64,000 nucleotides of DNA, from NCBI GenBank assembly GCA_040388625.1, contig JAZKBK010000002.1, forward strand, positions 248,001 to 312,000, written 5' to 3'. Position 1 is the first letter of the stretch, and each line of letters opens with the position of its first letter. Below are positions 1 to 64,000 of this stretch, piece by piece. The translations under genes were made by a program, and so were the position numbers. The notes under the pieces were generated by a model. That model saw only the letters and a program-made list of their open reading frames with translations, ran no database searches and was not told the origin of the DNA. This stretch comes from Gemmatimonadota bacterium (lineage in GTDB: Bacteria > Gemmatimonadota > Gemmatimonadetes > Gemmatimonadales > Gemmatimonadaceae).

Positions 1-228
1 CAGGGCTTCGCCTTCGCAGCGCTGACCATCGGACTGCTCCCGATACCGTTCATCGATGCGATTACGGGTTTCACGATTCTGGTGTATCTGTTCCTGGCGT
101 TGCGGAGAGTCTATGGCCAGGGCGTCGCGTTGACTACGGCGAAGTTCGCCACAATAGTCGTCGGTTACGGTATCTCGCTGGCGGTGATCATGGGACTCGT
201 AGCACTTACGGTGTTTCTCTTCGCCTAG
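1..228 (+). CDS. C-terminal end of an integral membrane protein (partial)
   Basis: The first reading frame is open from base 1 to a TAG at 226-228 and gives 75 residues. They are almost entirely hydrophobic, with at least two membrane segments separated by a short basic loop (LRRVYGQG). The N-terminus lies outside the window, so the family cannot be fixed. The pattern resembles the end of small Yip1/DUF3667-type multi-pass proteins, but that is a guess. Its stop codon overlaps the stop of the convergent GAF gene (CTAG). Confidence 0.6.
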   Translation, partial: QGFAFAALTIGLLPIPFIDAITGFTILVYLFLALRRVYGQGVALTTAKFATIVVGYGISLAVIMGLVALTVFLFA

Positions 229-710
229 CGCGCGAACCGCGAAAGTATCTGGGCGAGGCCGCGTTCGTCTTCGGAGTCGAATGTGCCGGTGTGCTCCGAA
301 TCGATGTCGAACACTGCTATCAGATCGCCGCTCGAGTCGATTACCGGAAGCACGATCTCGGAACGCGCGCTCGCATCACACGCGATGTGGCCGGGAAACG
401 TATCCACGTCCTGCACCACGACCGCCCGACGCTCGGCCGCGGCGGTGCCACAGACGCCGCGTCCGAATGCGATTTCGAGGCAGCCCAGTGTGCCCTGGTA
501 CGGACCGACCCGCATCAGCTTGCCTGGTGTCACGACGCGGTAGAAACCGGTCCACAGGAAACCAAATGCGTTGTGGACCAGCGCGCTCACCGTCGCCATC
601 TCGGCGATGTCATCATCGATGCCGTCCAGCACGGCCTCGATATGACTTGCGAGCTCGCTATATGCCTGACTCTTTGGAATTCCGCGCAGGTCCAGGGTTA
701 CTTCGGCCAT
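225..710 (-). CDS. msrC: Free methionine-R-sulfoxide reductase, GAF type
   Basis: This 161-residue single GAF domain protein matches the fRMsr family, which reduces free methionine-R-sulfoxide in the cytoplasm using thioredoxin-type electrons. The family signature is clear: LGCLEIAFGRGVCGTAA carries two of the conserved cysteines, and FPGHIACDASARSEIVLP carries the third (catalytic) cysteine and the SEIV substrate loop. Length equals that of known members. It converges on the upstream membrane gene with overlapping stops. A separate MsrA gene lies at 23.9 kb, so the organism covers both free R- and protein-bound S-sulfoxides. Oxidative-stress repair is the expected role. Confidence 0.9.
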   Translation of the reverse strand: MAEVTLDLRGIPKSQAYSELASHIEAVLDGIDDDIAEMATVSALVHNAFGFLWTGFYRVVTPGKLMRVGPYQGTLGCLEIAFGRGVCGTAAAERRAVVVQDVDTFPGHIACDASARSEIVLPVIDSSGDLIAVFDIDSEHTGTFDSEDERGLAQILSRFAR

Positions 711-728
711 GCACGAAAGCTAGCACGT

Positions 729-863
729 TTACTTGAATATTCCGAAGTGTCCCAGCAGCCACCACAGAATGATGAAGATGAGAATCGTTCCGCAGCCGCA
801 CCCACCGCCGCCCAGTTTCTTGGCGCCGTAGCCCGCCGCGATCCCGCGTAGAATCTTGCTCAT
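729..863 (-). CDS. Small glycine/cysteine-rich membrane protein, 44 aa
   Basis: The ATG at 861-863 is preceded by a strong Shine-Dalgarno run (GGGGAGG) at good spacing, which fixes this start over a longer upstream alternative. The product has a basic N-terminus (SKILRGIAAGYGAKK), a GGGGCGCG run and one hydrophobic segment (ILIFIILWWLL). It is probably a single-pass membrane peptide. No family is recognised. The adjacent CGC cysteines could be modified or bind metal, but nothing in the sequence proves it. It lies just upstream of msrC on the same strand, only 18 bases away, so the two may be cotranscribed. Confidence 0.55.
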   Translation of the reverse strand: MSKILRGIAAGYGAKKLGGGGCGCGTILIFIILWWLLGHFGIFK

Positions 864-1003
864 GAGGCCTCCCCTTATGCACGGACCGTACCGGGCACTG
901 TACCGGCTTTGTTTCACCAATGCCCGTCAAATCGTCTTTTTCGAGCATTTCTCCCACGAACGACAGACTCCGCCAGCCGCACAGCCACATCGTGATGTCG
1001 CCA

Positions 1004-1639
1004 ATGAAGACCTTATCGCTTATCGGAATAGCCGCTCTCGCATTGATCTCCAGCAGTTCCATCGGAGCCCAGACTTCGACCCAGTCTATCGTCGGTGCCT
1101 GGCGCGCAGATGCACCCCTCCCGAATGGAGTGGTCCAGACATTCCGATTCGATGCCGATGGCACGTTCGACCTGGCTCAGGCACTCGCAGTAGAAGGCCA
1201 GTACCGGATCGATGGTAACCAGCTGATCGAAACCGTAACTCTACCCAATGTCGGTGTGACACATACCGACACGGCAACGTTTACCATCGCCGGTGATTCT
1301 CTGGTCGTGAGCGAGCGGACGGGTACACCTCCGCGGGTATTGCGCCGTACGGGCGCTGCCGTCCCGTCTTCGCCAATCGTCGGTGATTGGGTGATTACGG
1401 TCGGCGCCGGAGTCGCTGCACACTACGTCTTCACCACCGACGGTGCGATGCACATGCACGCACAGGTCGGCGACGAAAAAGGGAAGTACGTGGTGCGCGG
1501 CGACACGCTGCATCTGTCCAATGATCAAACCTTCCAGCTGCCTGCCACGGCTCTCTTCACCGTCGCCGACAGCGTGCTCACGCTGACTCCGCAGAACGGA
1601 AAGCAGGCGCGTCAATTTCATAAAGTGGCGCCTCGCTAG
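1004..1639 (+). CDS. Secreted lipocalin-like hypothetical protein
   Basis: The product starts with a clear Sec signal peptide (MKTLSLIGIAALALISSSSIGAQ), which favours the ATG at 1004; another ATG lies at 995. The mature part of about 190 residues contains two similar halves. Each opens with an 'IVGxW' strand (SIVGAWRA and PIVGDWVI) followed by F-DG-F/M-H and 'G.Y...D.L' elements. This is the usual look of lipocalin-like or DUF4488-type beta-barrel domains found in secreted proteins. An internal duplication is therefore likely. No catalytic motif is visible and the function is unknown. No operon partner is evident. Confidence 0.6.
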   Translation: MKTLSLIGIAALALISSSSIGAQTSTQSIVGAWRADAPLPNGVVQTFRFDADGTFDLAQALAVEGQYRIDGNQLIETVTLPNVGVTHTDTATFTIAGDSLVVSERTGTPPRVLRRTGAAVPSSPIVGDWVITVGAGVAAHYVFTTDGAMHMHAQVGDEKGKYVVRGDTLHLSNDQTFQLPATALFTVADSVLTLTPQNGKQARQFHKVAPR

Positions 1640-1685
1640 CTGACACAGGGTGCGACGCTAGCCGCACCCACGATTCGCGAGATTC

Positions 1686-1710
1686 GTCATCCGCACGAAG
1701 TGGGAATGAC
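1686..1710. repeat. Imperfect palindromic dispersed repeat (copy 1)
   Basis: GTCATCCGC-ACGAA-GTGGGAATGAC forms an imperfect hairpin between two convergent genes. The reverse complement begins GTCATTCCC and resembles the better copy at 31815-31834, so it belongs to a REP/dRS3-like palindromic family. It may also help end transcription. Confidence 0.45.
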
Positions 1711-1723
1711 AGATGGACCCCTT

Positions 1724-3364
1724 CTACAACCGCGGCGCCTCGTCATCCCATAGCACGATCCCATGCACCAGCTTCCCCGCTGCGCGCAGGTTCTTCACCG
1801 CCGCTCGAAGATCTGCGATCTGCGTCACACCCACCCGTGCGCACACGACCACATCTGCCGCCGGTATGATCGTGTTGGTCTTGAGCTGAGCGTAACTCGA
1901 TGGGGCAACTATCACGATGAAGTCATAGCGACGCTCCATCCTGGCAAGCGTATCGTGCAGCTTGCGGACTGCTTCCGGCGATGCTGTGCCGATGCGCCCG
2001 TGACCGCTCGGCAGCACATCGAGTGGACGATCACGCCCGACAGTGGTTGGTACGATCGCGCTGAACAGGTCGACCTCCCCACTCAGCACACCACGTAATC
2101 CGGGATCGGATTCGATTCGTAATACCGACGACACAGAGCTGGTGGACGGATCGCCATCCACCAGCAAGGTGCTCCGGGCTTCATAAGCCGCGACAGCAGC
2201 GAGATTGGCAGCAATCGTGGCGACGACGCCGGGAATGTCACCCGTCACGGTTACGATCGGTACACTCGCTTCGGTGGCCGCAAGATGCAAGTACAATGTC
2301 CGATAGCTCTCGGACGTCAGGTCGATCAGTGGCGGCGTCTCGATATCCGACTGACGTCTGCCACGCTCCACGATGCTTCCAGGCTGTATCACACTGAGAA
2401 CGCGCACGTTCGACACAGCTTCACCTTCACGCATGTGCGCCACGCGTGGATGACGCATTTCGCCGATGAACACGACTACGAACCCAACGGCAAGGGCAAT
2501 CACAAGAGCCGCAGCCAGCATGGCGATCGGCGGCGCACCGACATTCGCGACCCTCCGCGCCTGCGTCGCCACCGTATCGATTCGCGCGTTGACACTCCGT
2601 AGAGAATCGAGTCGCTGGCGCGCCTGCAGGAATTCCTGCGTCGCACTCTCCCGTGCACCCACAAATGCTGTTGTATCCACGTGCGTCGTCTGGAGCGTCG
2701 GTAACGGCGGCGGAGGAGCCAGGAGAGGCGCGAGGCGCGCACGCAATTCCGATTGCTTCTCGGATGCGGCATCGCGAATCGATCGCCCCAATTCATTCAC
2801 TCGCGCCGTCAACGCCACGTAGATCGGATCGCCCGCACCCAGCGCGCCGAACGGCGCACGCAGCTTGTCCACCTGATCCAGCGAATCCAGCCATACTCGA
2901 ACGCGTTGGTCCTTCGCGAGCGCCGGTGATTCACCCAGCGCCCTGAACGCTGGCGGCAACGGCGAATCCGCGGCGTGCGCCATCGCTGCAGTGAGCGACG
3001 CAAGCAACGCGCTGAGCGAATCGCGCTCCGCGCGGAGCGCCGGCGATAGCGTGTCCTGGGGAACAGCGACCGGTTGCTGTAACGCTACAATCCGACGCGC
3101 TGCGGCAAGCGCCGAGTCCGCCTGTCGTATGGAGGCGCGCGCAAGAGCGAGTGCGTCGGCTGCTGCCGATGTGTCAGCAGTTTTCTCGACCGGGCGCTCA
3201 CTCGTGATGCGCACCAGACGCGTCGTCTCGCGCGGAAGAAGCACTAGCCCGATCAGCGCGCACACGAAGGCAATACCTGTGACGATGCTCGCCAACGCCC
3301 GCCGCCTGAGTGCGTTGCGCGCTCGCGCGGCGATCCAGACGTACGTCGGATTACCCGGCGGCAT
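1724..3364 (-). CDS. Wzc/BY-kinase-like membrane protein with degenerate ATPase site
   Basis: The 546-residue protein has a membrane segment near residues 25-45, a long Ala/Arg/Asp-rich (probably coiled) extracytoplasmic stretch, a second membrane segment near 285-305 (IAMLAAALVIALAVGFVVVF) and a C-terminal P-loop-like domain. This is the layout of polysaccharide chain-length regulators fused to CpsD/BY-kinase domains. The Walker A position reads GDIPGVVATIAANLA and lacks the GKS/T needed for nucleotide binding, while the following LLVDGDPS (Walker A') strand is kept. A tyrosine-rich tail is also absent. It is therefore probably a pseudokinase acting in exopolysaccharide export. No polysaccharide genes are beside it. 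Confidence 0.6.
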   Translation of the reverse strand: MPPGNPTYVWIAARARNALRRRALASIVTGIAFVCALIGLVLLPRETTRLVRITSERPVEKTADTSAAADALALARASIRQADSALAAARRIVALQQPVAVPQDTLSPALRAERDSLSALLASLTAAMAHAADSPLPPAFRALGESPALAKDQRVRVWLDSLDQVDKLRAPFGALGAGDPIYVALTARVNELGRSIRDAASEKQSELRARLAPLLAPPPPLPTLQTTHVDTTAFVGARESATQEFLQARQRLDSLRSVNARIDTVATQARRVANVGAPPIAMLAAALVIALAVGFVVVFIGEMRHPRVAHMREGEAVSNVRVLSVIQPGSIVERGRRQSDIETPPLIDLTSESYRTLYLHLAATEASVPIVTVTGDIPGVVATIAANLAAVAAYEARSTLLVDGDPSTSSVSSVLRIESDPGLRGVLSGEVDLFSAIVPTTVGRDRPLDVLPSGHGRIGTASPEAVRKLHDTLARMERRYDFIVIVAPSSYAQLKTNTIIPAADVVVCARVGVTQIADLRAAVKNLRAAGKLVHGIVLWDDEAPRL

Positions 3365-3419
3365 TCAATACCAGATCAGAAGCTCCGCTCACTGTTCGGC
3401 TCGGCCAAGGTTGCTACGC

Positions 3420-3472
3420 CAAACAAAACGAACCGGCTGCCCCGGAGCAAGTTCAGCTCCAGGGCAGCCGGT
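3420..3472 (-). terminator. Intrinsic terminator of the cupredoxin gene
   Basis: A long inverted repeat has arms 3432-3448 and 3456-3472 (ACCGGCTGCCC/GGAGC paired with its complement, one mismatch). On the minus strand it is followed by a T-rich tail (TCGTTTTGTTTGG). It lies 23 bases past the stop of the minus-strand cupredoxin gene. Confidence 0.85.
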
Positions 3473-3495
3473 GAGATGCGAGATCGCAGTCGGTA

Positions 3496-4026
3496 CTACT
3501 GAACCGTGATGGCCTGCTTCATACCCATTGCGAGGTGCGGCGTGCAGTGCGCCTCGTACGTGCCCGGCGGAATCTTCGCGAACGAGATCGTGTAGGTCTC
3601 ATTCGGCTGAACCAGGAGCTTGCCAGCGAGATCGCTCATCTGATCGGGCATGTTCGCAGATAGCTGCGGCTTGACCGCCGCAGGAATCAGAGCTGGATCG
3701 AATGCAACGTCGTGTGGGCCACCGCTGACGTTGGTGTAGCGGATCCCGTCGCCTTCCTTGATCGTGATCGCGGCTGGCTCAAAACGATAGCCCTTCGCGT
3801 CGCCGATCATCTTCACATCGTGGATCGTACCGGTGATCGGGGCCGCCGCAACAGCACCAGCTGCTGGTGCCGCGGCAGTCGAGGTCGAACCCGCGGCCGC
3901 AGCCGCAGTTGTATCAGTTGCTGGGGTGGTCGCAGCAGCCGTCGTGTCGGCAGCCTTCTCGCCACCGCCGCATGCGGCAAGCATCAAGGCGCTAGCCGCT
4001 ATTGCAGTAAAACCGAAATACCGCAT
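3496..4026 (-). CDS. Plastocyanin-like copper-binding lipoprotein
   Basis: The product has a lipoprotein signal (MRYFGFTAIAASALMLAAC) and an Ala/Thr-rich linker of about 40 residues. A cupredoxin domain of about 105 residues follows. Type 1 copper ligands are visible: His in GGPHDVAFD, then Cys, His and Met in HCTPHLAMGM. It is probably a membrane-anchored electron carrier facing the periplasm. The start at 4026 is chosen because AGGAG sits 10 bases upstream; the ATG at 4035 would touch the same SD. It is divergent from the his operon and ends in a strong terminator. Confidence 0.88.
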   Translation of the reverse strand: MRYFGFTAIAASALMLAACGGGEKAADTTAAATTPATDTTAAAAAGSTSTAAAPAAGAVAAAPITGTIHDVKMIGDAKGYRFEPAAITIKEGDGIRYTNVSGGPHDVAFDPALIPAAVKPQLSANMPDQMSDLAGKLLVQPNETYTISFAKIPPGTYEAHCTPHLAMGMKQAITVQ

Positions 4027-4112
4027 CTGCTTCATTCTCCTAGATAAGTGCGCCCGACGAGCGCTCTCGCCGAGCATTGTGAAACTATTCACAAACCGCG
4101 CCTAATTCAATG

Positions 4113-4141
4113 TTGACAACAAATCCGTCTCCGACCACATT
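4113..4141 (+). promoter_or_regulatory. Candidate his operon promoter
   Basis: A perfect -35 hexamer TTGACA (4113-4118) is followed after 17 bases by CACATT (4136-4141), a weak -10 with three of six consensus bases. The predicted transcription start falls at or very near the leader peptide ATG at 4148. This is inferred from spacing only. Confidence 0.45.
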
Positions 4142-4147
4142 GAAGGC

Positions 4148-4219
4148 ATGGCCCGTACCGCAACCCACCATGCTCATCATCTCCATGTCCTGACGGACCG
4201 GGGATTTTGTCGCACGTGA
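4148..4219 (+). CDS. hisL: Histidine operon leader peptide
   Basis: This 23-codon ORF (ATG 4148, TGA 4217-4219) reads MARTATHHAHHLHVLTDRGF then CRT. Five of residues 7-13 are histidine (7, 8, 10, 11, 13). It precedes a terminator hairpin and hisG, which is the arrangement of the his attenuator leader peptide in enteric bacteria. Ribosome stalling at the His codons when charged tRNA-His is scarce would control readthrough. No standard Shine-Dalgarno is seen: AAGG ends only one base before the ATG. Initiation on a leaderless transcript is therefore possible. Confidence 0.82.
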   Translation: MARTATHHAHHLHVLTDRGFCRT

Positions 4220-4259
4220 TGGGCTGACCAGCCATACCATCCGCGATCTCCGGCCCGTC
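4192..4259 (+). promoter_or_regulatory. his attenuator antiterminator pairing
   Basis: Bases 4192-4201 (GACGGACCGG), just after the last His codon, can pair with 4250-4259 (CCGGCCCGTC) in nine of ten positions, with a single A-C mismatch. The second segment is the 5' arm of the terminator, so the two structures exclude each other. A ribosome stalled on the His codons leaves 4192-4201 free. A ribosome reaching the stop codon would cover it. This fits classical attenuation; it was derived by hand without energy calculation. Confidence 0.7.
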
Positions 4260-4283
4260 CTTCTGGACGGGCTTTTTTGTTTT
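4253..4283 (+). terminator. his attenuator intrinsic terminator
   Basis: A perfect 8-bp stem (GCCCGTCC 4253-4260, GGACGGGC 4265-4272) with a TTCT loop is followed directly by six T (4273-4278) and more T-rich sequence. It lies between the His-rich leader and hisG, in the direction of the operon. Confidence 0.9.
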
Positions 4284-4314
4284 CCAGTCCAATCTTCTCC
4301 TATTTCACACTCAA

Positions 4315-5238
4315 ATGACCCCGGCTGAATTCCAGCTCGAACCATTGGCTTCCCGCACCCTGATCCCCCCGGTCCTCCGGATCGCGCTTCCGAACAAGGG
4401 GCGTCTGGCCCAGGATACGCGCGATCTTTTCACCGACGCAGGCCTCGAAGTCCGCGCTTCCAGCGATCGAGCCCTCAAGGCCTCACTCGGCGCAGACTTC
4501 GAGGCAATCTTCGTTCGGGCCCAGGATATCCCTGAGTTCGTGTCCGACGGCGCCGCAGACGCAGGAGTTACAGGGCTGGACCTCATCGCCGAGAACAGGC
4601 GCGGTGTGGTCTCCAGACTCGACCTCGGATTCGGAAAATGCCGCCTCTCCATGGCCGCCCGGGAGGAAAGCGGAGTCGATGATTTCTGCCAATTACCGCC
4701 GCGGTCCCGGGTTGCAACGGCATTCCCCAACATCACGGCACGCTTTTGCGCCGAGGCTGGGCTCGATCTCGAGATAGTGCCGATCTCGGGCGCCGCCGAG
4801 ATCGCGCCTCACCTTGGCATCGCTGACGTCATCGTGGACCTGGTCTCCACGGGATCCACCCTCAAGACCAACGGTCTGCGAGAGATCGGCACCATAATGC
4901 AGTCCACGGCCCAGCTGGTCGTCGCCGAGAATCGGACCGCCTGGCCCGCTGCCAAGGAAACGGCTCTGCAGGAGCTGTGTACGGCACTCGAGTCAGTGAC
5001 CTCTGCACGCGGCCAGCGCTACCTCATGGCCAATGTGCCACGAGACCGTCTCGACGAAGTCCGTCAGGTCCTTCCAGGACTCAACGGCCCTACCGTAATC
5101 GACGTCCTCGACGGAGGCAGACATGTCGCCGTTCACGCGGTCGTGGCCGCGTCTGCGATATATCGAACTATTGCGGATTTGAAGGCAATCGGGGGAGAAG
5201 GGATTCTCGTAACTCGCATCGAGAGACTGATGCGATGA
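4315..5238 (+). CDS. hisG: ATP phosphoribosyltransferase, long form
   Basis: HisG catalyses the first step of histidine synthesis, joining ATP and PRPP, and is normally feedback-inhibited by histidine. The 307-residue protein shows the family N-terminal core (LRIALPNKGRLAQDTRDLF) preceded by an extra ~20 residues. The PRPP loop (DLVSTGSTLKTNGLREI) is present. A C-terminal region of about 75 residues ending GGEGILVTRIERLM is the ACT-like regulatory domain of the long, HisZ-independent form. No SD is evident before the ATG at 4315. It is the first structural gene after the attenuator and overlaps hisD by 4 bases (ATGA). Confidence 0.96.
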   Translation: MTPAEFQLEPLASRTLIPPVLRIALPNKGRLAQDTRDLFTDAGLEVRASSDRALKASLGADFEAIFVRAQDIPEFVSDGAADAGVTGLDLIAENRRGVVSRLDLGFGKCRLSMAAREESGVDDFCQLPPRSRVATAFPNITARFCAEAGLDLEIVPISGAAEIAPHLGIADVIVDLVSTGSTLKTNGLREIGTIMQSTAQLVVAENRTAWPAAKETALQELCTALESVTSARGQRYLMANVPRDRLDEVRQVLPGLNGPTVIDVLDGGRHVAVHAVVAASAIYRTIADLKAIGGEGILVTRIERLMR

Positions 5239-6560
5239 TAAGCGATCCTAACTTGCGTAAAGTTTGGCTAACAGAGCGTATATCCAGCCTCACAGATAGC
5301 TCTAAAAAAACGCTTTTCTCGCGTAGCTCTTCGTCAGGTGATGCGGTTGCGGTCGCGACGGCAGCACTCCTTGATGCAGTCAGGCTCCGCGGTGACAAGG
5401 CCCTGTCTGAGATGGCGAGGGACTTCGATGGAGTCCATATGGCCGCCTTCGAGATCGCTCGCCCAGCCTGGCGGGCTGCTCTCGACTCCCTCGATCGCAG
5501 TCTCGTCGGGGCGATGGAGCGAAGCATCCGGAATCTCGAATCCGTGCAGCGGGCCTTCCTCCCAACGACCTCGGAGACGTCGCCCGAACCGGGTATCCTC
5601 GTCGGGCGCCGGCCGGATCCTATCGATAGAGTCGGCATCTATGCGCCAGGGGGGCGTGCCGCCTATCCAAGCAGTGTCTTGATGGGGGCAGTCCCAGCCC
5701 GGGTAGCCGGCGTGCGTGAACTGATCCTTTGCTCGCCGCCTGGTCCGTCAGGACTTCCGTCCGCGGTAGTTCTTGCGGCCGCCGAGCTTGCGAACGTCGA
5801 CCGAGTATTCGCACTCGGCGGGGCAGGGGCAATTGGCGCGATGGCGTATGGAACGGAGACCGTCCCAGGCGTGGATCGGATAGTCGGGCCTGGAAACGCA
5901 TATGTTGCCGAGGCCAAGCTCCAGGTAGCGGGTGTTGTTGCGATCGACTCGCCGGCTGGCCCGAGCGAGCTGCTCGTAATCGCTGACGCGACTTCCGACG
6001 CTGACGTGGTGGTACGGGAGGCGCTGGCTCAGGCAGAGCACGATCCACGTGCGGTTGTCGTGGTCGTTGCCATCGGGCAGAGTGTCGCGGACTGTATTGT
6101 CGAGCGGCTCGTCGGCGCGACTTCGGCGCAGACCAGGCGCGAGGTCATCGAAGAGTCGCTACGAACGCGCGGCGCGGTATTGTGCGCGGCGGACGTCGAC
6201 GAGGCGATCGCTTTCAGCAACTCTTTCGCGCCGGAGCATCTGCTTCTCGCGGTAGCGAATGCACGCGAGCTGCTTCCGCGCTGCCGTAACGCGGGGACGA
6301 TATTTGTCGGCGAGCGCAGCTCCGTTGCGTTTGGTGATTACATGACCGGCGCCAATCACGTTCTTCCGACGGGTGGGCTTGCACGCTCCTACTCGGGTCT
6401 GTCGGTGCTCGACTTCATGCGCTGGACGACATACCAGGTGATCGATCCTGCCGTCGCGAAGGGTTTGACGGAAGACGTTGGAGTATTCGCAGATGCGGAG
6501 GGTTTGCCTGCGCACGCCGCGGCAGCACGACAGTGGATGTCCGTCGGAGCGGCACAGTGA
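5235..6560 (+). CDS. hisD: Histidinol dehydrogenase
   Basis: HisD performs the last two steps of the pathway, oxidising histidinol to histidine with two NAD+. The 441-residue product has the family landmarks DRVGIYAPGGRAAYPSSVLM, GPGNAYVAEAK, SPAGPSELLVIAD, AQAEHDPRA and FAPEHLLL, which include the zinc and catalytic Glu/His residues. The start at 5235 is chosen because its ATG overlaps the hisG stop (ATGA). A longer frame opens upstream inside hisG but has no homology there. It overlaps hisC through GTGA. Length is normal for the family. Confidence 0.97.
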   Translation: MISDPNLRKVWLTERISSLTDSSKKTLFSRSSSSGDAVAVATAALLDAVRLRGDKALSEMARDFDGVHMAAFEIARPAWRAALDSLDRSLVGAMERSIRNLESVQRAFLPTTSETSPEPGILVGRRPDPIDRVGIYAPGGRAAYPSSVLMGAVPARVAGVRELILCSPPGPSGLPSAVVLAAAELANVDRVFALGGAGAIGAMAYGTETVPGVDRIVGPGNAYVAEAKLQVAGVVAIDSPAGPSELLVIADATSDADVVVREALAQAEHDPRAVVVVVAIGQSVADCIVERLVGATSAQTRREVIEESLRTRGAVLCAADVDEAIAFSNSFAPEHLLLAVANARELLPRCRNAGTIFVGERSSVAFGDYMTGANHVLPTGGLARSYSGLSVLDFMRWTTYQVIDPAVAKGLTEDVGVFADAEGLPAHAAAARQWMSVGAAQ

Positions 6561-7588
6561 CACGCGAAAGCTACAGGTCCATTTCGCTGTATGCCCCGAA
6601 CCGTGCGCCGGCAGCTATAGATCTCAGCGACAATACCAACCTCTGGGGTGTTCCTCCGGCTGCTCTGAGTGCGATTACAGATGCCGCGTCGGGCACGATC
6701 ACGCGTTATCCGGCGTTGTACGCGGCGGATGTGAAGCAGGCGATCGCAGATTATGCAGGAGTGGCACCTGAGATGGTGGTGACCGGATGCGGCTCGGACG
6801 ACGTACTTGACTCCGCGATCCGCGCGTTTGGTGAGCCGGGTGATGTTGTTGCTTATCCCGATCCCTCGTTCGCGATGATTCCCATCTTCGCTCGGATGAA
6901 CGGCCTCGTCGGCGCGCCGATTCCGCTTACAGCACAGTACGATGCGGACGTCCAGCGATACATCGAGACAAACGCGATTATTAGTTACCTGTGTTCGCCG
7001 AACAACCCTACCGGTGCATCCTTCTCGCGCGACGCGATCGAACGGGTCGCCTCTGGTGTTACGGGTATCGTGATCATCGATGAAGCATACGCCGAGTTCG
7101 CGGGCTGGAACTGTCTGGATTTGCTGGCGCGGTTTCCCCGTGTCGTGATCACGCGCACGTTATCCAAGGCGTTCGGCCTGGCCGGTCTTCGGGTTGGTTA
7201 TGCGCTGGGTGATCCGGAGCTGGTAGCGGAGATAGAGAAATCGCGCGGACCATACAAGGTGAATGCGATCGCTCAACACGCAGCAGTTGCAGCTCTCACG
7301 GCAGACCGTGCCTGGGTCGATCGCCACGTTCGGGATGCCATTGTGAATCGCGACCGATTGCGAGAATCGCTCATGGCGATTGGGTTGGAGCCGTTGCCAA
7401 GTGACAGCAACTTCGTGCTGGTCCCTGTCAGGAATGCAGCGGAGCTCGATCGGCAGTTGCGTACGCGCGGCATCGCCGTTCGGCCATTCGTTGCGCTACC
7501 CAATATCGGAGACGCCTTGCGCATATCGGTTGGCCCGTGGCAGCTGCTGGAAGAATGCATCGCCGCATTGCAGGAGTGCGCTATATGA
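6557..7588 (+). CDS. hisC: Histidinol-phosphate aminotransferase
   Basis: HisC is a PLP enzyme transferring an amino group to imidazole-acetol phosphate. The 343-residue product shows the fold-type I pattern: LSDNTNLWG at the N-terminus, CSPNNPTG, IDEAYAEF and TRTLSKAFGLAGLRVGYA, which contains the PLP-binding lysine. The start is the GTG at 6557, whose last bases form the hisD stop (GTGA). An upstream ATG at 6533 would overlap hisD by 28 bases and is less likely. It overlaps hisH by ATGA. Confidence 0.95.
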   Translation: MTRESYRSISLYAPNRAPAAIDLSDNTNLWGVPPAALSAITDAASGTITRYPALYAADVKQAIADYAGVAPEMVVTGCGSDDVLDSAIRAFGEPGDVVAYPDPSFAMIPIFARMNGLVGAPIPLTAQYDADVQRYIETNAIISYLCSPNNPTGASFSRDAIERVASGVTGIVIIDEAYAEFAGWNCLDLLARFPRVVITRTLSKAFGLAGLRVGYALGDPELVAEIEKSRGPYKVNAIAQHAAVAALTADRAWVDRHVRDAIVNRDRLRESLMAIGLEPLPSDSNFVLVPVRNAAELDRQLRTRGIAVRPFVALPNIGDALRISVGPWQLLEECIAALQECAI

Positions 7589-8181
7589 ACGGGAAGACAA
7601 TCATCACCGTCTTCGACTACGGCGCCGGCAACATGCATTCGCTGCTGAAGGCTCTGGACATCGGGGGCGATGTCGAAGTGCGAATGCAGACCGACCCAGA
7701 GGAAGCGCTGGAAACTGACGCGCTGGTTCTGCCCGGGGTGGGGGCCTTCACCAATGCGGCTGGCAGGCTTGCATCCGGTGCTCCCGCGATGCGCGATGCG
7801 ATCCTCGCCGGTTTACCGACTCTCTGCATCTGTCTCGGGATGCAGCTGCTCTTCGACGACAGCGAGGAGGGACCTGGCACAGGACTCGGCGTCATACCAG
7901 GCCACGTGCGCAGGCTCAGAGCGAGGAGGATTCCCCAGATTGGATGGAATGAAGTCGAATCGCTCGATGAAGCGCTGCCGCAGGTTGCATATTTCGCGAA
8001 CAGCTATGTATGCGAACCGGATGATGACGACTGTATCACGGCATATACGACCCATGAACGCGACCGATTCGCTTCGGTCGTGACTGTCGCCAACACTGTC
8101 GGGGTGCAGTTCCATCCCGAGAAGAGCTCCCGGGCGGGAGTCAGCTTCGTGCGAGACTTCGTCAACGGAGTGATTCGATGA
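7585..8181 (+). CDS. hisH: Imidazole glycerol phosphate synthase, glutaminase subunit
   Basis: HisH releases ammonia from glutamine and channels it to HisF. The 198-residue class I glutamine amidotransferase has the nucleophile elbow (LCICLGMQLLF, catalytic Cys), the oxyanion PGVGAF region, and the His-Glu pair (VQFHPEKSS). The ATG at 7585 overlaps the hisC stop (ATGA), and the stop at 8179-8181 overlaps hisA the same way. The HisF partner is encoded three genes downstream in the same transcript. Confidence 0.96.
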   Translation: MNGKTIITVFDYGAGNMHSLLKALDIGGDVEVRMQTDPEEALETDALVLPGVGAFTNAAGRLASGAPAMRDAILAGLPTLCICLGMQLLFDDSEEGPGTGLGVIPGHVRRLRARRIPQIGWNEVESLDEALPQVAYFANSYVCEPDDDDCITAYTTHERDRFASVVTVANTVGVQFHPEKSSRAGVSFVRDFVNGVIR

Positions 8182-8891
8182 TCGCGATACCAGCGATAGA
8201 CATTCGCGATGGAGCGTGCGTTCAGCTCGTTGGCGGTTCGTATGACGCGGAGCAGGTGAGGCTGGATGACCCTCCCGGCGTCGCGCATAAGTGGGAGTTT
8301 GCGGGCTTTCGCCGTCTGCATGTCGTCGACCTCGACGCGGCGACCGGACGCGGCAACAACGCGGAGATGATCCGTGAGGTGTTGCGCGCAACTTCAATGG
8401 AAGCACAGGTGGGCGGCGGCGTACGCGATGAAGATCGAATCGAGTCGCTGCTTCGGGATGGCGCGCAACGCGTGGTTCTTGGTACGAAGGCGGTCGAGAG
8501 CGCCAACTGGCTCGGTGACATGGCGGAAGCATTTCCGGGTACGTTGATCGTAGCCGCCGATGTACGCGACCGGCATGTCGTCACGAGAGGCTGGACGCGT
8601 ACATCGGACCGTTACGTGCTGGATTTCATTGAGGAGCTCAACGCACTTCCGCTGGCCGGTGTAATGGTCACGGCCGTGCACAAGGAAGGTCTCATGGAAG
8701 GAACCGATCTCTCTCTCATGGAAGATGTGGTGGAGGAGAGCGAGCATCCGGTGTGTGCCAGCGGCGGTATAGGCACGATCGGTGATCTACGTGCACTCGA
8801 GGACCGGGGAGTGGCATCAGTTGTCATAGGGATGGCGCTATATACGGGCGCTATCGATCCAGGAGCCGTTGCTGAGGAGTTTGCCGAATGA
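8178..8891 (+). CDS. hisA: ProFAR isomerase
   Basis: HisA is a (beta/alpha)8 barrel that opens the ribose of ProFAR to give PRFAR, the HisF substrate. The 237-residue product has the catalytic Asp in IPAIDIRDGACVQL. It also has the phosphate-binding GGGVRDEDRIESLL loop and the second-half ASGGIGTIGDLRAL loop. ATGA overlaps join it to hisH and hisB. Length and motifs are ordinary for the family. A dual HisA/TrpF (PriA) role cannot be excluded, because no trpF is seen in the window. Confidence 0.95.
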   Translation: MIAIPAIDIRDGACVQLVGGSYDAEQVRLDDPPGVAHKWEFAGFRRLHVVDLDAATGRGNNAEMIREVLRATSMEAQVGGGVRDEDRIESLLRDGAQRVVLGTKAVESANWLGDMAEAFPGTLIVAADVRDRHVVTRGWTRTSDRYVLDFIEELNALPLAGVMVTAVHKEGLMEGTDLSLMEDVVEESEHPVCASGGIGTIGDLRALEDRGVASVVIGMALYTGAIDPGAVAEEFAE

Positions 8892-9439
8892 GTGAAAGAA
8901 CAGTGGTGGAGCGCAAGACGCGCGAGACGCAGATCCGGCTCGAGGTTCAGCGTGGAGAAGGGAAGGGTGACGTTGCAACCGGTGTTCCGTTTCTGGATCA
9001 CATGATGGTTACGTTCGCACGCTACTCGGGCCTCGACGTGACCTTGCGCGCGACTGGCGATCTGAGACATCACACCATCGAGGATGTGGCGATCGCGATG
9101 GGCTCGGCGATCGCTGACGTTATCAAACCGTCCGCGGCACGCTACGGCGATTGTACCATTCCGATGGATGAGGCGCTGGTTCAGGCGTGCGTAGATATGG
9201 GTGGCCGTCCCTATTATAGAGGGCCGGTGCCGAGTGGTCTGTACGATCACTGGATGCGTTCCTTCGCGGACAATGCGAAGGCGACGATCCACATTCGTGT
9301 CCTGCGCGGCGTCGACCGGCACCACATTGTTGAAGCTGCGTTCAAGGCTCTCGGTTTGGCGATTCGCAAGGCGATGATCGACACTGGAGCTGGCGCCGTA
9401 TTCAGCACCAAGGGTTCCGTTTCGCTGGACGTGAAGTGA
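8888..9439 (+). CDS. hisB: Imidazoleglycerol-phosphate dehydratase
   Basis: This is the monofunctional IGP dehydratase (183 aa), without the N-terminal phosphatase found in enteric HisB. It is slightly shorter than the usual 190-200 residues. The manganese-binding motifs are present twice, as expected: [12 protein letters not shown] and [14 protein letters not shown], with FLDHMM near the start. The phosphatase step is supplied by hisN two genes further on. The ATG at 8888 overlaps the hisA stop. The hisB stop overlaps the GTG of hisF. Confidence 0.96.
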
Positions 9440-10200
9440 CTCTCACGCGCAGACTGATCGTGTGTCTCGACGTCAGGGACGGCCGGGTGGTGAAGGGAAC
9501 GCGCTTTGTGAATCTTCGCGACGTTGGTGATCCAGTCGAGTTGGCTGCTCGATACGAAGCGGAAGGCGCCGATGAGATAGTCTTTCTGGATATCTCGGCG
9601 AGTGTCGAAGGGCGCGGTACGCTGCTGGATGTGGCGCGGCGAACCGCCGAGAAGCTGTTCATTCCGCTTACCATCGGTGGTGGAGTGCGAGGCGCGGCTG
9701 ACGTGGCTCAGGTGCTGCGCGCGGGCGCGGACAAGGTGGCAATCAATTCTGCCGCCGTACGGAATCCGGAAGTGCTCAGCGAGGCGTCGGCGATGTTCGG
9801 TGCTCAATGTGTCGTGTCCAGCATAGACGCCAGACTGATCGACGGATCCTGGCGCGTGGTCACCCATGGCGGACGCACCGCAACCGGACTTGACGCCATT
9901 GAGTGGGCGCGCGAGTGCGAGAGGCTCGGTGCAGGCGAGATCCTTCTGACGAGCATCGATCGTGACGGATCTCGTGATGGATACGATATCGACCTGACCT
10001 GCGCCGTCGCGGACGCCGTGAGCGTGCCCGTTATTGCATCCGGCGGTGCGGGTTCTGCGCATGACGTAGTGGACGTCATTCAATCGGGGCACGCGGATGC
10101 GGCGCTGGTTGCTGGTATCCTGCATGACGGTACGACGACCGTATCCGAGCTCAAGACATACATGAGAGAGTCACTATTGCCTGTGAGAGATGCTGCGTGA
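9436..10200 (+). CDS. hisF: Imidazole glycerol phosphate synthase, cyclase subunit
   Basis: HisF is the barrel subunit that uses HisH-derived ammonia to convert PRFAR to IGP and AICAR. The 254-residue product carries the catalytic Asp in [16 protein letters not shown] and the second Asp in [15 protein letters not shown]. Phosphate-binding loops [11 protein letters not shown] and [11 protein letters not shown] are present. Translation starts at the GTG at 9436, overlapping the hisB stop (GTGA). It ends overlapping the GTG of hisN. HisF resembles HisA in the same operon, as is usual. Confidence 0.96.
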
Positions 10201-10964
10201 GCGAATCATATCTTGATGCCGTTACCGAGCTTGCGCGCATTGCAGGCGACTTTGCGATGTCGCACTATGGCAAGTCACTCACTGTAGATGTGAAGCACGA
10301 TGGATCTCCCGTGACTGTCGCTGATCGCGGTGCAGAGGAGCGCGCTCGCGCGTGGATCGAGAAGCGGTTTCCTGAAGACGGGATTCTGGGCGAGGAGTTC
10401 GGCGATGTGCGTCCAACCGCGCGGAGACGCTGGATTCTCGATCCGATCGATGGGACCAGGAGTTTCATCAGAAGAGTTCCACTATGGGGAACGCTCATCG
10501 CCGTCACCGAAGGAGAATCCGTGCTCGCGGGGTGCGCATATTTTCCGGCGGTCGCCGAGACTGTGGCTGCGGCAGCAGGGGAGGGATGCTTCTGGAACGG
10601 TGTGCGCTGCAGCGTATCATCGACCGCAACGATCGCCGAATCTACCATCGCGATAACCGATGATCGGTTCGAAGGGCGCCCTGAACGCGCAACTGCATGG
10701 CGGCGGCTCGCCGCGCAGGCCAGCGTATCGCGCACGTGGGGCGACTGCTACGGGTATCTTCTGCTTGCAACCGGGCGAGCCGACGTGATGGTCGACGACG
10801 TGGTAGCACCGTGGGATTCGGCTGCGCTCTATCCAATAGTTACCGAAGCTGGCGGCTCGTTCACGGATTGGAGTGGCACAGCCACGGCCTTCGGCGGTGA
10901 CATCATCGCCACCAACGCTGCTCTGGCCGGGCCGGTGCGGGACCTGCTGGTTGCAGCATCATGA
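10197..10964 (+). CDS. hisN: Histidinol-phosphatase, inositol monophosphatase family
   Basis: The 255-residue product belongs to the IMPase superfamily. Metal-binding motifs are GEEFGD (Glu), [20 protein letters not shown] (DPIDGT) and the C-terminal [15 protein letters not shown]. Its position between hisF and hisIE, with 4-base overlaps on both sides, identifies it as the histidinol-phosphate phosphatase of the pathway, like HisN of Actinobacteria. It thus completes the step missing from the monofunctional HisB. The start is the GTG at 10197. Activity on inositol phosphate is possible but unlikely in this context. Confidence 0.9.
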
Positions 10965-11551
10965 CAGTCGGCGATCTGGATTTCAGCAAGGGCGGCGGTC
11001 TCGTCACGGTGGTGACGCAGGACGCGGTGACCGGTGCGGTGCTGATGGTCGCGCACATGGATCGTGAGGCATTTGAAAAGACCGTCGAGACTGGTGAGAT
11101 GCACTATCGCTCCCGCTCGCGCGGGCTGTGGCACAAGGGTGCTACGAGCGGAAACGTGCAGCATGTGGTATCGCTTACGCCTGATTGTGATGGCGATGCA
11201 ATTCTCGCCCGTGTGAGAGCGGCCGGTCCGGCATGTCACAACGGCACAATCTCATGCTTCGATCAACCGGCGAATGGAGATGCGCTCACCGGGCTCGCGT
11301 CGGTGATCGAGTCTCGTGCACAGAATGCGGACGGTGAGAGCTATACGAGGAAGTTGCTCGCTGATCGCAATCTGCGACTCAAGAAGCTCGGCGAGGAAAC
11401 CGCCGAGCTGGTGCTTGCGCTCGCTGATGAAGACCGCGATCGCGCGACGGAAGAAGCAGCAGATCTGATGTACCACATGATGGTCGCGCTGCGCGCGCAG
11501 AACATTTTGCTGGATCAGGTACGAGGCGTGATTTCGGCGCGCAATCGATAG
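10961..11551 (+). CDS. hisI: Bifunctional PRA-CH / PRA-PH
   Basis: This HisIE fusion carries out steps 2 and 3 of the pathway. Residues 1-105 are the phosphoribosyl-AMP cyclohydrolase domain with zinc/magnesium motifs ([25 protein letters not shown] and CHNG). Residues ~110-196 are the all-helical phosphoribosyl-ATP pyrophosphatase domain ([25 protein letters not shown]). The ATG at 10961 overlaps hisN. It is the ninth and last gene of the operon. No clear intrinsic terminator follows. Confidence 0.95.
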
Positions 11552-11654
11552 GAACGAAGACTGGGGACAAGACCACCAAACCGGACTGTAAGCCTAAGAT
11601 TGGGCCGATCAGTGGGGGAAGGTCAGGCCTTGCTTTTCAAGACGGTATCTGACC

Positions 11655-11819
11655 CCACTTCCCATCGAGGTAGCGTCGGCGCTCACCGACGTTGGGTTCG
11701 TGATCGAGCGGCTTGTCGAGCCGACACCGACAGAGGCCTTTCGACTCATCGATCCGGACGCGTACCGCCGGCTGCTCGAGCAACCCGAGTTTCTGATAGT
11801 TCGCGCTCGTGTCTCCTGA
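11655..11819 (+). pseudogene. C-terminal remnant of a SAM-dependent methyltransferase
   Basis: This frame reads PLPIEVASALTDVGFVIERL, then VEPTPTEAFRLIDPDAYRRL, then LEQPEFLIVRARVS and a TGA at 11817-11819. The run 'ALTDVGFVIERLVEP...YRRLLEQPEFLIVRA' is the usual C-terminal end of class I (Methyltransf_11/25) methyltransferases. No start codon or SAM-binding motif precedes it. It is about 55 codons long and looks like the leftover of a deleted or interrupted gene at the edge of the accessory stretch. The neighbouring intact methyltransferase is on the other strand and differs in sequence. Confidence 0.6.
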
Positions 11820-11826
11820 ACTGTCA

Positions 11827-12486
11827 CTACCAGCCCCGGTATACCACCAATGACTTTGTGAGTCCACCAAGTCGCTCGCGATACAACAATGCACCGGGAA
11901 ATAGTGATTTCATCTCACTGCTATTGAGAAGTCGAATCTGCGACACCTCGCGGAGCGCATCCCGGTAGTCCGGTTGCCGATGCATCCATCCCAGATCGTG
12001 TCGGCGCAACAGTTCCACCTGCAGGCGCCGCGGGTAGAACTGAAACAGAGGTAGGAGGAAGTGCGGCTCCAGGGGGAAGTAGCGGTTGGGCGTCTGAACG
12101 AAATATCGCGGAGCCACCCGCTGGACCTCTTCAGCCATCCTCTCCTGATCGCCGAGTGATCCGACGTGCTCGATGACGGAGTTCGAAAAAACCGCGTCGA
12201 ATGCATTGTCGGCAAACATGTGCATGTCTCGGGCGTCGCAGGCCAGTTGCTTGATTGCCTGGTTTGCAGAAACGTAGGACTCCAGGTTGACAATCGTGAC
12301 GCTAATCGCACCAGTCGTCACAAGCGTCTCGCCTTCCCAGAATTGTGGAGTTCCGCCGACGTCAAGCACCGACGACCCTCGTGGGAGTTTCTCTATCAAC
12401 CCGCGGAACAACGCGAACCTTTTACGGCGCATGCGACTGGCGAGCGACGCAGGGTCGTTGAAATTCGCCAAACGTTTGAGTCCCAT
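11827..12486 (-). CDS. Class I SAM-dependent methyltransferase
   Basis: The 219-residue product has motif I (SSVLDVGGTPQFW), an acidic motif II region (VTIVNLESY), motif III/IV (CDARDMHMF, DAVFSNSVIEHVG) and a PNRYFPLEPH segment. These are typical of Methyltransf_11 proteins found in cell-surface polysaccharide or lipid clusters. The C-terminal half (FQFYPRRLQVELLRRH) fits methyltransferases that act on glycans. The substrate cannot be told. It stands alone between a methyltransferase remnant and an IS element, so it may be what is left of a larger acquired cluster. Confidence 0.8.
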   Translation of the reverse strand: MGLKRLANFNDPASLASRMRRKRFALFRGLIEKLPRGSSVLDVGGTPQFWEGETLVTTGAISVTIVNLESYVSANQAIKQLACDARDMHMFADNAFDAVFSNSVIEHVGSLGDQERMAEEVQRVAPRYFVQTPNRYFPLEPHFLLPLFQFYPRRLQVELLRRHDLGWMHRQPDYRDALREVSQIRLLNSSEMKSLFPGALLYRERLGGLTKSLVVYRGW

Positions 12487-12926
12487 GTTGGATCGGCCTC
12501 GTTACTGAACCAGAGATATACTACTGCATTCCGCAACGCGCACCTGATCGTTACGCGACAGGGAATGCGGCTCGATGAATAATGGGTGACAATCAGCCAG
12601 CGAGTGCCAGCTGCTCGGGAGCGCATCCCAATGAAGAAGGGCCGGCGAGGCGAAAATTACCGTTGCGCCGACTTCGCCTAACCAGGGTACGCCGGAGGTG
12701 CCGCAACAGCATCGGCCTACCTTTCAGATGAGACGCGTACTTCTGCAAAGCCGTACTGCGTATCAGCCTGTCGCATCGTCCGGCCATGGCCAGCCACGCT
12801 GCCACTTACCCATCGACTCACCAACCACAGTGATCTAATTCATGTCGCCCTGAGAACGCTGTTTGGCATCATGTGACAACTGAGCGAATGTAAAAAGGGT
12901 TGCGCAACTAGCCATTTGGTGAATTT
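12487..12926. other. 440-base intergenic stretch upstream of the IS element
   Basis: No convincing gene is seen. The longest frame on the minus strand (about 70 codons, 12593-12805) is Arg/Leu-rich and has no recognisable motif. It could be the decayed start of a glycosyltransferase or methyltransferase, but that is speculation. No hairpin terminator or tRNA was found. Confidence 0.4.
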
Positions 12927-12989
12927 GGAATTCCCCCGGTTTGATGGACACCAAGTTAGCTCTGAATAAGTTCAGAGTGGAGGTGTTCA

Positions 12990-13334
12990 ATGGCGGACAA
13001 AGATGCAGCGAGATCAGGACGGCAATCACGCCGGCGATTTAGCCGGGAGTTCAAGGTAGAAGCGGTTCGCCTGGCATCAGCTGGCGACCGGAGCGTGGCG
13101 GAAGTAGCACGCGAGCTGGGGATGAATGCGGAAGTTCTGCGGTCGTGGAAGCGCCGGATGAACAGCGGCGATGGTGCTCCAGTCGCGGATGTATTTCCGG
13201 GAAATGGTAAGCTCACTAGCCAGGACGAGGAGTTGCGTCGCTTACGTCGTGAGAATGCGATCCTGCGCGAGGAGCGAGAGATCCTAAAAAAAGCGACGGC
13301 CTTCGCTTCGCTCTTCGCCAGGGAATCGCGATGA
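12990..13334 (+). CDS. IS3-family transposase OrfA
   Basis: The 114-residue protein has an N-terminal helix-turn-helix (RRFSREFKVEAVRLAS, SVAEVARELGMNAEVLRSWKR) that binds the element ends. A leucine-zipper-like helix follows (DEELRRLRRENAILREEREI). This is standard for IS3/IS2/IS150 OrfA. The stop overlaps the OrfB ATG (ATGA, 13331-13334). The slippery run at 13286-13292 lies about 13 codons before the stop, so most OrfA ends here while a fraction may be fused to OrfB. Confidence 0.93.
   Translation: MADKDAARSGRQSRRRFSREFKVEAVRLASAGDRSVAEVARELGMNAEVLRSWKRRMNSGDGAPVADVFPGNGKLTSQDEELRRLRRENAILREEREILKKATAFASLFARESR
13286..13293 (+). promoter_or_regulatory. A7G slippery site for -1 frameshift
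   Basis: Seven A (13286-13292) then G are read in orfA as CTA AAA AAA GCG. A -1 slip enters the frame of orfB, which is open from 13292 to the orfB ATG at 13331, so an OrfAB fusion can be made. This matches the known IS3-family mechanism. No stimulatory hairpin was worked out. Confidence 0.7.
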
Positions 13335-14251
13335 GATACAACTTCATCAGCGACCACGCGAGCGAGTTCAAGGTACTTTCGATGTGCCGAGTGCTCGAGG
13401 TGTCGAGGCCGGGGTATTACGCGTGGATGATGCGCAGGGAAGGTGAGCTGAGCGAACGAGCACGAGTGGATCAGGATCTCACCGTTAGAATCCAAACGGT
13501 CCACCGGAAGAGTCGGAGGAGCTACGGCAGTCCGCGCGCGCATCGCGAGCTCAAAGGCCAGGGCATTCATGTCGGCGAGAAGCGCGTCGCGCGTTTGATG
13601 CGTGAGAATGAGATCCGTGCCAAGCAGACCCGGAAGTTTCGTGTGACGACGACCGACTCTTCGCATGCGCACCCGGTCGCAGAGAACGTGCTGAATCGGA
13701 AATTCGGTGTGACCGGCATCATCGCTCCGAACAGGGTATGGGTGAGTGACATCACCTACATTCCGACCGCCGAGGGGTGGCTGTATCTGGCAGTGATCCT
13801 GGATCTGTTTTCCAGGCGCGTGGTGGGATGGAGCATGAAGCACACGATGGAGAGATTGCTGACACTCGATGCGCTCAGGATGGCGCTGTCGCAGCGCACT
13901 CCGGAGCTTGGCGTACTGCATCATTCGGATCGCGGAAGTCAGTACGCTTGTGGGGACTATCGAGACATTCTTGATCAGAACGGAATGACGTGCAGCATGA
14001 GCCGGAAGGGCGATTGCTGGGACAACGCTGTGGCTGAGAGCTTCTTCGCCACACTGAAGAAGGAACTGGTCAACGACGCAGCGTGGCAAACGAGAGAAGA
14101 AGCCAGAGCATCTCTTTTCGAATACATCGAAGTGTGGTACAATCGAGAGCGTCGGCATTCCTCGATTGATTATCTCAGCCCTGCCGACTACGAAGCGAAG
14201 TGTGAAATGAACTACGAGATGCAAACGCTACAGCACGAGGTGGCAGCGTAA
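13331..14251 (+). CDS. IS3-family transposase OrfB (DDE)
   Basis: The 306-residue integrase-type catalytic protein contains HTH_21 (RIQTVHRKSRRSYGSPRAH, GEKRVARLMREN). The rve DDE core follows: first Asp in VWVSDITYI, second in HHSDRGSQYA and Glu in DCWDNAVAESFFATLKKEL. The conserved end is YNRERRHSSIDYLSPADYE. All three catalytic residues are present and the frame is intact. Active transposase is normally the OrfAB fusion produced by frameshifting at the A7 run. The start ATG overlaps the orfA stop. Confidence 0.95.
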   Translation: MRYNFISDHASEFKVLSMCRVLEVSRPGYYAWMMRREGELSERARVDQDLTVRIQTVHRKSRRSYGSPRAHRELKGQGIHVGEKRVARLMRENEIRAKQTRKFRVTTTDSSHAHPVAENVLNRKFGVTGIIAPNRVWVSDITYIPTAEGWLYLAVILDLFSRRVVGWSMKHTMERLLTLDALRMALSQRTPELGVLHHSDRGSQYACGDYRDILDQNGMTCSMSRKGDCWDNAVAESFFATLKKELVNDAAWQTREEARASLFEYIEVWYNRERRHSSIDYLSPADYEAKCEMNYEMQTLQHEVAA

Positions 14252-14393
14252 ACCCCGAGTCTGTCAAATCGGGGGAACTCCCGAACAGTAACCGGACGCT
14301 AGGAACTGGTCATCGTCTCTGGCACTCCCGGGAGGCTTAATGCACGGCGTGGTTTGCGGACCGCAACGTCGGTTCACGGGGTTCGCGAGTCAT

Positions 14394-15311
14394 TCACTCA
14401 TCGGCATGTCGTGTGTGTTCATCCGTAGCCTCTGTAGTGTCGACAATTCGCTGCACGTATGAGCGGACATCGGCTGCCGCGTCTTCAGCGTCTTCGATTG
14501 ATAGTTCGAGTGAGCGAGCGAGTTCAGTGAAGGGCGCTTCCCAGTGCGGTGGCACAACTATCTCGGGTGGCCACGGCTGCCGCTGGCGGAGCCGGAACGT
14601 TTCCTCGCAGATCAGACGGAGCACCGACGAGGGCGGAGCGAGGTCGCGGAGTACCCAGAGATCGAGGAGGTCACGTACCCGCTCGTTGGGCTGGCCACTT
14701 GCGAGGATCTCCGTCATTGCGTGGAGCTTCTGCGCAACCTGCTTGGTTAGTGGGAGGCATGGGAGTGACGCTGGGCCCATGAGGCCGAAATCCGCTAGAC
14801 TGATCGCGGGCACTTCCTCTGGTGGAAGCGGTGTCCCTTCCCAGGAAGACACCTCCATCTGAATAGACGCCCACGTTTTCCCCTGGTACTCGACCTTGAT
14901 GTCGAGCCGGGTCATGTGCGTCATCTGATGCGGCCGGGTTACACGGAAAGTGAAGCCCTCGTACGGAGTAGCGAACGCTTCGTCCAGTGCATCGAGGAGC
15001 TTGTCACGCTCGCCGCGGAAGACCGTGTCGTAGTCCTTGGTTGCTCGCGCTTTGAGTCGGAGGCGCAGCTCCAGCGATACACCACCTTTCACAAGAAATG
15101 CGGGCCCGTGATCCTCGGCTTGAAAGCGGCTCAGTGCGCCGCCCAGCACCATGAACGCCACCCAGCGCTGCACGCGATTTGGGGCGAGACTGTGATATTC
15201 AGCATACCGGTTGACCGCGTCTTGGAGCGCGCGGTGATTGGGCGGCGGGACGCGCTTGGGCGGCCGGTAGGGTTCTCGCGAGGGCGATTTCCCGTTCGTG
15301 GGATCAGCCAT
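14394..15311 (-). CDS. abiEii: AbiEii-type nucleotidyltransferase toxin
   Basis: The ~305-residue protein matches the AbiEii/DUF1814 family, the toxin of type IV AbiE systems. The nucleotidyltransferase motif is visible as FLVKGGVSLELRLRL followed by KDYDTVF (GG-S...D-D). Further downstream, MTRLDIKVEY and LTKQVAQKLHAM carry the conserved Asp and Lys regions. The family transfers nucleotides, reported on tRNA for some members, to arrest growth and abort phage infection. The ATG at 15311 overlaps the antitoxin stop by 8 bases; ATG 15320 is an alternative. The antitoxin is directly upstream. The pair sits beside an IS3 element. Confidence 0.85.
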   Translation of the reverse strand: MADPTNGKSPSREPYRPPKRVPPPNHRALQDAVNRYAEYHSLAPNRVQRWVAFMVLGGALSRFQAEDHGPAFLVKGGVSLELRLRLKARATKDYDTVFRGERDKLLDALDEAFATPYEGFTFRVTRPHQMTHMTRLDIKVEYQGKTWASIQMEVSSWEGTPLPPEEVPAISLADFGLMGPASLPCLPLTKQVAQKLHAMTEILASGQPNERVRDLLDLWVLRDLAPPSSVLRLICEETFRLRQRQPWPPEIVVPPHWEAPFTELARSLELSIEDAEDAAADVRSYVQRIVDTTEATDEHTRHADE

Positions 15312-15918
15312 CGCGGCCATCGTTGGAGCTGCTGGTGTCGGCAGGTGCCAGCCTTTCAGAGCTATCCCCTGCAAATAACTCTTGGCTGAGCGTTGCCGCA
15401 TCGCGCCGCGATAGTCGCCCACTTTCGAGGCCATCCTCGATTGCCTGGTGGAGGAGAGCGAGGCTGGTATGATCGGCATGGCAGTCTCGGATCGCCCGCG
15501 CGGGCGTGGTCACGGGGATGCTTTCGACTGAGGTCACGTCACTCGGAGCGAGGTCGGCGTGATGAATGACATACTGGCCGGGCGTAGCGCGTCGGATACG
15601 GAATGTCGTAGGTAGGATGAGATGAATCTTGCCCGGATCGGCGTCCGAGATTCCGAGGAGTTCCAGAGCCGTTTGGTGCGACAGGACGCCGCGGGCGCCA
15701 TGCGGCCAGAGTGACGCAGCCATGTAAGGACCGAGCGGAGAGGCTGGAACGAGGGGGTTGCGATAGAGCCCCTGCGCCACCCGCTCGATGGTGCCTCGCC
15801 GGCACATCATAAGTACGGCGTGCGGGTTGACGCCGGCCTCCCGCGCCTGCTCAGTAGTGAAATATCCGAACTGATCGAGGGCTATCTCATGGACTGTGGC
15901 GAATGCATCGCGCATCAT
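15304..15918 (-). CDS. abiEi: AbiEi-type antitoxin / transcriptional regulator
   Basis: The 204-residue product has the N-terminal winged-helix of the AbiEi_4/AbiEi antitoxin family (YFTTEQAREAGVNPHAVLMMCRRGTIERVAQGLYR). The family's middle region follows (GVLSHQTALELLGISD.DPGKIHLILP, then IPVTTPARAIRDC). AbiEi neutralises AbiEii and represses its own promoter. Consistent with that, repeated GTTACATT boxes lie 25-80 bases upstream of the start at 15918. Translational overlap with abiEii fits a toxin-antitoxin operon. Confidence 0.86.
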   Translation of the reverse strand: MMRDAFATVHEIALDQFGYFTTEQAREAGVNPHAVLMMCRRGTIERVAQGLYRNPLVPASPLGPYMAASLWPHGARGVLSHQTALELLGISDADPGKIHLILPTTFRIRRATPGQYVIHHADLAPSDVTSVESIPVTTPARAIRDCHADHTSLALLHQAIEDGLESGRLSRRDAATLSQELFAGDSSERLAPADTSSSNDGRDG

Positions 15919-15942
15919 AGGACGGACAAGACCTCACTAGAC

Positions 15943-15999
15943 GTTACATTTCGTCCTGAACCACCGGGTTATGGATACAATGTAACGTAAGGTTACATT
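15943..15999. promoter_or_regulatory. Palindromic operator boxes of the AbiE operon
   Basis: A perfect inverted repeat AATGTAAC-GTAAG-GTTACATT occupies 15979-15999, and another GTTACATT copy is at 15943-15950. Both precede the abiEi start on the minus strand. Autoregulation by AbiEi at inverted repeats is known for this family; that these boxes serve it is inferred. Confidence 0.65.
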
Positions 16000-16038
16000 A
16001 TGTCCACTATAGGTCGATTACAGCATGGGGTGAGAAGT

Positions 16039-18093
16039 CTAGCAAGCAAAATCGTCCCAGCTGTTGGGCCCACCTCCGGCTTCCCGCGGTTCGCCTAAAT
16101 ATGGTGTCCTTGGAACCGGCAGCAGGCCATTGTGACGATTGAAGAGACGGAGCTTGTTGTCTCCGTCATAGAAGTGCGCCTCTGCGGTCTGGGAGATCGA
16201 ATCGGTGAAGAAGAGTGAATGGAAGGATGAGTTGGACGAGTTATCCGTCGGCCCCATCATTCTGTTTACACTTCCGTCCAGATCTGCATTCATGCTTCCA
16301 TCGAATGCGAACTGTGACGTGGACCCTGTAAAGAACGGCGTCACTCCTGGCATACTCATCGGATAGTTCATCGTGGTCTCTCCGCCGGTTCCGAAGGCGT
16401 TCTGCTCCTTCGTGAACACTGTCGAGAGATTGCCCACGCCGTCGTAGCCCAGCTCCTTACGGTAGAAGTAGGGATAGGTCGCGTACGTGCTGTCGTTCTT
16501 GGGCGACGTCACGGTCATGAGTTCCCCGTTGGCGCTCACATCCATCACGCGTGCCGTATTGGGGTCGGCAGCGTTGTACGACATCGGCAGACGCCAGCTG
16601 TTGAGCCTGTTCCCCAGCGCGTCCACCGTGAACGCCTCGGTCGCCACGCTCCCGCTGGCGTTGGTCTCCATGCCGATCACCGAGCCCAGGCCGTGATACA
16701 TCATCGTCACATCTTCGGTGGGATTGGTCGACACTCCGCTTCCCGAGAAGTGACCAGTCTTGACCCGGCCCATGTTGTCATAGGTCATGCTGTCACTCAA
16801 CAAACCGATGTTGCTCACCACCACGACGGAGGTCACGTTGCCGTCGTCGTCGTAGTGCTTGGTATCCGTCACCGGACCCGTCACGCTACCAGGTGAGGTG
16901 AGCTTGTATGCCCGGCCCGCGTTATCGTAGTCGATCGTGTACGAGAGGCCATGGATGTCGGTGATCCCGGTGAGCTCGCCCGTACTGGTGCTGTACGTAT
17001 AGGACTCGGTGCACGGTCCGGTGTAGCACAGCGACGGAACATTGTAACCCGTCGGATGCAGCAGCGTGCTCCGCTCTCCGTCGTCGTTGTACGCGTAGCT
17101 CAGACCGTAGATGTGCGAGTACTCGCTGTCAGGTGCCATCGAGCTTGCAAGCATGTGTGCCAGAGACTTGGCACTAAACAACGGCTCGGGATTACCACCT
17201 CCATCGCCTGCGCTGTGGTCTCCGTCTTCATCACCTGCATTCCGACCGTGTACGGACAAGCCTGCGACGGAGGTGTTAGTCGGCAGCCACGATGCCCATG
17301 TCCGTTGTTGTGGCGCTGCACCCAACGCCAGTTCATGATCCTTCGGCAGCACATACTTCGACATCGTGATGTTGCACGGACGCCAGCCATGCGCCTCGTC
17401 ACCGCAGATGCCGAGAGAGTCTATCGGTGGTGGCGCCGGCTCCATGCCACCGCACTCGTCCGCAGTCCCGCGATAGGTCTGCCTCGTCTTGAGCGTGTCC
17501 CACTGGATCTGACCGTTGGGATAGTAGCCGCGCCGTACGCGAGCGTCGCCGTTGTCCGCCTGGATCAGGTTTCCTGCCACGTCATAGCTGTAGGTTGCCG
17601 TGTCGCTGGAGAAGCACGCCGCCGCACCATAGGCGTTGCCGAGCGTCACACGATCCGGAAGGCTGAAGAAACAGTAACCCGTGAAGTTGGCCGTCATGAG
17701 CGGACTCGTCATGCAGCTCGTCGAGCTGTAGGTAACGAGCGGCACGAACTTGTTCACGATCCTGTTCAGCGCATCGTACTTCATCGTCACGACGTGCTCG
17801 CCATCATTCTTCGAGATCACGTTACCGGCGGGATCATACGTGTAGTGTGTCGTCTTGACCGCTTCGAACGCTATCTTCACCCTGCCGACGGCGTCGTACT
17901 GGTAGTACGAATCCGTGTATCCGAGCGATGGGCCACGGGTACGCGTCACGTCCTTGACTCTGCCTTCCGCGTCATACTCAGTGGCTATTCGCACTGTGTC
18001 CGCCGGCAGTTCCGTCCCCACTCCAGATATCCAGGTCGGACGATGTCCGCCGTCACCGGTTGTCGCATTTTGCCGTGCAACAAAATGCGACAA
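16039..18093 (-). CDS. YD-repeat (RHS) protein, truncated
   Basis: About 684 residues are rich in YD/RHS repeats (EYDAEGRVKDVTRT, YQYDAVGRVKI, YTYDPAGNVISK, KYDALNRI, SYDVAGNLIQ, TYDNMGRVKTG). These build a hollow beta-shell that encapsulates a toxin in complete RHS proteins. No signal peptide or N-terminal domain is present: the frame has only a TTG near its beginning and runs directly into the end of the M16 gene. The C-terminus stops after PYLGEPREAGGGPNSWDDFAC without the DPxGxxxGxNxY core motif or a toxin tip. It is probably a fragment left by recombination rather than a working toxin. Confidence 0.7.
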   Translation of the reverse strand: MSHFVARQNATTGDGGHRPTWISGVGTELPADTVRIATEYDAEGRVKDVTRTRGPSLGYTDSYYQYDAVGRVKIAFEAVKTTHYTYDPAGNVISKNDGEHVVTMKYDALNRIVNKFVPLVTYSSTSCMTSPLMTANFTGYCFFSLPDRVTLGNAYGAAACFSSDTATYSYDVAGNLIQADNGDARVRRGYYPNGQIQWDTLKTRQTYRGTADECGGMEPAPPPIDSLGICGDEAHGWRPCNITMSKYVLPKDHELALGAAPQQRTWASWLPTNTSVAGLSVHGRNAGDEDGDHSAGDGGGNPEPLFSAKSLAHMLASSMAPDSEYSHIYGLSYAYNDDGERSTLLHPTGYNVPSLCYTGPCTESYTYSTSTGELTGITDIHGLSYTIDYDNAGRAYKLTSPGSVTGPVTDTKHYDDDGNVTSVVVVSNIGLLSDSMTYDNMGRVKTGHFSGSGVSTNPTEDVTMMYHGLGSVIGMETNASGSVATEAFTVDALGNRLNSWRLPMSYNAADPNTARVMDVSANGELMTVTSPKNDSTYATYPYFYRKELGYDGVGNLSTVFTKEQNAFGTGGETTMNYPMSMPGVTPFFTGSTSQFAFDGSMNADLDGSVNRMMGPTDNSSNSSFHSLFFTDSISQTAEAHFYDGDNKLRLFNRHNGLLPVPRTPYLGEPREAGGGPNSWDDFAC
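18060..18093. repeat. 13-bp perfect inverted repeat at the RHS/M16 junction
   Basis: TTGTCGCATTTTG (18060-18072) and its exact complement (18081-18093) are separated by 8 bases. It sits exactly where the RHS frame begins, 20 bases past the M16 stop. No T-tract follows in either direction, so it is not a typical intrinsic terminator. Confidence 0.75.
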
Positions 18094-18112
18094 CCATTCG
18101 TTCCCTGCACCC

Positions 18113-19426
18113 CTAGAAACTCTCCAACAACCTCCTGTCCACTTTCGTCGTATCTCCCAGATACGCCCAGTGAAAATTCTTCATGTACTTCCGCGCCGCT
18201 GCCTGCACGGCCTCCGGCGTCACCGACTTGAGGTCCTCCACGAACGACATCGCGCGACGATAATCCCCCTGATACAACTGAGACCGAGCCAGAAAGTCCG
18301 CCTGCGATGCGTTGGTCTCGTTGTCCAGGAAGTACTGTGTGATGAATTGCAGCTCCAGTCGCTGCAACCCTTCGCGCGTCACGATCTCGTTCTGCAATTG
18401 CGTTATGAAGAACTTCATCAGCTTGAGCGTCGTATCGGGTGCCACCGTGGTCACGTAAAGCCCGGATGCGCTCGCCGTACGCTCCAGGAATGGCGCGTGC
18501 ACGTCATACGTCAGATTCTGTCGACCGCGGATCTCGGCGAACATCTGACCCGTAAGCACCGTTGCCGCGACTCGCAGCGCTGTATAGTCAGGCGACGAAG
18601 CAAGTGGCCCGGCAACGTATCCGAGTAGATAGTTCGTCGGTAGATCCCGCTGCACCAATACCGCCGATGATGGCGTGACCGGCACGACTGGCGGCAATGT
18701 CCATTTGTACGATCCCGCCGGGAGCCGCCCGAATGTCGAGTGGATCAGTGCCTCGACGTGAGCACGTGTGACGTCGCCGACGACGACGATCAACATCCGT
18801 GATTTGACTATCTGCGACTTCTGATATTGTCTCAGGTCCGCGGCCGTGATACTGGCCAGCGAGGTTGCATTGCCGGTCTCGGCTATCGCGTACGGATGCC
18901 CGGAGAACGCGACACTGTCGGCGAGGTCCGAAACGTACGCATCCGGATCATCCCGCTCCTGCCTTTGCGCGCTCAACAGCTGCGCCCTCACCAGCTCGAC
19001 TTCCGCGGGCTGAATGGCTGGATACATCAGTCGGTCCGCAAATATCGCCCACGTCGAGTCCACTCCACTCGTAATCGTTCGCGCACCGAACATCGTCCAA
19101 TCCACACTCGGCGCTATCACGAAGTCGCTGCCCAGCGCCGATGTCCTGCTACGCAGGACGGCCTTGGGGTAGTGCTGCGTACCGCGCTCCGACACGGCCA
19201 GTAGAAATGGCTCGATCCCGCTTGTAGTCGGTGTCACCTGACGCACGCCGCCCAGCAGATAGACATTGGCGACCACTACGTTGTTCGACGTATTCCGACG
19301 CAGGATCACCGGAATACCGTCGACCGAAAAACTCGACGTGAGGGTGTCTGCCTCCGTTTGCGCGCCGACACTTCCAATTCCTGCACACACCAGCGCCGCA
19401 AACAGCATGACTCCGCGCAGCATCAC
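18113..19426 (-). CDS. M16 family peptidase-like protein, non-catalytic subunit
   Basis: The ~437-residue exported protein has a signal peptide (MLFAALVCAGIGSVGAQ) and the M16 fold, including DDPDAYVSDLADSVAFSGHPYA and the C-terminal M16_C region. The zinc motif HxxEH is missing: the corresponding helix reads GIEPFLLAVSERGTQHYP. It is therefore the inactive partner of a two-gene M16 system, paired with the catalytic gene just upstream. GTG at 19426 and ATG at 19423 are both possible starts, after a GGGAGG SD; the GTG forms a GTGA overlap with the upstream stop. Confidence 0.88.
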   Translation of the reverse strand: MMLRGVMLFAALVCAGIGSVGAQTEADTLTSSFSVDGIPVILRRNTSNNVVVANVYLLGGVRQVTPTTSGIEPFLLAVSERGTQHYPKAVLRSRTSALGSDFVIAPSVDWTMFGARTITSGVDSTWAIFADRLMYPAIQPAEVELVRAQLLSAQRQERDDPDAYVSDLADSVAFSGHPYAIAETGNATSLASITAADLRQYQKSQIVKSRMLIVVVGDVTRAHVEALIHSTFGRLPAGSYKWTLPPVVPVTPSSAVLVQRDLPTNYLLGYVAGPLASSPDYTALRVAATVLTGQMFAEIRGRQNLTYDVHAPFLERTASASGLYVTTVAPDTTLKLMKFFITQLQNEIVTREGLQRLELQFITQYFLDNETNASQADFLARSQLYQGDYRRAMSFVEDLKSVTPEAVQAAARKYMKNFHWAYLGDTTKVDRRLLESF

Positions 19427-20844
19427 TTGGTCCCTCCCGCTTTGAGCTCGTCAGCGGTCAGGTGAATCCGCTGCCGCCCCTCGGGTGAGATGAGCACACC
19501 GGTGATACGCGGCTTTCCGATGATGTACTTGTCGGCATATGCACGCAGATCCGCAGTCGTCTGATGCGCCATGTTGTCCACGTAGCCCATGTAATACTCG
19601 AGACTCGCGACGCTCCACCAGAATCCAAGCGTGTGCGCGAACGCTGATGCCTGCTCTCTTCCGAACGCGGATGTTACTGAGCGATGTGCCTGGACGGCTT
19701 TCAGTTCATCGGGATCGAAGTACGTAGGGGCATCCAGCTTCTTGATCTCCGAATCCAGAGCCGCGAGTGCCGGGCGCAATTTCTCCGGCGACGTCTGGCC
19801 ACTTATCGTGATCGGTCCCGTGTGATTTAGCGTGTAATAGTTGACAGTCACCCCCTGCCACAGTCCGCTGTCCACCAAACGTTGCTGAAAGCGCGACCGC
19901 GGGTCGTTCAGAAGATCCGAGAACACGTCCGCCGCGTACGTCGATTTGGGATCCTTGCCGACACTCGGTCCCTGCCACTGCAACAGCACGGTCACGGCGT
20001 TGACCTGAGCCTCTGCTACGACTGCATCGCTCGCTGTGAGTGGTGGAATGTCGGGAATGGGATCGGCCACGAACGGATCCGGACCGCGTGCCCATCCGCC
20101 GAGCTGGCGCGCTGCTATGGCGAAGATACTATCCGGCTTCACATCGCCGGCGACTATCAGCACCGAGTTGTTCGGGATGTAGTACTTGTGCTGGATGAAC
20201 CGCATTTTCTCAGGCGTGGTCGTCGCCACAACCTGACGATCGCCTATCACATTCTTCCGTGAGTAGTTGCCCGGATACAGCTTCATGTCCATCTGTCGCT
20301 GCAACTGGAAGAATGGACTGGACTCGTTGCGATCGTACTCGCCGATTACAACCTGTCGCTCGACGGCCAGCTCGCTCTCCAGGAACAACGGCTCGCGCAA
20401 TGCCGGCGTCAGCCACTGAATTGCGCCGCGAACCGAATCCGCCGGCACGGTGAGATAGTAGCTCACCGTTTCTTCCTGCGTCGTTCCGTTGAACACGGCG
20501 CCCAGCTGCGCGGCGCGATCGAGATACATCTCGCTCTCCGGATACTGCTGGTTCGCCCGGAAGAACATGTGCTCGTACATGTGAGCAAGACCAGCATATT
20601 CAGGCGTCTGGGTGAACGAGCCGTTCCGCACGTTGACCTCGACGGTAGCGAGTGGAACGCCGTGGTTCTCCACTACTATCACCTCGAGTCCGTTCGGCAA
20701 CACACGTCGCTGAATGATCTTCTCGAGAGCGGCACGCTGAGCTGGCAGAACTGCTGGCACAAGCGCCGGAAGCAAACATGCTCCGGCAACGAGTGCCAGT
20801 AACGCCAACGCCCTCTGATGCGGTCGAACTTTCATCTTCCTCAC
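19423..20844 (-). CDS. M16 family zinc peptidase, catalytic subunit
   Basis: The 473-residue secreted peptidase has a signal sequence (ALALLALVAGACLLPALVPA), then the M16 core. The inverted zinc motif is GLAHMYEHMFF (HxxEH), with the distal Glu in the ELAVERQVVIGEYDRN helix. The ESEMYLDRAAQLGAVFNGTTQEETVSYY region is also typical. It probably degrades peptides in the periplasm together with the inactive subunit encoded next. Start GTG 20844 overlaps the M28 stop (GTGA); an in-frame ATG follows at 20835. Confidence 0.9.
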   Translation of the reverse strand: MRKMKVRPHQRALALLALVAGACLLPALVPAVLPAQRAALEKIIQRRVLPNGLEVIVVENHGVPLATVEVNVRNGSFTQTPEYAGLAHMYEHMFFRANQQYPESEMYLDRAAQLGAVFNGTTQEETVSYYLTVPADSVRGAIQWLTPALREPLFLESELAVERQVVIGEYDRNESSPFFQLQRQMDMKLYPGNYSRKNVIGDRQVVATTTPEKMRFIQHKYYIPNNSVLIVAGDVKPDSIFAIAARQLGGWARGPDPFVADPIPDIPPLTASDAVVAEAQVNAVTVLLQWQGPSVGKDPKSTYAADVFSDLLNDPRSRFQQRLVDSGLWQGVTVNYYTLNHTGPITISGQTSPEKLRPALAALDSEIKKLDAPTYFDPDELKAVQAHRSVTSAFGREQASAFAHTLGFWWSVASLEYYMGYVDNMAHQTTADLRAYADKYIIGKPRITGVLISPEGRQRIHLTADELKAGGTK

Positions 20845-22385
20845 TTGCGTGGAAACATCTCGTCCCTGTTCGCGAGCTCGTACGCAGTTGCGGCGACCAC
20901 CACCGCGGCCTGCTTCAGATCCTCGAGCTCCAGATGGTCATACACGTCGTTCGAGGTATGGTGCGTCCGGAGGCCATATTCGATCGGATCCTGGATGAAG
21001 TTGAACCCGGGAATACCAGCGTCGTCGAACGAAACGTGGTCCGTGCTCCCGGTATTCCCGTGCCGTACCGCTACCACACCGAGGTCATGGAACGGCCACA
21101 GAATCTGCTCGAATATCGGGATCGCCTTTGCGTTACCCTGGTCCCACACCCCACGAATCCTGCCGGTACCGTTGTCCAGGTTGAGATACGCCGAGATCTT
21201 CGGTGCCAGCTCCGGATGCTTTTTGATCCATCCCCGCGATCCATAAATCCCTTCTTCTTCGCCGCTCCACAGAGCGATCCTGATCGTACGCCTGGGGTGC
21301 AGATCGAGCGTCTTGAGGATGCGCATCGCTTCCATCATCACGATGGTGCCAGCCGCGTTGTCAGTCGCGCCATTTCCATAATGCCAGGAGTCGAGATGAG
21401 CACCAATCATCACATACTCGTCCGGCTTGTCTGTCCCACGAATATCGCCGAGTGTGTTGTATGCGTTCAGATCATCCGTGAGAAATCTGTTCTGTACGTT
21501 GAGCTGCACAGTGACGGGTACTCCGCTTGTCACGTTGCGGTACATCTCGTTGTATTGCTCCTGCTGCACTATGACGTTCGGTACGGGAATCGGCATGGCT
21601 GGATTAGTCGCGGACCAGTCTCCGCCGCCGCGTATCGTTCCGTACGCACTTCCCGAACCAGTAATCACACCAGCCACGCCGGCGGCACGCAGCAGTGAAT
21701 CTCCGTGAGCCTGCTGTTTCTGAATCTTCACCAGCAGAGTGTCCCATCCGATCGCTGGGCGAGCGCGCTGATTGACCGGCGCCAGTAGCGAGTCGACCGG
21801 TGTGCGGCGCTCTTCGGGATCACGAAACTCGGGCGGCAGCGGACGTGCTGGCGCGAGCAACACGAGTGCACCGCGGAGCCTGGTGCCGTACTTGGCAATG
21901 CTGTCGACGCCGCCTTCGACCACCATCACAGGTGCCGTTATCGTCCCTTTTGTGCTTCCGGTCCACGCACTCGCTTGGCCTGGCATCGGCTGGCTGTATG
22001 GAGTGAGGATGCGGCCCTCGTACGACACGTTCTCCCAACCACGCCCGAAACGGCCCCACGGCTCGACTTCGACCCCCGTCAGCCCCCACGACTTCAGCGT
22101 CGTCGCGGTCCACTCGTTCGCCGCCTTCATCCCCGGTGAGCCGGTGAGCCGCGGTCCTATCACATCCGTTAGATGATGCGCGAGCGCCGGAATCTGGGAG
22201 CGCTCGAGTCCCTCCTGCCGTATGCGCGCGACTACACCGAGATCCACCTTCTCCTGCGCGATCTGTCCGCTCGCCTGACTCACCGGAATGGTCAGAACCA
22301 ATGTGGCGGCAACCATCGCCACCGCTGGAATCGCGAACAGCGCGCGGGCGCGCAACATGACACGAGCTCTTGAATGCCCTGACAT
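20841..22385 (-). CDS. Secreted M28 family aminopeptidase with PA domain
   Basis: The ~514-residue zinc peptidase starts at ATG 22385, which has AAGGA 8 bases upstream and opens a signal sequence (LRARALFAIPAVAMVAATLV). A protease-associated insertion occupies roughly residues 120-280. The M28 ligands follow: GAHLDSWHYG (His), GATDNAAGT (Asp), WSGEEEGIYGS (catalytic Glu and Glu), LNLDNGTG (Asp) and LRTHHTSND (His). It is first in a three-peptidase operon with the M16 pair, joined by GTGA overlaps. A joint role in degrading extracellular or periplasmic peptides is inferred. Confidence 0.92.
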   Translation of the reverse strand: MSGHSRARVMLRARALFAIPAVAMVAATLVLTIPVSQASGQIAQEKVDLGVVARIRQEGLERSQIPALAHHLTDVIGPRLTGSPGMKAANEWTATTLKSWGLTGVEVEPWGRFGRGWENVSYEGRILTPYSQPMPGQASAWTGSTKGTITAPVMVVEGGVDSIAKYGTRLRGALVLLAPARPLPPEFRDPEERRTPVDSLLAPVNQRARPAIGWDTLLVKIQKQQAHGDSLLRAAGVAGVITGSGSAYGTIRGGGDWSATNPAMPIPVPNVIVQQEQYNEMYRNVTSGVPVTVQLNVQNRFLTDDLNAYNTLGDIRGTDKPDEYVMIGAHLDSWHYGNGATDNAAGTIVMMEAMRILKTLDLHPRRTIRIALWSGEEEGIYGSRGWIKKHPELAPKISAYLNLDNGTGRIRGVWDQGNAKAIPIFEQILWPFHDLGVVAVRHGNTGSTDHVSFDDAGIPGFNFIQDPIEYGLRTHHTSNDVYDHLELEDLKQAAVVVAATAYELANRDEMFPRK

Positions 22386-22420
22386 CAATGAATTCCTTTG
22401 AATCGAGTGACTGACTGAGA

Positions 22421-22433
22421 CGTGAACTTCACG
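22421..22433. promoter_or_regulatory. Palindrome in the M28/murB divergent promoter region
   Basis: CGTGAACTTCACG is a perfect 13-base palindrome (central C) lying between the divergent M28 and murB starts. It may be an operator; the regulator is unknown. Confidence 0.35.
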
Positions 22434-22471
22434 CCGTATATTTGATTGGCTATGCGATCGCACCATAACCT

Positions 22472-23452
22472 ATGACTGGGCTCGACAACATGACGAGCGA
22501 TGGCGCCGCGCCGACAGAAAACTACGCGTACGAGGACCTGGCGGCTCTGCTCGATCCGTCGCGGCTCCTTCGCGACGAGCCCATCGGTCCATACACGACG
22601 TTTCGCATCGGCGGCCCGGCGGATCTTTTCTATTCCGCCGATTCAGCCGATGATCTGGCCAACGCAATCACCGCTGCTCGGCGCACAGGTGTTGCCTTCT
22701 TCGTGCTCGGTTTGGGCGCGAACATTCTCGTTGGAGACCGGGGGTTTCGCGGGCTGGTTATCCGAAACCGCGCCCGCAGCTTCGAGTTTCACGACGACGG
22801 ACACCTCCACGCGGAAAGCGGCGTTGTCATGGCCGATCTCATTCCGCAGGCAGTCGAGCGGGGATGGTCCGGCCTCGAACACTACGTTGGAATTCCCAGT
22901 ACCGTTGGTGGCGCAGTATGGCAGAATCTGCACTTTCTCAGTCCAGCTCCTGAGCGCAACCGAACGATGTTCATCGCCGAAGTGGTGGACTCGTGCGACA
23001 TTCTGAGCGCGGAAGGCGATCGGCGTACCGTCGGTACCGAATACTTGCAGTTCGGGTACGACGACTCGGTGTTCCACCATCGTGCGGATTACGCCCTTGC
23101 CGTCACGTTCCAGCTCGATAAAGGTGACCCGGCCGTAATGCACCGAATCATTCAGGAAAATCTCAGCTGGCGCGGTGCCAGACATCCCTGGCTGCAGTTC
23201 CATCCGTCGGCAGGCTCCATCTTCCGAAAGATCGAAGGTGTCGGAGCGGGACGTCTGATTGACCAGCTCGGCATGAAGGGGCATCGCATCGGTGGCGCTC
23301 AGATCTCGCACATCCACGCGAATATCATGGTGAACCTGGGCGGTGCAACCGCGCGCGACGTGCGCGAGCTGATCGCGCTTGCGCAACGACGCGTGAAGGA
23401 TGAGCTGGGCCACGAGCTCACACCCGAGATCGCATTCGTGGGTGAATTCTGA
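22472..23452 (+). CDS. murB: UDP-N-acetylenolpyruvoylglucosamine reductase
   Basis: MurB reduces UDP-GlcNAc-enolpyruvate to UDP-MurNAc in peptidoglycan synthesis, using FAD and NADPH. The 326-residue product has the FAD-binding TTFRIGGPADLF and LGLGANILVGDRGFRGLVI. It also has GIPSTVGGAVWQN, the proton-donor region HPSAGSIFRKIEG and the C-terminal HANIMVNLGGATARDVREL with its final Glu (TPEIAFVG). An alternative ATG lies at 22490. No other mur gene is adjacent. The stop overlaps the next ATG (TGATG). Confidence 0.95.
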   Translation: MTGLDNMTSDGAAPTENYAYEDLAALLDPSRLLRDEPIGPYTTFRIGGPADLFYSADSADDLANAITAARRTGVAFFVLGLGANILVGDRGFRGLVIRNRARSFEFHDDGHLHAESGVVMADLIPQAVERGWSGLEHYVGIPSTVGGAVWQNLHFLSPAPERNRTMFIAEVVDSCDILSAEGDRRTVGTEYLQFGYDDSVFHHRADYALAVTFQLDKGDPAVMHRIIQENLSWRGARHPWLQFHPSAGSIFRKIEGVGAGRLIDQLGMKGHRIGGAQISHIHANIMVNLGGATARDVRELIALAQRRVKDELGHELTPEIAFVGEF

Positions 23453-23688
23453 TGGCGGCAGAAAGGGATGGGACAAACGACATCGTCGTCATTCGTACGT
23501 TCCCGGACGCTATTTCTGCGCACATCGCTCAGGCCGCACTCGATGCGAACGACATTCGCTCCATCATCGTCGGCGACGACGCAGGGGGCGCGTATCCAGC
23601 ACTGACATTCTCGAATGGAGTACGACTTGCCGTGCAACATTCGGATGCAGTGAAGGCGCTTCGGCTACTCGACCAGGAGGAATCATGA
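23452..23688 (+). CDS. DUF2007-like small protein
   Basis: The 78-residue product reads as a ferredoxin-like/ACT-size domain with IRTFPDAISAHIAQAALDAN and IIVGDDAGGAYPALTFSNGVRLAV. This matches the DUF2007 'putative prokaryotic signal transducing' pattern, whose biochemical role is unknown. The ATG shares one base with the murB stop, and its own stop overlaps the next gene (ATGA), so translation of all three genes is probably coupled. Confidence 0.75.
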   Translation: MAAERDGTNDIVVIRTFPDAISAHIAQAALDANDIRSIIVGDDAGGAYPALTFSNGVRLAVQHSDAVKALRLLDQEES

Positions 23689-23834
23689 TCCGCAAACTCA
23701 AGTCAGGCGAGTACCGCCTGTACTCGAAAAAGACCGATCCAAAGACCGGGAAGCGACGTAATCTTGGTACCTTCAATACACGCGCAGCCGCTGAGAAACA
23801 CGAGCGCGACGTACAGTATTTCAAGCGACACTAA
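23685..23834 (+). CDS. Conserved small basic protein, 49 aa
   Basis: The ATG at 23685 overlaps the preceding stop (ATGA) and has a perfect SD (AGGAGG) five bases upstream. The 49 residues are very basic (MIRKLKSGEYRLYSKKTDPK...NLGTFNTRAAAEKHERDVQYF). They look like the three-stranded arm-type DNA-binding domain at the start of phage integrases. Similar free-standing small proteins occur in many bacteria from memory, without a known function. Binding to nucleic acid is an inference from charge and fold resemblance. Confidence 0.75.
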   Translation: MIRKLKSGEYRLYSKKTDPKTGKRRNLGTFNTRAAAEKHERDVQYFKRH

Positions 23835-23840
23835 CAATTT

Positions 23841-23852
23841 GAACGATCGTTC
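23841..23852. promoter_or_regulatory. GAAC-N4-GTTC palindrome upstream of msrA
   Basis: GAACGATCGTTC is a perfect 12-base palindrome 18 bases before msrA. The GAAC/GTTC half-sites resemble the LexA (DinR) box of Gram-positive bacteria, with one deviation in the centre. Its role is unknown. Confidence 0.35.
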
Positions 23853-23870
23853 GATCGACGAGGTTTAAGG

Positions 23871-24344
23871 ATGACCGCCAAGGCAACATTTGGTGCCGGA
23901 TGCTTCTGGGGAACGCAGGCCACCTTCGAGAAGATTCCCGGCGTCACTGCCACGGCCGCAGGTTATGAAGGCGGGACGAAGCCCAATCCCACATACGAAG
24001 AAGTGTGCAGCCACGCCACCGGACACGCGGAAGTGGTCCAGGTCGAGTTCGATCCAGCGTTGGTGAGCTACAATACGCTGCTCGACGTCTTCTGGAACAA
24101 CCACAACCCGACCAGCCTCAATCGCCAGGGCCCGGATGTGGGAACGCAGTACCGGTCGGCGATCTTCTATCACGACGAAGAGCAGAAGGAGCTGGCCGAG
24201 CAGTCAAAGGAAGTCCTTTCCGAGACCGGCCGGTTCAAGCAACCAATCGTCACGCAGATCGTGCCCGCGTCCACTTTCTGGATAGCGGAAGACTACCATC
24301 AGAGCTATCTGGATAAGCACGGCTTGGCGACGTGCCACGTCTGA
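23871..24344 (+). CDS. msrA: Peptide methionine-S-sulfoxide reductase
   Basis: MsrA repairs methionine-S-sulfoxide in proteins. The 157-residue product has the catalytic GAGCFWGTQATFEKIPGV and the GYEGGTKPNPTYEEVCSHATGHAEVVQVEFDP-type core. FWNNHNPTSLNRQGPDVGTQYRS follows, and a C-terminal Cys (ATCHV) can serve as resolving cysteine. There is no signal peptide, so it is cytoplasmic. The start at 23871 follows TTTAAGG. Confidence 0.96.
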   Translation: MTAKATFGAGCFWGTQATFEKIPGVTATAAGYEGGTKPNPTYEEVCSHATGHAEVVQVEFDPALVSYNTLLDVFWNNHNPTSLNRQGPDVGTQYRSAIFYHDEEQKELAEQSKEVLSETGRFKQPIVTQIVPASTFWIAEDYHQSYLDKHGLATCHV

Positions 24345-24395
24345 GAGAGAACTCCCCTCATATGTCCCGAGAGCGCTCCTGAGTAACCTTCTCTG

Positions 24396-25217
24396 ATGCA
24401 TGAGTCCGGGAACGGAGAGGATGCCGTTACACTCGTCCATCCATCAGGAGCTTCCGCTCGCATAACCCATCACGGCGCCCATGTCGTGAGCTGGGTCGAT
24501 GCGAGCGGCAAGGAACGGTTGTATCTCAGTCCCAAGGCGCAGTTCGGACCCGGTCAGGCAATTCGCGGTGGCATTCCCGTAATCTTCCCGCAGTTCGCGA
24601 CCGGTCCGCTCCCGAAACATGGATTTCTCCGAACCCGTCGCTGGTCGCTGATCACCCACGTCGGCTCCAGCGCCACCTTTCGGATAACCGACGACGACCA
24701 GACCAGAGCACTCTGGCCCTATCCGTTCATAGCCGAATTGACGGTAGAGCTGGCGGAAATGCTCACGGTCTCGCTCCGAATCACCAATTCCGGCGATTCG
24801 CCATTCTCATTCACAGCGGCTCTCCATAACTATTTCGCGGTTGGCAACGTCCAACAGTCTGCGGTGCAGGGACTCTCGGGCCTTGTCTACGTGGACAAGG
24901 TCCTGTCGGGCGCCCGTTACCTCGAGGAAGCGAGCGAGCTTCGCGTGAACGGTGAAACTGATCGCATCTATATCGCCGGCCCTCGACAGGTGACGATCGC
25001 TGCAGCCATCGGCTCCAGTTCCACGGTCGTAGGGGCGGATGGGTTCGGTGACTGGGTAGTCTGGAATCCATGGCGGGAAGGATCCGCGCCGTTGGCTGAC
25101 ATGGGCTCTGAGGACTACCTTGAGATGTTGTGTGTGGAAGCGGCACGGATCTCCGATCCGGTGGTATTAGATGCCAGGGCCGCATGGTGCGGGACTGAGG
25201 TCATCGGCGCTACCTGA
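24396..25217 (+). CDS. Glucose-6-phosphate 1-epimerase-like mutarotase
   Basis: The 273-residue product fits the YeaD/D-hexose-6-phosphate mutarotase branch of the aldose epimerase family. Conserved pieces are HGAHVVSWVDASGKERLYLSP, IRGGIPVIFPQF, PKHGFLRTRRW (His of the active site), LHNYFAVG (second His) and WNPWREGS. It probably interconverts alpha and beta anomers of hexose phosphates. No sugar pathway genes surround it. Confidence 0.85.
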   Translation: MHESGNGEDAVTLVHPSGASARITHHGAHVVSWVDASGKERLYLSPKAQFGPGQAIRGGIPVIFPQFATGPLPKHGFLRTRRWSLITHVGSSATFRITDDDQTRALWPYPFIAELTVELAEMLTVSLRITNSGDSPFSFTAALHNYFAVGNVQQSAVQGLSGLVYVDKVLSGARYLEEASELRVNGETDRIYIAGPRQVTIAAAIGSSSTVVGADGFGDWVVWNPWREGSAPLADMGSEDYLEMLCVEAARISDPVVLDARAAWCGTEVIGAT

Positions 25218-25243
25218 ACTAGCCAACTGGCTGGGATTCATAC

Positions 25244-25969
25244 ATGGTCATGCATCCAACAAGAACGGACGCTACGGTGCTTGTCATCGACGACGAACCG
25301 GAAATTCGTCACGTCGTGCACTCCGCCCTCCGCTCAACCGTCGCGCGGGTACTCGACGCGGCAGACGGACGTAGTGCACTCGCTACGGTCAAGGCACAAA
25401 CGCCGGATCTGATAGTTCTGGATCTCGGTCTTCCAGATCAATCCGGATTGGATCTCTGTCGAGCGATTCGAGCTCACTCGCTTGCGCCCATCGTCGTGCT
25501 CACGGCACGACACATCGAGTCCGACAAGGTCGCACTCCTTAACGCCGGCGCCGATGACTATGTAACCAAGCCGTTCAGCACTTCCGAATTTGCCGCCCGC
25601 GTCGCCGCGCAGATCCGACGCGCGCGAACCGCGCGCCCGGGGACCTCCGGCGCGGTCGAAGCGGACGGCATGTCGGTCAATTTCACCTCGCGTCACGCAC
25701 ACCGGGACGGCAAGCCGGTGCGACTCACTCCGATCGAATGGGCGATCCTGCGCGCACTTACCGCAGACCCGGGGCGCGTGTACACACATCAGCAGCTGTT
25801 CGATGCAGTCTGGGCCAGAGAGTTTGGCGACGCGCGACAGTACCTCCGGGTACACATAACCAACCTCCGCCGCAAGGTGGAGCGCGACCCCACTCATCCA
25901 CGCGTCATCATCACCGAGCCTGGTGTCGGTTATAGATTCGGGACCCCGCTGGTCCAGGAATCGGCATAA
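25244..25969 (+). CDS. KdpE-like OmpR-family response regulator
   Basis: The 241-residue product has a receiver domain (residues ~10-125: VLVIDDEPEI, phospho-acceptor in DLIVLDLGLPDQSG, LTARH, TKPF). A C-terminal winged helix follows (RLTPIEWAILRALTADPGRVYTHQQLFDAVW...YLRVHITNLRRKVE). The sequence style is that of KdpE. The sensor kinase follows 16 bases downstream. The kdpFABC potassium pump genes are not nearby, so the regulated target is uncertain. Confidence 0.92.
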   Translation: MVMHPTRTDATVLVIDDEPEIRHVVHSALRSTVARVLDAADGRSALATVKAQTPDLIVLDLGLPDQSGLDLCRAIRAHSLAPIVVLTARHIESDKVALLNAGADDYVTKPFSTSEFAARVAAQIRRARTARPGTSGAVEADGMSVNFTSRHAHRDGKPVRLTPIEWAILRALTADPGRVYTHQQLFDAVWAREFGDARQYLRVHITNLRRKVERDPTHPRVIITEPGVGYRFGTPLVQESA

Positions 25970-25985
25970 CGGTCAAGTGGAGCGC

Positions 25986-27098
25986 ATGGCGCAGCTTCGC
26001 TCGAGCGCGACGATATCGGTCGTGCTGTGGTACGGTTTACTGATACTTGTAACGGTCGTCATGCACCTGACTCGCGAAACTCAGCAGAGCCAGCCGCACG
26101 TCGTCCTCATCTACCTCCTCGTCGTACTGGGCGGCAGCCTGAGCGGTGGCCGTCCGCTCGGGTTCACGCTCGCGGCCGCAGCGACCATTCTCATATCGTA
26201 TTACTTCCAGCCGCCCTTCGACACTTTCTCGCTCACCAAACCGATCGACGCCGTGGTTCTTTCGGCATTCTTCGCCACGGCAGGAACCACGACGTATCTG
26301 CTCGTACGTGCACAGGAAGAAGCCGCGCAGGCACGCGCGCGCGCCGAAGAGGTCGAGCGGTTGTCGAACGAAGCAAGCCACGCAGAAGCATTGCGTGAAA
26401 CCGCGCGCTTCAAGGATGTGCTCCTCGCCTCTGTATCGCACGACCTTCGCACTCCGCTCACCAGCATCAAGGCACTCGCACAGGATGCGGCGGATTCCGG
26501 CGATCCGAACGCTGTCATCATCGTTGCACAGACCGAACGGTTGAGCAAGATGGTGGCTCATCTGCTGGACATGTCACGTCTGAATGCGGGCGAATTCCCG
26601 GTCAGCATCGAGCTAAATACCGCCGAGGATCTCGTGGGCGCTGCAGTGCTTGAAATGACCGGATCGAATGGCGCCGATCGCATACGTGTCGAGATCGACT
26701 ACGCAGCACCTGTGCTCATCGGTATGTTCGATTTCGTGGAATCGCTCAGAGTGCTTGTGAATCTCCTCGACAACGCGCTGGTCTATTCTCCTCCGACTTC
26801 GCCGGTCATTCTGTCCGCCACTCGCGTTGGTGATTGGCTGCAGCTGAGTGTGTCAGATCGCGGTCCCGGCGTTCCAAGGGTGGACTCCGAACGAATCTTC
26901 GAGCCCTTCTATCGTCACACGTCCACCGCGAATGCGGTACACGGTACCGGCCTTGGCCTCGCCATCTCCAAATCGCTGACAGAGGCGCAGGGTGGCCAGT
27001 TGATCTACTCCGAACGAAGCGGTGGCGGCAGCGTTTTCACGCTCCGGCTCCGCGCGGTGGGCGCTGCAGACCCTGCAGAACTGCCCGTGGAACAATAG
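25986..27098 (+). CDS. KdpD-like sensor histidine kinase lacking the N-terminal domain
   Basis: The ~370-residue kinase begins with a four-helix membrane block (YGLLILVTVVMHLTRE, VVLIYLLVVLGGSLSGGRPLGFT, then ILISYYFQPPFDTFSL). This is the DUF4118 sensor region of KdpD. A coiled linker leads to HisKA (VSHDLRTPLTSIKAL, phospho-His) and HATPase motifs (LVNLLDNALVYSPP, DRGPGVP, HGTGLGLAISKSL). The large cytoplasmic KdpD sensor/USP part is absent. ATG 25986 is chosen; the frame opens further upstream inside the regulator gene. It forms a two-component system with the preceding gene. Confidence 0.9.
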   Translation: MAQLRSSATISVVLWYGLLILVTVVMHLTRETQQSQPHVVLIYLLVVLGGSLSGGRPLGFTLAAAATILISYYFQPPFDTFSLTKPIDAVVLSAFFATAGTTTYLLVRAQEEAAQARARAEEVERLSNEASHAEALRETARFKDVLLASVSHDLRTPLTSIKALAQDAADSGDPNAVIIVAQTERLSKMVAHLLDMSRLNAGEFPVSIELNTAEDLVGAAVLEMTGSNGADRIRVEIDYAAPVLIGMFDFVESLRVLVNLLDNALVYSPPTSPVILSATRVGDWLQLSVSDRGPGVPRVDSERIFEPFYRHTSTANAVHGTGLGLAISKSLTEAQGGQLIYSERSGGGSVFTLRLRAVGAADPAELPVEQ

Positions 27099-27180
27099 CT
27101 GCACATTGCCCGGCAGCGCCCGATCCAGTTCCGATGTATTCTTCGTAACTGGCTTCCTCCCATCAACCACATCCAATAGC

Positions 27181-27552
27181 ATGGCTCACTCACCGGCATT
27201 TCTCGCGTTGATTGACTCTGTACATTCATCCGTCCCCGACGTCACCGTGGAGCATACGCGAGCGCGGCTGCGCGCCAACCCCGATCTCAAATTCGTGGAT
27301 GTTCGCGAAGACAGCGAGTGGGCCGCAGGTCACGCGTCCGGCGCAATCCACATTGGAAAGGGCGTCATCGAACGCGACATCGAAGAGAAGATACCAGACA
27401 AGAACGCAGAGTTGATTCTCTATTGCGGTGGCGGCTTTCGATCCGTCCTCGCCGGCGACGCACTCAAGAAGATGGGTTACACCAACGTGTCGTCGATGGC
27501 CGGTGGATGGCGGGAATGGAAGGTGGTAGGAGCACCGACTGAACAGCCCTGA
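27181..27552 (+). CDS. Single-domain rhodanese
   Basis: The 123-residue product has the rhodanese fold with VDVREDSEWAAGHASGAIHIGKG and the active-site loop YCGGGFRSVLA, where Cys is the persulfide nucleophile. The end is MAGGWREWK. It probably carries sulfane sulfur. The ATG at 27181 is chosen as the start of homology. It lies 82 bases after the kinase gene on the same strand, and no partner sulfur gene is adjacent. Confidence 0.88.
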   Translation: MAHSPAFLALIDSVHSSVPDVTVEHTRARLRANPDLKFVDVREDSEWAAGHASGAIHIGKGVIERDIEEKIPDKNAELILYCGGGFRSVLAGDALKKMGYTNVSSMAGGWREWKVVGAPTEQP

Positions 27553-27583
27553 GCAACTGCAGGAAAAATCGTTCAGATGCCGG

Positions 27584-27602
27584 GGTGATCAGATCGATCA
27601 CC
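27584..27602. promoter_or_regulatory. Inverted repeat at a candidate promoter
   Basis: GGTGATC-AGATC-GATCACC is a perfect 7-bp inverted repeat. A TATATT (27607-27612) that could be a -10 element follows directly. Both precede the secreted-protein gene at 27660. A repressor site is possible. Confidence 0.4.
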
Positions 27603-27659
27603 TTGCTATATTGATGGGCCGCTCGACCCATCTCCTCCGCGTTTCGCTCCATTGATTCC

Positions 27660-28706
27660 GTGATTCTAATAGCCTTGCTCGCTGCCGTATCGCTCGGCAG
27701 CACTTCGATCAGCACCGCACGCGCCTCCTCCATCGACGCCTCGTTTCTCGCGACGGCATCGTTTCAGGCTACTGCGCAAAAACCCGCGAAAACCTCCGAC
27801 TCGACTCGCAGCCACAAGGCTCGCGCGAAGAAGAGCTCCAAGGCGTCCAGGAGTCACTCGGCGGCCGACACGATTCCAAGTAGGAAGGTCCCACCTCAAC
27901 CAGCGTTCACGGTCACGCCGTTACCGAATTCGCTGCTCCCAAAGAATCGAATCGTCGTGTACTACGGTAACCCGCTCTCCAAAAAGATGGGCGTGCTGGG
28001 CGAGTACCCTGAGTCAGTCATGCTGGCGAAGCTGCAACAGGAGGTTCATAACTTCCAGGTCGCGGATCCTGCCACACCGGTGAAGCCTGGGCTGCATCTC
28101 ATTGTCTCTGTTGCACAGGGATCGCCGGGCAAGAATGGCACGTACCGCTTGCGCATGACCGATTCATTGATCGACCACTGGTGCAAACTCGCGGAGAGCA
28201 AGGGATATATCATCTTTCTAGACGTGCAGGTCGGACACAGCACGGTCCAGTCCGAGCTCCAACCACTCATCCCTTATCTCAAACGACCGTACGTGCACCT
28301 CGCGCTCGATCCGGAATTTTCGATGCACCACGGATCAGAAGGAGTCGTTCCGGGACGTAAGGTGGGAGTGATGGACGCGGCAGAGATCAATTACGCCATC
28401 AAGACCCTGGCTGATATCGTCAAACAGAACAATCTTCCGCCCAAGGTGCTGGTGATTCACCGCTATACGCAGAAGATGGTCACCAACTACCGGGAGATCC
28501 GGCCTGTACCCGAAGTTCAGGTCGTGATGAACATGGACGGCTTTGGTCCGCCATGGCTCAAGCGTGATTCATACGACGCTTACGAACGCATGCAGCCGGT
28601 TCAGTACACCGGCTTCAAGCTCTTCTATAAGAACGACAAGCCGATGCTGACGCGCGAAGAGGTAGTGAAGCTCAAGCCATCGCCACTCTTCATCACGTTC
28701 CAGTAG
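27660..28706 (+). CDS. Secreted protein of unknown family, possible TIM-barrel
   Basis: The ~348-residue product begins at GTG 27660 with a hydrophobic signal (ILIALLAAVSLGST) that lacks the usual basic residues. In-frame codons upstream add arginines but no normal start codon. A Ser/Lys/Ala-rich linker of ~60 residues leads to a domain starting KNRIVVYYGNPLSKKMGVLGEY. Strand-like segments IIFLDVQVG, VHLALDPEFSM and KVLVIHRYTQ with acidic ends suggest a (beta/alpha)8 glycosidase-like barrel. A DPE and a D-A-A-E pair could be catalytic, which is a guess. It is followed by a strong terminator. Confidence 0.6.
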   Translation: MILIALLAAVSLGSTSISTARASSIDASFLATASFQATAQKPAKTSDSTRSHKARAKKSSKASRSHSAADTIPSRKVPPQPAFTVTPLPNSLLPKNRIVVYYGNPLSKKMGVLGEYPESVMLAKLQQEVHNFQVADPATPVKPGLHLIVSVAQGSPGKNGTYRLRMTDSLIDHWCKLAESKGYIIFLDVQVGHSTVQSELQPLIPYLKRPYVHLALDPEFSMHHGSEGVVPGRKVGVMDAAEINYAIKTLADIVKQNNLPPKVLVIHRYTQKMVTNYREIRPVPEVQVVMNMDGFGPPWLKRDSYDAYERMQPVQYTGFKLFYKNDKPMLTREEVVKLKPSPLFITFQ

Positions 28707-28741
28707 AGCTCGATCCAGCTCTGGAACGATTGTCCACACTG

Positions 28742-28772
28742 AATAGGGCGCCCAACGAGGCGCCCTATTTCT
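28742..28772 (+). terminator. Intrinsic terminator
   Basis: A perfect 11-bp stem (AATAGGGCGCC 28742-28752 with its complement 28759-28769) has a CAACGA loop and a short T-rich tail. It lies after the secreted-protein gene and before tldD. Confidence 0.85.
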
Positions 28773-28832
28773 TCGTACAATCTTAACACCTGCTTCACCT
28801 TACAGACCTCAAAACCTGCTCAACGAGACTCC

Positions 28833-30425
28833 ATGACCAGCAGACGAGACTTCCTGAAAACCGCCGCGATTGGTGCCGTCGCCGCAGCCGGCACTTCGCG
28901 GATCGCCAGAGCCGAGTCACTACTGAATCCGTGGAGCAGTGACACAGGCGACCCGATGGCCAATGAGGTCGCGCTCTCCGCAATTCAGGCTGCGAAGGAC
29001 GCCGGCGCATCCTATTCGGATGCGCGCGTCGGACGCTACCGCCGTCAGTTCATTGCTGCACGCGAGCACCAGATTACCGGAGTCAACGATTCGGAATCTT
29101 TCGGGATTGGCGTGCGCGCTCTCGTCAACGGTGCGTGGGGATTCGCGGCGACGCGTGACGTATCGCGCGAGGGAGCGGTCCGCGTCGCGCAACAGGCCGT
29201 TAAAGTTGCACGCGCAGCCAGGGCTGTTACACACACGCCCGTCGTGCTCGCACCGACACCCGCCGTCAAAGGTTCCTGGCGCACACCGGTTCAACAGGAT
29301 CCGATCGACGTTCCGATCGAGGACAAGGTCGCGCTCCTGCTGGCCGCCAATGAGGCGGCCCTCAAGGTTCCCGGGGTTCGCTTCGCCAATTCGGGCCTCG
29401 CTCTTCTACGCGAAGAAAAGACGCTCGCCACAACCGATGGAACGCTCATCACGCAGACGTTCGTGCGTGTTGGACCTTCGTTCACGGTCACAGCCATCGG
29501 CGATGGTGATTTTCAATCCTACACAGAAGAGATGGCGCCACGCGGCTCGGGCTGGGAATACGTCACGTCGCTCGACATGGTCGGCAACGCGCCAAAGTGG
29601 GCAGCGATCGCGGCGGAGAAGCTCACCGCTAAATCAGTGGACGTCGGCCGTTACGATCTCATTCTCGATCCCACGAACCTCTGGCTCACAATACACGAAT
29701 CGGTTGGTCATCCAACCGAGCTCGACCGTGCGCGCGGTTACGAAGCCAACTATGCGGGAACCAGTTTCGTTGCGCCGCCGGAAAAGATGATCGGCAAGCT
29801 CAAGTATGGTTCGCGGTTGATGAACATCCAGGCCGATCGCATACAGCAGGATTCTCTCAGCCGGTGCGCATGGGACGACGAAGGCGTTGCCGCCGAGTCG
29901 TGGCTCCTGATCAAGGATGGAATGTTCCATGACTATCAGACAGTACGCGATCAGGCTCCGGCAATTGCATCACTCAATGGAGTGAATCATTCGCATGGCT
30001 GCTCCTTCGCCGACTCATGGGATACCGTTCAGTTTCAGCGCATGCCGAACGTATCACTCCTTCCAGGCAATGCAGACACCACGATCGATGACATAATTGC
30101 CGACACGGATCGGGGAGTCGTCATCAAGAACCGCGGATCCTGGTCGATCGACCAGCAACGCTACAACTTCCAGTTCTCCGGACAGGTCTTCTACGAAGTC
30201 AGGAAGGGCAAGATCACCGGAATGCTGAAGGATGTAGCGTACCAGGCACGCACCCCGGATTTCTGGGGCTCGATGGACATGATCGGTGGCAAACGATCCT
30301 ACTGGCTCGGCGGCACATTCTCCGACGGAAAGGGCGAGCCCGGACAGTCGAGCTCGGTCAGTCATGGATGTGTGCCAGCAAGATTCCGACAGGTGAACAT
30401 CATCAACACGGCGAGGAGCGTCTGA
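28833..30425 (+). CDS. tldD: TldD family metalloprotease with TAT signal
   Basis: The 530-residue product starts with a twin-arginine signal (SRRDFLKTAAIGAVAAAG), so it is probably folded and then exported. The TldD zinc motif is present in WLTIHESVGHPTELDRARG (HExxGH), with the third ligand probably the Cys in HSHGCSFAD or one of the C-terminal residues. TldD and TldE form a heterodimer that cleaves unfolded peptides, such as RiPP leaders and CcdA in E. coli. Its stop overlaps tldE by one base (TGATG). Confidence 0.92.
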   Translation: MTSRRDFLKTAAIGAVAAAGTSRIARAESLLNPWSSDTGDPMANEVALSAIQAAKDAGASYSDARVGRYRRQFIAAREHQITGVNDSESFGIGVRALVNGAWGFAATRDVSREGAVRVAQQAVKVARAARAVTHTPVVLAPTPAVKGSWRTPVQQDPIDVPIEDKVALLLAANEAALKVPGVRFANSGLALLREEKTLATTDGTLITQTFVRVGPSFTVTAIGDGDFQSYTEEMAPRGSGWEYVTSLDMVGNAPKWAAIAAEKLTAKSVDVGRYDLILDPTNLWLTIHESVGHPTELDRARGYEANYAGTSFVAPPEKMIGKLKYGSRLMNIQADRIQQDSLSRCAWDDEGVAAESWLLIKDGMFHDYQTVRDQAPAIASLNGVNHSHGCSFADSWDTVQFQRMPNVSLLPGNADTTIDDIIADTDRGVVIKNRGSWSIDQQRYNFQFSGQVFYEVRKGKITGMLKDVAYQARTPDFWGSMDMIGGKRSYWLGGTFSDGKGEPGQSSSVSHGCVPARFRQVNIINTARSV

Positions 30426-31801
30426 TGGCCGATACCCTCATGACCCGCGACGCGATGCAGACGCTCGCGAAACGCATTCTCGCAATGAGCAGCGCGGACG
30501 AGACCCGCGTCAACATAAGCAGCGACGCCGCTGGCAACACGCGCTTCGCAGCCGGCGACATAACCACGAGCGGCGATACCGAAGACACCGTCATCTCGAT
30601 CACGAGTACCGTTGGTGGCCGCCGTGCGTCGTCCACAACCAACCTGATGGACGATGCATCGCTCAAGCGTGCAGTGGATACCGCTGAACGCCTCGCCAGG
30701 CTTTCACCGCAGGACCCCGAGCTCGTTCCGGAACTCGGACCGCAGCAATACCAGAACGTAGACGCGAGCAACGCAGACGTATCCGATCTCAACGCTGCAT
30801 CGCGCGCTCACGCAGTGGAGCAACTCATTACCGCTGCACGCGCGCCAGGCGGCGCAATGCCAATAGATCCAGCAACTCTCTTCGTTGCTGGATTTCTTGA
30901 AGCCAGAAGCGGAGCGCGCGGCGTTGCCACATCGAAAGGCCTGTTCGCATATCACGCCAGCACCGACGTATCGCTGTCGTGCACGGCCAGAACGCCCGAC
31001 GGCACTGGTTCAGGTTACGCGTCCGCAGGTGGCCGTGCCTGGACGGCAGTCGACCCCGGCGCGCTCGGCAGACGCGCAGCACAGAAAGCGCTGGCATCAC
31101 GTAATCCCGTCGCGATCGAGCCTGGTCGTTACACCGTCATTCTCGAGCCACGCGCTGTTGCGGACTTCATCCCCGGACTCATGGGCTCGCTCAATGCGCG
31201 CTCTGCCGACGAAGGCCGCAGCGCATTCTCGAAGAAGGGCGGAGGCACGAAACTCGGCGAGAAGATCGTGGACGAGCGCATCACGATGCTCTCCGATCCC
31301 TTCGACCCCGACCTGCGCGGCCAACCGTTCGACAGCGACGGCCTCCCACTCAAGCGCGTCGTCTGGATCGAGAACGGTGTCCTCAAGAACCTCGCGTATT
31401 CACGCTTCTGGGCCACAAAGAAGGGTGTGGAACCGACAGGCGGTGGCGGCGGTGGATTCGGTCGCAACCCTGCTGGACTTAAGCTGGCTGGCGGAACAAA
31501 GTCGGTCGACGAGCTCATTGCCGGAACAGACCGCGGCGTTCTCGTCACCCACTTCTTCTACATACGCTCGCTCGACCAACGTACCGTTCTCCTGACAGGG
31601 CTCACACGTGACGGCACGTTTCTCATCGAGAACGGCAAGATCACCAAGAGCATCAAGAATTTCCGCTGGAACGACAGCCCGCTTCTATCACTTGCACGCC
31701 TTGCCGACATCGGCAAGGCAGAACCGGTCGAGGCAGGACTCGTAATGCCATCGTTGAAGATCAACGATTTCACATTCTCGTCGCTCTCCGACGCCGTGTA
31801 A
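30425..31801 (+). CDS. pmbA: TldE/PmbA family partner of TldD
   Basis: The 458-residue product is the non-catalytic TldE subunit. It has the family N-terminal domain (RVNISSDAAGNTRFAAGDITTSG) and the C-terminal domain (VILEPRAVADFIPGLMGSLNARSADEGRS, LAYSRFWATKKGVEPTG, SVDELIAGTDRGVLVTHFFY). No HExxH motif is found. Unlike tldD it shows no signal peptide, so it may be exported with TldD as a complex or stay cytoplasmic. The ATG at 30425 overlaps the tldD stop. Confidence 0.9.
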   Translation: MADTLMTRDAMQTLAKRILAMSSADETRVNISSDAAGNTRFAAGDITTSGDTEDTVISITSTVGGRRASSTTNLMDDASLKRAVDTAERLARLSPQDPELVPELGPQQYQNVDASNADVSDLNAASRAHAVEQLITAARAPGGAMPIDPATLFVAGFLEARSGARGVATSKGLFAYHASTDVSLSCTARTPDGTGSGYASAGGRAWTAVDPGALGRRAAQKALASRNPVAIEPGRYTVILEPRAVADFIPGLMGSLNARSADEGRSAFSKKGGGTKLGEKIVDERITMLSDPFDPDLRGQPFDSDGLPLKRVVWIENGVLKNLAYSRFWATKKGVEPTGGGGGGFGRNPAGLKLAGGTKSVDELIAGTDRGVLVTHFFYIRSLDQRTVLLTGLTRDGTFLIENGKITKSIKNFRWNDSPLLSLARLADIGKAEPVEAGLVMPSLKINDFTFSSLSDAV

Positions 31802-31814
31802 TCAGGACGTCGTC

Positions 31815-31834
31815 ATTCCCGCGAACGCGGGAAT
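31815..31834. repeat. dRS3-like 20-bp palindromic repeat (copy 2)
   Basis: ATTCCCGCGAACGCGGGAAT is a perfect palindromic hairpin that fits the ATTCCC-N8-GGGAAT pattern of dRS3/REP-type dispersed repeats known in other bacteria. An imperfect relative is at 1686-1710. Confidence 0.7.
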
Positions 31835-31858
31835 CCATGTTACATGATGTCATAATCA

Positions 31859-31895
31859 AACCCCTGCACGGACCGTGTCCGTGCAGGGGTTTTCA
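31859..31895. terminator. Bidirectional intrinsic terminator
   Basis: A perfect 15-bp stem (31859-31873 with 31877-31891) around CACGGAC-CGT-GTCCGTG has flanking A and T runs on both sides. It ends convergent tldE and the DUF983 gene. Confidence 0.88.
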
Positions 31896-32315
31896 TTTCT
31901 CCGGCGTCTTTTCCGATCGCGGCCGCACTGCAAGATCCGCTGCCAGCCACACGAGCCGGGAAATCGGATACAATGCAATCGGAAGAATGATCATCGCTGC
32001 CACGAGTCCGTACTGAAGTAGATCCCATGGTACACGCGGATACGTCAGTACCAGCACCCCCAAAAACCCAACGGCAAAAATGATGAAACACAACGTGATG
32101 TTGAGCAGCATCCCGCCGATGTAGTAATCGCTTTCCTCGCCCCGCTCGAGTGCAATTCCACACGTCGGGCAGTGCGTTCGAAGATGAAACCAATCCTTCA
32201 ACACCGGCCCGCCGCCACAGTTGGGACACCGCAGAATCAATGCTCGTCCAACCATTCGAGCCGCGGTACCGAATCCCGGCCAGGACAACCCTTCCGACTC
32301 ACCCATTTGTGACAA
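31893..32315 (-). CDS. DUF983 zinc-ribbon membrane protein
   Basis: The 140-residue product has an N-terminal zinc ribbon (LRCPNCGGGPVL...RTHCPTCGIALERGEESDYYIGG) and two membrane helices (ITLCFIIFAVGFLGVLVLTY, GLVAAMIILPIALYPISRLVWL). This is the DUF983 family, whose function is unknown. ATG 32315 is used; another lies at 32306. It converges on tldE and shares the terminator. Confidence 0.85.
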   Translation of the reverse strand: MSQMGESEGLSWPGFGTAARMVGRALILRCPNCGGGPVLKDWFHLRTHCPTCGIALERGEESDYYIGGMLLNITLCFIIFAVGFLGVLVLTYPRVPWDLLQYGLVAAMIILPIALYPISRLVWLAADLAVRPRSEKTPEK

Positions 32316-32432
32316 CGCTCACCTAGTATAGATACGTCTAATGCTAATATCCGGCCGCGACGGGATCTGGCCGTCTTCGACCAGGTCCATCGAGCCTACC
32401 GCCTCATCGCATCAATGCCCATTTTGGGTAGC

Positions 32433-33512
32433 ATGAATTCACAACTCCGCCGTTGCCTGACGACGCTCACGGCAGCTCTCATATCTGTCGCACTTCCTGC
32501 CTCCGCTTCATCCCAGGGAACGTTCGTCGCACGTACGGTCGCCCCCAATTCGGGTGAACAACGGCATCTCGTCAACATCCGGCAGCTCACAAACGGTGGC
32601 GAGAACGCAGAAGCCTATTTCAGCGCTGACAGCAAGCGGCTCATTTTCCAGAGTACGCGCGACGGACGGACGTGCGACCAGCAATACATCATGAACACCG
32701 ATGGCACCGGCGTTCACCGGGTATCGAACGGCAAGGGAAAGACGACCTGCGGCTATTTCATGGATGGCGATCGACGCATCTTCTTCGCGTCCAGCAGCGC
32801 GGTGGATACCGCCTGCACCCCGCGCCCCGATCCTTCCAAGGGGTACGTCTGGCGCCTGGATCCATACGACATCTACACCGCCAATCCCGACGGATCGAAC
32901 CTCAAGCGTCTCACCAGGTACGGCGTCTACACCGCCGAAGGCGTCCTTTCGCCCGATGGCAAGCGGATCGTGTTCACATCGCTGAAGGACGGCGACCTCG
33001 ACATCTACACGATGAACGCAGACGGAACCAACGTCAAACAGCTCACTCACGCCCAGGGCTACGACGGTGGCCCGTGGTGGTCGCCTGACGGAACGAAGAT
33101 CGTGTACCGCGCCTTCCATCCAACCAGCCCAAAGGATATTGCCGACTACAAGTCGCTACTCGCCCAGCGTCTGGTGCGTCCCAACAAGATGGATCTGTGG
33201 ACGATGAACGCTGACGGATCCGACCAACGTCAGATCACCCACTTGGGCGGCGCCAGCTTTGGGCCATCGTGGACCCCCGACGGCAAAAAGATCGTCTTCT
33301 CATCCAACTACCACACCGATCCCAAGCTCGGCAACTTCGACGTTTTTCTCATCAACCCGGACGGGACCGGGCTGGAGCAGATTACGACCAACCCCACCTT
33401 CGACGGCTTCCCCATGTTCAGTCCGGACGGCAAGAAGTTGGTCTGGGCATCGAACCGGCTGGTGAAGAACCCGCACGAAACCAACGTCTTCATAGCCGAC
33501 TGGCGCAACTGA
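32433..33512 (+). CDS. Secreted TolB-like PD40 beta-propeller protein
   Basis: About 359 residues follow a signal peptide (MNSQLRRCLTTLTAALISVALPASAS). The start at 32433 is chosen for its n-region; ATG 32415 is also in frame. The mature protein is built of WD40-like PD40 blades with the typical IYTxNxDGSNxKxLTxxxxxxxxxxxSPDGKxIVF pattern repeated about six times, for example YTMNADGTNVKQLTH and FLINPDGTGLEQITT. It is a periplasmic propeller, probably for protein or ligand binding. The Tol-Pal genes are not adjacent, so it need not be TolB. Confidence 0.85.
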   Translation: MNSQLRRCLTTLTAALISVALPASASSQGTFVARTVAPNSGEQRHLVNIRQLTNGGENAEAYFSADSKRLIFQSTRDGRTCDQQYIMNTDGTGVHRVSNGKGKTTCGYFMDGDRRIFFASSSAVDTACTPRPDPSKGYVWRLDPYDIYTANPDGSNLKRLTRYGVYTAEGVLSPDGKRIVFTSLKDGDLDIYTMNADGTNVKQLTHAQGYDGGPWWSPDGTKIVYRAFHPTSPKDIADYKSLLAQRLVRPNKMDLWTMNADGSDQRQITHLGGASFGPSWTPDGKKIVFSSNYHTDPKLGNFDVFLINPDGTGLEQITTNPTFDGFPMFSPDGKKLVWASNRLVKNPHETNVFIADWRN

Positions 33513-33515
33513 AGC

Positions 33516-33590
33516 GGGGACGGAGTAGGGACGGAGTGGGGACGGAGTGGGGACGGAGTGGGGACGGAGTAGGGACGGAGTGGGGACGGA
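33516..33590. repeat. 11-bp tandem repeat array
   Basis: Six full copies and one partial copy of (G/A)GGGACGGAGT start four bases after the PD40 stop. Copies 2 and 6 begin with A, the others with G. There are no spacers, so this is a short variable-number repeat rather than a CRISPR. Confidence 0.95.
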
Positions 33591-33695
33591 CTCCGGAGGA
33601 ACTTTCTGCCGGGGGGCGGACTTCGCTCGGACCCGGGACCGAGCCCCAATCCATATTTCCCAGGCCGAGTTTACCGTCATCCCCCGACAACAGCC

Positions 33696-33890
33696 TTATT
33701 CCTTCGTCTCGCTATCCCGGTCGATTTCCGCGAATTTGTCGCGATCCTGTTTCGATACTGGCCCTGTCTTGGCGCTGTGATGGATCTGATCGACCTCTTC
33801 CTTGTTCTCCTCGATCAGATGCTCGTCCGTCGGGTGGAACTTGCGATCGGTCGCTGGCACCAATCGCTGGCCCTTGTATGATTGCGTCAC
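33696..33890 (-). CDS. Small charged hypothetical protein, 64 aa
   Basis: The frame starts at GTG 33890 and encodes a very hydrophilic peptide (PTDEHLIEENKEEVDQIHHS, then KQDRDKFAEIDRDSETKE). Composition and lack of hydrophobic core suggest an intrinsically disordered or helical protein rather than random sequence. No family is recognised. It lies upstream-adjacent to nothing obvious on its strand: the ABC-F gene ends at 33978, 88 bases before its start, so it may be the tail of that transcript. Confidence 0.45.
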   Translation of the reverse strand: MTQSYKGQRLVPATDRKFHPTDEHLIEENKEEVDQIHHSAKTGPVSKQDRDKFAEIDRDSETKE

Positions 33891-33977
33891 TCGTCAATCC
33901 TCGCTTTAAGGTTTTTACCAGAAAGCGTTCACGATGCGTGCCGAGGCTACCACTTTCGATCGTTTGTGGGCAGGCCG

Positions 33978-35960
33978 TCAGCCTGCCGAGCTGTCCACCA
34001 GACTCGTCCATTCCTCGAGAGCCCGGTCCAGACTGCGCCGCACACGATCGAGATCCTTGCCCAACTTCACCGCGCGCGCAGCCCCGTCGGTCGTCCCGTA
34101 TAGCGAGGGATCCTCGAGGGTTCGAGTCAGTTCAGCTACCTGCGCTTCGAGCTCCTCGACCCGGGATTCGGCCTCTTCTGCGCTCCGTTTCATGTCCCGC
34201 TTCGACGCGCGTTCCTTCTCCATGTCGGACTCGTGTCGCCGGGTTTTCTGCTTCTCGCGTACCCGGCGAAGACCCTCTTCCTCCTCTGCGCTGACCCGGG
34301 CTGCATGCTCGCGCTCCTCGCTCGCTACTTCCCATTCGGCAAAGGTGCCGGCGAAGTCGGTGACATGCGTGTCGTGCAGGACCCAGACGCGCGTGCACAG
34401 AGCCCTCAGCAGCGCGCGGTCATGGCTCACGAGGATTACCGTCCCCTCGTAACCCTCGATCGCATCCTCGATCGCCTCGATCGATTCGACGTCGAGGTGA
34501 TTGGTCGGCTCGTCGAAGATCAGCAGGTTCGCTCGCGACAGCATCATCATCGCGAGAGCGACACGCGCCCGCTCTCCGCCTGACAGCGTCGCCGCGGTTC
34601 GGGCAGTCTCCTCACCCGAGAAGCCGAAGCGGCCCAGGTGACCGTAGACCAGTCCACGCTCCCACTGTGGACGCATGTCGCTGATGACGTTGTACAGCGT
34701 CTTGTCACTCGGCACCTGCGCCATGTCCTGCCTGTAGTACTCCACTGTGATGGAGCCGCCCATCCTGAGTACCCCTGCCTGCGGCGCCCTGTCTCCGATC
34801 AGCGTCTTCAGAAAGGTCGATTTCCCGGCGCCGTTTGGACCAACGATCCCCAGCCGGTCTCCGCGATTGACGACCGATGTCAGGTCGCTGATCAGCGTCC
34901 GACCATCGACTCCCACGGTGACGTGGTCCGCGACGACCACCTGATCGCCGCCGCGCTCGAGCGTCTGGAGCCGCAGCGCCATCGTACCGCTCTCGCCCGG
35001 CGGCGGGCTCAACCGGCCCACCCGCTCCAGGCGCTTGCGGCGCCCCTTCGCCTGCTTGGAATTCTGGCCAGCGATGTTACGCCGGATGTAATCCTCCTCC
35101 TCGGCAATCACACGCGACTGCTTCGAGAAGGCGCGTTGCGCCGCTAACCGGCGCTCCGCACGCTGGCGAACGAATTCCTCGTAACCGCAAGCGTAGGCCG
35201 TGGCTGTGCCCGCCTCGAAGTGAAGCATATGATCCGCCACCTCCGCGAGAAACGCGCGGTCGTGGCTTACGAGCAGGATCGTCTTGTCGGTCTCACGCAG
35301 GTACGACTCCAGCCATGCGGTCGTATCCAGATCGAGATGGTTGGTGGGCTCGTCCAGAAGAAGGACTTCTGCCGTGCTCACCAGCTGTCTCGCAAGTCCA
35401 ACTCGGCCGCGCTCTCCGCCGCTCAGGTGAGCGAGCGGCCGCGTGCGCGACTCCACGGGATCGAACCCAAGCCCGTGCAGCACGGCGTCGACGCGCGGCG
35501 CGAACGTATATCCACCTTCGCGCTCGAACCGTTCGAGATCGCGCGAATAGCGGTCCAGATCACGCTCCGTGCACGCCTCACCGAGCTCGCCCAGTCGATT
35601 CGCCTGATCCGCGAGAGATTTCTCCAGTGCCAGCAGTTCCGCGAAGGGGCCGGCTGCTGCCTCCCATACCGTGGTCGCGCCCTCGAAATCCCGATGCTGA
35701 TCCAGCACCGAGATCTTCATCGTGGGAGACTTCGCCACCGCCCCTGAAGTGGGACGCAGCTCACCGGTGATCAGCTTGAACAGCGTGGTCTTTCCCGTAC
35801 CATTGCGCCCGACAATGCCCCACCGCTCGCCCTCGGCGACGGTGAACGTGATGTCCTTGAATAATGTCGTCGCGCCAAATTCTACCGACGCGTTGGAGAC
35901 GGATATGAGAGTCAACTTTGATTCTTGCTTAACGTGGTTACGAGCCGAAATGTAAACCAC
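33978..35960 (-). CDS. ABC-F family ATPase
   Basis: The ~660-residue protein has two ABC domains without membrane segments. The first has Walker A GRNGTGKTTLF, signature LSGGERGRVGLARQL and Walker B VLLLDEPTNHLD. The second has GPNGAGKSTFL, LSGGERARVALAMMM and LLIFDEPTNHLD. An arm/linker (QSRVIAEEEDYIRRN...RRKRLERV) separates them, and a charged coiled-coil C-terminus follows. ABC-F proteins act on ribosomes; the C-terminal coiled coil resembles Uup. GTG 35960 is given; an in-frame TTG at 35915 just before LTLISVSNASVEFG is a likely alternative. Confidence 0.93.
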   Translation of the reverse strand: MVYISARNHVKQESKLTLISVSNASVEFGATTLFKDITFTVAEGERWGIVGRNGTGKTTLFKLITGELRPTSGAVAKSPTMKISVLDQHRDFEGATTVWEAAAGPFAELLALEKSLADQANRLGELGEACTERDLDRYSRDLERFEREGGYTFAPRVDAVLHGLGFDPVESRTRPLAHLSGGERGRVGLARQLVSTAEVLLLDEPTNHLDLDTTAWLESYLRETDKTILLVSHDRAFLAEVADHMLHFEAGTATAYACGYEEFVRQRAERRLAAQRAFSKQSRVIAEEEDYIRRNIAGQNSKQAKGRRKRLERVGRLSPPPGESGTMALRLQTLERGGDQVVVADHVTVGVDGRTLISDLTSVVNRGDRLGIVGPNGAGKSTFLKTLIGDRAPQAGVLRMGGSITVEYYRQDMAQVPSDKTLYNVISDMRPQWERGLVYGHLGRFGFSGEETARTAATLSGGERARVALAMMMLSRANLLIFDEPTNHLDVESIEAIEDAIEGYEGTVILVSHDRALLRALCTRVWVLHDTHVTDFAGTFAEWEVASEEREHAARVSAEEEEGLRRVREKQKTRRHESDMEKERASKRDMKRSAEEAESRVEELEAQVAELTRTLEDPSLYGTTDGAARAVKLGKDLDRVRRSLDRALEEWTSLVDSSAG

Positions 35961-36007
35961 GTATTCAAATGGCCGGTCGCATGGCTCGTTTGAGGCAGCG
36001 GCTCATG

Positions 36008-36361
36008 TCACCCGGCAGATGCAACCCATGACTTCCACTCCGTCTCGGCGAGGCCTATGGTGACCTTCTGGCCGAAACGCACCATCGGCTGCATCAGCAG
36101 GAGCGGCTCCTCCGCGAGCTTCGCGAGCCAACTGTCGTCGCCCATGCGCGCATGCTGCAATCCGAGATCGAGATAACGCGGCGATTTTTTGTCGATGAGA
36201 GATCCGACTCCGAACTTCTGAGCGAATCGCCTCAACTCTCCCAGCGAGGCTGCGCGCTCGTTCAGGTCCACGAAGTGAATCTTCACTCGTCGTTCGGTAA
36301 AGAACCGCTGCGCCTTTCGCGTGTCGGCACTCTTCTTCGTGCCGAAGATTTGCACTTCCAT
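36008..36361 (-). CDS. ArsC-fold protein lacking the catalytic cysteine
   Basis: The 117-residue product has the thioredoxin-like ArsC/Spx/YffB layout: MEVQIFGTKKSADTRKAQRF, then VKIHFVDLNERAASLGELRRF and a C-terminal LLLMQPMVRFGQKVTIGLAETEW. The position of the reactive Cys (as in YGxxxCxxxRKA) is Ser in GTKKSADTRKA, so classical arsenate reduction is unlikely. Its ATG is only 18 bases from the divergent YheT-like gene, with no room for separate promoters. A regulatory or binding role is possible. Confidence 0.75.
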   Translation of the reverse strand: MEVQIFGTKKSADTRKAQRFFTERRVKIHFVDLNERAASLGELRRFAQKFGVGSLIDKKSPRYLDLGLQHARMGDDSWLAKLAEEPLLLMQPMVRFGQKVTIGLAETEWKSWVASAG

Positions 36362-36379
36362 CCTCGCTAATTTAACGAG

Positions 36380-37411
36380 ATGAGTGACGTTTCCATTCGT
36401 TATAGATCCGCCTGGTGGGTGCCTGGTACGCACGCGCAGACGCTGTGGGGTAAGCTCGTCCGCCGCCAACAGTTGGTACCGACGCGCTTGGAGCGATGGG
36501 AAACGCCGGATGACGACTTCCTCGAAATCCATCGACTCGATGCACCAGCAACGCCGGGTAATGATCGCGCCCACATACCGCACGTGCTGCTTCTGCACGG
36601 ACTCGAAGGCTCCATCCACTCCCATTACGCACAGGCGTTGCTCGCCGAGATGCAGCGCCGCGGATGGAGCGCCGATCTGCTGATATGGCGTTCGTGCGGA
36701 AGCGAGCCCAATCGTGCGCGCCGTTTCTACCACTCCGGCGAGACAGGCGACCTTGCATTCGTGCTTCGCCGAATTGCGCTCAATCGCCCAAACGCGCCAC
36801 TCGCCGTCGCTGGCGTGTCGCTCGGCGGAAATATTCTGCTCAAGTACCTCGGCCAAGAACGAGAGAAAGCGAACGCGCCGTTGGTTGCCGCAGCTACCGT
36901 ATCAGTCCCGTTCGATCTCGGACGCGGCTCCGATTGCATCAACCGCGGCTTCTCACGTCTGTATCAGAAGTATTTTCTCGACTCGCTCAAGCAGAAGGCG
37001 ATCGAAAAACAATCACGATACCCGGACCTGCCAACGGCCGATCGCATAAATGCCATCACCACCCTGCGTGGCTTCGACGACGCCGTTACCGCACCCGTCC
37101 ACGGCTTCGATGACGCGATAGATTATTACACGCGCTCGAGCTCCATTCAGTATCTGCACGCAGTCACAGTGGACACGCTCCTTCTCAATGCCGTGGATGA
37201 TCCGTTCCTGCCACCCGATGTTCTTGTGGAAGTCTCTCGTATAGCGGAGCAGAATCCCCACTTGATACTGGACTTTCCGAGGGGAGGCGGTCATGCTGGA
37301 TTCGTCGGAGGCTGGAATCCATTCCGTCCCGTGTACTATCTCGAGCGACGGGTCGGTGACTTCTTCGCCGAAAAGTTCGCGTTGGCTGCACGAAGTCAGG
37401 TCAACCCTTAA
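36380..37411 (+). CDS. YheT-family alpha/beta hydrolase
   Basis: The 343-residue product belongs to the YheT/EMB8 branch of alpha/beta hydrolases. It has WWVPGTHAQTLWG at the start, HVLLLHGLEGSIHSHY, the nucleophile elbow AGVSLGGNILLKYL, an acid in AVDDPFLPP and the catalytic His in GGGHAGFVGG. The physiological substrate (ester or lipid) is unknown. There is no signal peptide. The ATG is 18 bases from the divergent ArsC-like start. The exported DLH-type hydrolase follows 13 bases after its stop, so they may be cotranscribed. Confidence 0.9.
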   Translation: MSDVSIRYRSAWWVPGTHAQTLWGKLVRRQQLVPTRLERWETPDDDFLEIHRLDAPATPGNDRAHIPHVLLLHGLEGSIHSHYAQALLAEMQRRGWSADLLIWRSCGSEPNRARRFYHSGETGDLAFVLRRIALNRPNAPLAVAGVSLGGNILLKYLGQEREKANAPLVAAATVSVPFDLGRGSDCINRGFSRLYQKYFLDSLKQKAIEKQSRYPDLPTADRINAITTLRGFDDAVTAPVHGFDDAIDYYTRSSSIQYLHAVTVDTLLLNAVDDPFLPPDVLVEVSRIAEQNPHLILDFPRGGGHAGFVGGWNPFRPVYYLERRVGDFFAEKFALAARSQVNP

Positions 37412-37424
37412 CCGAACATCACTC

Positions 37425-38315
37425 ATGCGCATCATTACTGCACTGGTAAGCTCGGTACTCATTGCGGTACCATCCCTGATGTTGGCGCAAGGTGGGATGA
37501 CACACGACATGTCCTCGCATGATATGTCCATGCACGCATCGGCAAACGCGGCTGACGATACCACGCTTCCGCCGGACGCAGAGCATTCACTTGCGCGCCT
37601 CGACGCATCGCCGCGACACGGTCAGTGGGTAATGCTCAAGACGTCGACGGGCGATTCGCTCCACGCCTGGATTGTCTATCCGGAACGTGCAACCAAGGCG
37701 CCCGTTGTCGTCGTCATCCACGAGATATTCGGCATGAGCACATGGATTCGCGCAGTCACGGATCAGCTCGCCAAGGAAGGCTACATCGCGATCGCCCCGG
37801 ATCTCATACCCGGTGGAAAGATTCCCGCAGGCGCCGATACACTCACGAATCAGGAAGGCGTGGCCGCTGTCTCCAAACTCAACCCGGCCAACGTGCAGGC
37901 CGGTATTACCGCCGCGGCGAACTACGCGATGGGACTTCCATCGGCACTGCACAAATACGGAGTCGTGGGCTTCTGCTGGGGCGGCACCGCTTCATTCGCA
38001 CACGCCGTCGTCTCACCATCCCTCGGCGCATCCGTCGTGTACTACGGAACCTCGCCGAGCGCAGCGGATCTGATGTCTGTCAGGGCGCCCGTGCTCGGGT
38101 TGTACGGCGGCAGTGATGCGCGGGTTGTTGCAACGATGCCCCCCGCCGACTCGGCGATGAAGGCGATGCACAAGACTTACGAGCCGCACATCTTCGAAGG
38201 CGCGGGCCATGGCTTCCTCAGAGCGCAGATGGGCAACAATGGCGCGAACATGACCGCAACACAGAAGGCATGGCCCGCAACAATCGCGTGGTTCCGAAAG
38301 TATCTTGGTTCATGA
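37425..38315 (+). CDS. Secreted dienelactone hydrolase-family protein
   Basis: The ~296-residue product starts at ATG 37425 with a signal peptide (MRIITALVSSVLIAVPSLMLAQ), then a Met/His-rich spacer (MTHDMSSHDMSMH) that might bind metal. The DLH domain follows with VVVIHEIFGMSTWIRAVTDQLA, nucleophile Cys in GFCWGGTASF, Asp in YGGSDARV and His in GAGHGFLRAQ. It is probably a periplasmic carboxylesterase. The stop overlaps the next gene (ATGA). Confidence 0.9.
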   Translation: MRIITALVSSVLIAVPSLMLAQGGMTHDMSSHDMSMHASANAADDTTLPPDAEHSLARLDASPRHGQWVMLKTSTGDSLHAWIVYPERATKAPVVVVIHEIFGMSTWIRAVTDQLAKEGYIAIAPDLIPGGKIPAGADTLTNQEGVAAVSKLNPANVQAGITAAANYAMGLPSALHKYGVVGFCWGGTASFAHAVVSPSLGASVVYYGTSPSAADLMSVRAPVLGLYGGSDARVVATMPPADSAMKAMHKTYEPHIFEGAGHGFLRAQMGNNGANMTATQKAWPATIAWFRKYLGS

Positions 38316-38866
38316 TGTCGCTGCGCGAAACTGAGATTGTCTTTTACGCCGTCGTCTTCGGCGCCGGGTTGTTCATCGGCGTTTATGCAATGCTGCACGG
38401 CACGGTCCGCAAGGGACACGAGCCAGGCGCGATAAGATTTCCGATGGCCGGTTTCAACACGCCGGTCATCGGTGCAGCGCTTGGAGCATTCGGAGCAGTT
38501 GGTTACTTGGCAACGAAATATTCGCAATATGATACTATTATCATATTGATCGCTGCTCTCGTAGCCGGAGCCGCCGGCTGGTCAGGCATGACGGTCCTCA
38601 TGGCCAAGTGGGCACTACGCGGATCGCTCAATGACCCGCACGAGGAAATCGAGGAGCTGCAGGGAACCGTCGCGACCGTTACGCAACCCATTACGCCGAC
38701 CGAACTCGGCGAAATTTCGTTCTCGTTCCGCGGATCGCCGACACGCGCCCCAGCACGCAGCATCGCCGGCGACGCAGTCGCCACAGGGACCGAAGTCGTC
38801 ATCGACAAGATCGAGAACGGTATCGCCGACGTCGAACGGTGGTCCATCGTGGAACAGCGCCTGTAG
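38312..38866 (+). CDS. NfeD-like membrane protein with OB-fold domain
   Basis: The ~184-residue product starts at ATG 38312, overlapping the preceding stop. Two to three membrane helices are visible (VFYAVVFGAGLFIGVYAML, VIGAALGAFGAVGYLA, IIILIAALVAGAAGWSGMTVLM). A soluble C-terminal part follows (EELQGTVATVTQPI...GTEVVIDKIENGIADVERW), which has the strand pattern of the NfeD/YuaF OB-fold. Such proteins usually assist flotillins or membrane proteases; no partner is adjacent. Confidence 0.7.
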   Translation: MMSLRETEIVFYAVVFGAGLFIGVYAMLHGTVRKGHEPGAIRFPMAGFNTPVIGAALGAFGAVGYLATKYSQYDTIIILIAALVAGAAGWSGMTVLMAKWALRGSLNDPHEEIEELQGTVATVTQPITPTELGEISFSFRGSPTRAPARSIAGDAVATGTEVVIDKIENGIADVERWSIVEQRL

Positions 38867-38880
38867 GGCGCGGATTCTTC

Positions 38881-38958
38881 CGCGCCTGGCCCATTTACGC
38901 GTTATCGAAATCAGCGATCACCGGACGTATCCGCGCCTGGCCCCTTAACGCGTTATCG
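38881..38958. repeat. Imperfect direct repeat, 51-bp period
   Basis: CGCGCCTGGCCC-TTTACGCGTTATCG occurs at 38881-38907 and again at 38932-38958, with two mismatches over 27 bases. The copies lie between the NfeD-like gene and the convergent P19-like lipoprotein gene. Function unknown. Confidence 0.7.
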
Positions 38959-39042
38959 GATTTGGATCAACGCCGCGTCGATGCGTCGCGCACCGCACCT
39001 GTCCCTATACGCGCGATCGGAATCCGATCAGCACATCGTGCG

Positions 39043-40296
39043 TTACCGCGCCCCCGCAACATCGAACCGAACGTTACGCACCGTCACGTCAACAGCCTTG
39101 TTGAACTTCCTGAGCGCCGTGCTCCCAAATCTCCGAAACGCAGGAGCGTCCGCACGTATGCGCACTGTGTATCGCCCGTTTCCGGGAACCGGCACGTTCA
39201 AGCCGTAATGATTCATCCACGGATGCCACGTAAACGGCATCAGGTACGTGTCGATCTCTCGCCTGCGTGAATCCAGAATTGTAGCGCGCACCTTCAACCC
39301 GGGTATGAACCGCCCCGTGGTTGCATCACGTATGCTCACGTCGAGATGAGCAACCGGTCCAATGTTACCGTTCGGGCTGTCATAGCTCAGCTGTCCATTC
39401 CGAGCCTCCCATGTTCCGCGCGCAGCCTGTACCACCACAGCTACCTTGTAATCACCTGAGCGCACCTGGGATCCGCTAACGTCGGCACTGCGCAACATTT
39501 CTGAAAGCGGCCGATCGATCACATCACCTTCCTCACGTGCAAGACTCACTGTCTGGCGTGACTCGCCGCGCGCCAGACGCTCCGATGCCACCGCAAGTGA
39601 ATCCGGCGAAACGACGACGTGCGTGAATCTCGTCATCACCTTCCCGATGAACCGATCACCGTTGACCTGATCGTGCCTGCCATACGTCGGCATCGAGATG
39701 TACACGCGCAACGTGAATGGACTCGACGGAAGAACGAGGTTCTCCCCATACCGATTGAGAATCGGATGCCACTCGAATGGAAGCAGGGCACTCCGTTCGT
39801 CGCCGGAATCCTCGTCGTGCAGCACCGCACGAACTTCCAGCCCCTGAACCATCCGTCCGTCCGCTGCGTCTCGTACCACTACCGCAACGTGCGCCGATCC
39901 CGGCACGACTGTCGTATGATGCGCTGGCAGATTCGGCTGAGCAGCTTCGAGATCGTAGTAGTCGTCGGCCGGCGTTATCAGGTAGGTGGTGAGGTATTCG
40001 CCAGCCGCCATATCACCGCTTGCTGCCGCTTCCTCGCCTTTGACCCAATCCACTTCGCGACCCAGTGCCTTGCCCTCATCCAGCGCGCGATCGAGTTGCG
40101 AGGACGTTGCATCTTCGCTTTCCCGAAGCGATGGCATCACAGGCGGAGTCGGGATTTCTACCGGAACGACGCGCGCAGCCACTTTGGCTGGCTCCGATTT
40201 CGGAAAGGGCGCAGCGACCTGAGTACGCGCAGCGCAGCCTGCACACACGGCAACGACAATCACGCCGACGATTGATACGTACCCACGCGTTGGCAT
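39043..40296 (-). CDS. Lipoprotein with two P19/Tp34-like domains
   Basis: The start at ATG 40296 gives a lipoprotein signal (YVSIVGVIVVAVCAGC); a GTG at 40320 is also possible. Two homologous domains follow. Domain 1 has GLEVRAVLHDEDSGDE, LLPFEWHPILNRYGENLVLP and FTLRVYISMP. Domain 2 has GLKVRATILDSRRREID, LMPFTWHPWMNHYGLNVPVP and YTVRIRADAP. This 'P..WHP..N.YG.N...P...Y.V.' pattern resembles the periplasmic iron/copper-binding P19 family (pfam10634-type). The second domain keeps the HYG histidine and a nearby Met; the first has RYG. Iron uptake assistance is an inference. Confidence 0.7.
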   Translation of the reverse strand: MPTRGYVSIVGVIVVAVCAGCAARTQVAAPFPKSEPAKVAARVVPVEIPTPPVMPSLRESEDATSSQLDRALDEGKALGREVDWVKGEEAAASGDMAAGEYLTTYLITPADDYYDLEAAQPNLPAHHTTVVPGSAHVAVVVRDAADGRMVQGLEVRAVLHDEDSGDERSALLPFEWHPILNRYGENLVLPSSPFTLRVYISMPTYGRHDQVNGDRFIGKVMTRFTHVVVSPDSLAVASERLARGESRQTVSLAREEGDVIDRPLSEMLRSADVSGSQVRSGDYKVAVVVQAARGTWEARNGQLSYDSPNGNIGPVAHLDVSIRDATTGRFIPGLKVRATILDSRRREIDTYLMPFTWHPWMNHYGLNVPVPGNGRYTVRIRADAPAFRRFGSTALRKFNKAVDVTVRNVRFDVAGAR

Positions 40297-40327
40297 CGCG
40301 GCGCGTGGCCAGCGTGTCACTATCAGG

Positions 40328-40612
40328 TCAAGCAGATGTTACGAATACGCCAATCCATTCAGGCCAGTTTCCACTGAGCTCGAAGAAGTCGTCGAAGTAG
40401 CGAAGTCCGATCGTTTCCAGCTGAATCACCAGATCGCTCAACATGTCGTCTGATGGCAGCGGGCCGATCGCTATCAATCCTCCTTCGACCATGAATTCTT
40501 CATCGGTCAGATTGAAGCGCACATCGATGGCGTGGCGCTCGAGCCCCACGCGCTCGAACGCTTCGCGCCGGATGAAGACCGTAGGACGGTCACGAGTAAC
40601 GGAGATCGGCAT
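40328..40612 (-). CDS. Hypothetical acidic protein, 94 aa
   Basis: The 94-residue product (FIRREAFERVGLERHAIDVR, LTDEEFMVEGGLIAIGPL) ends with a run of aromatic residues (RYFDDFFELSGNWPEWIGVF). It has no signal peptide or known motif. The composition is protein-like and the frame lies just upstream of the P19-like lipoprotein gene on the same strand, with its stop 31 bases before that ATG. No function is assigned. Confidence 0.6.
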   Translation of the reverse strand: MPISVTRDRPTVFIRREAFERVGLERHAIDVRFNLTDEEFMVEGGLIAIGPLPSDDMLSDLVIQLETIGLRYFDDFFELSGNWPEWIGVFVTSA

Positions 40613-40661
40613 GGTCCAAAGTTAGTGGTGTGCCCTACATTTATAACGGGACGCCACCACC

Positions 40662-42584
40662 ATGCAAAGTTTTGAATCCTCGTTTGACGTAATCGTCATA
40701 GGCGCCGGCCACGCGGGCACCGAAGCGGCCGTTGCCGCTGCGCGGCTCGGTGCATCCGTCGCCCTCATCACCAGCGCGCTCGAAACTATAGGGCAGATGT
40801 CCTGCAATCCGGCCATCGGCGGGGTTGCCAAGGGCACCGTGGTCCGTGAAGTGGACGCACTCGGCGGAATCATGGGCCGAGCCACCGATCTGGCCTCATT
40901 GCAGTTCCGGATGCTCAATCGGAGCAAGGGACCGGCAGTATGGTCTCCCCGCGCGCAGTGCGATCGCGGCCTCTACCGTAGGGCAGCACGCAGCCTCATC
41001 GAGGAACAGCCCAACCTTCAGACCATCCAGGGTACTGTCGCCCGGCTCATCATGGATGAGGCCGGTGCAACCGTACGCGGTGCGGAGACGCTCGAAGGCA
41101 GGAAGTTCGGCGCGCGCTGCGTCGTGATTACCGCCGGTACGTTTCTGAGAGGGCGCATCCACATCGGTACGGAAATGAGCCTTTCCGGCGGTAGAGCCGG
41201 TGAGTCCGCCACTACCCATCTCGCCGAACAGCTCGAGCGTGCTGGACTTACGGTGGAAAGGTTCAAGACTGGCACGCCGCCCCGCATTGATGGACGGTCT
41301 GTCGATTTCTCGCAGCTCCAGGTCCAGGAAAGCGAAATCAATCAGTTTGATTACTCCTGGTCGCATTTCTGGCCTGTACCACGGTCGACCGCCGCCGGTA
41401 CTCGTCATCCCGCTCAGCTCCCGTGCTGGATCACCTACCTCGGCGCGCCCGGCAAGCAGATAATCGCTGACAACATTGGCAAGTCGGCCATGTACGGCGG
41501 TGCGATTTCCGCCCGAGGCCCACGCTACTGTCCATCCGTCGAGGACAAGATCCTCAGATTTCCGGACGCCGAGCGTCACCAGATATTCCTCGAGCCGGAA
41601 GGTCACGACACGAGCGAGCTCTATGTCAACGGGCTTTCGACCTCACTTCCTGCCGACGTGCAGGTCGAGATCCTCCATAGCATCCCCGGGCTCGAGCGCG
41701 CCCGCATGAACCGCGCGGGCTATGCGATCGAATACGATTACTATCCTCCCACGCAGCTCGACCCGTCGCTGCAGGTCAAGGCCATTGACGGCTTGTACTT
41801 CGCCGGCCAGATCAACGGCACAACGGGCTACGAGGAAGCCGCCGGCCAGGGAGTAGTTGCCGGCCTGAACGCCGGCCTCGCTTGCACAGGTCGAAACCCG
41901 ATCATGCTTGGCCGACACACGTCGTACATCGGAGTCCTGATCGACGATCTCGTGACGCGTGGCGTGGACGAGCCGTACCGCCTGTTCACCTCCCGTTCCG
42001 AGTTTCGCCTTACCGTGCGACAGGACAATGCGATCGAGCGTCTCGCACCCATTGCTCTCGAGTTGGGCCTGTATGACGAGCGGGAGCGTCAGGTCGTCGA
42101 GCGCCGTTTCGCAGCTGATCGCGAGACGCGCAGACTGGCTGAAGAAACCAGCATTCGTCCCGATCAGGCTGCGCCGATCCTGTCCGATATCGATAGCAAC
42201 GCACTGGTGCACTCCGTGAAAATCACCGAAGTCGCACGGCGTCAGAACGTTTCCCTTGCTTCCCTGTTCGCCGCCGTCGGCGTTGGACAGGACCTCGATC
42301 CCGCAGCAGTCCTCTCGACAGAGCTCGAAATCAAGTACGCCGGCTACTTCGACCGCGAGCGTATTCAGGCAGATAAGATCAAGCGGATGGGTGAGTTCTC
42401 CCTCCCGGGAGATCTCGATTATGCTCGAATGGCCTCACTCACTCTCGAAGCGCGCCACAAGCTGACCGCAATTCGACCTCGTTCCCTGGCTCAGGTCTCC
42501 CGTATTCCCGGAGTCAGCCCCAACGACATCCAGAACCTCGTCATAGAAGTCGAGCGACATCACAAGCGGGGCGCTACCAGCTAG
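40662..42584 (+). CDS. mnmG: tRNA U34 carboxymethylaminomethyl-modifying enzyme
   Basis: MnmG (GidA) with MnmE installs the cmnm5 group on wobble uridine of several tRNAs, using FAD, NADH and methylene-THF. The 640-residue product has the FAD dinucleotide motif VIVIGAGHAGTEAAVAAARLG, then SCNPAIGGVAKGTVVREVDALGG. GTFLRGRIHIG, FKTGTPPRIDGRSVDFS and the C-terminal SRIPGVSPNDIQNLVIEVER are also present. Length is normal. mnmE and rsmG, its frequent neighbours, are not in the window, but parA and parB follow 2.6 kb downstream. Confidence 0.97.
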   Translation: MQSFESSFDVIVIGAGHAGTEAAVAAARLGASVALITSALETIGQMSCNPAIGGVAKGTVVREVDALGGIMGRATDLASLQFRMLNRSKGPAVWSPRAQCDRGLYRRAARSLIEEQPNLQTIQGTVARLIMDEAGATVRGAETLEGRKFGARCVVITAGTFLRGRIHIGTEMSLSGGRAGESATTHLAEQLERAGLTVERFKTGTPPRIDGRSVDFSQLQVQESEINQFDYSWSHFWPVPRSTAAGTRHPAQLPCWITYLGAPGKQIIADNIGKSAMYGGAISARGPRYCPSVEDKILRFPDAERHQIFLEPEGHDTSELYVNGLSTSLPADVQVEILHSIPGLERARMNRAGYAIEYDYYPPTQLDPSLQVKAIDGLYFAGQINGTTGYEEAAGQGVVAGLNAGLACTGRNPIMLGRHTSYIGVLIDDLVTRGVDEPYRLFTSRSEFRLTVRQDNAIERLAPIALELGLYDERERQVVERRFAADRETRRLAEETSIRPDQAAPILSDIDSNALVHSVKITEVARRQNVSLASLFAAVGVGQDLDPAAVLSTELEIKYAGYFDRERIQADKIKRMGEFSLPGDLDYARMASLTLEARHKLTAIRPRSLAQVSRIPGVSPNDIQNLVIEVERHHKRGATS

Positions 42585-42665
42585 CCACCTGGATCGGCCG
42601 TCGTACCGCTTGTTCCTTTCGATTCTGGAACGTCGTATTTTCTTTCGTCTCCTTTCGAAGGAAGC

Positions 42666-43034
42666 GTGCGTTTGGTCGAAATATCGATCGCCGATGGCAT
42701 GGCCGTCTTCGATGTCCAGGGCATGGATAAGTTCTGGGCACTCAGGAGCCAGATCCGAATCCCGCTCGTACACATTACCGGTGTAACGATAGATCCCGAA
42801 GCAGCACGCGGATGGTGGCATGGCCTTCGTATGCCCGGCACCCAGATTCCAGGCGTCATTACTGCCGGCACATTCTATCAGCATGGCAGACGCGTCTTCT
42901 ATGATGTGCACGATACGGACAACACAATAGTCATAGCGCTGAACCACGAGAAGTTCGATCAGCTGGTCGTTGAAGTTGCAGATCCGGAAGTCGAAGTGAG
43001 GAAACTTTCTGCCGCATTGAAGTCCGCATCGTAA
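42666..43034 (+). CDS. Conserved hypothetical protein, PH-like fold
   Basis: The 122-residue product starts at GTG 42666. Alternating strands (VEISIADGMAVFDVQG, IRIPLVHITGVTIDPE, TAGTFYQHGRRVFYDVHD, TIVIALNHEKFDQLVVEVAD) and a C-terminal helix give the pattern of a bacterial PH domain. This matches a family of small, soluble hypothetical proteins. No catalytic residues are visible. It lies 80 bases after mnmG on the same strand. Function is unknown. Confidence 0.65.
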   Translation: MRLVEISIADGMAVFDVQGMDKFWALRSQIRIPLVHITGVTIDPEAARGWWHGLRMPGTQIPGVITAGTFYQHGRRVFYDVHDTDNTIVIALNHEKFDQLVVEVADPEVEVRKLSAALKSAS

Positions 43035-43178
43035 CTGTCAGCCTGGCTGCAATCAGTCATCGACGCGGAGTTGGCGCGCAAATGATTCCGATGGCCGCTC
43101 CATTCGGAAGTGCGGCTCTCACGGTTGGTGGCATGAAGGTTACAGTTAGCGAGTAGCAATTCACGACACGTTCGCTGA

Positions 43179-43370
43179 GGGTTTCGTCGCATCGCTGATC
43201 CAGTATCCCCTGTAAACAAGCCAGTTACAGACCCGGACGCCGCTCGTAATCTGGGCTTCGGAAATCGCATCGCGGTAGATAGTCGCGTAAGGCTACTAAA
43301 TCGCGACGGCACGTTCAATGTAGAACTCGCAGGAACCAAGGGCAGGCACATATTCGCTCCATACCACGCC
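43179..43370 (+). other. Upstream in-frame coding extension of the Kir channel without a normal start
   Basis: From just after a TGA (43176-43178) the Kir frame stays open for 64 codons and reads NLGFGNRIAVDSRVRLLNRD, then GTFNVELAGTKGRHIFAPYH. This looks like the cytoplasmic N-terminus and slide helix of KirBac proteins. No ATG, GTG or TTG occurs in this stretch. A CTG at 43251 lies at a plausible place. Confidence 0.6.
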
Positions 43371-44174
43371 TTGCTGGGCATGGGATGGGGACGCTTCCTG
43401 CTCATCATCGCGACGTTCTACGTCGTTGTGAATGCTGTGTTCGGACTCGGCTATCTCGCGTGCGGCCGCAACGCACTGGCTGGTGCTGGTTTCGCTGGGC
43501 ACTCCACGCTGTTCAGTGACTACTTCCGTGCCTACTTCTTCAGCGTCGAGACATTCGGTACCATCGGCTACGGTAATATCGCGCCGGTCGGGATGCCGGC
43601 GAATATTCTGCTTAGTATCGAGTCGTTCATTGGATTGCTGAGTGCAGCACTCGCGACAGGTCTGGTGTTCGCGCGATTCTCCCGACCGAGTGCTGCAATC
43701 ATGTATAGCAGGCACGCGCTGATCGCACCGTACCGTGGTATCAGAGCGTTCATGTTCCGTTGCGCAAACGAACGCAGCAATCAATTGATCGAAGTGTCGG
43801 TACAAATCATGTACAGCAGGATCGCCGTGCGGCCGAACGGTGAGCGTGTGCGAGAGTTCACATCGCTGCCGCTCGAATTCGACAAGGTCACGTTCTTCGC
43901 GCTGAGCTGGACCGTCGTGCACCCGATCGATGAATCCAGTCCGTTGTTCCACTGCACTGCTGAAACACTGGTAGCAAACGAAGCAGAATTCCTCGTCCTG
44001 CTCTCGGGAAACGATGAAACGTTTTCGCAAACCGTGCACTCCCGAACGTCGTACAAGGCGAACGAGATTATCTGGAACGCGCGATTCCGTTCGATGTTCA
44101 TCGAGTCCACCACGAGGGGTACCACGGGAATGGATCTCGCGCGCATCCACGATTACGAGCCGGTAACGCCCTGA
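43371..44174 (+). CDS. Inward-rectifier potassium channel, KirBac type
   Basis: The product has two membrane helices (RFLLIIATFYVVVNAVFGLG; ANILLSIESFIGLLSAALAT) around the pore with the selectivity filter ETFGTIGYGNIAP. A cytoplasmic Kir domain of ~165 residues follows (RHALIAPYRGIRAFMFRCAN, FALSWTVVHPIDESSPLF, NDETFSQTVHSRTSYKANEI). The first canonical start is TTG 43371 (ATG 43380 next), but coding similarity clearly continues upstream through 43179-43370 without a normal start codon. Either a CTG is used or the start was lost by mutation or sequencing error. Confidence 0.9.
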   Translation: MLGMGWGRFLLIIATFYVVVNAVFGLGYLACGRNALAGAGFAGHSTLFSDYFRAYFFSVETFGTIGYGNIAPVGMPANILLSIESFIGLLSAALATGLVFARFSRPSAAIMYSRHALIAPYRGIRAFMFRCANERSNQLIEVSVQIMYSRIAVRPNGERVREFTSLPLEFDKVTFFALSWTVVHPIDESSPLFHCTAETLVANEAEFLVLLSGNDETFSQTVHSRTSYKANEIIWNARFRSMFIESTTRGTTGMDLARIHDYEPVTP

Positions 44175-44283
44175 CGTTCGAGCTCCTCCTTCCGCCGAGG
44201 CAGCCGGCACAATAGCTGCCGCATCGGTGTTCCAACACCAGGGGCGAACCCAACGTCCTTTCTACAAATTTCCTGGAGCCTTG

Positions 44284-45003
44284 ATGCTACTCGATAAAGT
44301 CCTCGTACTATCCGTCTTCTCGGGAACGTTGCTCTCAGCTCAGAGCGCACCCATGACCCACGACCCGATTCCGACGATCGCGAGCTCTGCGACTGCAGAC
44401 GCCAAGTTCACTCCGGATCGTGCGACTATCAGCATCGCCGTTCAGACCAAGGCAACGACCGCGGCGGAGGCAGCGACAGACAATGCCAGGAAGCAGAATG
44501 CCGTTTTATCTGCCTTACGTGGGTTAGGATTAACTAACGAACAGCTCTCGACAACGGGCTATAGCGTGAACCCGGAGTATCGCTACGACCCCAATCGGGC
44601 GCCGACACTCACCGGCTACACGGTGACAAACACCGTGCTCGCAGACATACATGACCTCAAGCAAATTGGTAAAGTGCTCGATACCGCGCTGGCGAACGGC
44701 TCCAACATCATCTCCTCACTCGACTTCTACGCTAGCAATACCGACGCTGCCCGTCAAAAGGCGCTTGCGGATGCGGTAGTGAAAGCGCGCGCTGACGCCG
44801 AAGTTGCCGCCAAGGCCGCTGGTGGATCCCTTGGTCCACTCATGCACCTGAGTGTTGGCGGCGGTGGATCCTATCCTCCTCCTCCAAGACCAATGTTCGC
44901 CGCGAAGACGGTGGCTCAGTCCGCAGAAACCCAGATCAATCCAGGGCAGCAGACCATCACCGTCAGTGTCTCGGCGGACTGGCGCTTTACCCCAAACCCG
45001 TAA
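44284..45003 (+). CDS. Exported SIMPL (DUF541) domain protein
   Basis: The ~239-residue product starts at ATG 44284 after TGGAG, with a signal peptide (LDKVLVLSVFSGTLLSAQS). The SIMPL/DUF541 domain follows: SSATADAKFTPDRATISIAV, GLTNEQLSTTGYSVNPEYRY, LTGYTVTNTVLADIHDL, then the ARQKALADAVVKARADAEVAAKAAGGSLG segment. Such periplasmic proteins (YggE/BP26 type) are linked to oxidative-stress tolerance, with unclear mechanism. A strong terminator follows. Confidence 0.88.
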   Translation: MLLDKVLVLSVFSGTLLSAQSAPMTHDPIPTIASSATADAKFTPDRATISIAVQTKATTAAEAATDNARKQNAVLSALRGLGLTNEQLSTTGYSVNPEYRYDPNRAPTLTGYTVTNTVLADIHDLKQIGKVLDTALANGSNIISSLDFYASNTDAARQKALADAVVKARADAEVAAKAAGGSLGPLMHLSVGGGGSYPPPPRPMFAAKTVAQSAETQINPGQQTITVSVSADWRFTPNP

Positions 45004-45007
45004 CTAG

Positions 45008-45047
45008 TTTTTTCACGTTCCACGGTTTGGCTTTTTTCACGTTCCAC
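45008..45047. repeat. Repeated TTTTTTCACGTTCCAC element before parA
   Basis: The 16-base sequence TTTTTTCACGTTCCAC occurs twice (45008-45023 and 45032-45047). Its complement contains ACGTGAAA, half of the common parS site. It lies about 180 bases before parA. A link to ParB binding is only a suggestion. Confidence 0.4.
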
Positions 45048-45083
45048 AGAGAGGGCAGCTGACGCTGCCCTCTCTTGTGTTTC
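45048..45083 (+). terminator. Intrinsic terminator after the SIMPL gene
   Basis: A perfect 12-bp stem (AGAGAGGGCAGC 45048-45059 and complement 45064-45075) with a TGAC loop and a T-rich tail TTGTGTTT. Confidence 0.88.
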
Positions 45084-45222
45084 CAGTCCTGAACATCCCA
45101 CCTTCCCGCGGCTGAACCCTCATACCTCGCGCCAAGTCGTGGATCGCGAGGGAGATCATGCAACACGCATCAGACGGCCTTAGATTCCTCGACCTCTCCC
45201 TCCGCCAGGTACATTCCGTCAA

Positions 45223-46023
45223 TTGTCCAGAGTCATAGCTGTCGCCAATCAAAAAGGCGGCGTCGGAAAGACGACGACCGCAGTGAACCTCGCAGCCTCT
45301 CTCGCGGCTGCCGAACAGCGTACGCTCCTGGTAGATGGAGATCCACAGGGCAATGCCACCAGCGGTATCGGAATAGAGCCCAGCGACATCGGCAAGACGG
45401 TTTACGAAGTGCTTCTGGGTGAGGCAACCGTCGCAGAAGCCCGCAAGGTGGGTGAGCACTTCCGCCTCCTCGACGTCGTCCCAGCGACACCAGATCTCGC
45501 AGGCGCCGAAATCGAGCTGGTCGATCAGCCACACCGGGAACAGCGAATGCGAGAGGCGCTGAAACTGGTCAGAGATGACTACGATTTCATCCTCATCGAT
45601 TGCCCCCCGTCACTCGGACTCATCACCATCAACATGCTGGCAGCGGCAGATGCCCTGATTATCCCGCTACAGTGCGAGTACTACGCGCTCGAAGGCCTCT
45701 CTCAGCTCCTCAACACCGTTCACCGGGTCCAGCAAGGTGTCAATCCATCACTCGGCATCGATGGGGTTCTCCTCACCATGTACGATGCTCGGCTCAACCT
45801 CAGTCGCCAGGTTGCAAGCGATGCACGTGAATATTTCGGCTCACAGGTCTTCGAAACGGTAATTCCGCGGAATGTCAGGCTCGCCGAAGCACCCAGCTTC
45901 GGAAAGCCGATTATCCTCTACGACGTAGCATCAGTTGGTGCGCAAGCGTACATGGGCGTTGCGAGAGAACTCATCCAACGAGAAGCACTGGCAACCAACG
46001 GCAATGGGGAACCGGCCCAATGA
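45223..46023 (+). CDS. parA: Chromosome partitioning ATPase ParA/Soj
   Basis: The 266-residue deviant Walker ATPase starts at TTG 45223. It has KGGVGKTTTAVNLAASLA (P-loop with signature Lys), LLVDGDPQGNATSGIG (Walker A'), DFILIDCPPSLGLITINML (Walker B) and the C-terminal PRNVRLAEAPSFGKPI typical of chromosomal Soj. It drives origin segregation with ParB-parS. It overlaps parB by ATGA. About 45 residues of the upstream region carry no SD, so start choice is by homology. Confidence 0.95.
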   Translation: MSRVIAVANQKGGVGKTTTAVNLAASLAAAEQRTLLVDGDPQGNATSGIGIEPSDIGKTVYEVLLGEATVAEARKVGEHFRLLDVVPATPDLAGAEIELVDQPHREQRMREALKLVRDDYDFILIDCPPSLGLITINMLAAADALIIPLQCEYYALEGLSQLLNTVHRVQQGVNPSLGIDGVLLTMYDARLNLSRQVASDAREYFGSQVFETVIPRNVRLAEAPSFGKPIILYDVASVGAQAYMGVARELIQREALATNGNGEPAQ

Positions 46024-46958
46024 GCGCAGACAAAACTCCTTCGCCTCGCCGCCTTGGAAGAGGACTCGACGCCCTGCTCGGCGAGCGAACGACCCAAAGG
46101 CCAAGATCATCTTCAACGGCACCTGCTGAAGAATCAGATACAAAGGTGGCGGAGCCAGTCAGTGCACTTCGTGAAATCACGATCGTCGACATCCGACCGA
46201 ACCACTACCAGCCGAGAAAGGAATTCAGCCCGGAAGAGCTGAAAGAGTTGGCTGATAGCATTCGGACGGCGGGCTTGCTGCAACCGATAGCGGTGCGAAA
46301 CACAAAGGACGGATATGAGCTCGTCGCCGGCGAGCGTCGCCTCCGCGCAGTCAAATCACTCGGATGGACCACAGTACCAGCAATAGTCCGGGACTACGAC
46401 GACCGTACAATGCTGACTCTCGCGCTGATAGAGAATTTGCAGCGCGCAGATCTCAACCCGATAGAAGAAGCCGAAGGCTACGCCCGTCTCGCAAGCGAGT
46501 TCGACCTTACCCAGAACGAGATCGCGGATCTGGTTGGAAAGGATCGCTCCACCGTCGCGAATCTCCAGCGAGTTCTTCAGCTGCCGGCAGCCGTACGCAA
46601 GATGCTCGAGACGGGTGCGTTGAGCCTCGGCCACGCGCGACCACTCCTGGCACTCGAAGATGCCGCGCTGGCCACGAAGCTCGCCACAGAGGCCGTCGAG
46701 CATGGCCTCTCGGTCCGCGCAATCGAAGAGCGCGTGAGACAGGACGCACCACGTCATGACAAGCCACACCGCGGCAGGCCACGTAAGGAAGACACCCGTC
46801 CGCCTGAAGTAAGACATGTCGAAGATCTCCTGCGAAAGCGTTTTCAAACTGATGTTTCACTCTTTCGAAAGAAGCGCGACAAGGGTGAGCTCAGAATCCA
46901 GTTCTATTCCACTGAAGATCTGAATCGCCTCCTGGAAGCCATGGGAGCAATCGAGTGA
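46020..46958 (+). CDS. parB: Chromosome partitioning protein ParB/Spo0J
   Basis: The 312-residue CTPase/DNA-binding protein has an N-terminal basic segment (RRLGRGLDALLGE) and the ParB/Srx domain (IRPNHYQPRKEFSPEELKEL, LQPIAVR, ELVAGERRLRAVKSLGW). The GERR-type nucleotide motif is included. The helix-turn-helix follows (LTQNEIADLVGKDRSTVANLQRVLQLP) with a C-terminal dimerisation end. The ATG overlaps parA. DnaA-box-like sequences lie just after its stop, in keeping with an origin-proximal location. Confidence 0.95.
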   Translation: MSADKTPSPRRLGRGLDALLGERTTQRPRSSSTAPAEESDTKVAEPVSALREITIVDIRPNHYQPRKEFSPEELKELADSIRTAGLLQPIAVRNTKDGYELVAGERRLRAVKSLGWTTVPAIVRDYDDRTMLTLALIENLQRADLNPIEEAEGYARLASEFDLTQNEIADLVGKDRSTVANLQRVLQLPAAVRKMLETGALSLGHARPLLALEDAALATKLATEAVEHGLSVRAIEERVRQDAPRHDKPHRGRPRKEDTRPPEVRHVEDLLRKRFQTDVSLFRKKRDKGELRIQFYSTEDLNRLLEAMGAIE

Positions 46959-46973
46959 CCGATGAATTCCCGA

Positions 46974-47074
46974 ATATTCACACAGTTATCAACAATTGTC
47001 ATAACTCGTTGTCATGAAAAGACTTAGCACTCTTACATGTCAACCTGTATCAAGGTTATCCACAGTTATCCACA
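46974..47074. promoter_or_regulatory. DnaA-box cluster, possible replication origin element
   Basis: Four same-orientation sites match TTATNCACA: ATATTCACA (46974-46982, one mismatch), TTATCAACA (46986-46994, one mismatch), and two perfect TTATCCACA boxes (47056-47064 and 47066-47074) spaced 10 bases apart. An AT-richer stretch lies between them. They sit directly downstream of parAB. This could be oriC or a DnaA-titration/regulatory cluster; dnaA itself is not in the window. Confidence 0.6.
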
Positions 47075-48030
47075 GCTTGTTCGCAATCGCGATCGTGGCT
47101 TGCGGAGGCGCCAGAGAGCAGGCGAAGCCAGCATCCAATGCATTCAAGGTCGCACTCGTGACGACAGGATCGATCTCGGATCAGGGCTGGAACGCTGGCG
47201 CCTATCAGGGCCTCCTGGCAATCAAGGACTCGCTCGGCGCGCATATCTCGAACGTCCAGACGCAGACGCCGGCGGAGATAGACGAGAACTTTCGGCAGTA
47301 CGGCGCGCAGGGATACAACCTCGTTTTCGGACACGGCTTCGAGTATCAGGATCCAGCGATCCGCGTCGCGCCGTCGTTCCCCAAAACGGTATTCGTGACT
47401 ACCTCAGGGGTGAAAACAGCACCGAACGTCGGCGGTGTCTATTTCACCTTTTCGGACGGTGCATATCTGGCCGGCATTGTCGCAGGCGCGGCCTCTCGCA
47501 GTGGCGTCATTGGAGCGATCGGCGGGACACAGCTACCCCCAGTCGTTGCTGCATTCAAGGCATTCGAAGCGGGTGCAAAGTCTGTCAATCCGAATGTGAA
47601 GCTGCTCACCGCCTACGTTGGGAATTGGGATGACGCAAGCGCAGCCCGGGAGCAGGCGCTCGCACAGATCGCCCGCGGCGCGGACGTGATATTCCAGGAT
47701 GCAGATGCGGCCGGACTTGGCGTTTTCCAGGCAGCGCGTCAATCCCGGACTGTCCGTATAATCGGATCCAACTCCGACCAGAACGGAGTTGCACCGGAAG
47801 TCACGCTCGGAAGCGTCGTGATCGATCTTCCAAGAGCAATGATGATCATCGCACGCGACGTGAAGAGTGGCGCGTTCAAGGGTCACGTTTACCGACTGGG
47901 CGAAAATGACGGCGTCGTTCGCTGGGTGCCCAATCCCAGGCTTGCACCCGAGATCTTGCCGGCAACGGTTGCCAGGTTGGACTCGGCTCGGAAGCTGATC
48001 GACGCGAAAACACTAAAGGTGCCGGAATGA
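47014..48030 (+). CDS. BMP family nucleoside-binding lipoprotein
   Basis: The 338-residue product is an exported lipoprotein (HSLFAIAIVACGG lipobox) of the BMP/PnrA/Med family. Family features are FKVALVTTGSISDQGWNAGAYQGL, YNLVFGHGFEYQDPAIRVAP and YFTFSDGAYLAGIVAGAASR. FQDADAAGLGVFQAA and GSNSDQNGVAPEVTLGSVV also match. These proteins deliver nucleosides to ABC importers. The ATPase and two permease genes lie downstream in the same operon. The signal peptide codons RLSTVIHSL contain the two perfect DnaA boxes. The stop overlaps the Nif3-like gene (ATGA). Confidence 0.92.
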   Translation: MKRLSTLTCQPVSRLSTVIHSLFAIAIVACGGAREQAKPASNAFKVALVTTGSISDQGWNAGAYQGLLAIKDSLGAHISNVQTQTPAEIDENFRQYGAQGYNLVFGHGFEYQDPAIRVAPSFPKTVFVTTSGVKTAPNVGGVYFTFSDGAYLAGIVAGAASRSGVIGAIGGTQLPPVVAAFKAFEAGAKSVNPNVKLLTAYVGNWDDASAAREQALAQIARGADVIFQDADAAGLGVFQAARQSRTVRIIGSNSDQNGVAPEVTLGSVVIDLPRAMMIIARDVKSGAFKGHVYRLGENDGVVRWVPNPRLAPEILPATVARLDSARKLIDAKTLKVPE

Positions 48031-48800
48031 CGACAACCGCTCTCGTCGTCAGATATCTGGACGACTTGCTGGAAACCGACTCTGTGCCGGATTACCCGAA
48101 CGCCTTGAATGGCCTCCAACTGGCGAACAGCGGTTCCGTAAGTCGAGTGGCGGCTGCAGTGGATTTTTCATTACGCACAATCACGGCTGCAGCACAGGCT
48201 GACGCGAACCTGCTGATAGTGCATCACGGAATGTTCTGGGGCGGACTGCAGCCGATACGCGGAAAGTACTTCGATCGAATCCGAGCGCTCCTGGCGCGAG
48301 ACATCGCAGTCTATTCGTCTCATCTGCCGCTCGACCGACATGCGCTGTATGGCAATAACGCGCTGCTTGCCGCCGAGCTTGGGCTGGAGCCATCTGCCGA
48401 GTTCGCTCGCTTCAGGACGATATCGATCGGTGTATCGGGTGAGAGTGATGTCGCAACGACAGAGCTTGCAGCACGTGCGGATGCCTTCGTTCGATCGCAC
48501 GGTGGCTCGGCACGAACGACACCCATCGACTCGGGACGCAGAACGCACGCGTGGGCAATCTGCACGGGTGCCGGTGCGAGTACCGAAACCCTGAACGAAG
48601 CGCGCGATCGCGGCATCGACACACTGATAGTCGGTGAGGGATCACACCACACCGCGGTGGACGCGGACGAGAGTGGGATCACTGTCATCTACGCGGGCCA
48701 TTATGCTACAGAGACGCTCGGTGTACGCGCGCTTGCAGCCCACGTTTCGGACCGTTTCGGTGTGCCATGGACATTTATAGAGGCACCAACGGGTCTCTGA
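48027..48800 (+). CDS. Nif3-like dinuclear metal center protein
   Basis: The 257-residue product matches the NIF3/YbgI/DUF34 family: YPNALNGLQLANSGSVSRVAAAVDFS, LLIVHHGMFWGG (metal His-His), YSSHLPLDRHALYGNN, and near the C-terminus GEGSHHTAVDADESGITVIYAGHYATETLG with further His/Glu ligands. The family binds two metal ions; GTP cyclohydrolase-like or NAD-repair roles have been suggested, none firm. Being inside a nucleoside transporter operon, with overlaps on its 5' side, it may act on the imported compound. Confidence 0.9.
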   Translation: MTTTALVVRYLDDLLETDSVPDYPNALNGLQLANSGSVSRVAAAVDFSLRTITAAAQADANLLIVHHGMFWGGLQPIRGKYFDRIRALLARDIAVYSSHLPLDRHALYGNNALLAAELGLEPSAEFARFRTISIGVSGESDVATTELAARADAFVRSHGGSARTTPIDSGRRTHAWAICTGAGASTETLNEARDRGIDTLIVGEGSHHTAVDADESGITVIYAGHYATETLGVRALAAHVSDRFGVPWTFIEAPTGL

Positions 48801-48804
48801 TCAG

Positions 48805-50253
48805 GTGAGCGGCGTCGCACTCGAGCTGGCGTCGATCACCAAGCGCTTCGGCCGGTTGACAGCACTGGATGGTGCATCGTTGCAAGCACGGCGTGGAACT
48901 GTCCATGCATTGCTCGGCGAGAACGGCGCTGGCAAGACGACACTCATGCGCATCGCATTCGGGATGCTGCGGCCGGACTCGGGCAGCATTGCGGTTGACG
49001 GCACCGATCGATCATTTGCATCGCCTGCCGATGCGATAGCTGCCGGAATCGGGATGGTACATCAGCACTTCACGCTGGTACCGGCCATGACAGTCGCCGA
49101 AAATATTGCACTGGGCGGCCGAGGCACTTTTCGTCCCACGCAAATTCGCGACGCGATCCTGGCGCTGTCTGCGCGCACAGGACTCGCGGTCGATCCGTCG
49201 GCGCGGATCGAAGATCTTCCTGCCGGAGCACAACAGCGGGTCGAAATCCTCAAGGCATTGTCCCGCGATACGAGAATACTCATACTGGATGAGCCTACGG
49301 CAGTGTTGACTCCAACCGAGTCGAGGGAGCTGCTTCACAAGGCGCGCGAGCTCGTAAGCGATGGCGGGACTGCGATCCTTATAACACACAAGCTTCGCGA
49401 TGCACTGGAATTTGCGGACGATATCACAGTGCTGAGACGCGGCTCGACCGTATGGAGCGGACACGCGTCCGAAGCAACTGAAGAGACTCTTGTTGCCGCC
49501 ATGTTGGGTGGAGAGCGGACCAGCACCGAGATACAACCGGTTACCGCAATCGCAACAGATCGTAACGCCACTGTCCTCTCGCTGGAGAACGTTTCTGTTC
49601 GCGACGACGGTGGCGTGGAGCGGCTCAGATCCGTCACGCTTTCCGTTCATGCAGGAGAAATAGTTGGGATCGCGGCGGTGGAAGGAAATGGGCAGCGCGA
49701 ACTGCTACGCGTCCTTGCCGGACGAATGCGTGTCACTAGCGGCGACGTGGGGATCCCACCGGTAGTTGGCTTCATTCCGGAAGACCGGCATCGCGATGCG
49801 TTGATCCAGGATTTTTCGTTGCGTGACAATGTTGCTCTGCTCGGTGCAAGTACCCGCCACGGAGTGATGAGCTGGGCTGCCATCGGGAGGCGAACTCGCG
49901 AGCTCATTCGAGATTACGATGTACGGGCTCCTGACGAGCTGACGCGAGCTCGCTCGCTTTCGGGTGGCAATCAACAGAAATTGGTCGTTGGACGGGAGAT
50001 CGAGGGATCGCAGACCGCACTGGTTGCGGAGAACCCGTCTCGTGGACTCGACGTACAGGCAACTGCAGCGGTACACGCACGCATTCTCGCGGCGCGTGAT
50101 GCCGGCATGGCGGTCGTGATCTACTCATCGGATCTGGATGAGGTTCTCGCACTCGCCGAGCGCGTAGTTGTCGTGCACGCGGGGAAGGTGACGGAACCGC
50201 CTCGTGAATACGAGTCGATCGGTAGAGCGATGCTCGGGCTGCCCGTATCATGA
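48805..50253 (+). CDS. Nucleoside ABC transporter, double ATPase subunit
   Basis: The 482-residue protein starts at GTG 48805, 4 bases after the Nif3-like stop. It has two ABC domains, as in YufO/NupA and sugar importers. The first is canonical: GENGAGKTTLMRIAFGML, LPAGAQQRVEILKAL, ILILDEPTAVLTP. The second has a degenerate P-loop (AVEGNGQRELLRVLAG) but a signature-like LSGGNQQKLVVGREI and ENPSRGLDV. This asymmetry is normal for the family. It energises import with the two permeases that follow. Confidence 0.93.
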   Translation: MSGVALELASITKRFGRLTALDGASLQARRGTVHALLGENGAGKTTLMRIAFGMLRPDSGSIAVDGTDRSFASPADAIAAGIGMVHQHFTLVPAMTVAENIALGGRGTFRPTQIRDAILALSARTGLAVDPSARIEDLPAGAQQRVEILKALSRDTRILILDEPTAVLTPTESRELLHKARELVSDGGTAILITHKLRDALEFADDITVLRRGSTVWSGHASEATEETLVAAMLGGERTSTEIQPVTAIATDRNATVLSLENVSVRDDGGVERLRSVTLSVHAGEIVGIAAVEGNGQRELLRVLAGRMRVTSGDVGIPPVVGFIPEDRHRDALIQDFSLRDNVALLGASTRHGVMSWAAIGRRTRELIRDYDVRAPDELTRARSLSGGNQQKLVVGREIEGSQTALVAENPSRGLDVQATAAVHARILAARDAGMAVVIYSSDLDEVLALAERVVVVHAGKVTEPPREYESIGRAMLGLPVS

Positions 50254-51152
50254 CGGAGACAATGGCATTCGTCGTCGACATGCTGGTGCATGCTACGCCG
50301 CTGGTGATAACAGGCCTCGCAGTTGCGCTCGCCTTCCGCGCCGGAGTATGGAACATCGGCGCAGATGGTCAGTTCATCGCTGGTGCGACGGCGGCTGCGT
50401 GGGTCGGCGTTTCCGCACCGGCCGGGATCGGGTGGCTTGCACTGATAATCGCTCTGATTGCGGGCGTGGTTGCCGGTGCCATCTGGGCCGCCATCGCGGC
50501 GTGGTTGAGATCGCGCTTTGGCGTCCTTGAAGTGATCAGTACGATAATGCTGAATTTCATCGCTACATACGGCGCCTCGTTCCTGGTACGCGGTCCGTTG
50601 CAGGAACCAACGCACGTCTATCCGCAGACCAGTGGCATCGTGAGCGGCGCGCACATGCCAATCCTTCTGGACGGGACGAGGTTGCACTGGGGGTTTGTCA
50701 TTGCAGTAGCACTTGCAGTGATAGCGTGGTGGGTGATGAAGTACTCCGCAACGGGCTTCAGAGTGAGAGCGAGTGGTGTCAATCCTTTTGCAGCTCGAAG
50801 CGCCGGCCTCATAGATGTCTCCAGAGTGACCGCGTTTGCTTTCGTCGCGAGTGGAGCAATTGCAGGAATGGCTGGAGCGATCGAGGTATCGGGCGTAACG
50901 TTTGCCCTGTACGAAAACATCTCGCCCGGGTATGGCTACACGGCGATCGCAGTCGCGCTTCTGGCCGGACTCAATCCACTCGGGGTGATCGGCACCGGGA
51001 TTCTATTTGGCGCACTCGAGACTGCCGCCGGTGCCATGCAGCGTAACATCGGGATTCCATCTACCACAGCGTCGGTAATCGAGGCCATCGTGATTCTGGC
51101 AGTCATCGCAATTGCGCAACTTCGGGCCGACAGAGTGACAACAAGCGCATGA
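50250..51152 (+). CDS. Nucleoside ABC transporter permease 1
   Basis: The 300-residue membrane protein of the BPD_transp_2 (YufP/RbsC) family has roughly eight to ten hydrophobic segments. The family pieces GVWNIGADGQFIAGATAAAWVG, GVLEVISTIMLNFIATY and ENISPGYGYTAIAVALLAGLNPLGVIGTGILFGAL are present. It overlaps the ATPase gene and permease 2 by ATGA on both sides. It forms the channel for the substrate delivered by the BMP lipoprotein. Confidence 0.92.
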   Translation: MTETMAFVVDMLVHATPLVITGLAVALAFRAGVWNIGADGQFIAGATAAAWVGVSAPAGIGWLALIIALIAGVVAGAIWAAIAAWLRSRFGVLEVISTIMLNFIATYGASFLVRGPLQEPTHVYPQTSGIVSGAHMPILLDGTRLHWGFVIAVALAVIAWWVMKYSATGFRVRASGVNPFAARSAGLIDVSRVTAFAFVASGAIAGMAGAIEVSGVTFALYENISPGYGYTAIAVALLAGLNPLGVIGTGILFGALETAAGAMQRNIGIPSTTASVIEAIVILAVIAIAQLRADRVTTSA

Positions 51153-52069
51153 TCGACGGGACCTCTGCATTCCTCGAGGGCGTCGTGCGGACCGCCACTC
51201 CACTCGCATTCGCCGCGCTTGGCGAGACCGTTACGGAGCGGAGCGGCATAATAAATATCGGGTTGGAGGGAAGCATCATCGCCGGCGCGTTGGGTGCTGT
51301 CGTTGGTGCGGGATACGGTGGAGTCTGGGCCGGCTTTGCGTTCGCAGCTGTGTGCGGTTGCGCGGTCGCTGCAATTTTCGCCTTGTTTGCGGTCACGCTG
51401 CGTGCGGATCAGATCATATCGGGCACGGCTGTCACTTTGCTCGCGTTGGGTGGAACGGGAACACTGTACCGCATCCTGTACGGAAGCGCCGGTGCCGCTC
51501 TAAATACGCCTACACTCGATCCGATGCCGATACCGTTGCTGTCCCGGACTCCGGTAGTTGGCCGCGCGTTATTTGTGCAGCCGTCAATCACGTACGTCCT
51601 TTACGTGCTTGTTCCGGTGGTTATGTGGTGGACATACCGGACGCATGCAGGGCTCGGCCTGCGCGCGATTGGTGAAAATCCAGCGGCGGCAATAGCTGCT
51701 GGTATCCGCGCGAAAAAAGTGCAATTCCTTGCTGTGCTGTTTGGCGGGTTGCTCGGAGGCATAAGTGGTGGCACGCTCGTACTTGCACAGGCTGGCACCT
51801 TCGTCGAAGGCATGTCTGCTGGACGCGGCTTCATCGCCATAGCGATAGTTGTTCTCGGACGATGGAACCCGCTCGGCGCTGCACTTGCGGCGCTCCTGTT
51901 CGGGGCTGCGAGCGCGTTGCAATTTTTCTTTCAGGCAACCGGGAGTAACCTGCCGTATCAGCTATTTCTCGCCTTTCCGTACGTCCTTACTCTGGTCGCG
52001 CTGGCCGCTACGCACGGAAGAACCAACTCGCCGGCGGCGCTTGGAAGACAGGACTTCGAACAGAGTTAG
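51149..52069 (+). CDS. Nucleoside ABC transporter permease 2
   Basis: The 306-residue partner permease (YufQ type) has ALGETVTERSGIINIGLEGSII, LRADQIISGTAVTLLALGGTGTLYR and AGLGLRAIGENPAAAIAAGIRAKKVQFLAVLFGGLLGGISGGTL-type motifs in order, plus GRGFIAIAIVVLGRWNPLGA. It is paired with permease 1 as a heterodimer. It overlaps that gene by ATGA and is the last gene of the transporter operon. The PagL-like gene converges on it, with stops 8 bases apart. Confidence 0.92.
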   Translation: MIDGTSAFLEGVVRTATPLAFAALGETVTERSGIINIGLEGSIIAGALGAVVGAGYGGVWAGFAFAAVCGCAVAAIFALFAVTLRADQIISGTAVTLLALGGTGTLYRILYGSAGAALNTPTLDPMPIPLLSRTPVVGRALFVQPSITYVLYVLVPVVMWWTYRTHAGLGLRAIGENPAAAIAAGIRAKKVQFLAVLFGGLLGGISGGTLVLAQAGTFVEGMSAGRGFIAIAIVVLGRWNPLGAALAALLFGAASALQFFFQATGSNLPYQLFLAFPYVLTLVALAATHGRTNSPAALGRQDFEQS

Positions 52070-52076
52070 AGCAGAG

Positions 52077-52799
52077 CTAAGGCCTGAAGCCGATGTACAA
52101 CATCCGCGTATCCATTCCCGGGTTGACGCGCCCGGTGCCACCGTTCGATATATGCTGCAATCTGAATCCAAAGGTGGCCGTTCCGAAGCTGGAGTGGAGA
52201 TACATGCCGGTGTGGCCATCCGCGAGGAAGTTGAACCGGGTTTCAGCGGGATCCGGAATTCGGCGATCGAAGAACGCGGCTCCGCCACCCCCACCAATGA
52301 CGATACCAGTCCTGTCTGACAGATGCAGCGTGGCTTCAGCGGCGATCGGAATCAGGCCAGCTCCGAACGCCGTCTTCTTGTAGGGCAGGAGCCCAACCCC
52401 GCCTCCATTGTAAAACACCGTTTCGTATTCCCTGTTTGCCGTCGCGATTACCGCTGGAACCAGAGTTGGAGTGAAGCTGACTTCGCCGAACCGCCACCGA
52501 CCGATTAAACGCGCCGCGCTAACGCCGGCTACATAGAGCGCACGGTCTTCCATGTGACCTTCGCGCGTCTTGATAGGCTCATGAGTCCCACCAGCGAACC
52601 ATGCCCCATAGGACCAGTGATGGTCCGCGGGACGGGCAATCAAACTCGAGTCAACCGGTGGGGCCAGCACCTCGGCTGCCGGCCCTCTCGCGGCCTGTGC
52701 ACCAGACCGCGCCGACATAATGGCTAACGTCACCAGCATGCAGGCGACAGAAGATTTTACATGCCGGGCTACGACATTTGACGAGCCGATCAGATGCAA
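52077..52799 (-). CDS. PagL-like lipid A 3-O-deacylase (acyloxyacyl hydrolase)
   Basis: The product ends with a beta-barrel containing the PagL active-site signature GFRLQHISNGGTGRVNPGMD (His-Ser-Asn) and a terminal aromatic YIGFRP, as in outer-membrane deacylases that trim lipid A. Start TTG 52799 is preferred because a strong SD (GGAGG) lies 7 bases upstream and it gives a usable signal peptide (ACMLVTLAIMSARSGAQA). GTG 52853 is an alternative with AAGG. Its presence implies an outer membrane with lipid A. Confidence 0.82.
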   Translation of the reverse strand: MHLIGSSNVVARHVKSSVACMLVTLAIMSARSGAQAARGPAAEVLAPPVDSSLIARPADHHWSYGAWFAGGTHEPIKTREGHMEDRALYVAGVSAARLIGRWRFGEVSFTPTLVPAVIATANREYETVFYNGGGVGLLPYKKTAFGAGLIPIAAEATLHLSDRTGIVIGGGGGAAFFDRRIPDPAETRFNFLADGHTGMYLHSSFGTATFGFRLQHISNGGTGRVNPGMDTRMLYIGFRP

Positions 52800-52876
52800 G
52801 AGCTCACCTCCCCCCGCTTGCCAGAACCAGTCCACACTGAAAGCGCCATCCACCTGGGAGCCTTAATTTGAGGCCG

Positions 52877-54328
52877 ATGACAGCCATAGTACATGACCCG
52901 TCGGGAACAGAAGAGCCAGGTACAGCTCTCGTACTGAATCAGGCTCCTGCAAGGGAGCGTTGGAGCTGGGCGTTATACGAGTTCGCAAATACCATCTTCT
53001 CGATGAACATCGCGACTCTGTACTTCGCCGTGTGGTTGGTATCTGATCTTCACGGCTCGAATGCCGACGTAGCCGTCGGAAATGGGATCGCTTCCGTTCT
53101 GGTGATGCTATCCATACCTGTCCTCGGCGCGATTTCCGACGTAACGCGGCGACGTAAGCCCTGGGTGGTCGGATTCACTCTGGTCGCCGTGCTCGCGACG
53201 GTCGCCATCGGCGCCGTGGGCCAATACCTGATACCTCGCGTTGGGGATTCAGTGCTGAACCCGGCCGGTGCTACCGGATTTGTAATATCCGGACTTCCGT
53301 TGGTTTTCGTAATCGCCGCATTCGTCGTCGCGAACTACGCCTATCAGGGCGCGCTTCCATTCTACAATGCGATGCTGCCCGAGCTGGCCCCACCAAACAA
53401 GTGGGGACGTCTCTCCGGACTCGGCGCGATTCTCGGATATACGGGGTCCATCCTCGGCGTGCTCATGATCAAGCCATTCTTCGACGGGTCGCTCCCGGTA
53501 CTTGGACAGCTCCCAGGTACGTTCATGCACGCCCTGCGGACGGTGTTTCCGCTCGCCAGATCGGGCGGCCGTGTTGCGACATTCGCACCAACGGCGCTGC
53601 TTTATCTCGTCTTCAGTATTCCGCTGTTCGTATTCTGTCGGGATCACTTTCCGGTACGCACCCGCCAGACCATACCGTGGCGACAGGCATTCCACGATGT
53701 GGCAAATACGATTCGGGAATCACGCAAGTATCCCGGTGTTCTCAGGTTTATCATCGCCTCGTTCGTATATCAGGACGCAATGGGAACGATCATCAGCTTC
53801 ATGGCGTTGTACGCCGTGGTGGCGATGGGATTCAAGAGTGGAAGTGAGACGACACTATTTGTCGTGCTGACGATTCCCGCCGTCTTCGGGGCGTGGCTGT
53901 GGGGAAGGCTCACCGATTTCATCGGACCAAAGAATACACTCATGACCGTGCTCTGCGCCTGGGTCGTACTTCTCGTTGCGATGATTGCCGCGCCGTCACG
54001 TCAGGCGTTCTGGATAGTTGGTGCAATGATCGGCTTTATCTATGGCGGAGTGAACGTGGCCGAGCGTCCGATGCTGCTGCGGTTGATCCCTGACGAAGAG
54101 GCGGGGCGGTTTTTCGGACTGATGGTACTCTCGGCACGAGCGGCCGCCATTGTTGGGCCATTGGTGTGGGCGCTGGCTGTTGACGGACTCATGCCGAGCT
54201 TCGGCAAGGGCATTGCATACCGCGCCGGAGTTGCAACTGTAGCCATCGCGATGTGTATTGCGCTACTTATCATGCGTGGTGTCCCGGACAACTTTCCAGG
54301 AACGCAGACGCCGTCCGGCTCGTTATAA
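52877..54328 (+). CDS. UMF1-family MFS transporter
   Basis: The ~483-residue protein has about 12 membrane helices and UMF1/Atg22-like motifs: RERWSWALYEFANTIFSMN, IPVLGAISDVTRRRKPWV, ANYAYQGALPFYNAMLPEL, WGRLSGLGAILGYTGSILGV and WGRLTDFIGPKNTL. ATG 52877 is given; a TTG lies nine bases before. Substrates of bacterial members are unknown; yeast Atg22 exports amino acids from vacuoles. It is followed by the acyltransferase gene 9 bases downstream. Confidence 0.88.
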   Translation: MTAIVHDPSGTEEPGTALVLNQAPARERWSWALYEFANTIFSMNIATLYFAVWLVSDLHGSNADVAVGNGIASVLVMLSIPVLGAISDVTRRRKPWVVGFTLVAVLATVAIGAVGQYLIPRVGDSVLNPAGATGFVISGLPLVFVIAAFVVANYAYQGALPFYNAMLPELAPPNKWGRLSGLGAILGYTGSILGVLMIKPFFDGSLPVLGQLPGTFMHALRTVFPLARSGGRVATFAPTALLYLVFSIPLFVFCRDHFPVRTRQTIPWRQAFHDVANTIRESRKYPGVLRFIIASFVYQDAMGTIISFMALYAVVAMGFKSGSETTLFVVLTIPAVFGAWLWGRLTDFIGPKNTLMTVLCAWVVLLVAMIAAPSRQAFWIVGAMIGFIYGGVNVAERPMLLRLIPDEEAGRFFGLMVLSARAAAIVGPLVWALAVDGLMPSFGKGIAYRAGVATVAIAMCIALLIMRGVPDNFPGTQTPSGSL

Positions 54329-54337
54329 CCGAGTGGA

Positions 54338-55279
54338 ATGATTCAACGATTGGCACGCTGGCTCAGCGGAATCGGCTTGCACTGGTTCTACAGCGACATA
54401 CGCATCACTGGATTGGACCGTATCCCGTTGCACGGTCCGATTCTGGTGGCGATGAATCACCAGAGCGCGCTGGTCGATGCAATGCTGGCGCTTGATGTCG
54501 TTCCACGCGAAGTACGCATCACCGCGAAGGCCACACTGGGCGACAGCCTCGCCGGCGCAGTCTTGATGAAGGTAGCTCACATCGTGCCGCTCAGCCGCGC
54601 ATCCGATAGAGCTGTTGCGCATGATCCGCTTCGCAATCGTCGCTCTTTCGAGGCAATCATAGAAGAGTTGTGCGCGGGCGGAGCAGTGCTTCTGTTTCCA
54701 GAAGGAACGAGCCATAATGATCCGGACCTTGCGCCGCTAAGGACGGGCCTCGCACGCGTCGCACTGCGAGCACGTGAGGCCAACGTGCACGACATTCGGA
54801 TAGTCCCTATCGGAACCACGTTTGCCGACAAGGCTGAGCCGAATACAGTCGTGTCCGTACAGATTGGCGAGCCAATACTGATGGATGACTGGCCCGATGA
54901 CGATGTGCATCGGCTCACACAGGACGTCGCGAGCAGGCTTCGGACCGTTTCATTTACCGGAGATGTACGAGCACTGAACGAACCCGTGGAGGCGCGCCGG
55001 AATATCCTGATACGTACCGCAGCCTGGTGGGGACGAGTGATGCACGAAATCCCACTCCGCATCGCGCGCCGCCAGGCGATCAGGCTCAGCGGCGACGTCG
55101 GTGAGGTTGCGATGTACACGATGACCCTCGGCCTCGCAGCAACCCTGGTGTCCTACCTGATCGAAGTCCCGATTATCTGGGCGCTACTCGGCAGAGTCGT
55201 TGGGCTCGTGTTTCTCGCATCACTCGTTTCCGGTGCATACTGCGCTGCGTACACGGAACGCTTCCCGAAACGGTCCTGA
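54338..55279 (+). CDS. PlsC-like acyltransferase with C-terminal membrane helices
   Basis: The 313-residue product has the acyltransferase core: NHQSALVDAML (an HX5D variant of the usual HX4D, as in GPAT/DHAPAT-like relatives), the middle motif LSRASDRA, FPEGTSHNDPDLAPLRTG and IVPIGTTF. The C-terminal 70 residues contain two membrane helices (MTLGLAATLVSYLIEVPIIW and VVGLVFLASLVSGAY). It likely acylates glycerophospholipids at the inner membrane. It is probably cotranscribed with the UMF1 gene. Confidence 0.88.
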   Translation: MIQRLARWLSGIGLHWFYSDIRITGLDRIPLHGPILVAMNHQSALVDAMLALDVVPREVRITAKATLGDSLAGAVLMKVAHIVPLSRASDRAVAHDPLRNRRSFEAIIEELCAGGAVLLFPEGTSHNDPDLAPLRTGLARVALRAREANVHDIRIVPIGTTFADKAEPNTVVSVQIGEPILMDDWPDDDVHRLTQDVASRLRTVSFTGDVRALNEPVEARRNILIRTAAWWGRVMHEIPLRIARRQAIRLSGDVGEVAMYTMTLGLAATLVSYLIEVPIIWALLGRVVGLVFLASLVSGAYCAAYTERFPKRS

Positions 55280-55302
55280 GGTCGAGCGATGATTGCTCGA
55301 CC

Positions 55303-58113
55303 TCACAGCTTGGTATCGAGCCAGTTGTCGCCAACTCCAACGTCCACGACCAGAGGTACTGAAAGCTCGGCGGCGTGCTCCATCTGGTAGACAACTACCT
55401 CGCGCACATCATCAAGCTCCGATGGCTTGACATCGAAGACAAGCTCATCGTGAACCTGTAGCAGCATCCGGCTTTCAAAGCCCCGTTCGCGAAATGACTC
55501 ATCCACACGAATCATCGCGATCTTGATCAGATCGGCGGCCGAACCTTGGATTGGCGAATTTGCCGCGGTACGTTCGCCAAAGGCGCGCATGTTGAAGTTG
55601 CGCTCTCGCAACTCGGGGATATACCTGCGACGATTGAAGATCGTCTGCACGTACCCGTGCTCACGCGCGAACTCCACCATCGAGTCGAGGTATCGCTTGA
55701 CACCTTCGAACCGCTCGAAGTACTTCGCTATGAAATCCCGCGCTTCAGCATGGGTAATACCGAGCTGTCTGGAGAGCGCATGCGGCCCTTGACCGTAAAT
55801 CGTTGCGAAGTTGATGGTTTTTGCACGACCGCGCATTTCAGGCGTAACCGACTCCAGCGGTACGTCGAAGATGATCGACGCGGTCTGCCTGTGAATATCA
55901 CCACCAGCATTGAATGCCTCGACAAAATTGCTGTCGCGTGACAGATGTGCGAGTAACCGCAATTCGATCTGCGAGTAATCGGCAGCGAGCAACGTCCACC
56001 CGGCACGCGGCACGAAACCACGCCGGATGTCCCTGCCAAGCTCCCTGCGAATCGGAATGTTCTGAAGATTCGGATCACTCGAAGACAGCCTGCCGGTGCT
56101 CGCCACGGTCTGATTGAACGATGTATGAACCCTTCCGTCTTTCGGATTTGCTGACCGCGGCAGGGTGTCCAGATACGTGCTCTCCAGTTTGGCGAGCTCC
56201 CGGTATTCCATCAACAACGATGGGAGACGGTGCCCCTCCTCGGCGAGTTCCTGCAAGACGCTCGCGTCGGTGGAAGGACCCGTCGATGTCTTCTTCAGCA
56301 CCGGAAGCTTCAGTCTATTGAACAGGATCTCACGCAACTGCACGTTGGATCCAATGTTGAACTCCTCACCTGCTTCCTTGTAGATCTGCAGCTGTACCAG
56401 TTCGCGTTCACGTTGAAAGCGTTCCTTCAGTGTCGCAAATCGTTGGGAATCGATTGCGATGCCGTTCCATTCCATCTCGGCGAGAACGCTGATGAGCGGC
56501 ATCTCCACTTCCTTGAAAAGAGGAGTGAGCTCGTGGGCGTCTAGTTGTGGCTCGAAATGCGCGCGCATCCGCAGCGTCATGTCCACGTCTTCGCACGAAT
56601 AATCCCGAGCGATGTCCAGAGACACCCGGTCGAAGGTGATCTCCGATTTTCCCTTGCCACACACGTCGACATATGACGTCATCGTGTGATCCAGGAACTC
56701 GAGCGCCAGCATGTCGAGGGAATGCGACCGACGGCCTGGGTCCAGAACGTAACTCGCGATCATCGTGTCGAACTCGGCACCACGAAGAGTGACGCCCTCA
56801 CTACGCAGGACCAGCATGTCATACTTTGCGTTCTGAAGCGTCTTTGAAACGGACTCGTCTTCCAGCAGATCCCGGAGTGGCTTCATCGCATCCGACATGA
56901 GTGCCGGAAGGTTCTTCACGTTCGATGCCGGTTTGATCGCTGTCCCGAGCAGCTCTCCTTGATGACTGGTACCGTCCGTATGCGCGAAGGGAAAGTAGTA
57001 TGCCTCGCCCGGCGCCACCGCGATGGATATCGAAACGAGATGCGATCTGAGTGGATCGACCTTCGATGGCGATCCTGGATCGATGGTCGTTTCCGTGTCG
57101 ACCGCGATCGTCCGCGCTTTGCGTGCCTTACGTACGACTCGCTCGACTTCCACCAGAGTTTCTACTGTACTGTACTTTGCCGACTGGGTGACCTTTGGCG
57201 TTTCGACAGCGCCAGCGGCTTCCTTGGCGAACGTATGAAACTCCAGCTCGACATAGAGTTGTGCCAGAGCTGCGTTGTCCGGCGCGCCGACCCTCAATGC
57301 GTCGAGATCAAATTCGACCGGAAGATCGTCGCGGATTGTGACGAGCTCCTTCGAGAGGCGCGCGTTCTCTGCATGTTCGAGAAGAGCCTCGCGCGGTCGC
57401 TTCTTCGTGATTTCGGAGGCATGTGCGAGAATTTCCTCGAGGTGACCATAGGTGCCCACCAATTCACATGCAGTCTTGTCACCGATTCCTTTCACACCCG
57501 GCACGTTGTCCGACGAATCACCAACAAGAGACAGATAATCTGTGACGAAACTGGGTGGTACACCAAGCCGCTCGGCGCCATTCTCCACACCAACCCAGTG
57601 TTCTTCGACACTCGCTGGACCACCACGCCCGGGATTCAATAACCACACCCCTGGACGCACTAGCTGCTGAAAATCCTTGTCTCCCGATATGACGACAACG
57701 TTGACGCCGGCGTCCACGGATTTCCTTACCAACGTTCCGATTACGTCGTCAGCTTCGTAACCCTCCAGCGACAGAATCGGAATTCCGTACGCTGAGAGGA
57801 GCGAGCTGACTCGCTCCATACCGCGATCGAAGTCCGACTGCAGCTCCTCGGTCAGCTTCTCGCGCGTAGCCTTGTAGGCAGGGTACCGTTCGTGACGGAA
57901 TGACAGACCCGAATCATGCACCCATCCCAGATATTCCGGGCGGTGTGTATTCAACAGCCTCTGGAGAAAGTTTGCAATTCCCCACGCGGCAGACGTGTTC
58001 TCCCCACGGCTCGTGGTGAGAGGACGCGATATCAAGGCAAAGAAGGCGCGGTAGATCAGCGCATAGCCATCGACCAGAAACAGTCTTGGTGATTGTGGTA
58101 GCTCTACGTCCAT
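55303..58113 (-). CDS. polA: DNA polymerase I
   Basis: The 936-residue polymerase has three domains. The 5'-3' nuclease (residues ~1-290) shows FLVDGYALIYRAFFAL, GYEADDVIGTLV and SGDKDFQQLV. The 3'-5' exonuclease (~320-520) keeps all key residues: VDTETT, YDMLVLRSEG and YSCEDVD, so proofreading should be active. The polymerase (~540-936) has motif A LLAADYSQIELRLLAHLSRD, motif B RAKTINFATIYGQG and motif C LLQVHDELVFDV. The ATG at 58113 follows the upstream TAA with no gap. Roles are Okazaki fragment processing and repair. Confidence 0.97.
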   Translation of the reverse strand: MDVELPQSPRLFLVDGYALIYRAFFALISRPLTTSRGENTSAAWGIANFLQRLLNTHRPEYLGWVHDSGLSFRHERYPAYKATREKLTEELQSDFDRGMERVSSLLSAYGIPILSLEGYEADDVIGTLVRKSVDAGVNVVVISGDKDFQQLVRPGVWLLNPGRGGPASVEEHWVGVENGAERLGVPPSFVTDYLSLVGDSSDNVPGVKGIGDKTACELVGTYGHLEEILAHASEITKKRPREALLEHAENARLSKELVTIRDDLPVEFDLDALRVGAPDNAALAQLYVELEFHTFAKEAAGAVETPKVTQSAKYSTVETLVEVERVVRKARKARTIAVDTETTIDPGSPSKVDPLRSHLVSISIAVAPGEAYYFPFAHTDGTSHQGELLGTAIKPASNVKNLPALMSDAMKPLRDLLEDESVSKTLQNAKYDMLVLRSEGVTLRGAEFDTMIASYVLDPGRRSHSLDMLALEFLDHTMTSYVDVCGKGKSEITFDRVSLDIARDYSCEDVDMTLRMRAHFEPQLDAHELTPLFKEVEMPLISVLAEMEWNGIAIDSQRFATLKERFQRERELVQLQIYKEAGEEFNIGSNVQLREILFNRLKLPVLKKTSTGPSTDASVLQELAEEGHRLPSLLMEYRELAKLESTYLDTLPRSANPKDGRVHTSFNQTVASTGRLSSSDPNLQNIPIRRELGRDIRRGFVPRAGWTLLAADYSQIELRLLAHLSRDSNFVEAFNAGGDIHRQTASIIFDVPLESVTPEMRGRAKTINFATIYGQGPHALSRQLGITHAEARDFIAKYFERFEGVKRYLDSMVEFAREHGYVQTIFNRRRYIPELRERNFNMRAFGERTAANSPIQGSAADLIKIAMIRVDESFRERGFESRMLLQVHDELVFDVKPSELDDVREVVVYQMEHAAELSVPLVVDVGVGDNWLDTKL

Positions 58114-59523
58114 TTATCTGTTCGTCATGCGGGTGAGTAATGATTGGAACACCGCCATGCTCGGTCGTGTGAGACGCCACTGGCGGGTGTCGTTGGGATC
58201 GTAGAATATGATCCGTGTCTGATACTGGCTGTACTCCCACACGAGAATCCGCACGCGCGTCGACAGCTGATTCACCACCCCGATATCTCCCATATACATC
58301 GACCCGTAATCCTCGTACGAGTTCGTCGGTGCACCAAGGCTCACGAACACCATGCCGCGATCCGACAGCCACCCACGTGGCGTATCGGTGATGAAAATCG
58401 CATTGGCATCGCGAATCCTGCCGAAATAATCGTCCAGCGCTTCGTTCTGTGGCGTCGACGGATTTGGATCGGTCGCGTGCAGAAACGCGGTCCATCGCGC
58501 ACCGCGTTCCTCTGGCTTTGCGTCGTACAGCGGTTTCAGTTTGTCCGGAGTGCTGAAAAAACGCAGATACCCCAACATGTCCTTGAATGACAACACTGGA
58601 AGATCGGGACCGAAGCCGACGAACATCCGCGTACCGATGGTGTCGGGCGATCCAGGCAGCGTTGCGATGATGGTCCCGATGCCCACATCGGCATGAACGA
58701 GCGGAACAGTTACAATGCCCGATGCAAGGCCAGCACTTTGCGCTGAAAGTGACCTGCTTCCTTGCCAGGCGACCTTGCCGTCCGGAGTACGAACCTGCAT
58801 GGAGACCGGACCGGCTGTGCCATATGACTCCAGGTAGACCGCCACGGAGTCATCGACACCGAACAGGTAAGACGCGCGTGGGGCGGGAAGATACGATGGC
58901 ACCGAGTCCAGGTTCTGCCGTGACTTTGCCTCGTATACCGGCTCGAGGGTGGATAGTGCCGGAGACGACAGTTTCGGAACAGTGATTGACTGGCGTTGGC
59001 CCGCACTACGTTGGCCGCTTCCATCTCGTACCGCATAGGTCACCGAATAACTGCCGGGAACCACACGGAATGCTCTACGATATATCACGCTCTCGTCCGT
59101 CCGGGACGTTTCCCTGAACGTCGGCACACGCACCGACTCGCTGTCCCGAGACTGGGCTACCATGCCAGCACTGTTTTCCAGTGTGAGATCCACAGCATAG
59201 CTGGCTGAGTAGCCATCCGGATCCTTCCTGAAGGACAGGCCCTTGTTCGGCAGCGACATTCCAACGACAACAAGCGTAGTGTCAGGCGACTTGGTGGCGA
59301 AGTAGGCAACGTCACCGACAAAGAAGATCGGCGGACCCGATGCGGCGAGTCCCATCCTGCCATAGATGGTAGCAAATACCCCCGTATCCCCAGCCGTCGA
59401 GGCACGGTTCGGGTCGTAGCTCTGCAGGGGATCTCTACCCCCGGACCCAGGACCAGCAGCGTTACCCGAGGCGCACGCCGCTAGAAATACCACCGCGCCA
59501 AGTCTGAGCCATCTGAGCGACAT
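58114..59523 (-). CDS. GWxTD-domain lipoprotein
   Basis: About 469 residues start at ATG 59523 with a lipoprotein signal (SLRWLRLGAVVFLAAC); ATG 59544 is an alternative. The C-terminal part matches the GWxTD domain. The motif appears as RGWLSDRGMVFVSLGAP, with neighbours FFSTPDKLKPLYDAKPEERGARW, EDYGSMYMGD and VWEYSQYQTRIIFYDPN. The middle is strand-rich and Ig-like. The domain is common in Gemmatimonadota, Acidobacteria and Bacteroidetes-related groups and has no known function. The stop touches the polA ATG directly. Confidence 0.85.
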   Translation of the reverse strand: MSLRWLRLGAVVFLAACASGNAAGPGSGGRDPLQSYDPNRASTAGDTGVFATIYGRMGLAASGPPIFFVGDVAYFATKSPDTTLVVVGMSLPNKGLSFRKDPDGYSASYAVDLTLENSAGMVAQSRDSESVRVPTFRETSRTDESVIYRRAFRVVPGSYSVTYAVRDGSGQRSAGQRQSITVPKLSSPALSTLEPVYEAKSRQNLDSVPSYLPAPRASYLFGVDDSVAVYLESYGTAGPVSMQVRTPDGKVAWQGSRSLSAQSAGLASGIVTVPLVHADVGIGTIIATLPGSPDTIGTRMFVGFGPDLPVLSFKDMLGYLRFFSTPDKLKPLYDAKPEERGARWTAFLHATDPNPSTPQNEALDDYFGRIRDANAIFITDTPRGWLSDRGMVFVSLGAPTNSYEDYGSMYMGDIGVVNQLSTRVRILVWEYSQYQTRIIFYDPNDTRQWRLTRPSMAVFQSLLTRMTNR

Positions 59524-59638
59524 CACTGTCATGCACTGGTCCATGGGTGTGAGGGCAGCGAAGGCATCGCACGATCATTACGTATTATATAGCGTCCTGC
59601 CCCTGTCCCCGCCGCCCAATTCGCATTAGGTTCGCCGA

Positions 59639-60556
59639 GTGCCACGAGAAAATCTGGTCGGAACGACGATCGCCGGGTACGCGATCGACCGAGAGGTCGG
59701 TGAAGGCGGTACGTCCGCCGTTTACGAAGCGCATCACTCCGAGCATGGGCGCGTAGCGCTCAAAGTGCTGCGAGAGCGTCTGCGGCAGGATCCTACTGCT
59801 GTCGCGCGGTTCATCCGTGAAGCGAAGTTCGGTGCTCGCGTAGAACATGGCAACGTCGTTCGCACGATCGAAACAGGCGAAGCCGAAGGCGGAATCCCAT
59901 TCCTCGCCATCGAATGGGCTGCCGGGGAATTGCTGGAAAGATACGCCAAAACAAAAGGCCATCTCGATCCAGCCGAGGCGTCGGTAATCACTGTTCAGAT
60001 TGCCGCTGCCGTCGATGCCGCGCATTGCCAGAACATAGTCCATCGCGATCTGAAGCCTGACAATGTCATGTACGACCCGCAAACCCGTACAGTCAAGCTG
60101 CTCGACTTCGGAATCGCGACTGACACGAATACACCAGCCGACGAGCGTCTGACGCGGGCCGGCTTCTTCGTGGGAACGCTGATGTATGTGGCCCCCGAAG
60201 CGTTGTCTGGTGAATTGGTCACACCAGCCGCAGATCAGTATTCCCTGGCCACCATCGCGTACTTTCTGCTCACAGGCTGCCACCCCTATACGGCCAAGCA
60301 GCCACGGGAAATGTTCACGCAGCTCCTCACCATGCCGCCAATTCCACTCAGCCAGGCAAATGAAGATCTGCAGTTCCGCCCGGAAGTCGAGGAAGTCGTA
60401 ATGCGCGGTCTCTCCCGACAACCCAAGGACCGCTATCCGAGCGTCATGGAGTTCGCCGTCGAGCTGGAACGGACACTTGCACTGCCGGTTGAAGAGAAGG
60501 GAAAACTATCCAGGCTACTACGCCGCTTCTCCAGGCAACCAGACCGTAAACGTTGA
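59639..60556 (+). CDS. Soluble Ser/Thr protein kinase (Hanks type)
   Basis: The 305-residue kinase starts at GTG 59639. Motifs are the glycine loop VGEGGTSAVYEA, the lysine in VALKVL, REAKFGARVEHGNVV, the catalytic loop IVHRDLKPDNVMYD, the metal motif LLDFGIA, and GTLMYVAPEAL. All catalytic residues are present. No membrane or sensor domain follows, and the protein ends shortly after subdomain XI with a basic tail (RLLRRFSRQPDRKR). Its last 39 bases overlap the end of the convergent histidine kinase gene. Confidence 0.92.
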   Translation: MPRENLVGTTIAGYAIDREVGEGGTSAVYEAHHSEHGRVALKVLRERLRQDPTAVARFIREAKFGARVEHGNVVRTIETGEAEGGIPFLAIEWAAGELLERYAKTKGHLDPAEASVITVQIAAAVDAAHCQNIVHRDLKPDNVMYDPQTRTVKLLDFGIATDTNTPADERLTRAGFFVGTLMYVAPEALSGELVTPAADQYSLATIAYFLLTGCHPYTAKQPREMFTQLLTMPPIPLSQANEDLQFRPEVEEVVMRGLSRQPKDRYPSVMEFAVELERTLALPVEEKGKLSRLLRRFSRQPDRKR

Positions 60557-61435
60557 GCCCTTCCCAAGCTCGCTCTCTACCGTAACGTCACCGCCCAGCA
60601 ACCGTGCGAGGCGACGTGATATCGGCAAACCAAGCCCGGTTCCGCGATTCATCGAATCACCACGCGGTCCAGCGTTGATCTGCTCAAACTCTTCGAATAT
60701 TCGCGCCTGATCGTTCTTCCCGATTCCAATTCCGGTATCCGACACCAGAATTGCAACCCATGGACGCCCGACGGTAAGAGATGCGTCCTGAACCGATTTG
60801 ACAGTTGCTGGAATGGATGCGTCGGAAGCCGGAATCATTCGGGTACGCACACTTATTGTGCCCTTATGTGTGTACTTCACGGCATTTCCCAACAGATTCA
60901 GGATGATCTGCCGTAGATGAGTCGGGTCGGTCCGAACCCGCGGAAGTACCGAGCTCAGTGCGAGAGATAGATAGAGACTCTTCTCCGACACCAGTGGTTC
61001 GACCTCGCTTGCAACATCAAGAATGAATGGCCGCAGGTCGATTGGCTCGGAATGAACTTCCAGTCGTCCTGCAGCGATTTTGGCAAGATCGAGTATCTGA
61101 TCGACCAGATGTCGGAGATGGCTGGCAGATGCCTCGATTCGCTGGACTGGTCCGGCTTGCTTCGGTGTCAATTCCCCATACACACCTTCACGCAGCAGGT
61201 CCACAAACCCCACTATCGCGTTCAGCGGTGTGCGCAATTCGTGGGATACGTTTGCGAGAAACTCACTTTTCATCTTGTTGACACGAATCAACTCGGTCGA
61301 CAGATGCTCGAGCTCTCTGGAGCGCTCCTGAAGCCTGTGCGCCTGGGTACGAAAACGACGAACAACAAGGACAAAAACGATTGCCCCAATACCGACGAGC
61401 ACCCAGCCCAGGCCTGCCGGAATATTATCTAACAC
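60518..61435 (-). CDS. Membrane histidine kinase
   Basis: The 305-residue protein has one N-terminal membrane helix (GWVLVGIGAIVFVLVV), a coiled linker, HisKA (MKSEFLANVSHELRTPLNAIVGF with the phospho-His) and HATPase (LRQIILNLLGNAVKYT, VSDTGIGI, FEEFEQI, GTGLGLPISRRLARL). No sensory or receiver domain is present and no response regulator is adjacent. It is an orphan kinase whose input is unknown. Its 3' end overlaps the Ser/Thr kinase gene on the other strand. Confidence 0.92.
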   Translation of the reverse strand: MLDNIPAGLGWVLVGIGAIVFVLVVRRFRTQAHRLQERSRELEHLSTELIRVNKMKSEFLANVSHELRTPLNAIVGFVDLLREGVYGELTPKQAGPVQRIEASASHLRHLVDQILDLAKIAAGRLEVHSEPIDLRPFILDVASEVEPLVSEKSLYLSLALSSVLPRVRTDPTHLRQIILNLLGNAVKYTHKGTISVRTRMIPASDASIPATVKSVQDASLTVGRPWVAILVSDTGIGIGKNDQARIFEEFEQINAGPRGDSMNRGTGLGLPISRRLARLLGGDVTVESELGKGSTFTVWLPGEAA

Positions 61436-61483
61436 TGATCAAGCACTGAAGAATCCGAGAGGAGTTCTGTATATTCTTCGCGC

Positions 61484-62041
61484 ATGACGAAGCATGATGA
61501 ACTGGTAGAGCTCCTCGCCACGCGATCTGCACGCCTTGGAGAATTTACACTCGCATCCGGCGCGCGCTCCAATCTCTACATAGATGCTCGAATGACTGCC
61601 ATGAGCCCGGAGGGCCTTGCACTCATCGGCCCCTTGGGATTCGACGAGATCACCAGCGCTGGCTGGACACCGGATTCCGTCGGTGGCCTTACACTGGGCG
61701 CTGATCCCGTCTCGTACGCCATTGCATATGCGAGCGCCCTGGCTGGCAAGCCAATTCGCGCATTCACAGTGCGGAAGGAAGCCAAGACACACGGGACCGG
61801 CAAGCTGATCGAAGGTCCATTCCTGCAATCCGATCGTGTAGTCGTAATCGAGGACGTCATCACAACCGGTGGCTCGGCGCTCAAGGCAATAGAAGCCGTC
61901 AGGAACGCCGGAGCCACGGTCATCGGCGTGTTGTCACTCGTAGACCGCGAGGAGGGCGGCCGCGAACGTATAGAGGCCGCTGGCTACCACGTTCGATCCC
62001 TTGCCAAGGCAGCCGAAATTATCACAAGAATGCGCAGCTGA
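61484..62041 (+). CDS. pyrE: Orotate phosphoribosyltransferase
   Basis: PyrE converts orotate and PRPP to OMP in pyrimidine synthesis. The 185-residue product has RLGEFTLASGARSNLYIDAR, the flexible loop RKEAKTHGTGKLIEGPF with catalytic Lys residues, and the PRPP motif VVVIEDVITTGGSALKAIEAV. Length is slightly under the usual 200 but complete. No other pyr gene is nearby. It is divergent from the histidine kinase gene. Confidence 0.95.
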   Translation: MTKHDELVELLATRSARLGEFTLASGARSNLYIDARMTAMSPEGLALIGPLGFDEITSAGWTPDSVGGLTLGADPVSYAIAYASALAGKPIRAFTVRKEAKTHGTGKLIEGPFLQSDRVVVIEDVITTGGSALKAIEAVRNAGATVIGVLSLVDREEGGRERIEAAGYHVRSLAKAAEIITRMRS

Positions 62042-62057
62042 CGATCCTCGGCTGGAA

Positions 62058-62951
62058 CTAAGCGCATTTGGATATCCATCCCGGTTGGGCACTCACGGGC
62101 CGGAATGACCGCAGGGTGGCTACGTGTGGAAGGATCAACTCCTCCCTGAATTTGCGCAGCATCTTCTCCCCGTCGTACGCTTCACGAAAACGCACAGGCG
62201 ACATACCGAGCACGCAGCGTACATGCCTGCTGAAGGCCTGAGGGGAAGAGTAATCCAGCTTTCGTGCCACACTCGTAACCGAAAGTCCAGCGTTCTCGAG
62301 TAGCCGCGCCGCTCGCACCAGACGCCCAACGTCGATGTAACGCTTGGGCGACGGCAGATTCGCACGATAGAACCGACTCATCAACGTCCCCGGAATAACG
62401 TTGAGATGGCGTCCCATCTGACGGACGTTCGCGATGTAAGGTTTGTGGGTGAATAGAAGCTCGAAGAACTTCCAGCAGTCAGGCGCTACCCCTGCAAGAT
62501 CCAGGTTCAGCGCGCCCAGCATCTGCCGTTGGACGTCAGTCGAGCGCTCATGAGTCAACAGATCGCGCAATGCCGACCATCCAGCCGGCGATCGTGCATC
62601 GATCAGCGTGCGTACGCCGACCCGACCTAGCTCGAGAACCGAATGCGGAGTGGAGCGCTGTACATCCGTGAGAAGCGCAAATGTCGGCACAGTTGGAAAC
62701 TCCCTCACCATCGCTGCCATTCGCGCCGTGCTTCCGGTATCGTACCTGGCAACCGACAGGATTACAGCGTCCACTTCCTGCGACCGGACATCCTCAGCCA
62801 GCTCATCCACTGAACCGCGATGCAGGACCTCGAAGACTCCACTGGAAGCGACGTCTACCCTGATTCGCTCCAATGGTGTGAGCACCGTTGCAATTACCGG
62901 CGCTCGAACAGCGACAGACGGGACATGTGTGCGTGGCTTGTCAGACGGCAA
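62058..62951 (-). CDS. AraC-family transcriptional regulator
   Basis: The 297-residue product has a C-terminal AraC DNA-binding domain (residues ~175-270): YIDVGRLVRAARLLENAGLSVTSVARKLDYSSPQAFSRH-type helices and VLGMSPVRFREAY. The N-terminal 130 residues resemble a receiver-like alpha/beta fold without the phospho-acceptor (VDAVILSVARYDTGS, VPTFALLTDVQ). The signal sensed and the regulated genes are unknown. It converges on pyrE with 16 bases between the stops. Confidence 0.82.
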   Translation of the reverse strand: MPSDKPRTHVPSVAVRAPVIATVLTPLERIRVDVASSGVFEVLHRGSVDELAEDVRSQEVDAVILSVARYDTGSTARMAAMVREFPTVPTFALLTDVQRSTPHSVLELGRVGVRTLIDARSPAGWSALRDLLTHERSTDVQRQMLGALNLDLAGVAPDCWKFFELLFTHKPYIANVRQMGRHLNVIPGTLMSRFYRANLPSPKRYIDVGRLVRAARLLENAGLSVTSVARKLDYSSPQAFSRHVRCVLGMSPVRFREAYDGEKMLRKFREELILPHVATLRSFRPVSAQPGWISKCA

Positions 62952-63080
62952 TGACGCATCCTCGGGATGATGGTAAACGGAGCGGATGTTCGCTCACGAG
63001 CACGATCATATAGCGGCACATCATCACGACATCATCGTTCCATCACCACTGGATCATCACACTGTACTCTTCGACTCCGT

Positions 63081-63086
63081 TAGATT
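63081..63086 (+). promoter_or_regulatory. Candidate -10 element of rnpB
   Basis: TAGATT ends 6 bases before the predicted first base of RNase P RNA (63093). No good -35 was found. Confidence 0.4.
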
Positions 63087-63092
63087 CAGGCA

Positions 63093-63481
63093 GTGCCACC
63101 GGCTGGACGGTCGCGGAATAGTATCATTGCGATACTATTCCGAGGAAAGTCCGGGCTCCATGGACACACTGCCAGGTAACGCCTGGGCACGAGGCGGTAA
63201 AACGCCAAGTGACGGACAGCGCAACAGAAAACAAACCGCCAACGGGAAACCGTTGGTAAGGGTGAAACGGCGAGGTAAGAGCTCACCGCGTACGTGGTAA
63301 CACGTACGGCTTGGCAAACCCCAGTGGGAGCAAGGCCAAATAGGCGGCGAAGGGTGTCCACCCTGACAAAGACGCCGCGGGTAGGCTGCTGGAACGCGTG
63401 GGTGACTACGCGTCGAGAGAAATGACCGTCAGCCAGTCGAAAGACTTGGCGTACAGAACCCGGCTTATAGGCCGGTGGCAC
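63093..63481 (+). ncRNA. rnpB: RNase P RNA, bacterial type A
   Basis: The catalytic RNA that matures tRNA 5' ends. The ends pair perfectly as helix P1 (GTGCCACCGGC 63093-63103 with GCCGGTGGCAC 63471-63481). Universally conserved pieces are present: GAGGAAAGTCCGGGCTCC (63151 region, CR I), GGCAAACCCC, AGAGAAATGACCGTC and ACAGAACCCGGCTTA near the 3' end (CR V). Length of about 389 nt is normal for type A. A lipoprotein gene starts only 18 bases downstream. Confidence 0.95.
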
Positions 63482-63499
63482 CTCTCTCTTCAAGGTCCG

Positions 63500-64000
63500 A
63501 TGATGAAACTGTCCGGGATGGCGAGCGTGTTGGGCGCGGTATTCATGGCTGCATGTGTGGCCGCATCGCCAGCAATCGAGCCAACACCCGTAAACAAGCC
63601 TGAAGTCAATCCGGCTCAGCCCAAGTCGCAACCAGTGCCCGTGGCTCCTGCACTCCCAGCCCGCATGTCACGAGGTGGCCCGTGGAGTTTCACGTATGCG
63701 CCAGGAACTTACGCATACACGATCATCACTGATGCTGTCATAGCACCGGCTCTCGATACGACCCAGAAACGGCAGATTCCAGAGCTCAGTCAGAAAACAA
63801 CTATCTCTCTTTCCGCGTCGGGTGATTTACAGGTAGTAGATCCAGCTCCTAGTACTACAGCGTCGTGCGACAGCAGCTCCGCGTTGATAACACGCGCCCA
63901 GCAACTTATCCCAAAGTTGCCCAACCAGCTCGCAGTCGGCGATCGGTGGCGAGACTCAACCACTACGACAGGGTGCAGGGGGACCGTTCCCGCCGAGTCA
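63500..64000 (+). CDS. Lipoprotein of unknown function (partial)
   Basis: The frame is open from ATG 63500 (or 63503), which follows AAGG, to the window end (167 codons seen). The N-terminus is a lipoprotein signal (MASVLGAVFMAAC), followed by a Pro-rich linker (EPTPVNKPEVNPAQPKSQPV). A domain follows with WSFTYAPGTYAYTIITDAVI and repeated strand-like segments, and two later Cys. No family is recognised. Similar 'GTYxYxI' openings occur in secreted proteins of Gemmatimonadota-like genomes, from memory only. It lies 18 bases after rnpB and may be read from the same transcript. Confidence 0.7.
   Translation, partial: MMKLSGMASVLGAVFMAACVAASPAIEPTPVNKPEVNPAQPKSQPVPVAPALPARMSRGGPWSFTYAPGTYAYTIITDAVIAPALDTTQKRQIPELSQKTTISLSASGDLQVVDPAPSTTASCDSSSALITRAQQLIPKLPNQLAVGDRWRDSTTTTGCRGTVPAES

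Follow-up and report, generated by a model that had tools for sequence, protein, structure and literature searches.

A putative ribosome-mediated attenuator with a histidine-rich leader peptide upstream of the his operon in Gemmatimonadota

The leader region of the his operon

Does a ribosome translating a short, histidine-rich leader decide whether the his operon of this Gemmatimonadota bacterium is transcribed? The question is raised by the region between a divergent plastocyanin-like gene and hisG in the 64,000-nucleotide stretch analysed here, which we call the window, and where the following features are found:

3496-4092, minus strand: plastocyanin-like gene, reading away from the leader (ORF list and profile match)
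4148-4219, plus strand: leader peptide ORF of 23 codons plus TGA, encoding MARTATHHAHHLHVLTDRGFCRT and conserved upstream of hisG across the class
4166-4186, plus strand: candidate regulatory His codons 7, 8, 10, 11, and 13 of the leader ORF
4315-5238, plus strand: hisG, first gene of the regulated operon (NCBIfam TIGR00070 and TIGR03455)
5235-11551, plus strand: hisD, hisC, hisH, hisA, hisB, hisF, hisN, and hisIE, overlapping or nearly so (NCBIfam, ORF list)

All nine genes of the operon, in the order hisG-D-C-H-A-B-F-N-IE, are matched by NCBIfam, and a sequence-only reading of this DNA had already spoken of a nine-gene his operon; the starts of hisD and hisH were placed from the sequence. 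That reading had also described a 23-codon ORF with five histidines within residues 7-13, which is present at 4148-4219. Attenuators of this class typically have a short leader ORF in which codons for the amino acid made by the operon abound. When the two strands of the window are read from start to stop over lengths of 8-45 codons, 2504 readings result, and of these the leader ORF alone has five histidines within seven residues. It is likewise the only one of the window's short ORFs rich in a single amino acid to precede a strong terminator.

The host genome, a Gemmatimonadota assembly of 3.84 Mb, has its closest named hisG (98% identical) in a metagenome-assembled genome (MAG) titled “Gemmatimonadetes bacterium,” and the window also carries a bacterial class A RNase P RNA (RF00010; 63095-63483, 294.7 bits). 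In this genome and a near relative (G013), the model for the ilvB-type acetolactate synthase has no match, while other relatives do match; branched-chain amino-acid auxotrophy or a divergent enzyme is possible.

Mutually exclusive pairings

Four segments, the last of them (D) being the partner of C in the terminator, provide the predicted alternative folds:

4179-4190, plus strand: segment A, which overlaps codons 11-15 and, paired with 4195-4205 in the predicted fold, supplies the 5′ arm of the protector hairpin
4192-4205, plus strand: segment B, with alternative partners A (through 4195-4205) or C (through 4192-4203, the antiterminator)
4248-4260, plus strand: segment C, comprising the antiterminator 3′ arm (4248-4259) and the terminator 5′ arm (from 4252)
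4252-4278, plus strand: intrinsic terminator C:D, GGCCCGUCC-UUCU-GGACGGGCU, with U6 at 4273-4278

As in the attenuator class, the terminator follows the leader ORF and precedes the first gene of the operon. Its stem had been called a perfect 8-bp helix followed by six T, and this is what the sequence holds: 4253-4260 and 4265-4272 form 8/8 pairs, and the T run occupies 4273-4278. The proposed pairing of 4192-4201 with 4250-4259 has 9/10 pairs as described; read from the sequence, the antiterminator is longer than first noted, 4192-4203 matching 4248-4259 in 11/12 pairs, with an A-C opposition at 4197/4254 as the sole mismatch. For 4148-4285, the predicted fold exceeds in stability those of 198/200 shuffled sequences (z −2.4). 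The order of the elements, their spacing, and the mutually exclusive pairings all fit ribosome-mediated attenuation, the mechanism originally suggested for this locus.

Distribution among relatives

Upstream regions of hisG were sampled in the same order and then over the whole phylum; many of the sampled genomes are metagenome assemblies. In the family of the window (f1), ~60/62 usable loci by our count have a His-rich leader ORF and, after it, a terminator upstream of hisG; this and the counts that follow are of genomes related to one another rather than of independent events. The alternative-pairing segment accompanies leader and terminator at ~60/62 usable loci of this family too, and also in several other families of the class. 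Leader and terminator are further present at 18/19 loci with a long HisG in family f2, at all five loci of f4, at most loci of f5, in f7, and at the one locus of f8; one f3 genome has both, farther from hisG.

The f2 genomes with a hisZ-hisG arrangement (L075-L094 and L109; short-form HisG with HisZ upstream) lack the His leader in the ~2 kb searched in all 21 and the up to 10 kb searched in eight, and the leader is absent from the searched hisG upstream stretches of families f6 and f10. When the leader-negative stretches were used as a control, they gave one doubtful match in ~160 kb over both strands. It had been held that relatives without the His codons and the paired segments would speak against attenuation: relatives with the same type of his operon do have these features, and the hisZ-hisG relatives, f6, and f10 lack them. 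The attenuator thus appears to be tied to the operon type with the long HisG.

The stem sequences fall into at least three unrelated types with the same layout (GGCCCGUCC, GACGCCGGC, and CCCCGGGG). With the layout kept and the stems swapped wholesale, the phylum lends itself to asking whether attenuators are passed down or arise afresh. When the whole genome that contains the window is searched with a covariance model of the element, one credible copy is found, at hisG; a second match, inside a purF-like/ppdK-like coding region and with no terminator, was rejected as chance. A search upstream of trpE in 13 relatives (this genome included) gave no Trp leader, and attenuation is therefore apparently not general for amino-acid operons here. 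One locus titled Candidatus Omnitrophota (L003, PLNN01000017.1) has a hisG 82% identical to that of the window and the same leader, and is probably a mislabelled Gemmatimonadota MAG.

Covariation of the helices

The alignment of hisG upstream regions from related genomes, proposed earlier as a check for covariation, contains conserved helices with paired changes. Over 54 leaders, 96.6% of the cells in helices A:B and C:D are paired, and eight pairs are changed on both sides against 3.1 in shuffled alignments, 0/500 of which reached as many. The terminator C:D alone has 98.8% of cells paired and four pairs changed on both sides. For the antiterminator B:C, 85% of cells are paired, far above every slid version; its excess over shuffles is modest (12-13 of 500), as expected where the same bases of B and C have to serve the A:B and C:D helices as well. 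Four core pairs of B:C persist in 36-39 of 39 leaders, two other families included. Comparing each B:C duplex with duplexes made from swapped segments separates type I from type II stems: in type II, the predicted duplex is weaker, and swapped C segments do at least as well, so that the type II stems rest mainly on layout.

The coding content of segment B allows a further view of the same pairing. One codon within B specifies Thr, Ser, Ala, or Pro in different leaders, yet ends in G in 51/54 of them; this G has no partner in A:B but has one in B:C, and as a sequence pattern it is independent support for the predicted B:C helix. Conserved third codon positions of this kind fit RNA pairing, and not peptide function.

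This bears on the idea that the product of the His-rich ORF is a small peptide with a function of its own, such as metal binding, and that the terminator merely trims transcription. The ORF is indeed conserved over the class, and many of its copies share a recurrent HGPTGRG run; the run is, however, explained by the RNA, since the amino acids vary while the pairing bases stay. Leader length and C-terminus vary freely among relatives, the His cluster is the very site at which a stalled ribosome flips the predicted fold (see below), and the constant place 5′ of a his operon, together with a terminator, fits a role in cis. We regard a functional peptide as very unlikely and return to attenuation.

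Dependence of the fold on ribosome position

Folding with and without a ribosome footprint had also been proposed, and the outcome is that the antiterminator depends on the codon at which the ribosome stands. The modelled footprint is set relative to the first base of the A-site codon, from 18 nt upstream to 12 nt downstream. When the ribosome is placed codon by codon on the window's leader, the antiterminator opens only around codons 8-13: its value peaks at 0.47 on His10 and 0.46 on His11, is 0.23 on Leu12, 0.14 on His13, and 0.09-0.10 on codons 8-9, and is at most 0.07 elsewhere, with 0.00 at the stop codon. A mutually exclusive antiterminator that depends on stalling, another mark of the attenuator class, is thus seen in silico.

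Of 71 leaders given a stall on a His codon, 56 show more antiterminator and 2 show less; in 15 leaders it never exceeds 0.02 at any codon. Among the 56 informative leaders, the best stalling codon lies inside the His cluster in 48 and is itself a His codon in 30, where 13.7 would be expected. Most full-length leaders still favour the terminator at equilibrium despite the stalled ribosome (mean antiterminator 0.19), and the switch would therefore have to be kinetic, as is usual for attenuators. Before D is transcribed, the mean B:C value is 0.77 with a His stall and 0.53 without a ribosome.

These partial shifts of B:C at equilibrium are what could be said for a different kind of control, in which the leader ribosome has no part and either translation of hisG is regulated or a protein or riboswitch ligand is sensed (a T-box or a repressor). 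The terminator has a U tract, though, and does not mask the hisG start, because ~40 nt separate the two; tandem His codons have no role in such models; and the Rfam scans return no T-box and no other leader family at gathering score. Control of this kind seems to us highly improbable, and ribosome-mediated attenuation is the reading that we develop below.

Promoter and a probable leaderless start

Two promoter boxes lie immediately ahead of the leader ORF:

4113-4118, plus strand: −35 box TTGACA, with 5 or 6 of 6 matches in 52/59 relatives
4136-4141, plus strand: −10 box CACATT, weak in the window, following a 17-nt spacer and ending 6 nt before the ATG

The −10 box of nearly all relatives is of the TAnnnT type. 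Across 59 leaders the order is the same, with a TTGAC-type −35 (of weaker form in seven), 16-18 nt of spacer, a TAnnnT-type −10, and then the ATG. The gap between −10 and ATG is 5-10 nt in 58/59 leaders; in the outlier, which has more ATGs upstream, it is 14 nt. Transcription typically starts ~7 nt past the −10 box, so a gap of 5-10 nt places the predicted transcript start at the ATG or within ~3 nt of it, which would leave little or no space for a Shine-Dalgarno site. With its start read from the −10 spacing, the leader mRNA is probably leaderless, and a leaderless translation start is suggested as the norm for these leaders.

Very improbable, too, is an ordinary upstream terminator behind a chance ORF, with the operon promoter downstream of 4283: strong terminators are common, but the divergent gene at 3496-4092 needs none there and, because it is transcribed away from the leader, cannot be served by the one at 4252-4278, promoter, ORF, and terminator are conserved class-wide, and a consensus scan called no promoter-like site between terminator and hisG, although the upstream promoter proposed here, with its weak −10, escapes the same scan.

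A model for attenuation

We assign a probability of about 0.92 to the element being a ribosome-mediated transcription attenuator of the his operon. The basis for this is the elements themselves, their conservation, the covariation, and the codon dependence in silico, from which we infer the start site, stalling, termination, and read-through. In the model, RNA polymerase would start at or a few bases from the ATG at 4148, and ribosomes would load directly on the leaderless leader ORF. With charged tRNA-His in ample supply, the ribosome would pass the His codons and reach the stop codon, where B would either be paired with A or lie in part under the terminating ribosome; with B unavailable, the C:D terminator would form, and transcription would end near 4278. 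When histidine is scarce, the ribosome would stall at His10/His11 and cover A, so that B could pair with C before D is made; no terminator would then form, and hisG to hisIE would be transcribed.

Relation to known attenuators

The sequence-only reading had described this mechanism as known in Proteobacteria, which is true but too narrow: leader-peptide attenuators are published from Proteobacteria and Actinobacteria, and His leaders from bacilli and other Firmicutes (PMC2965389, PMC9413887). The working principle is therefore known, and the phylum appears to be new. We found no paper on leader-peptide attenuation in Gemmatimonadota or Gemmatimonadetes in the open literature searched, which covered few subscription journals. 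The element would bring ribosome-mediated amino-acid attenuation into this phylum, conserved over most of a class.

The enterobacterial his attenuator (hisL; RF00514) shares with the Gemmatimonadota element a short ORF with clustered His codons, alternative hairpins, an intrinsic terminator, and hisG as the first gene. The two differ in that the Gemmatimonadota element is not recognised by RF00514, is probably leaderless where the E. coli his leader is not, has its protector hairpin inside the leader ORF, and makes do with four segments. Rfam scans at gathering and at relaxed thresholds gave no leader family matching the element; the RF00514 model had no match in the window and none over the cut-off in any of 61 genomes of the order (0/61), while the E. 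coli control was found. One weak match below the cut-off, near an amino-acid permease in another genome (G002), was judged to be chance. The element may share descent with the proteobacterial leader or may have arisen independently, the sole pointer to the latter being the non-match to RF00514.

The His leaders of Firmicutes (Bacillus cereus group, Erysipelotrichales, and others), proposed by comparative genomics and having three to five His codons in a row, share the His codons, terminator, and antiterminator, but belong to a different phylum (PMC9413887, PMC2965389). The trpL of Sinorhizobium meliloti has a leaderless leader peptide with the transcript start at the ATG, as our element probably does; it differs in leading trpE(G), in being alphaproteobacterial, and in that its start was measured, where ours is deduced (PMC7298713).

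Leaders with aromatic codons in genus g70

In genus g70 (family f7 of the same class; 11 genomes), the pure His run of the leader is replaced by a mix of Phe, Tyr, and His codons, MTNTHPFFGHYYYHRVRGGR:

L216, 700-830 (also L194 and L218-L226): g70 leaders with Phe/Tyr/His codons upstream of the his operon

Substitutions at these positions are confined to Phe, Tyr, and His, and the operon downstream is hisG-hisC-hisB with further his genes. The stall positions that open the antiterminator, codons 5-13, span the Phe/Tyr/His codons. We see an even chance that the his operon of g70 responds to aromatic amino acids besides histidine, with HisC perhaps also serving aromatic synthesis. The numbers of class I/II aminotransferase matches, 20-21 in each g70 genome against 13-19 in genus g66, speak neither for nor against such a role of HisC. 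The genus offers a natural case in which a leader may have switched to other amino acids.
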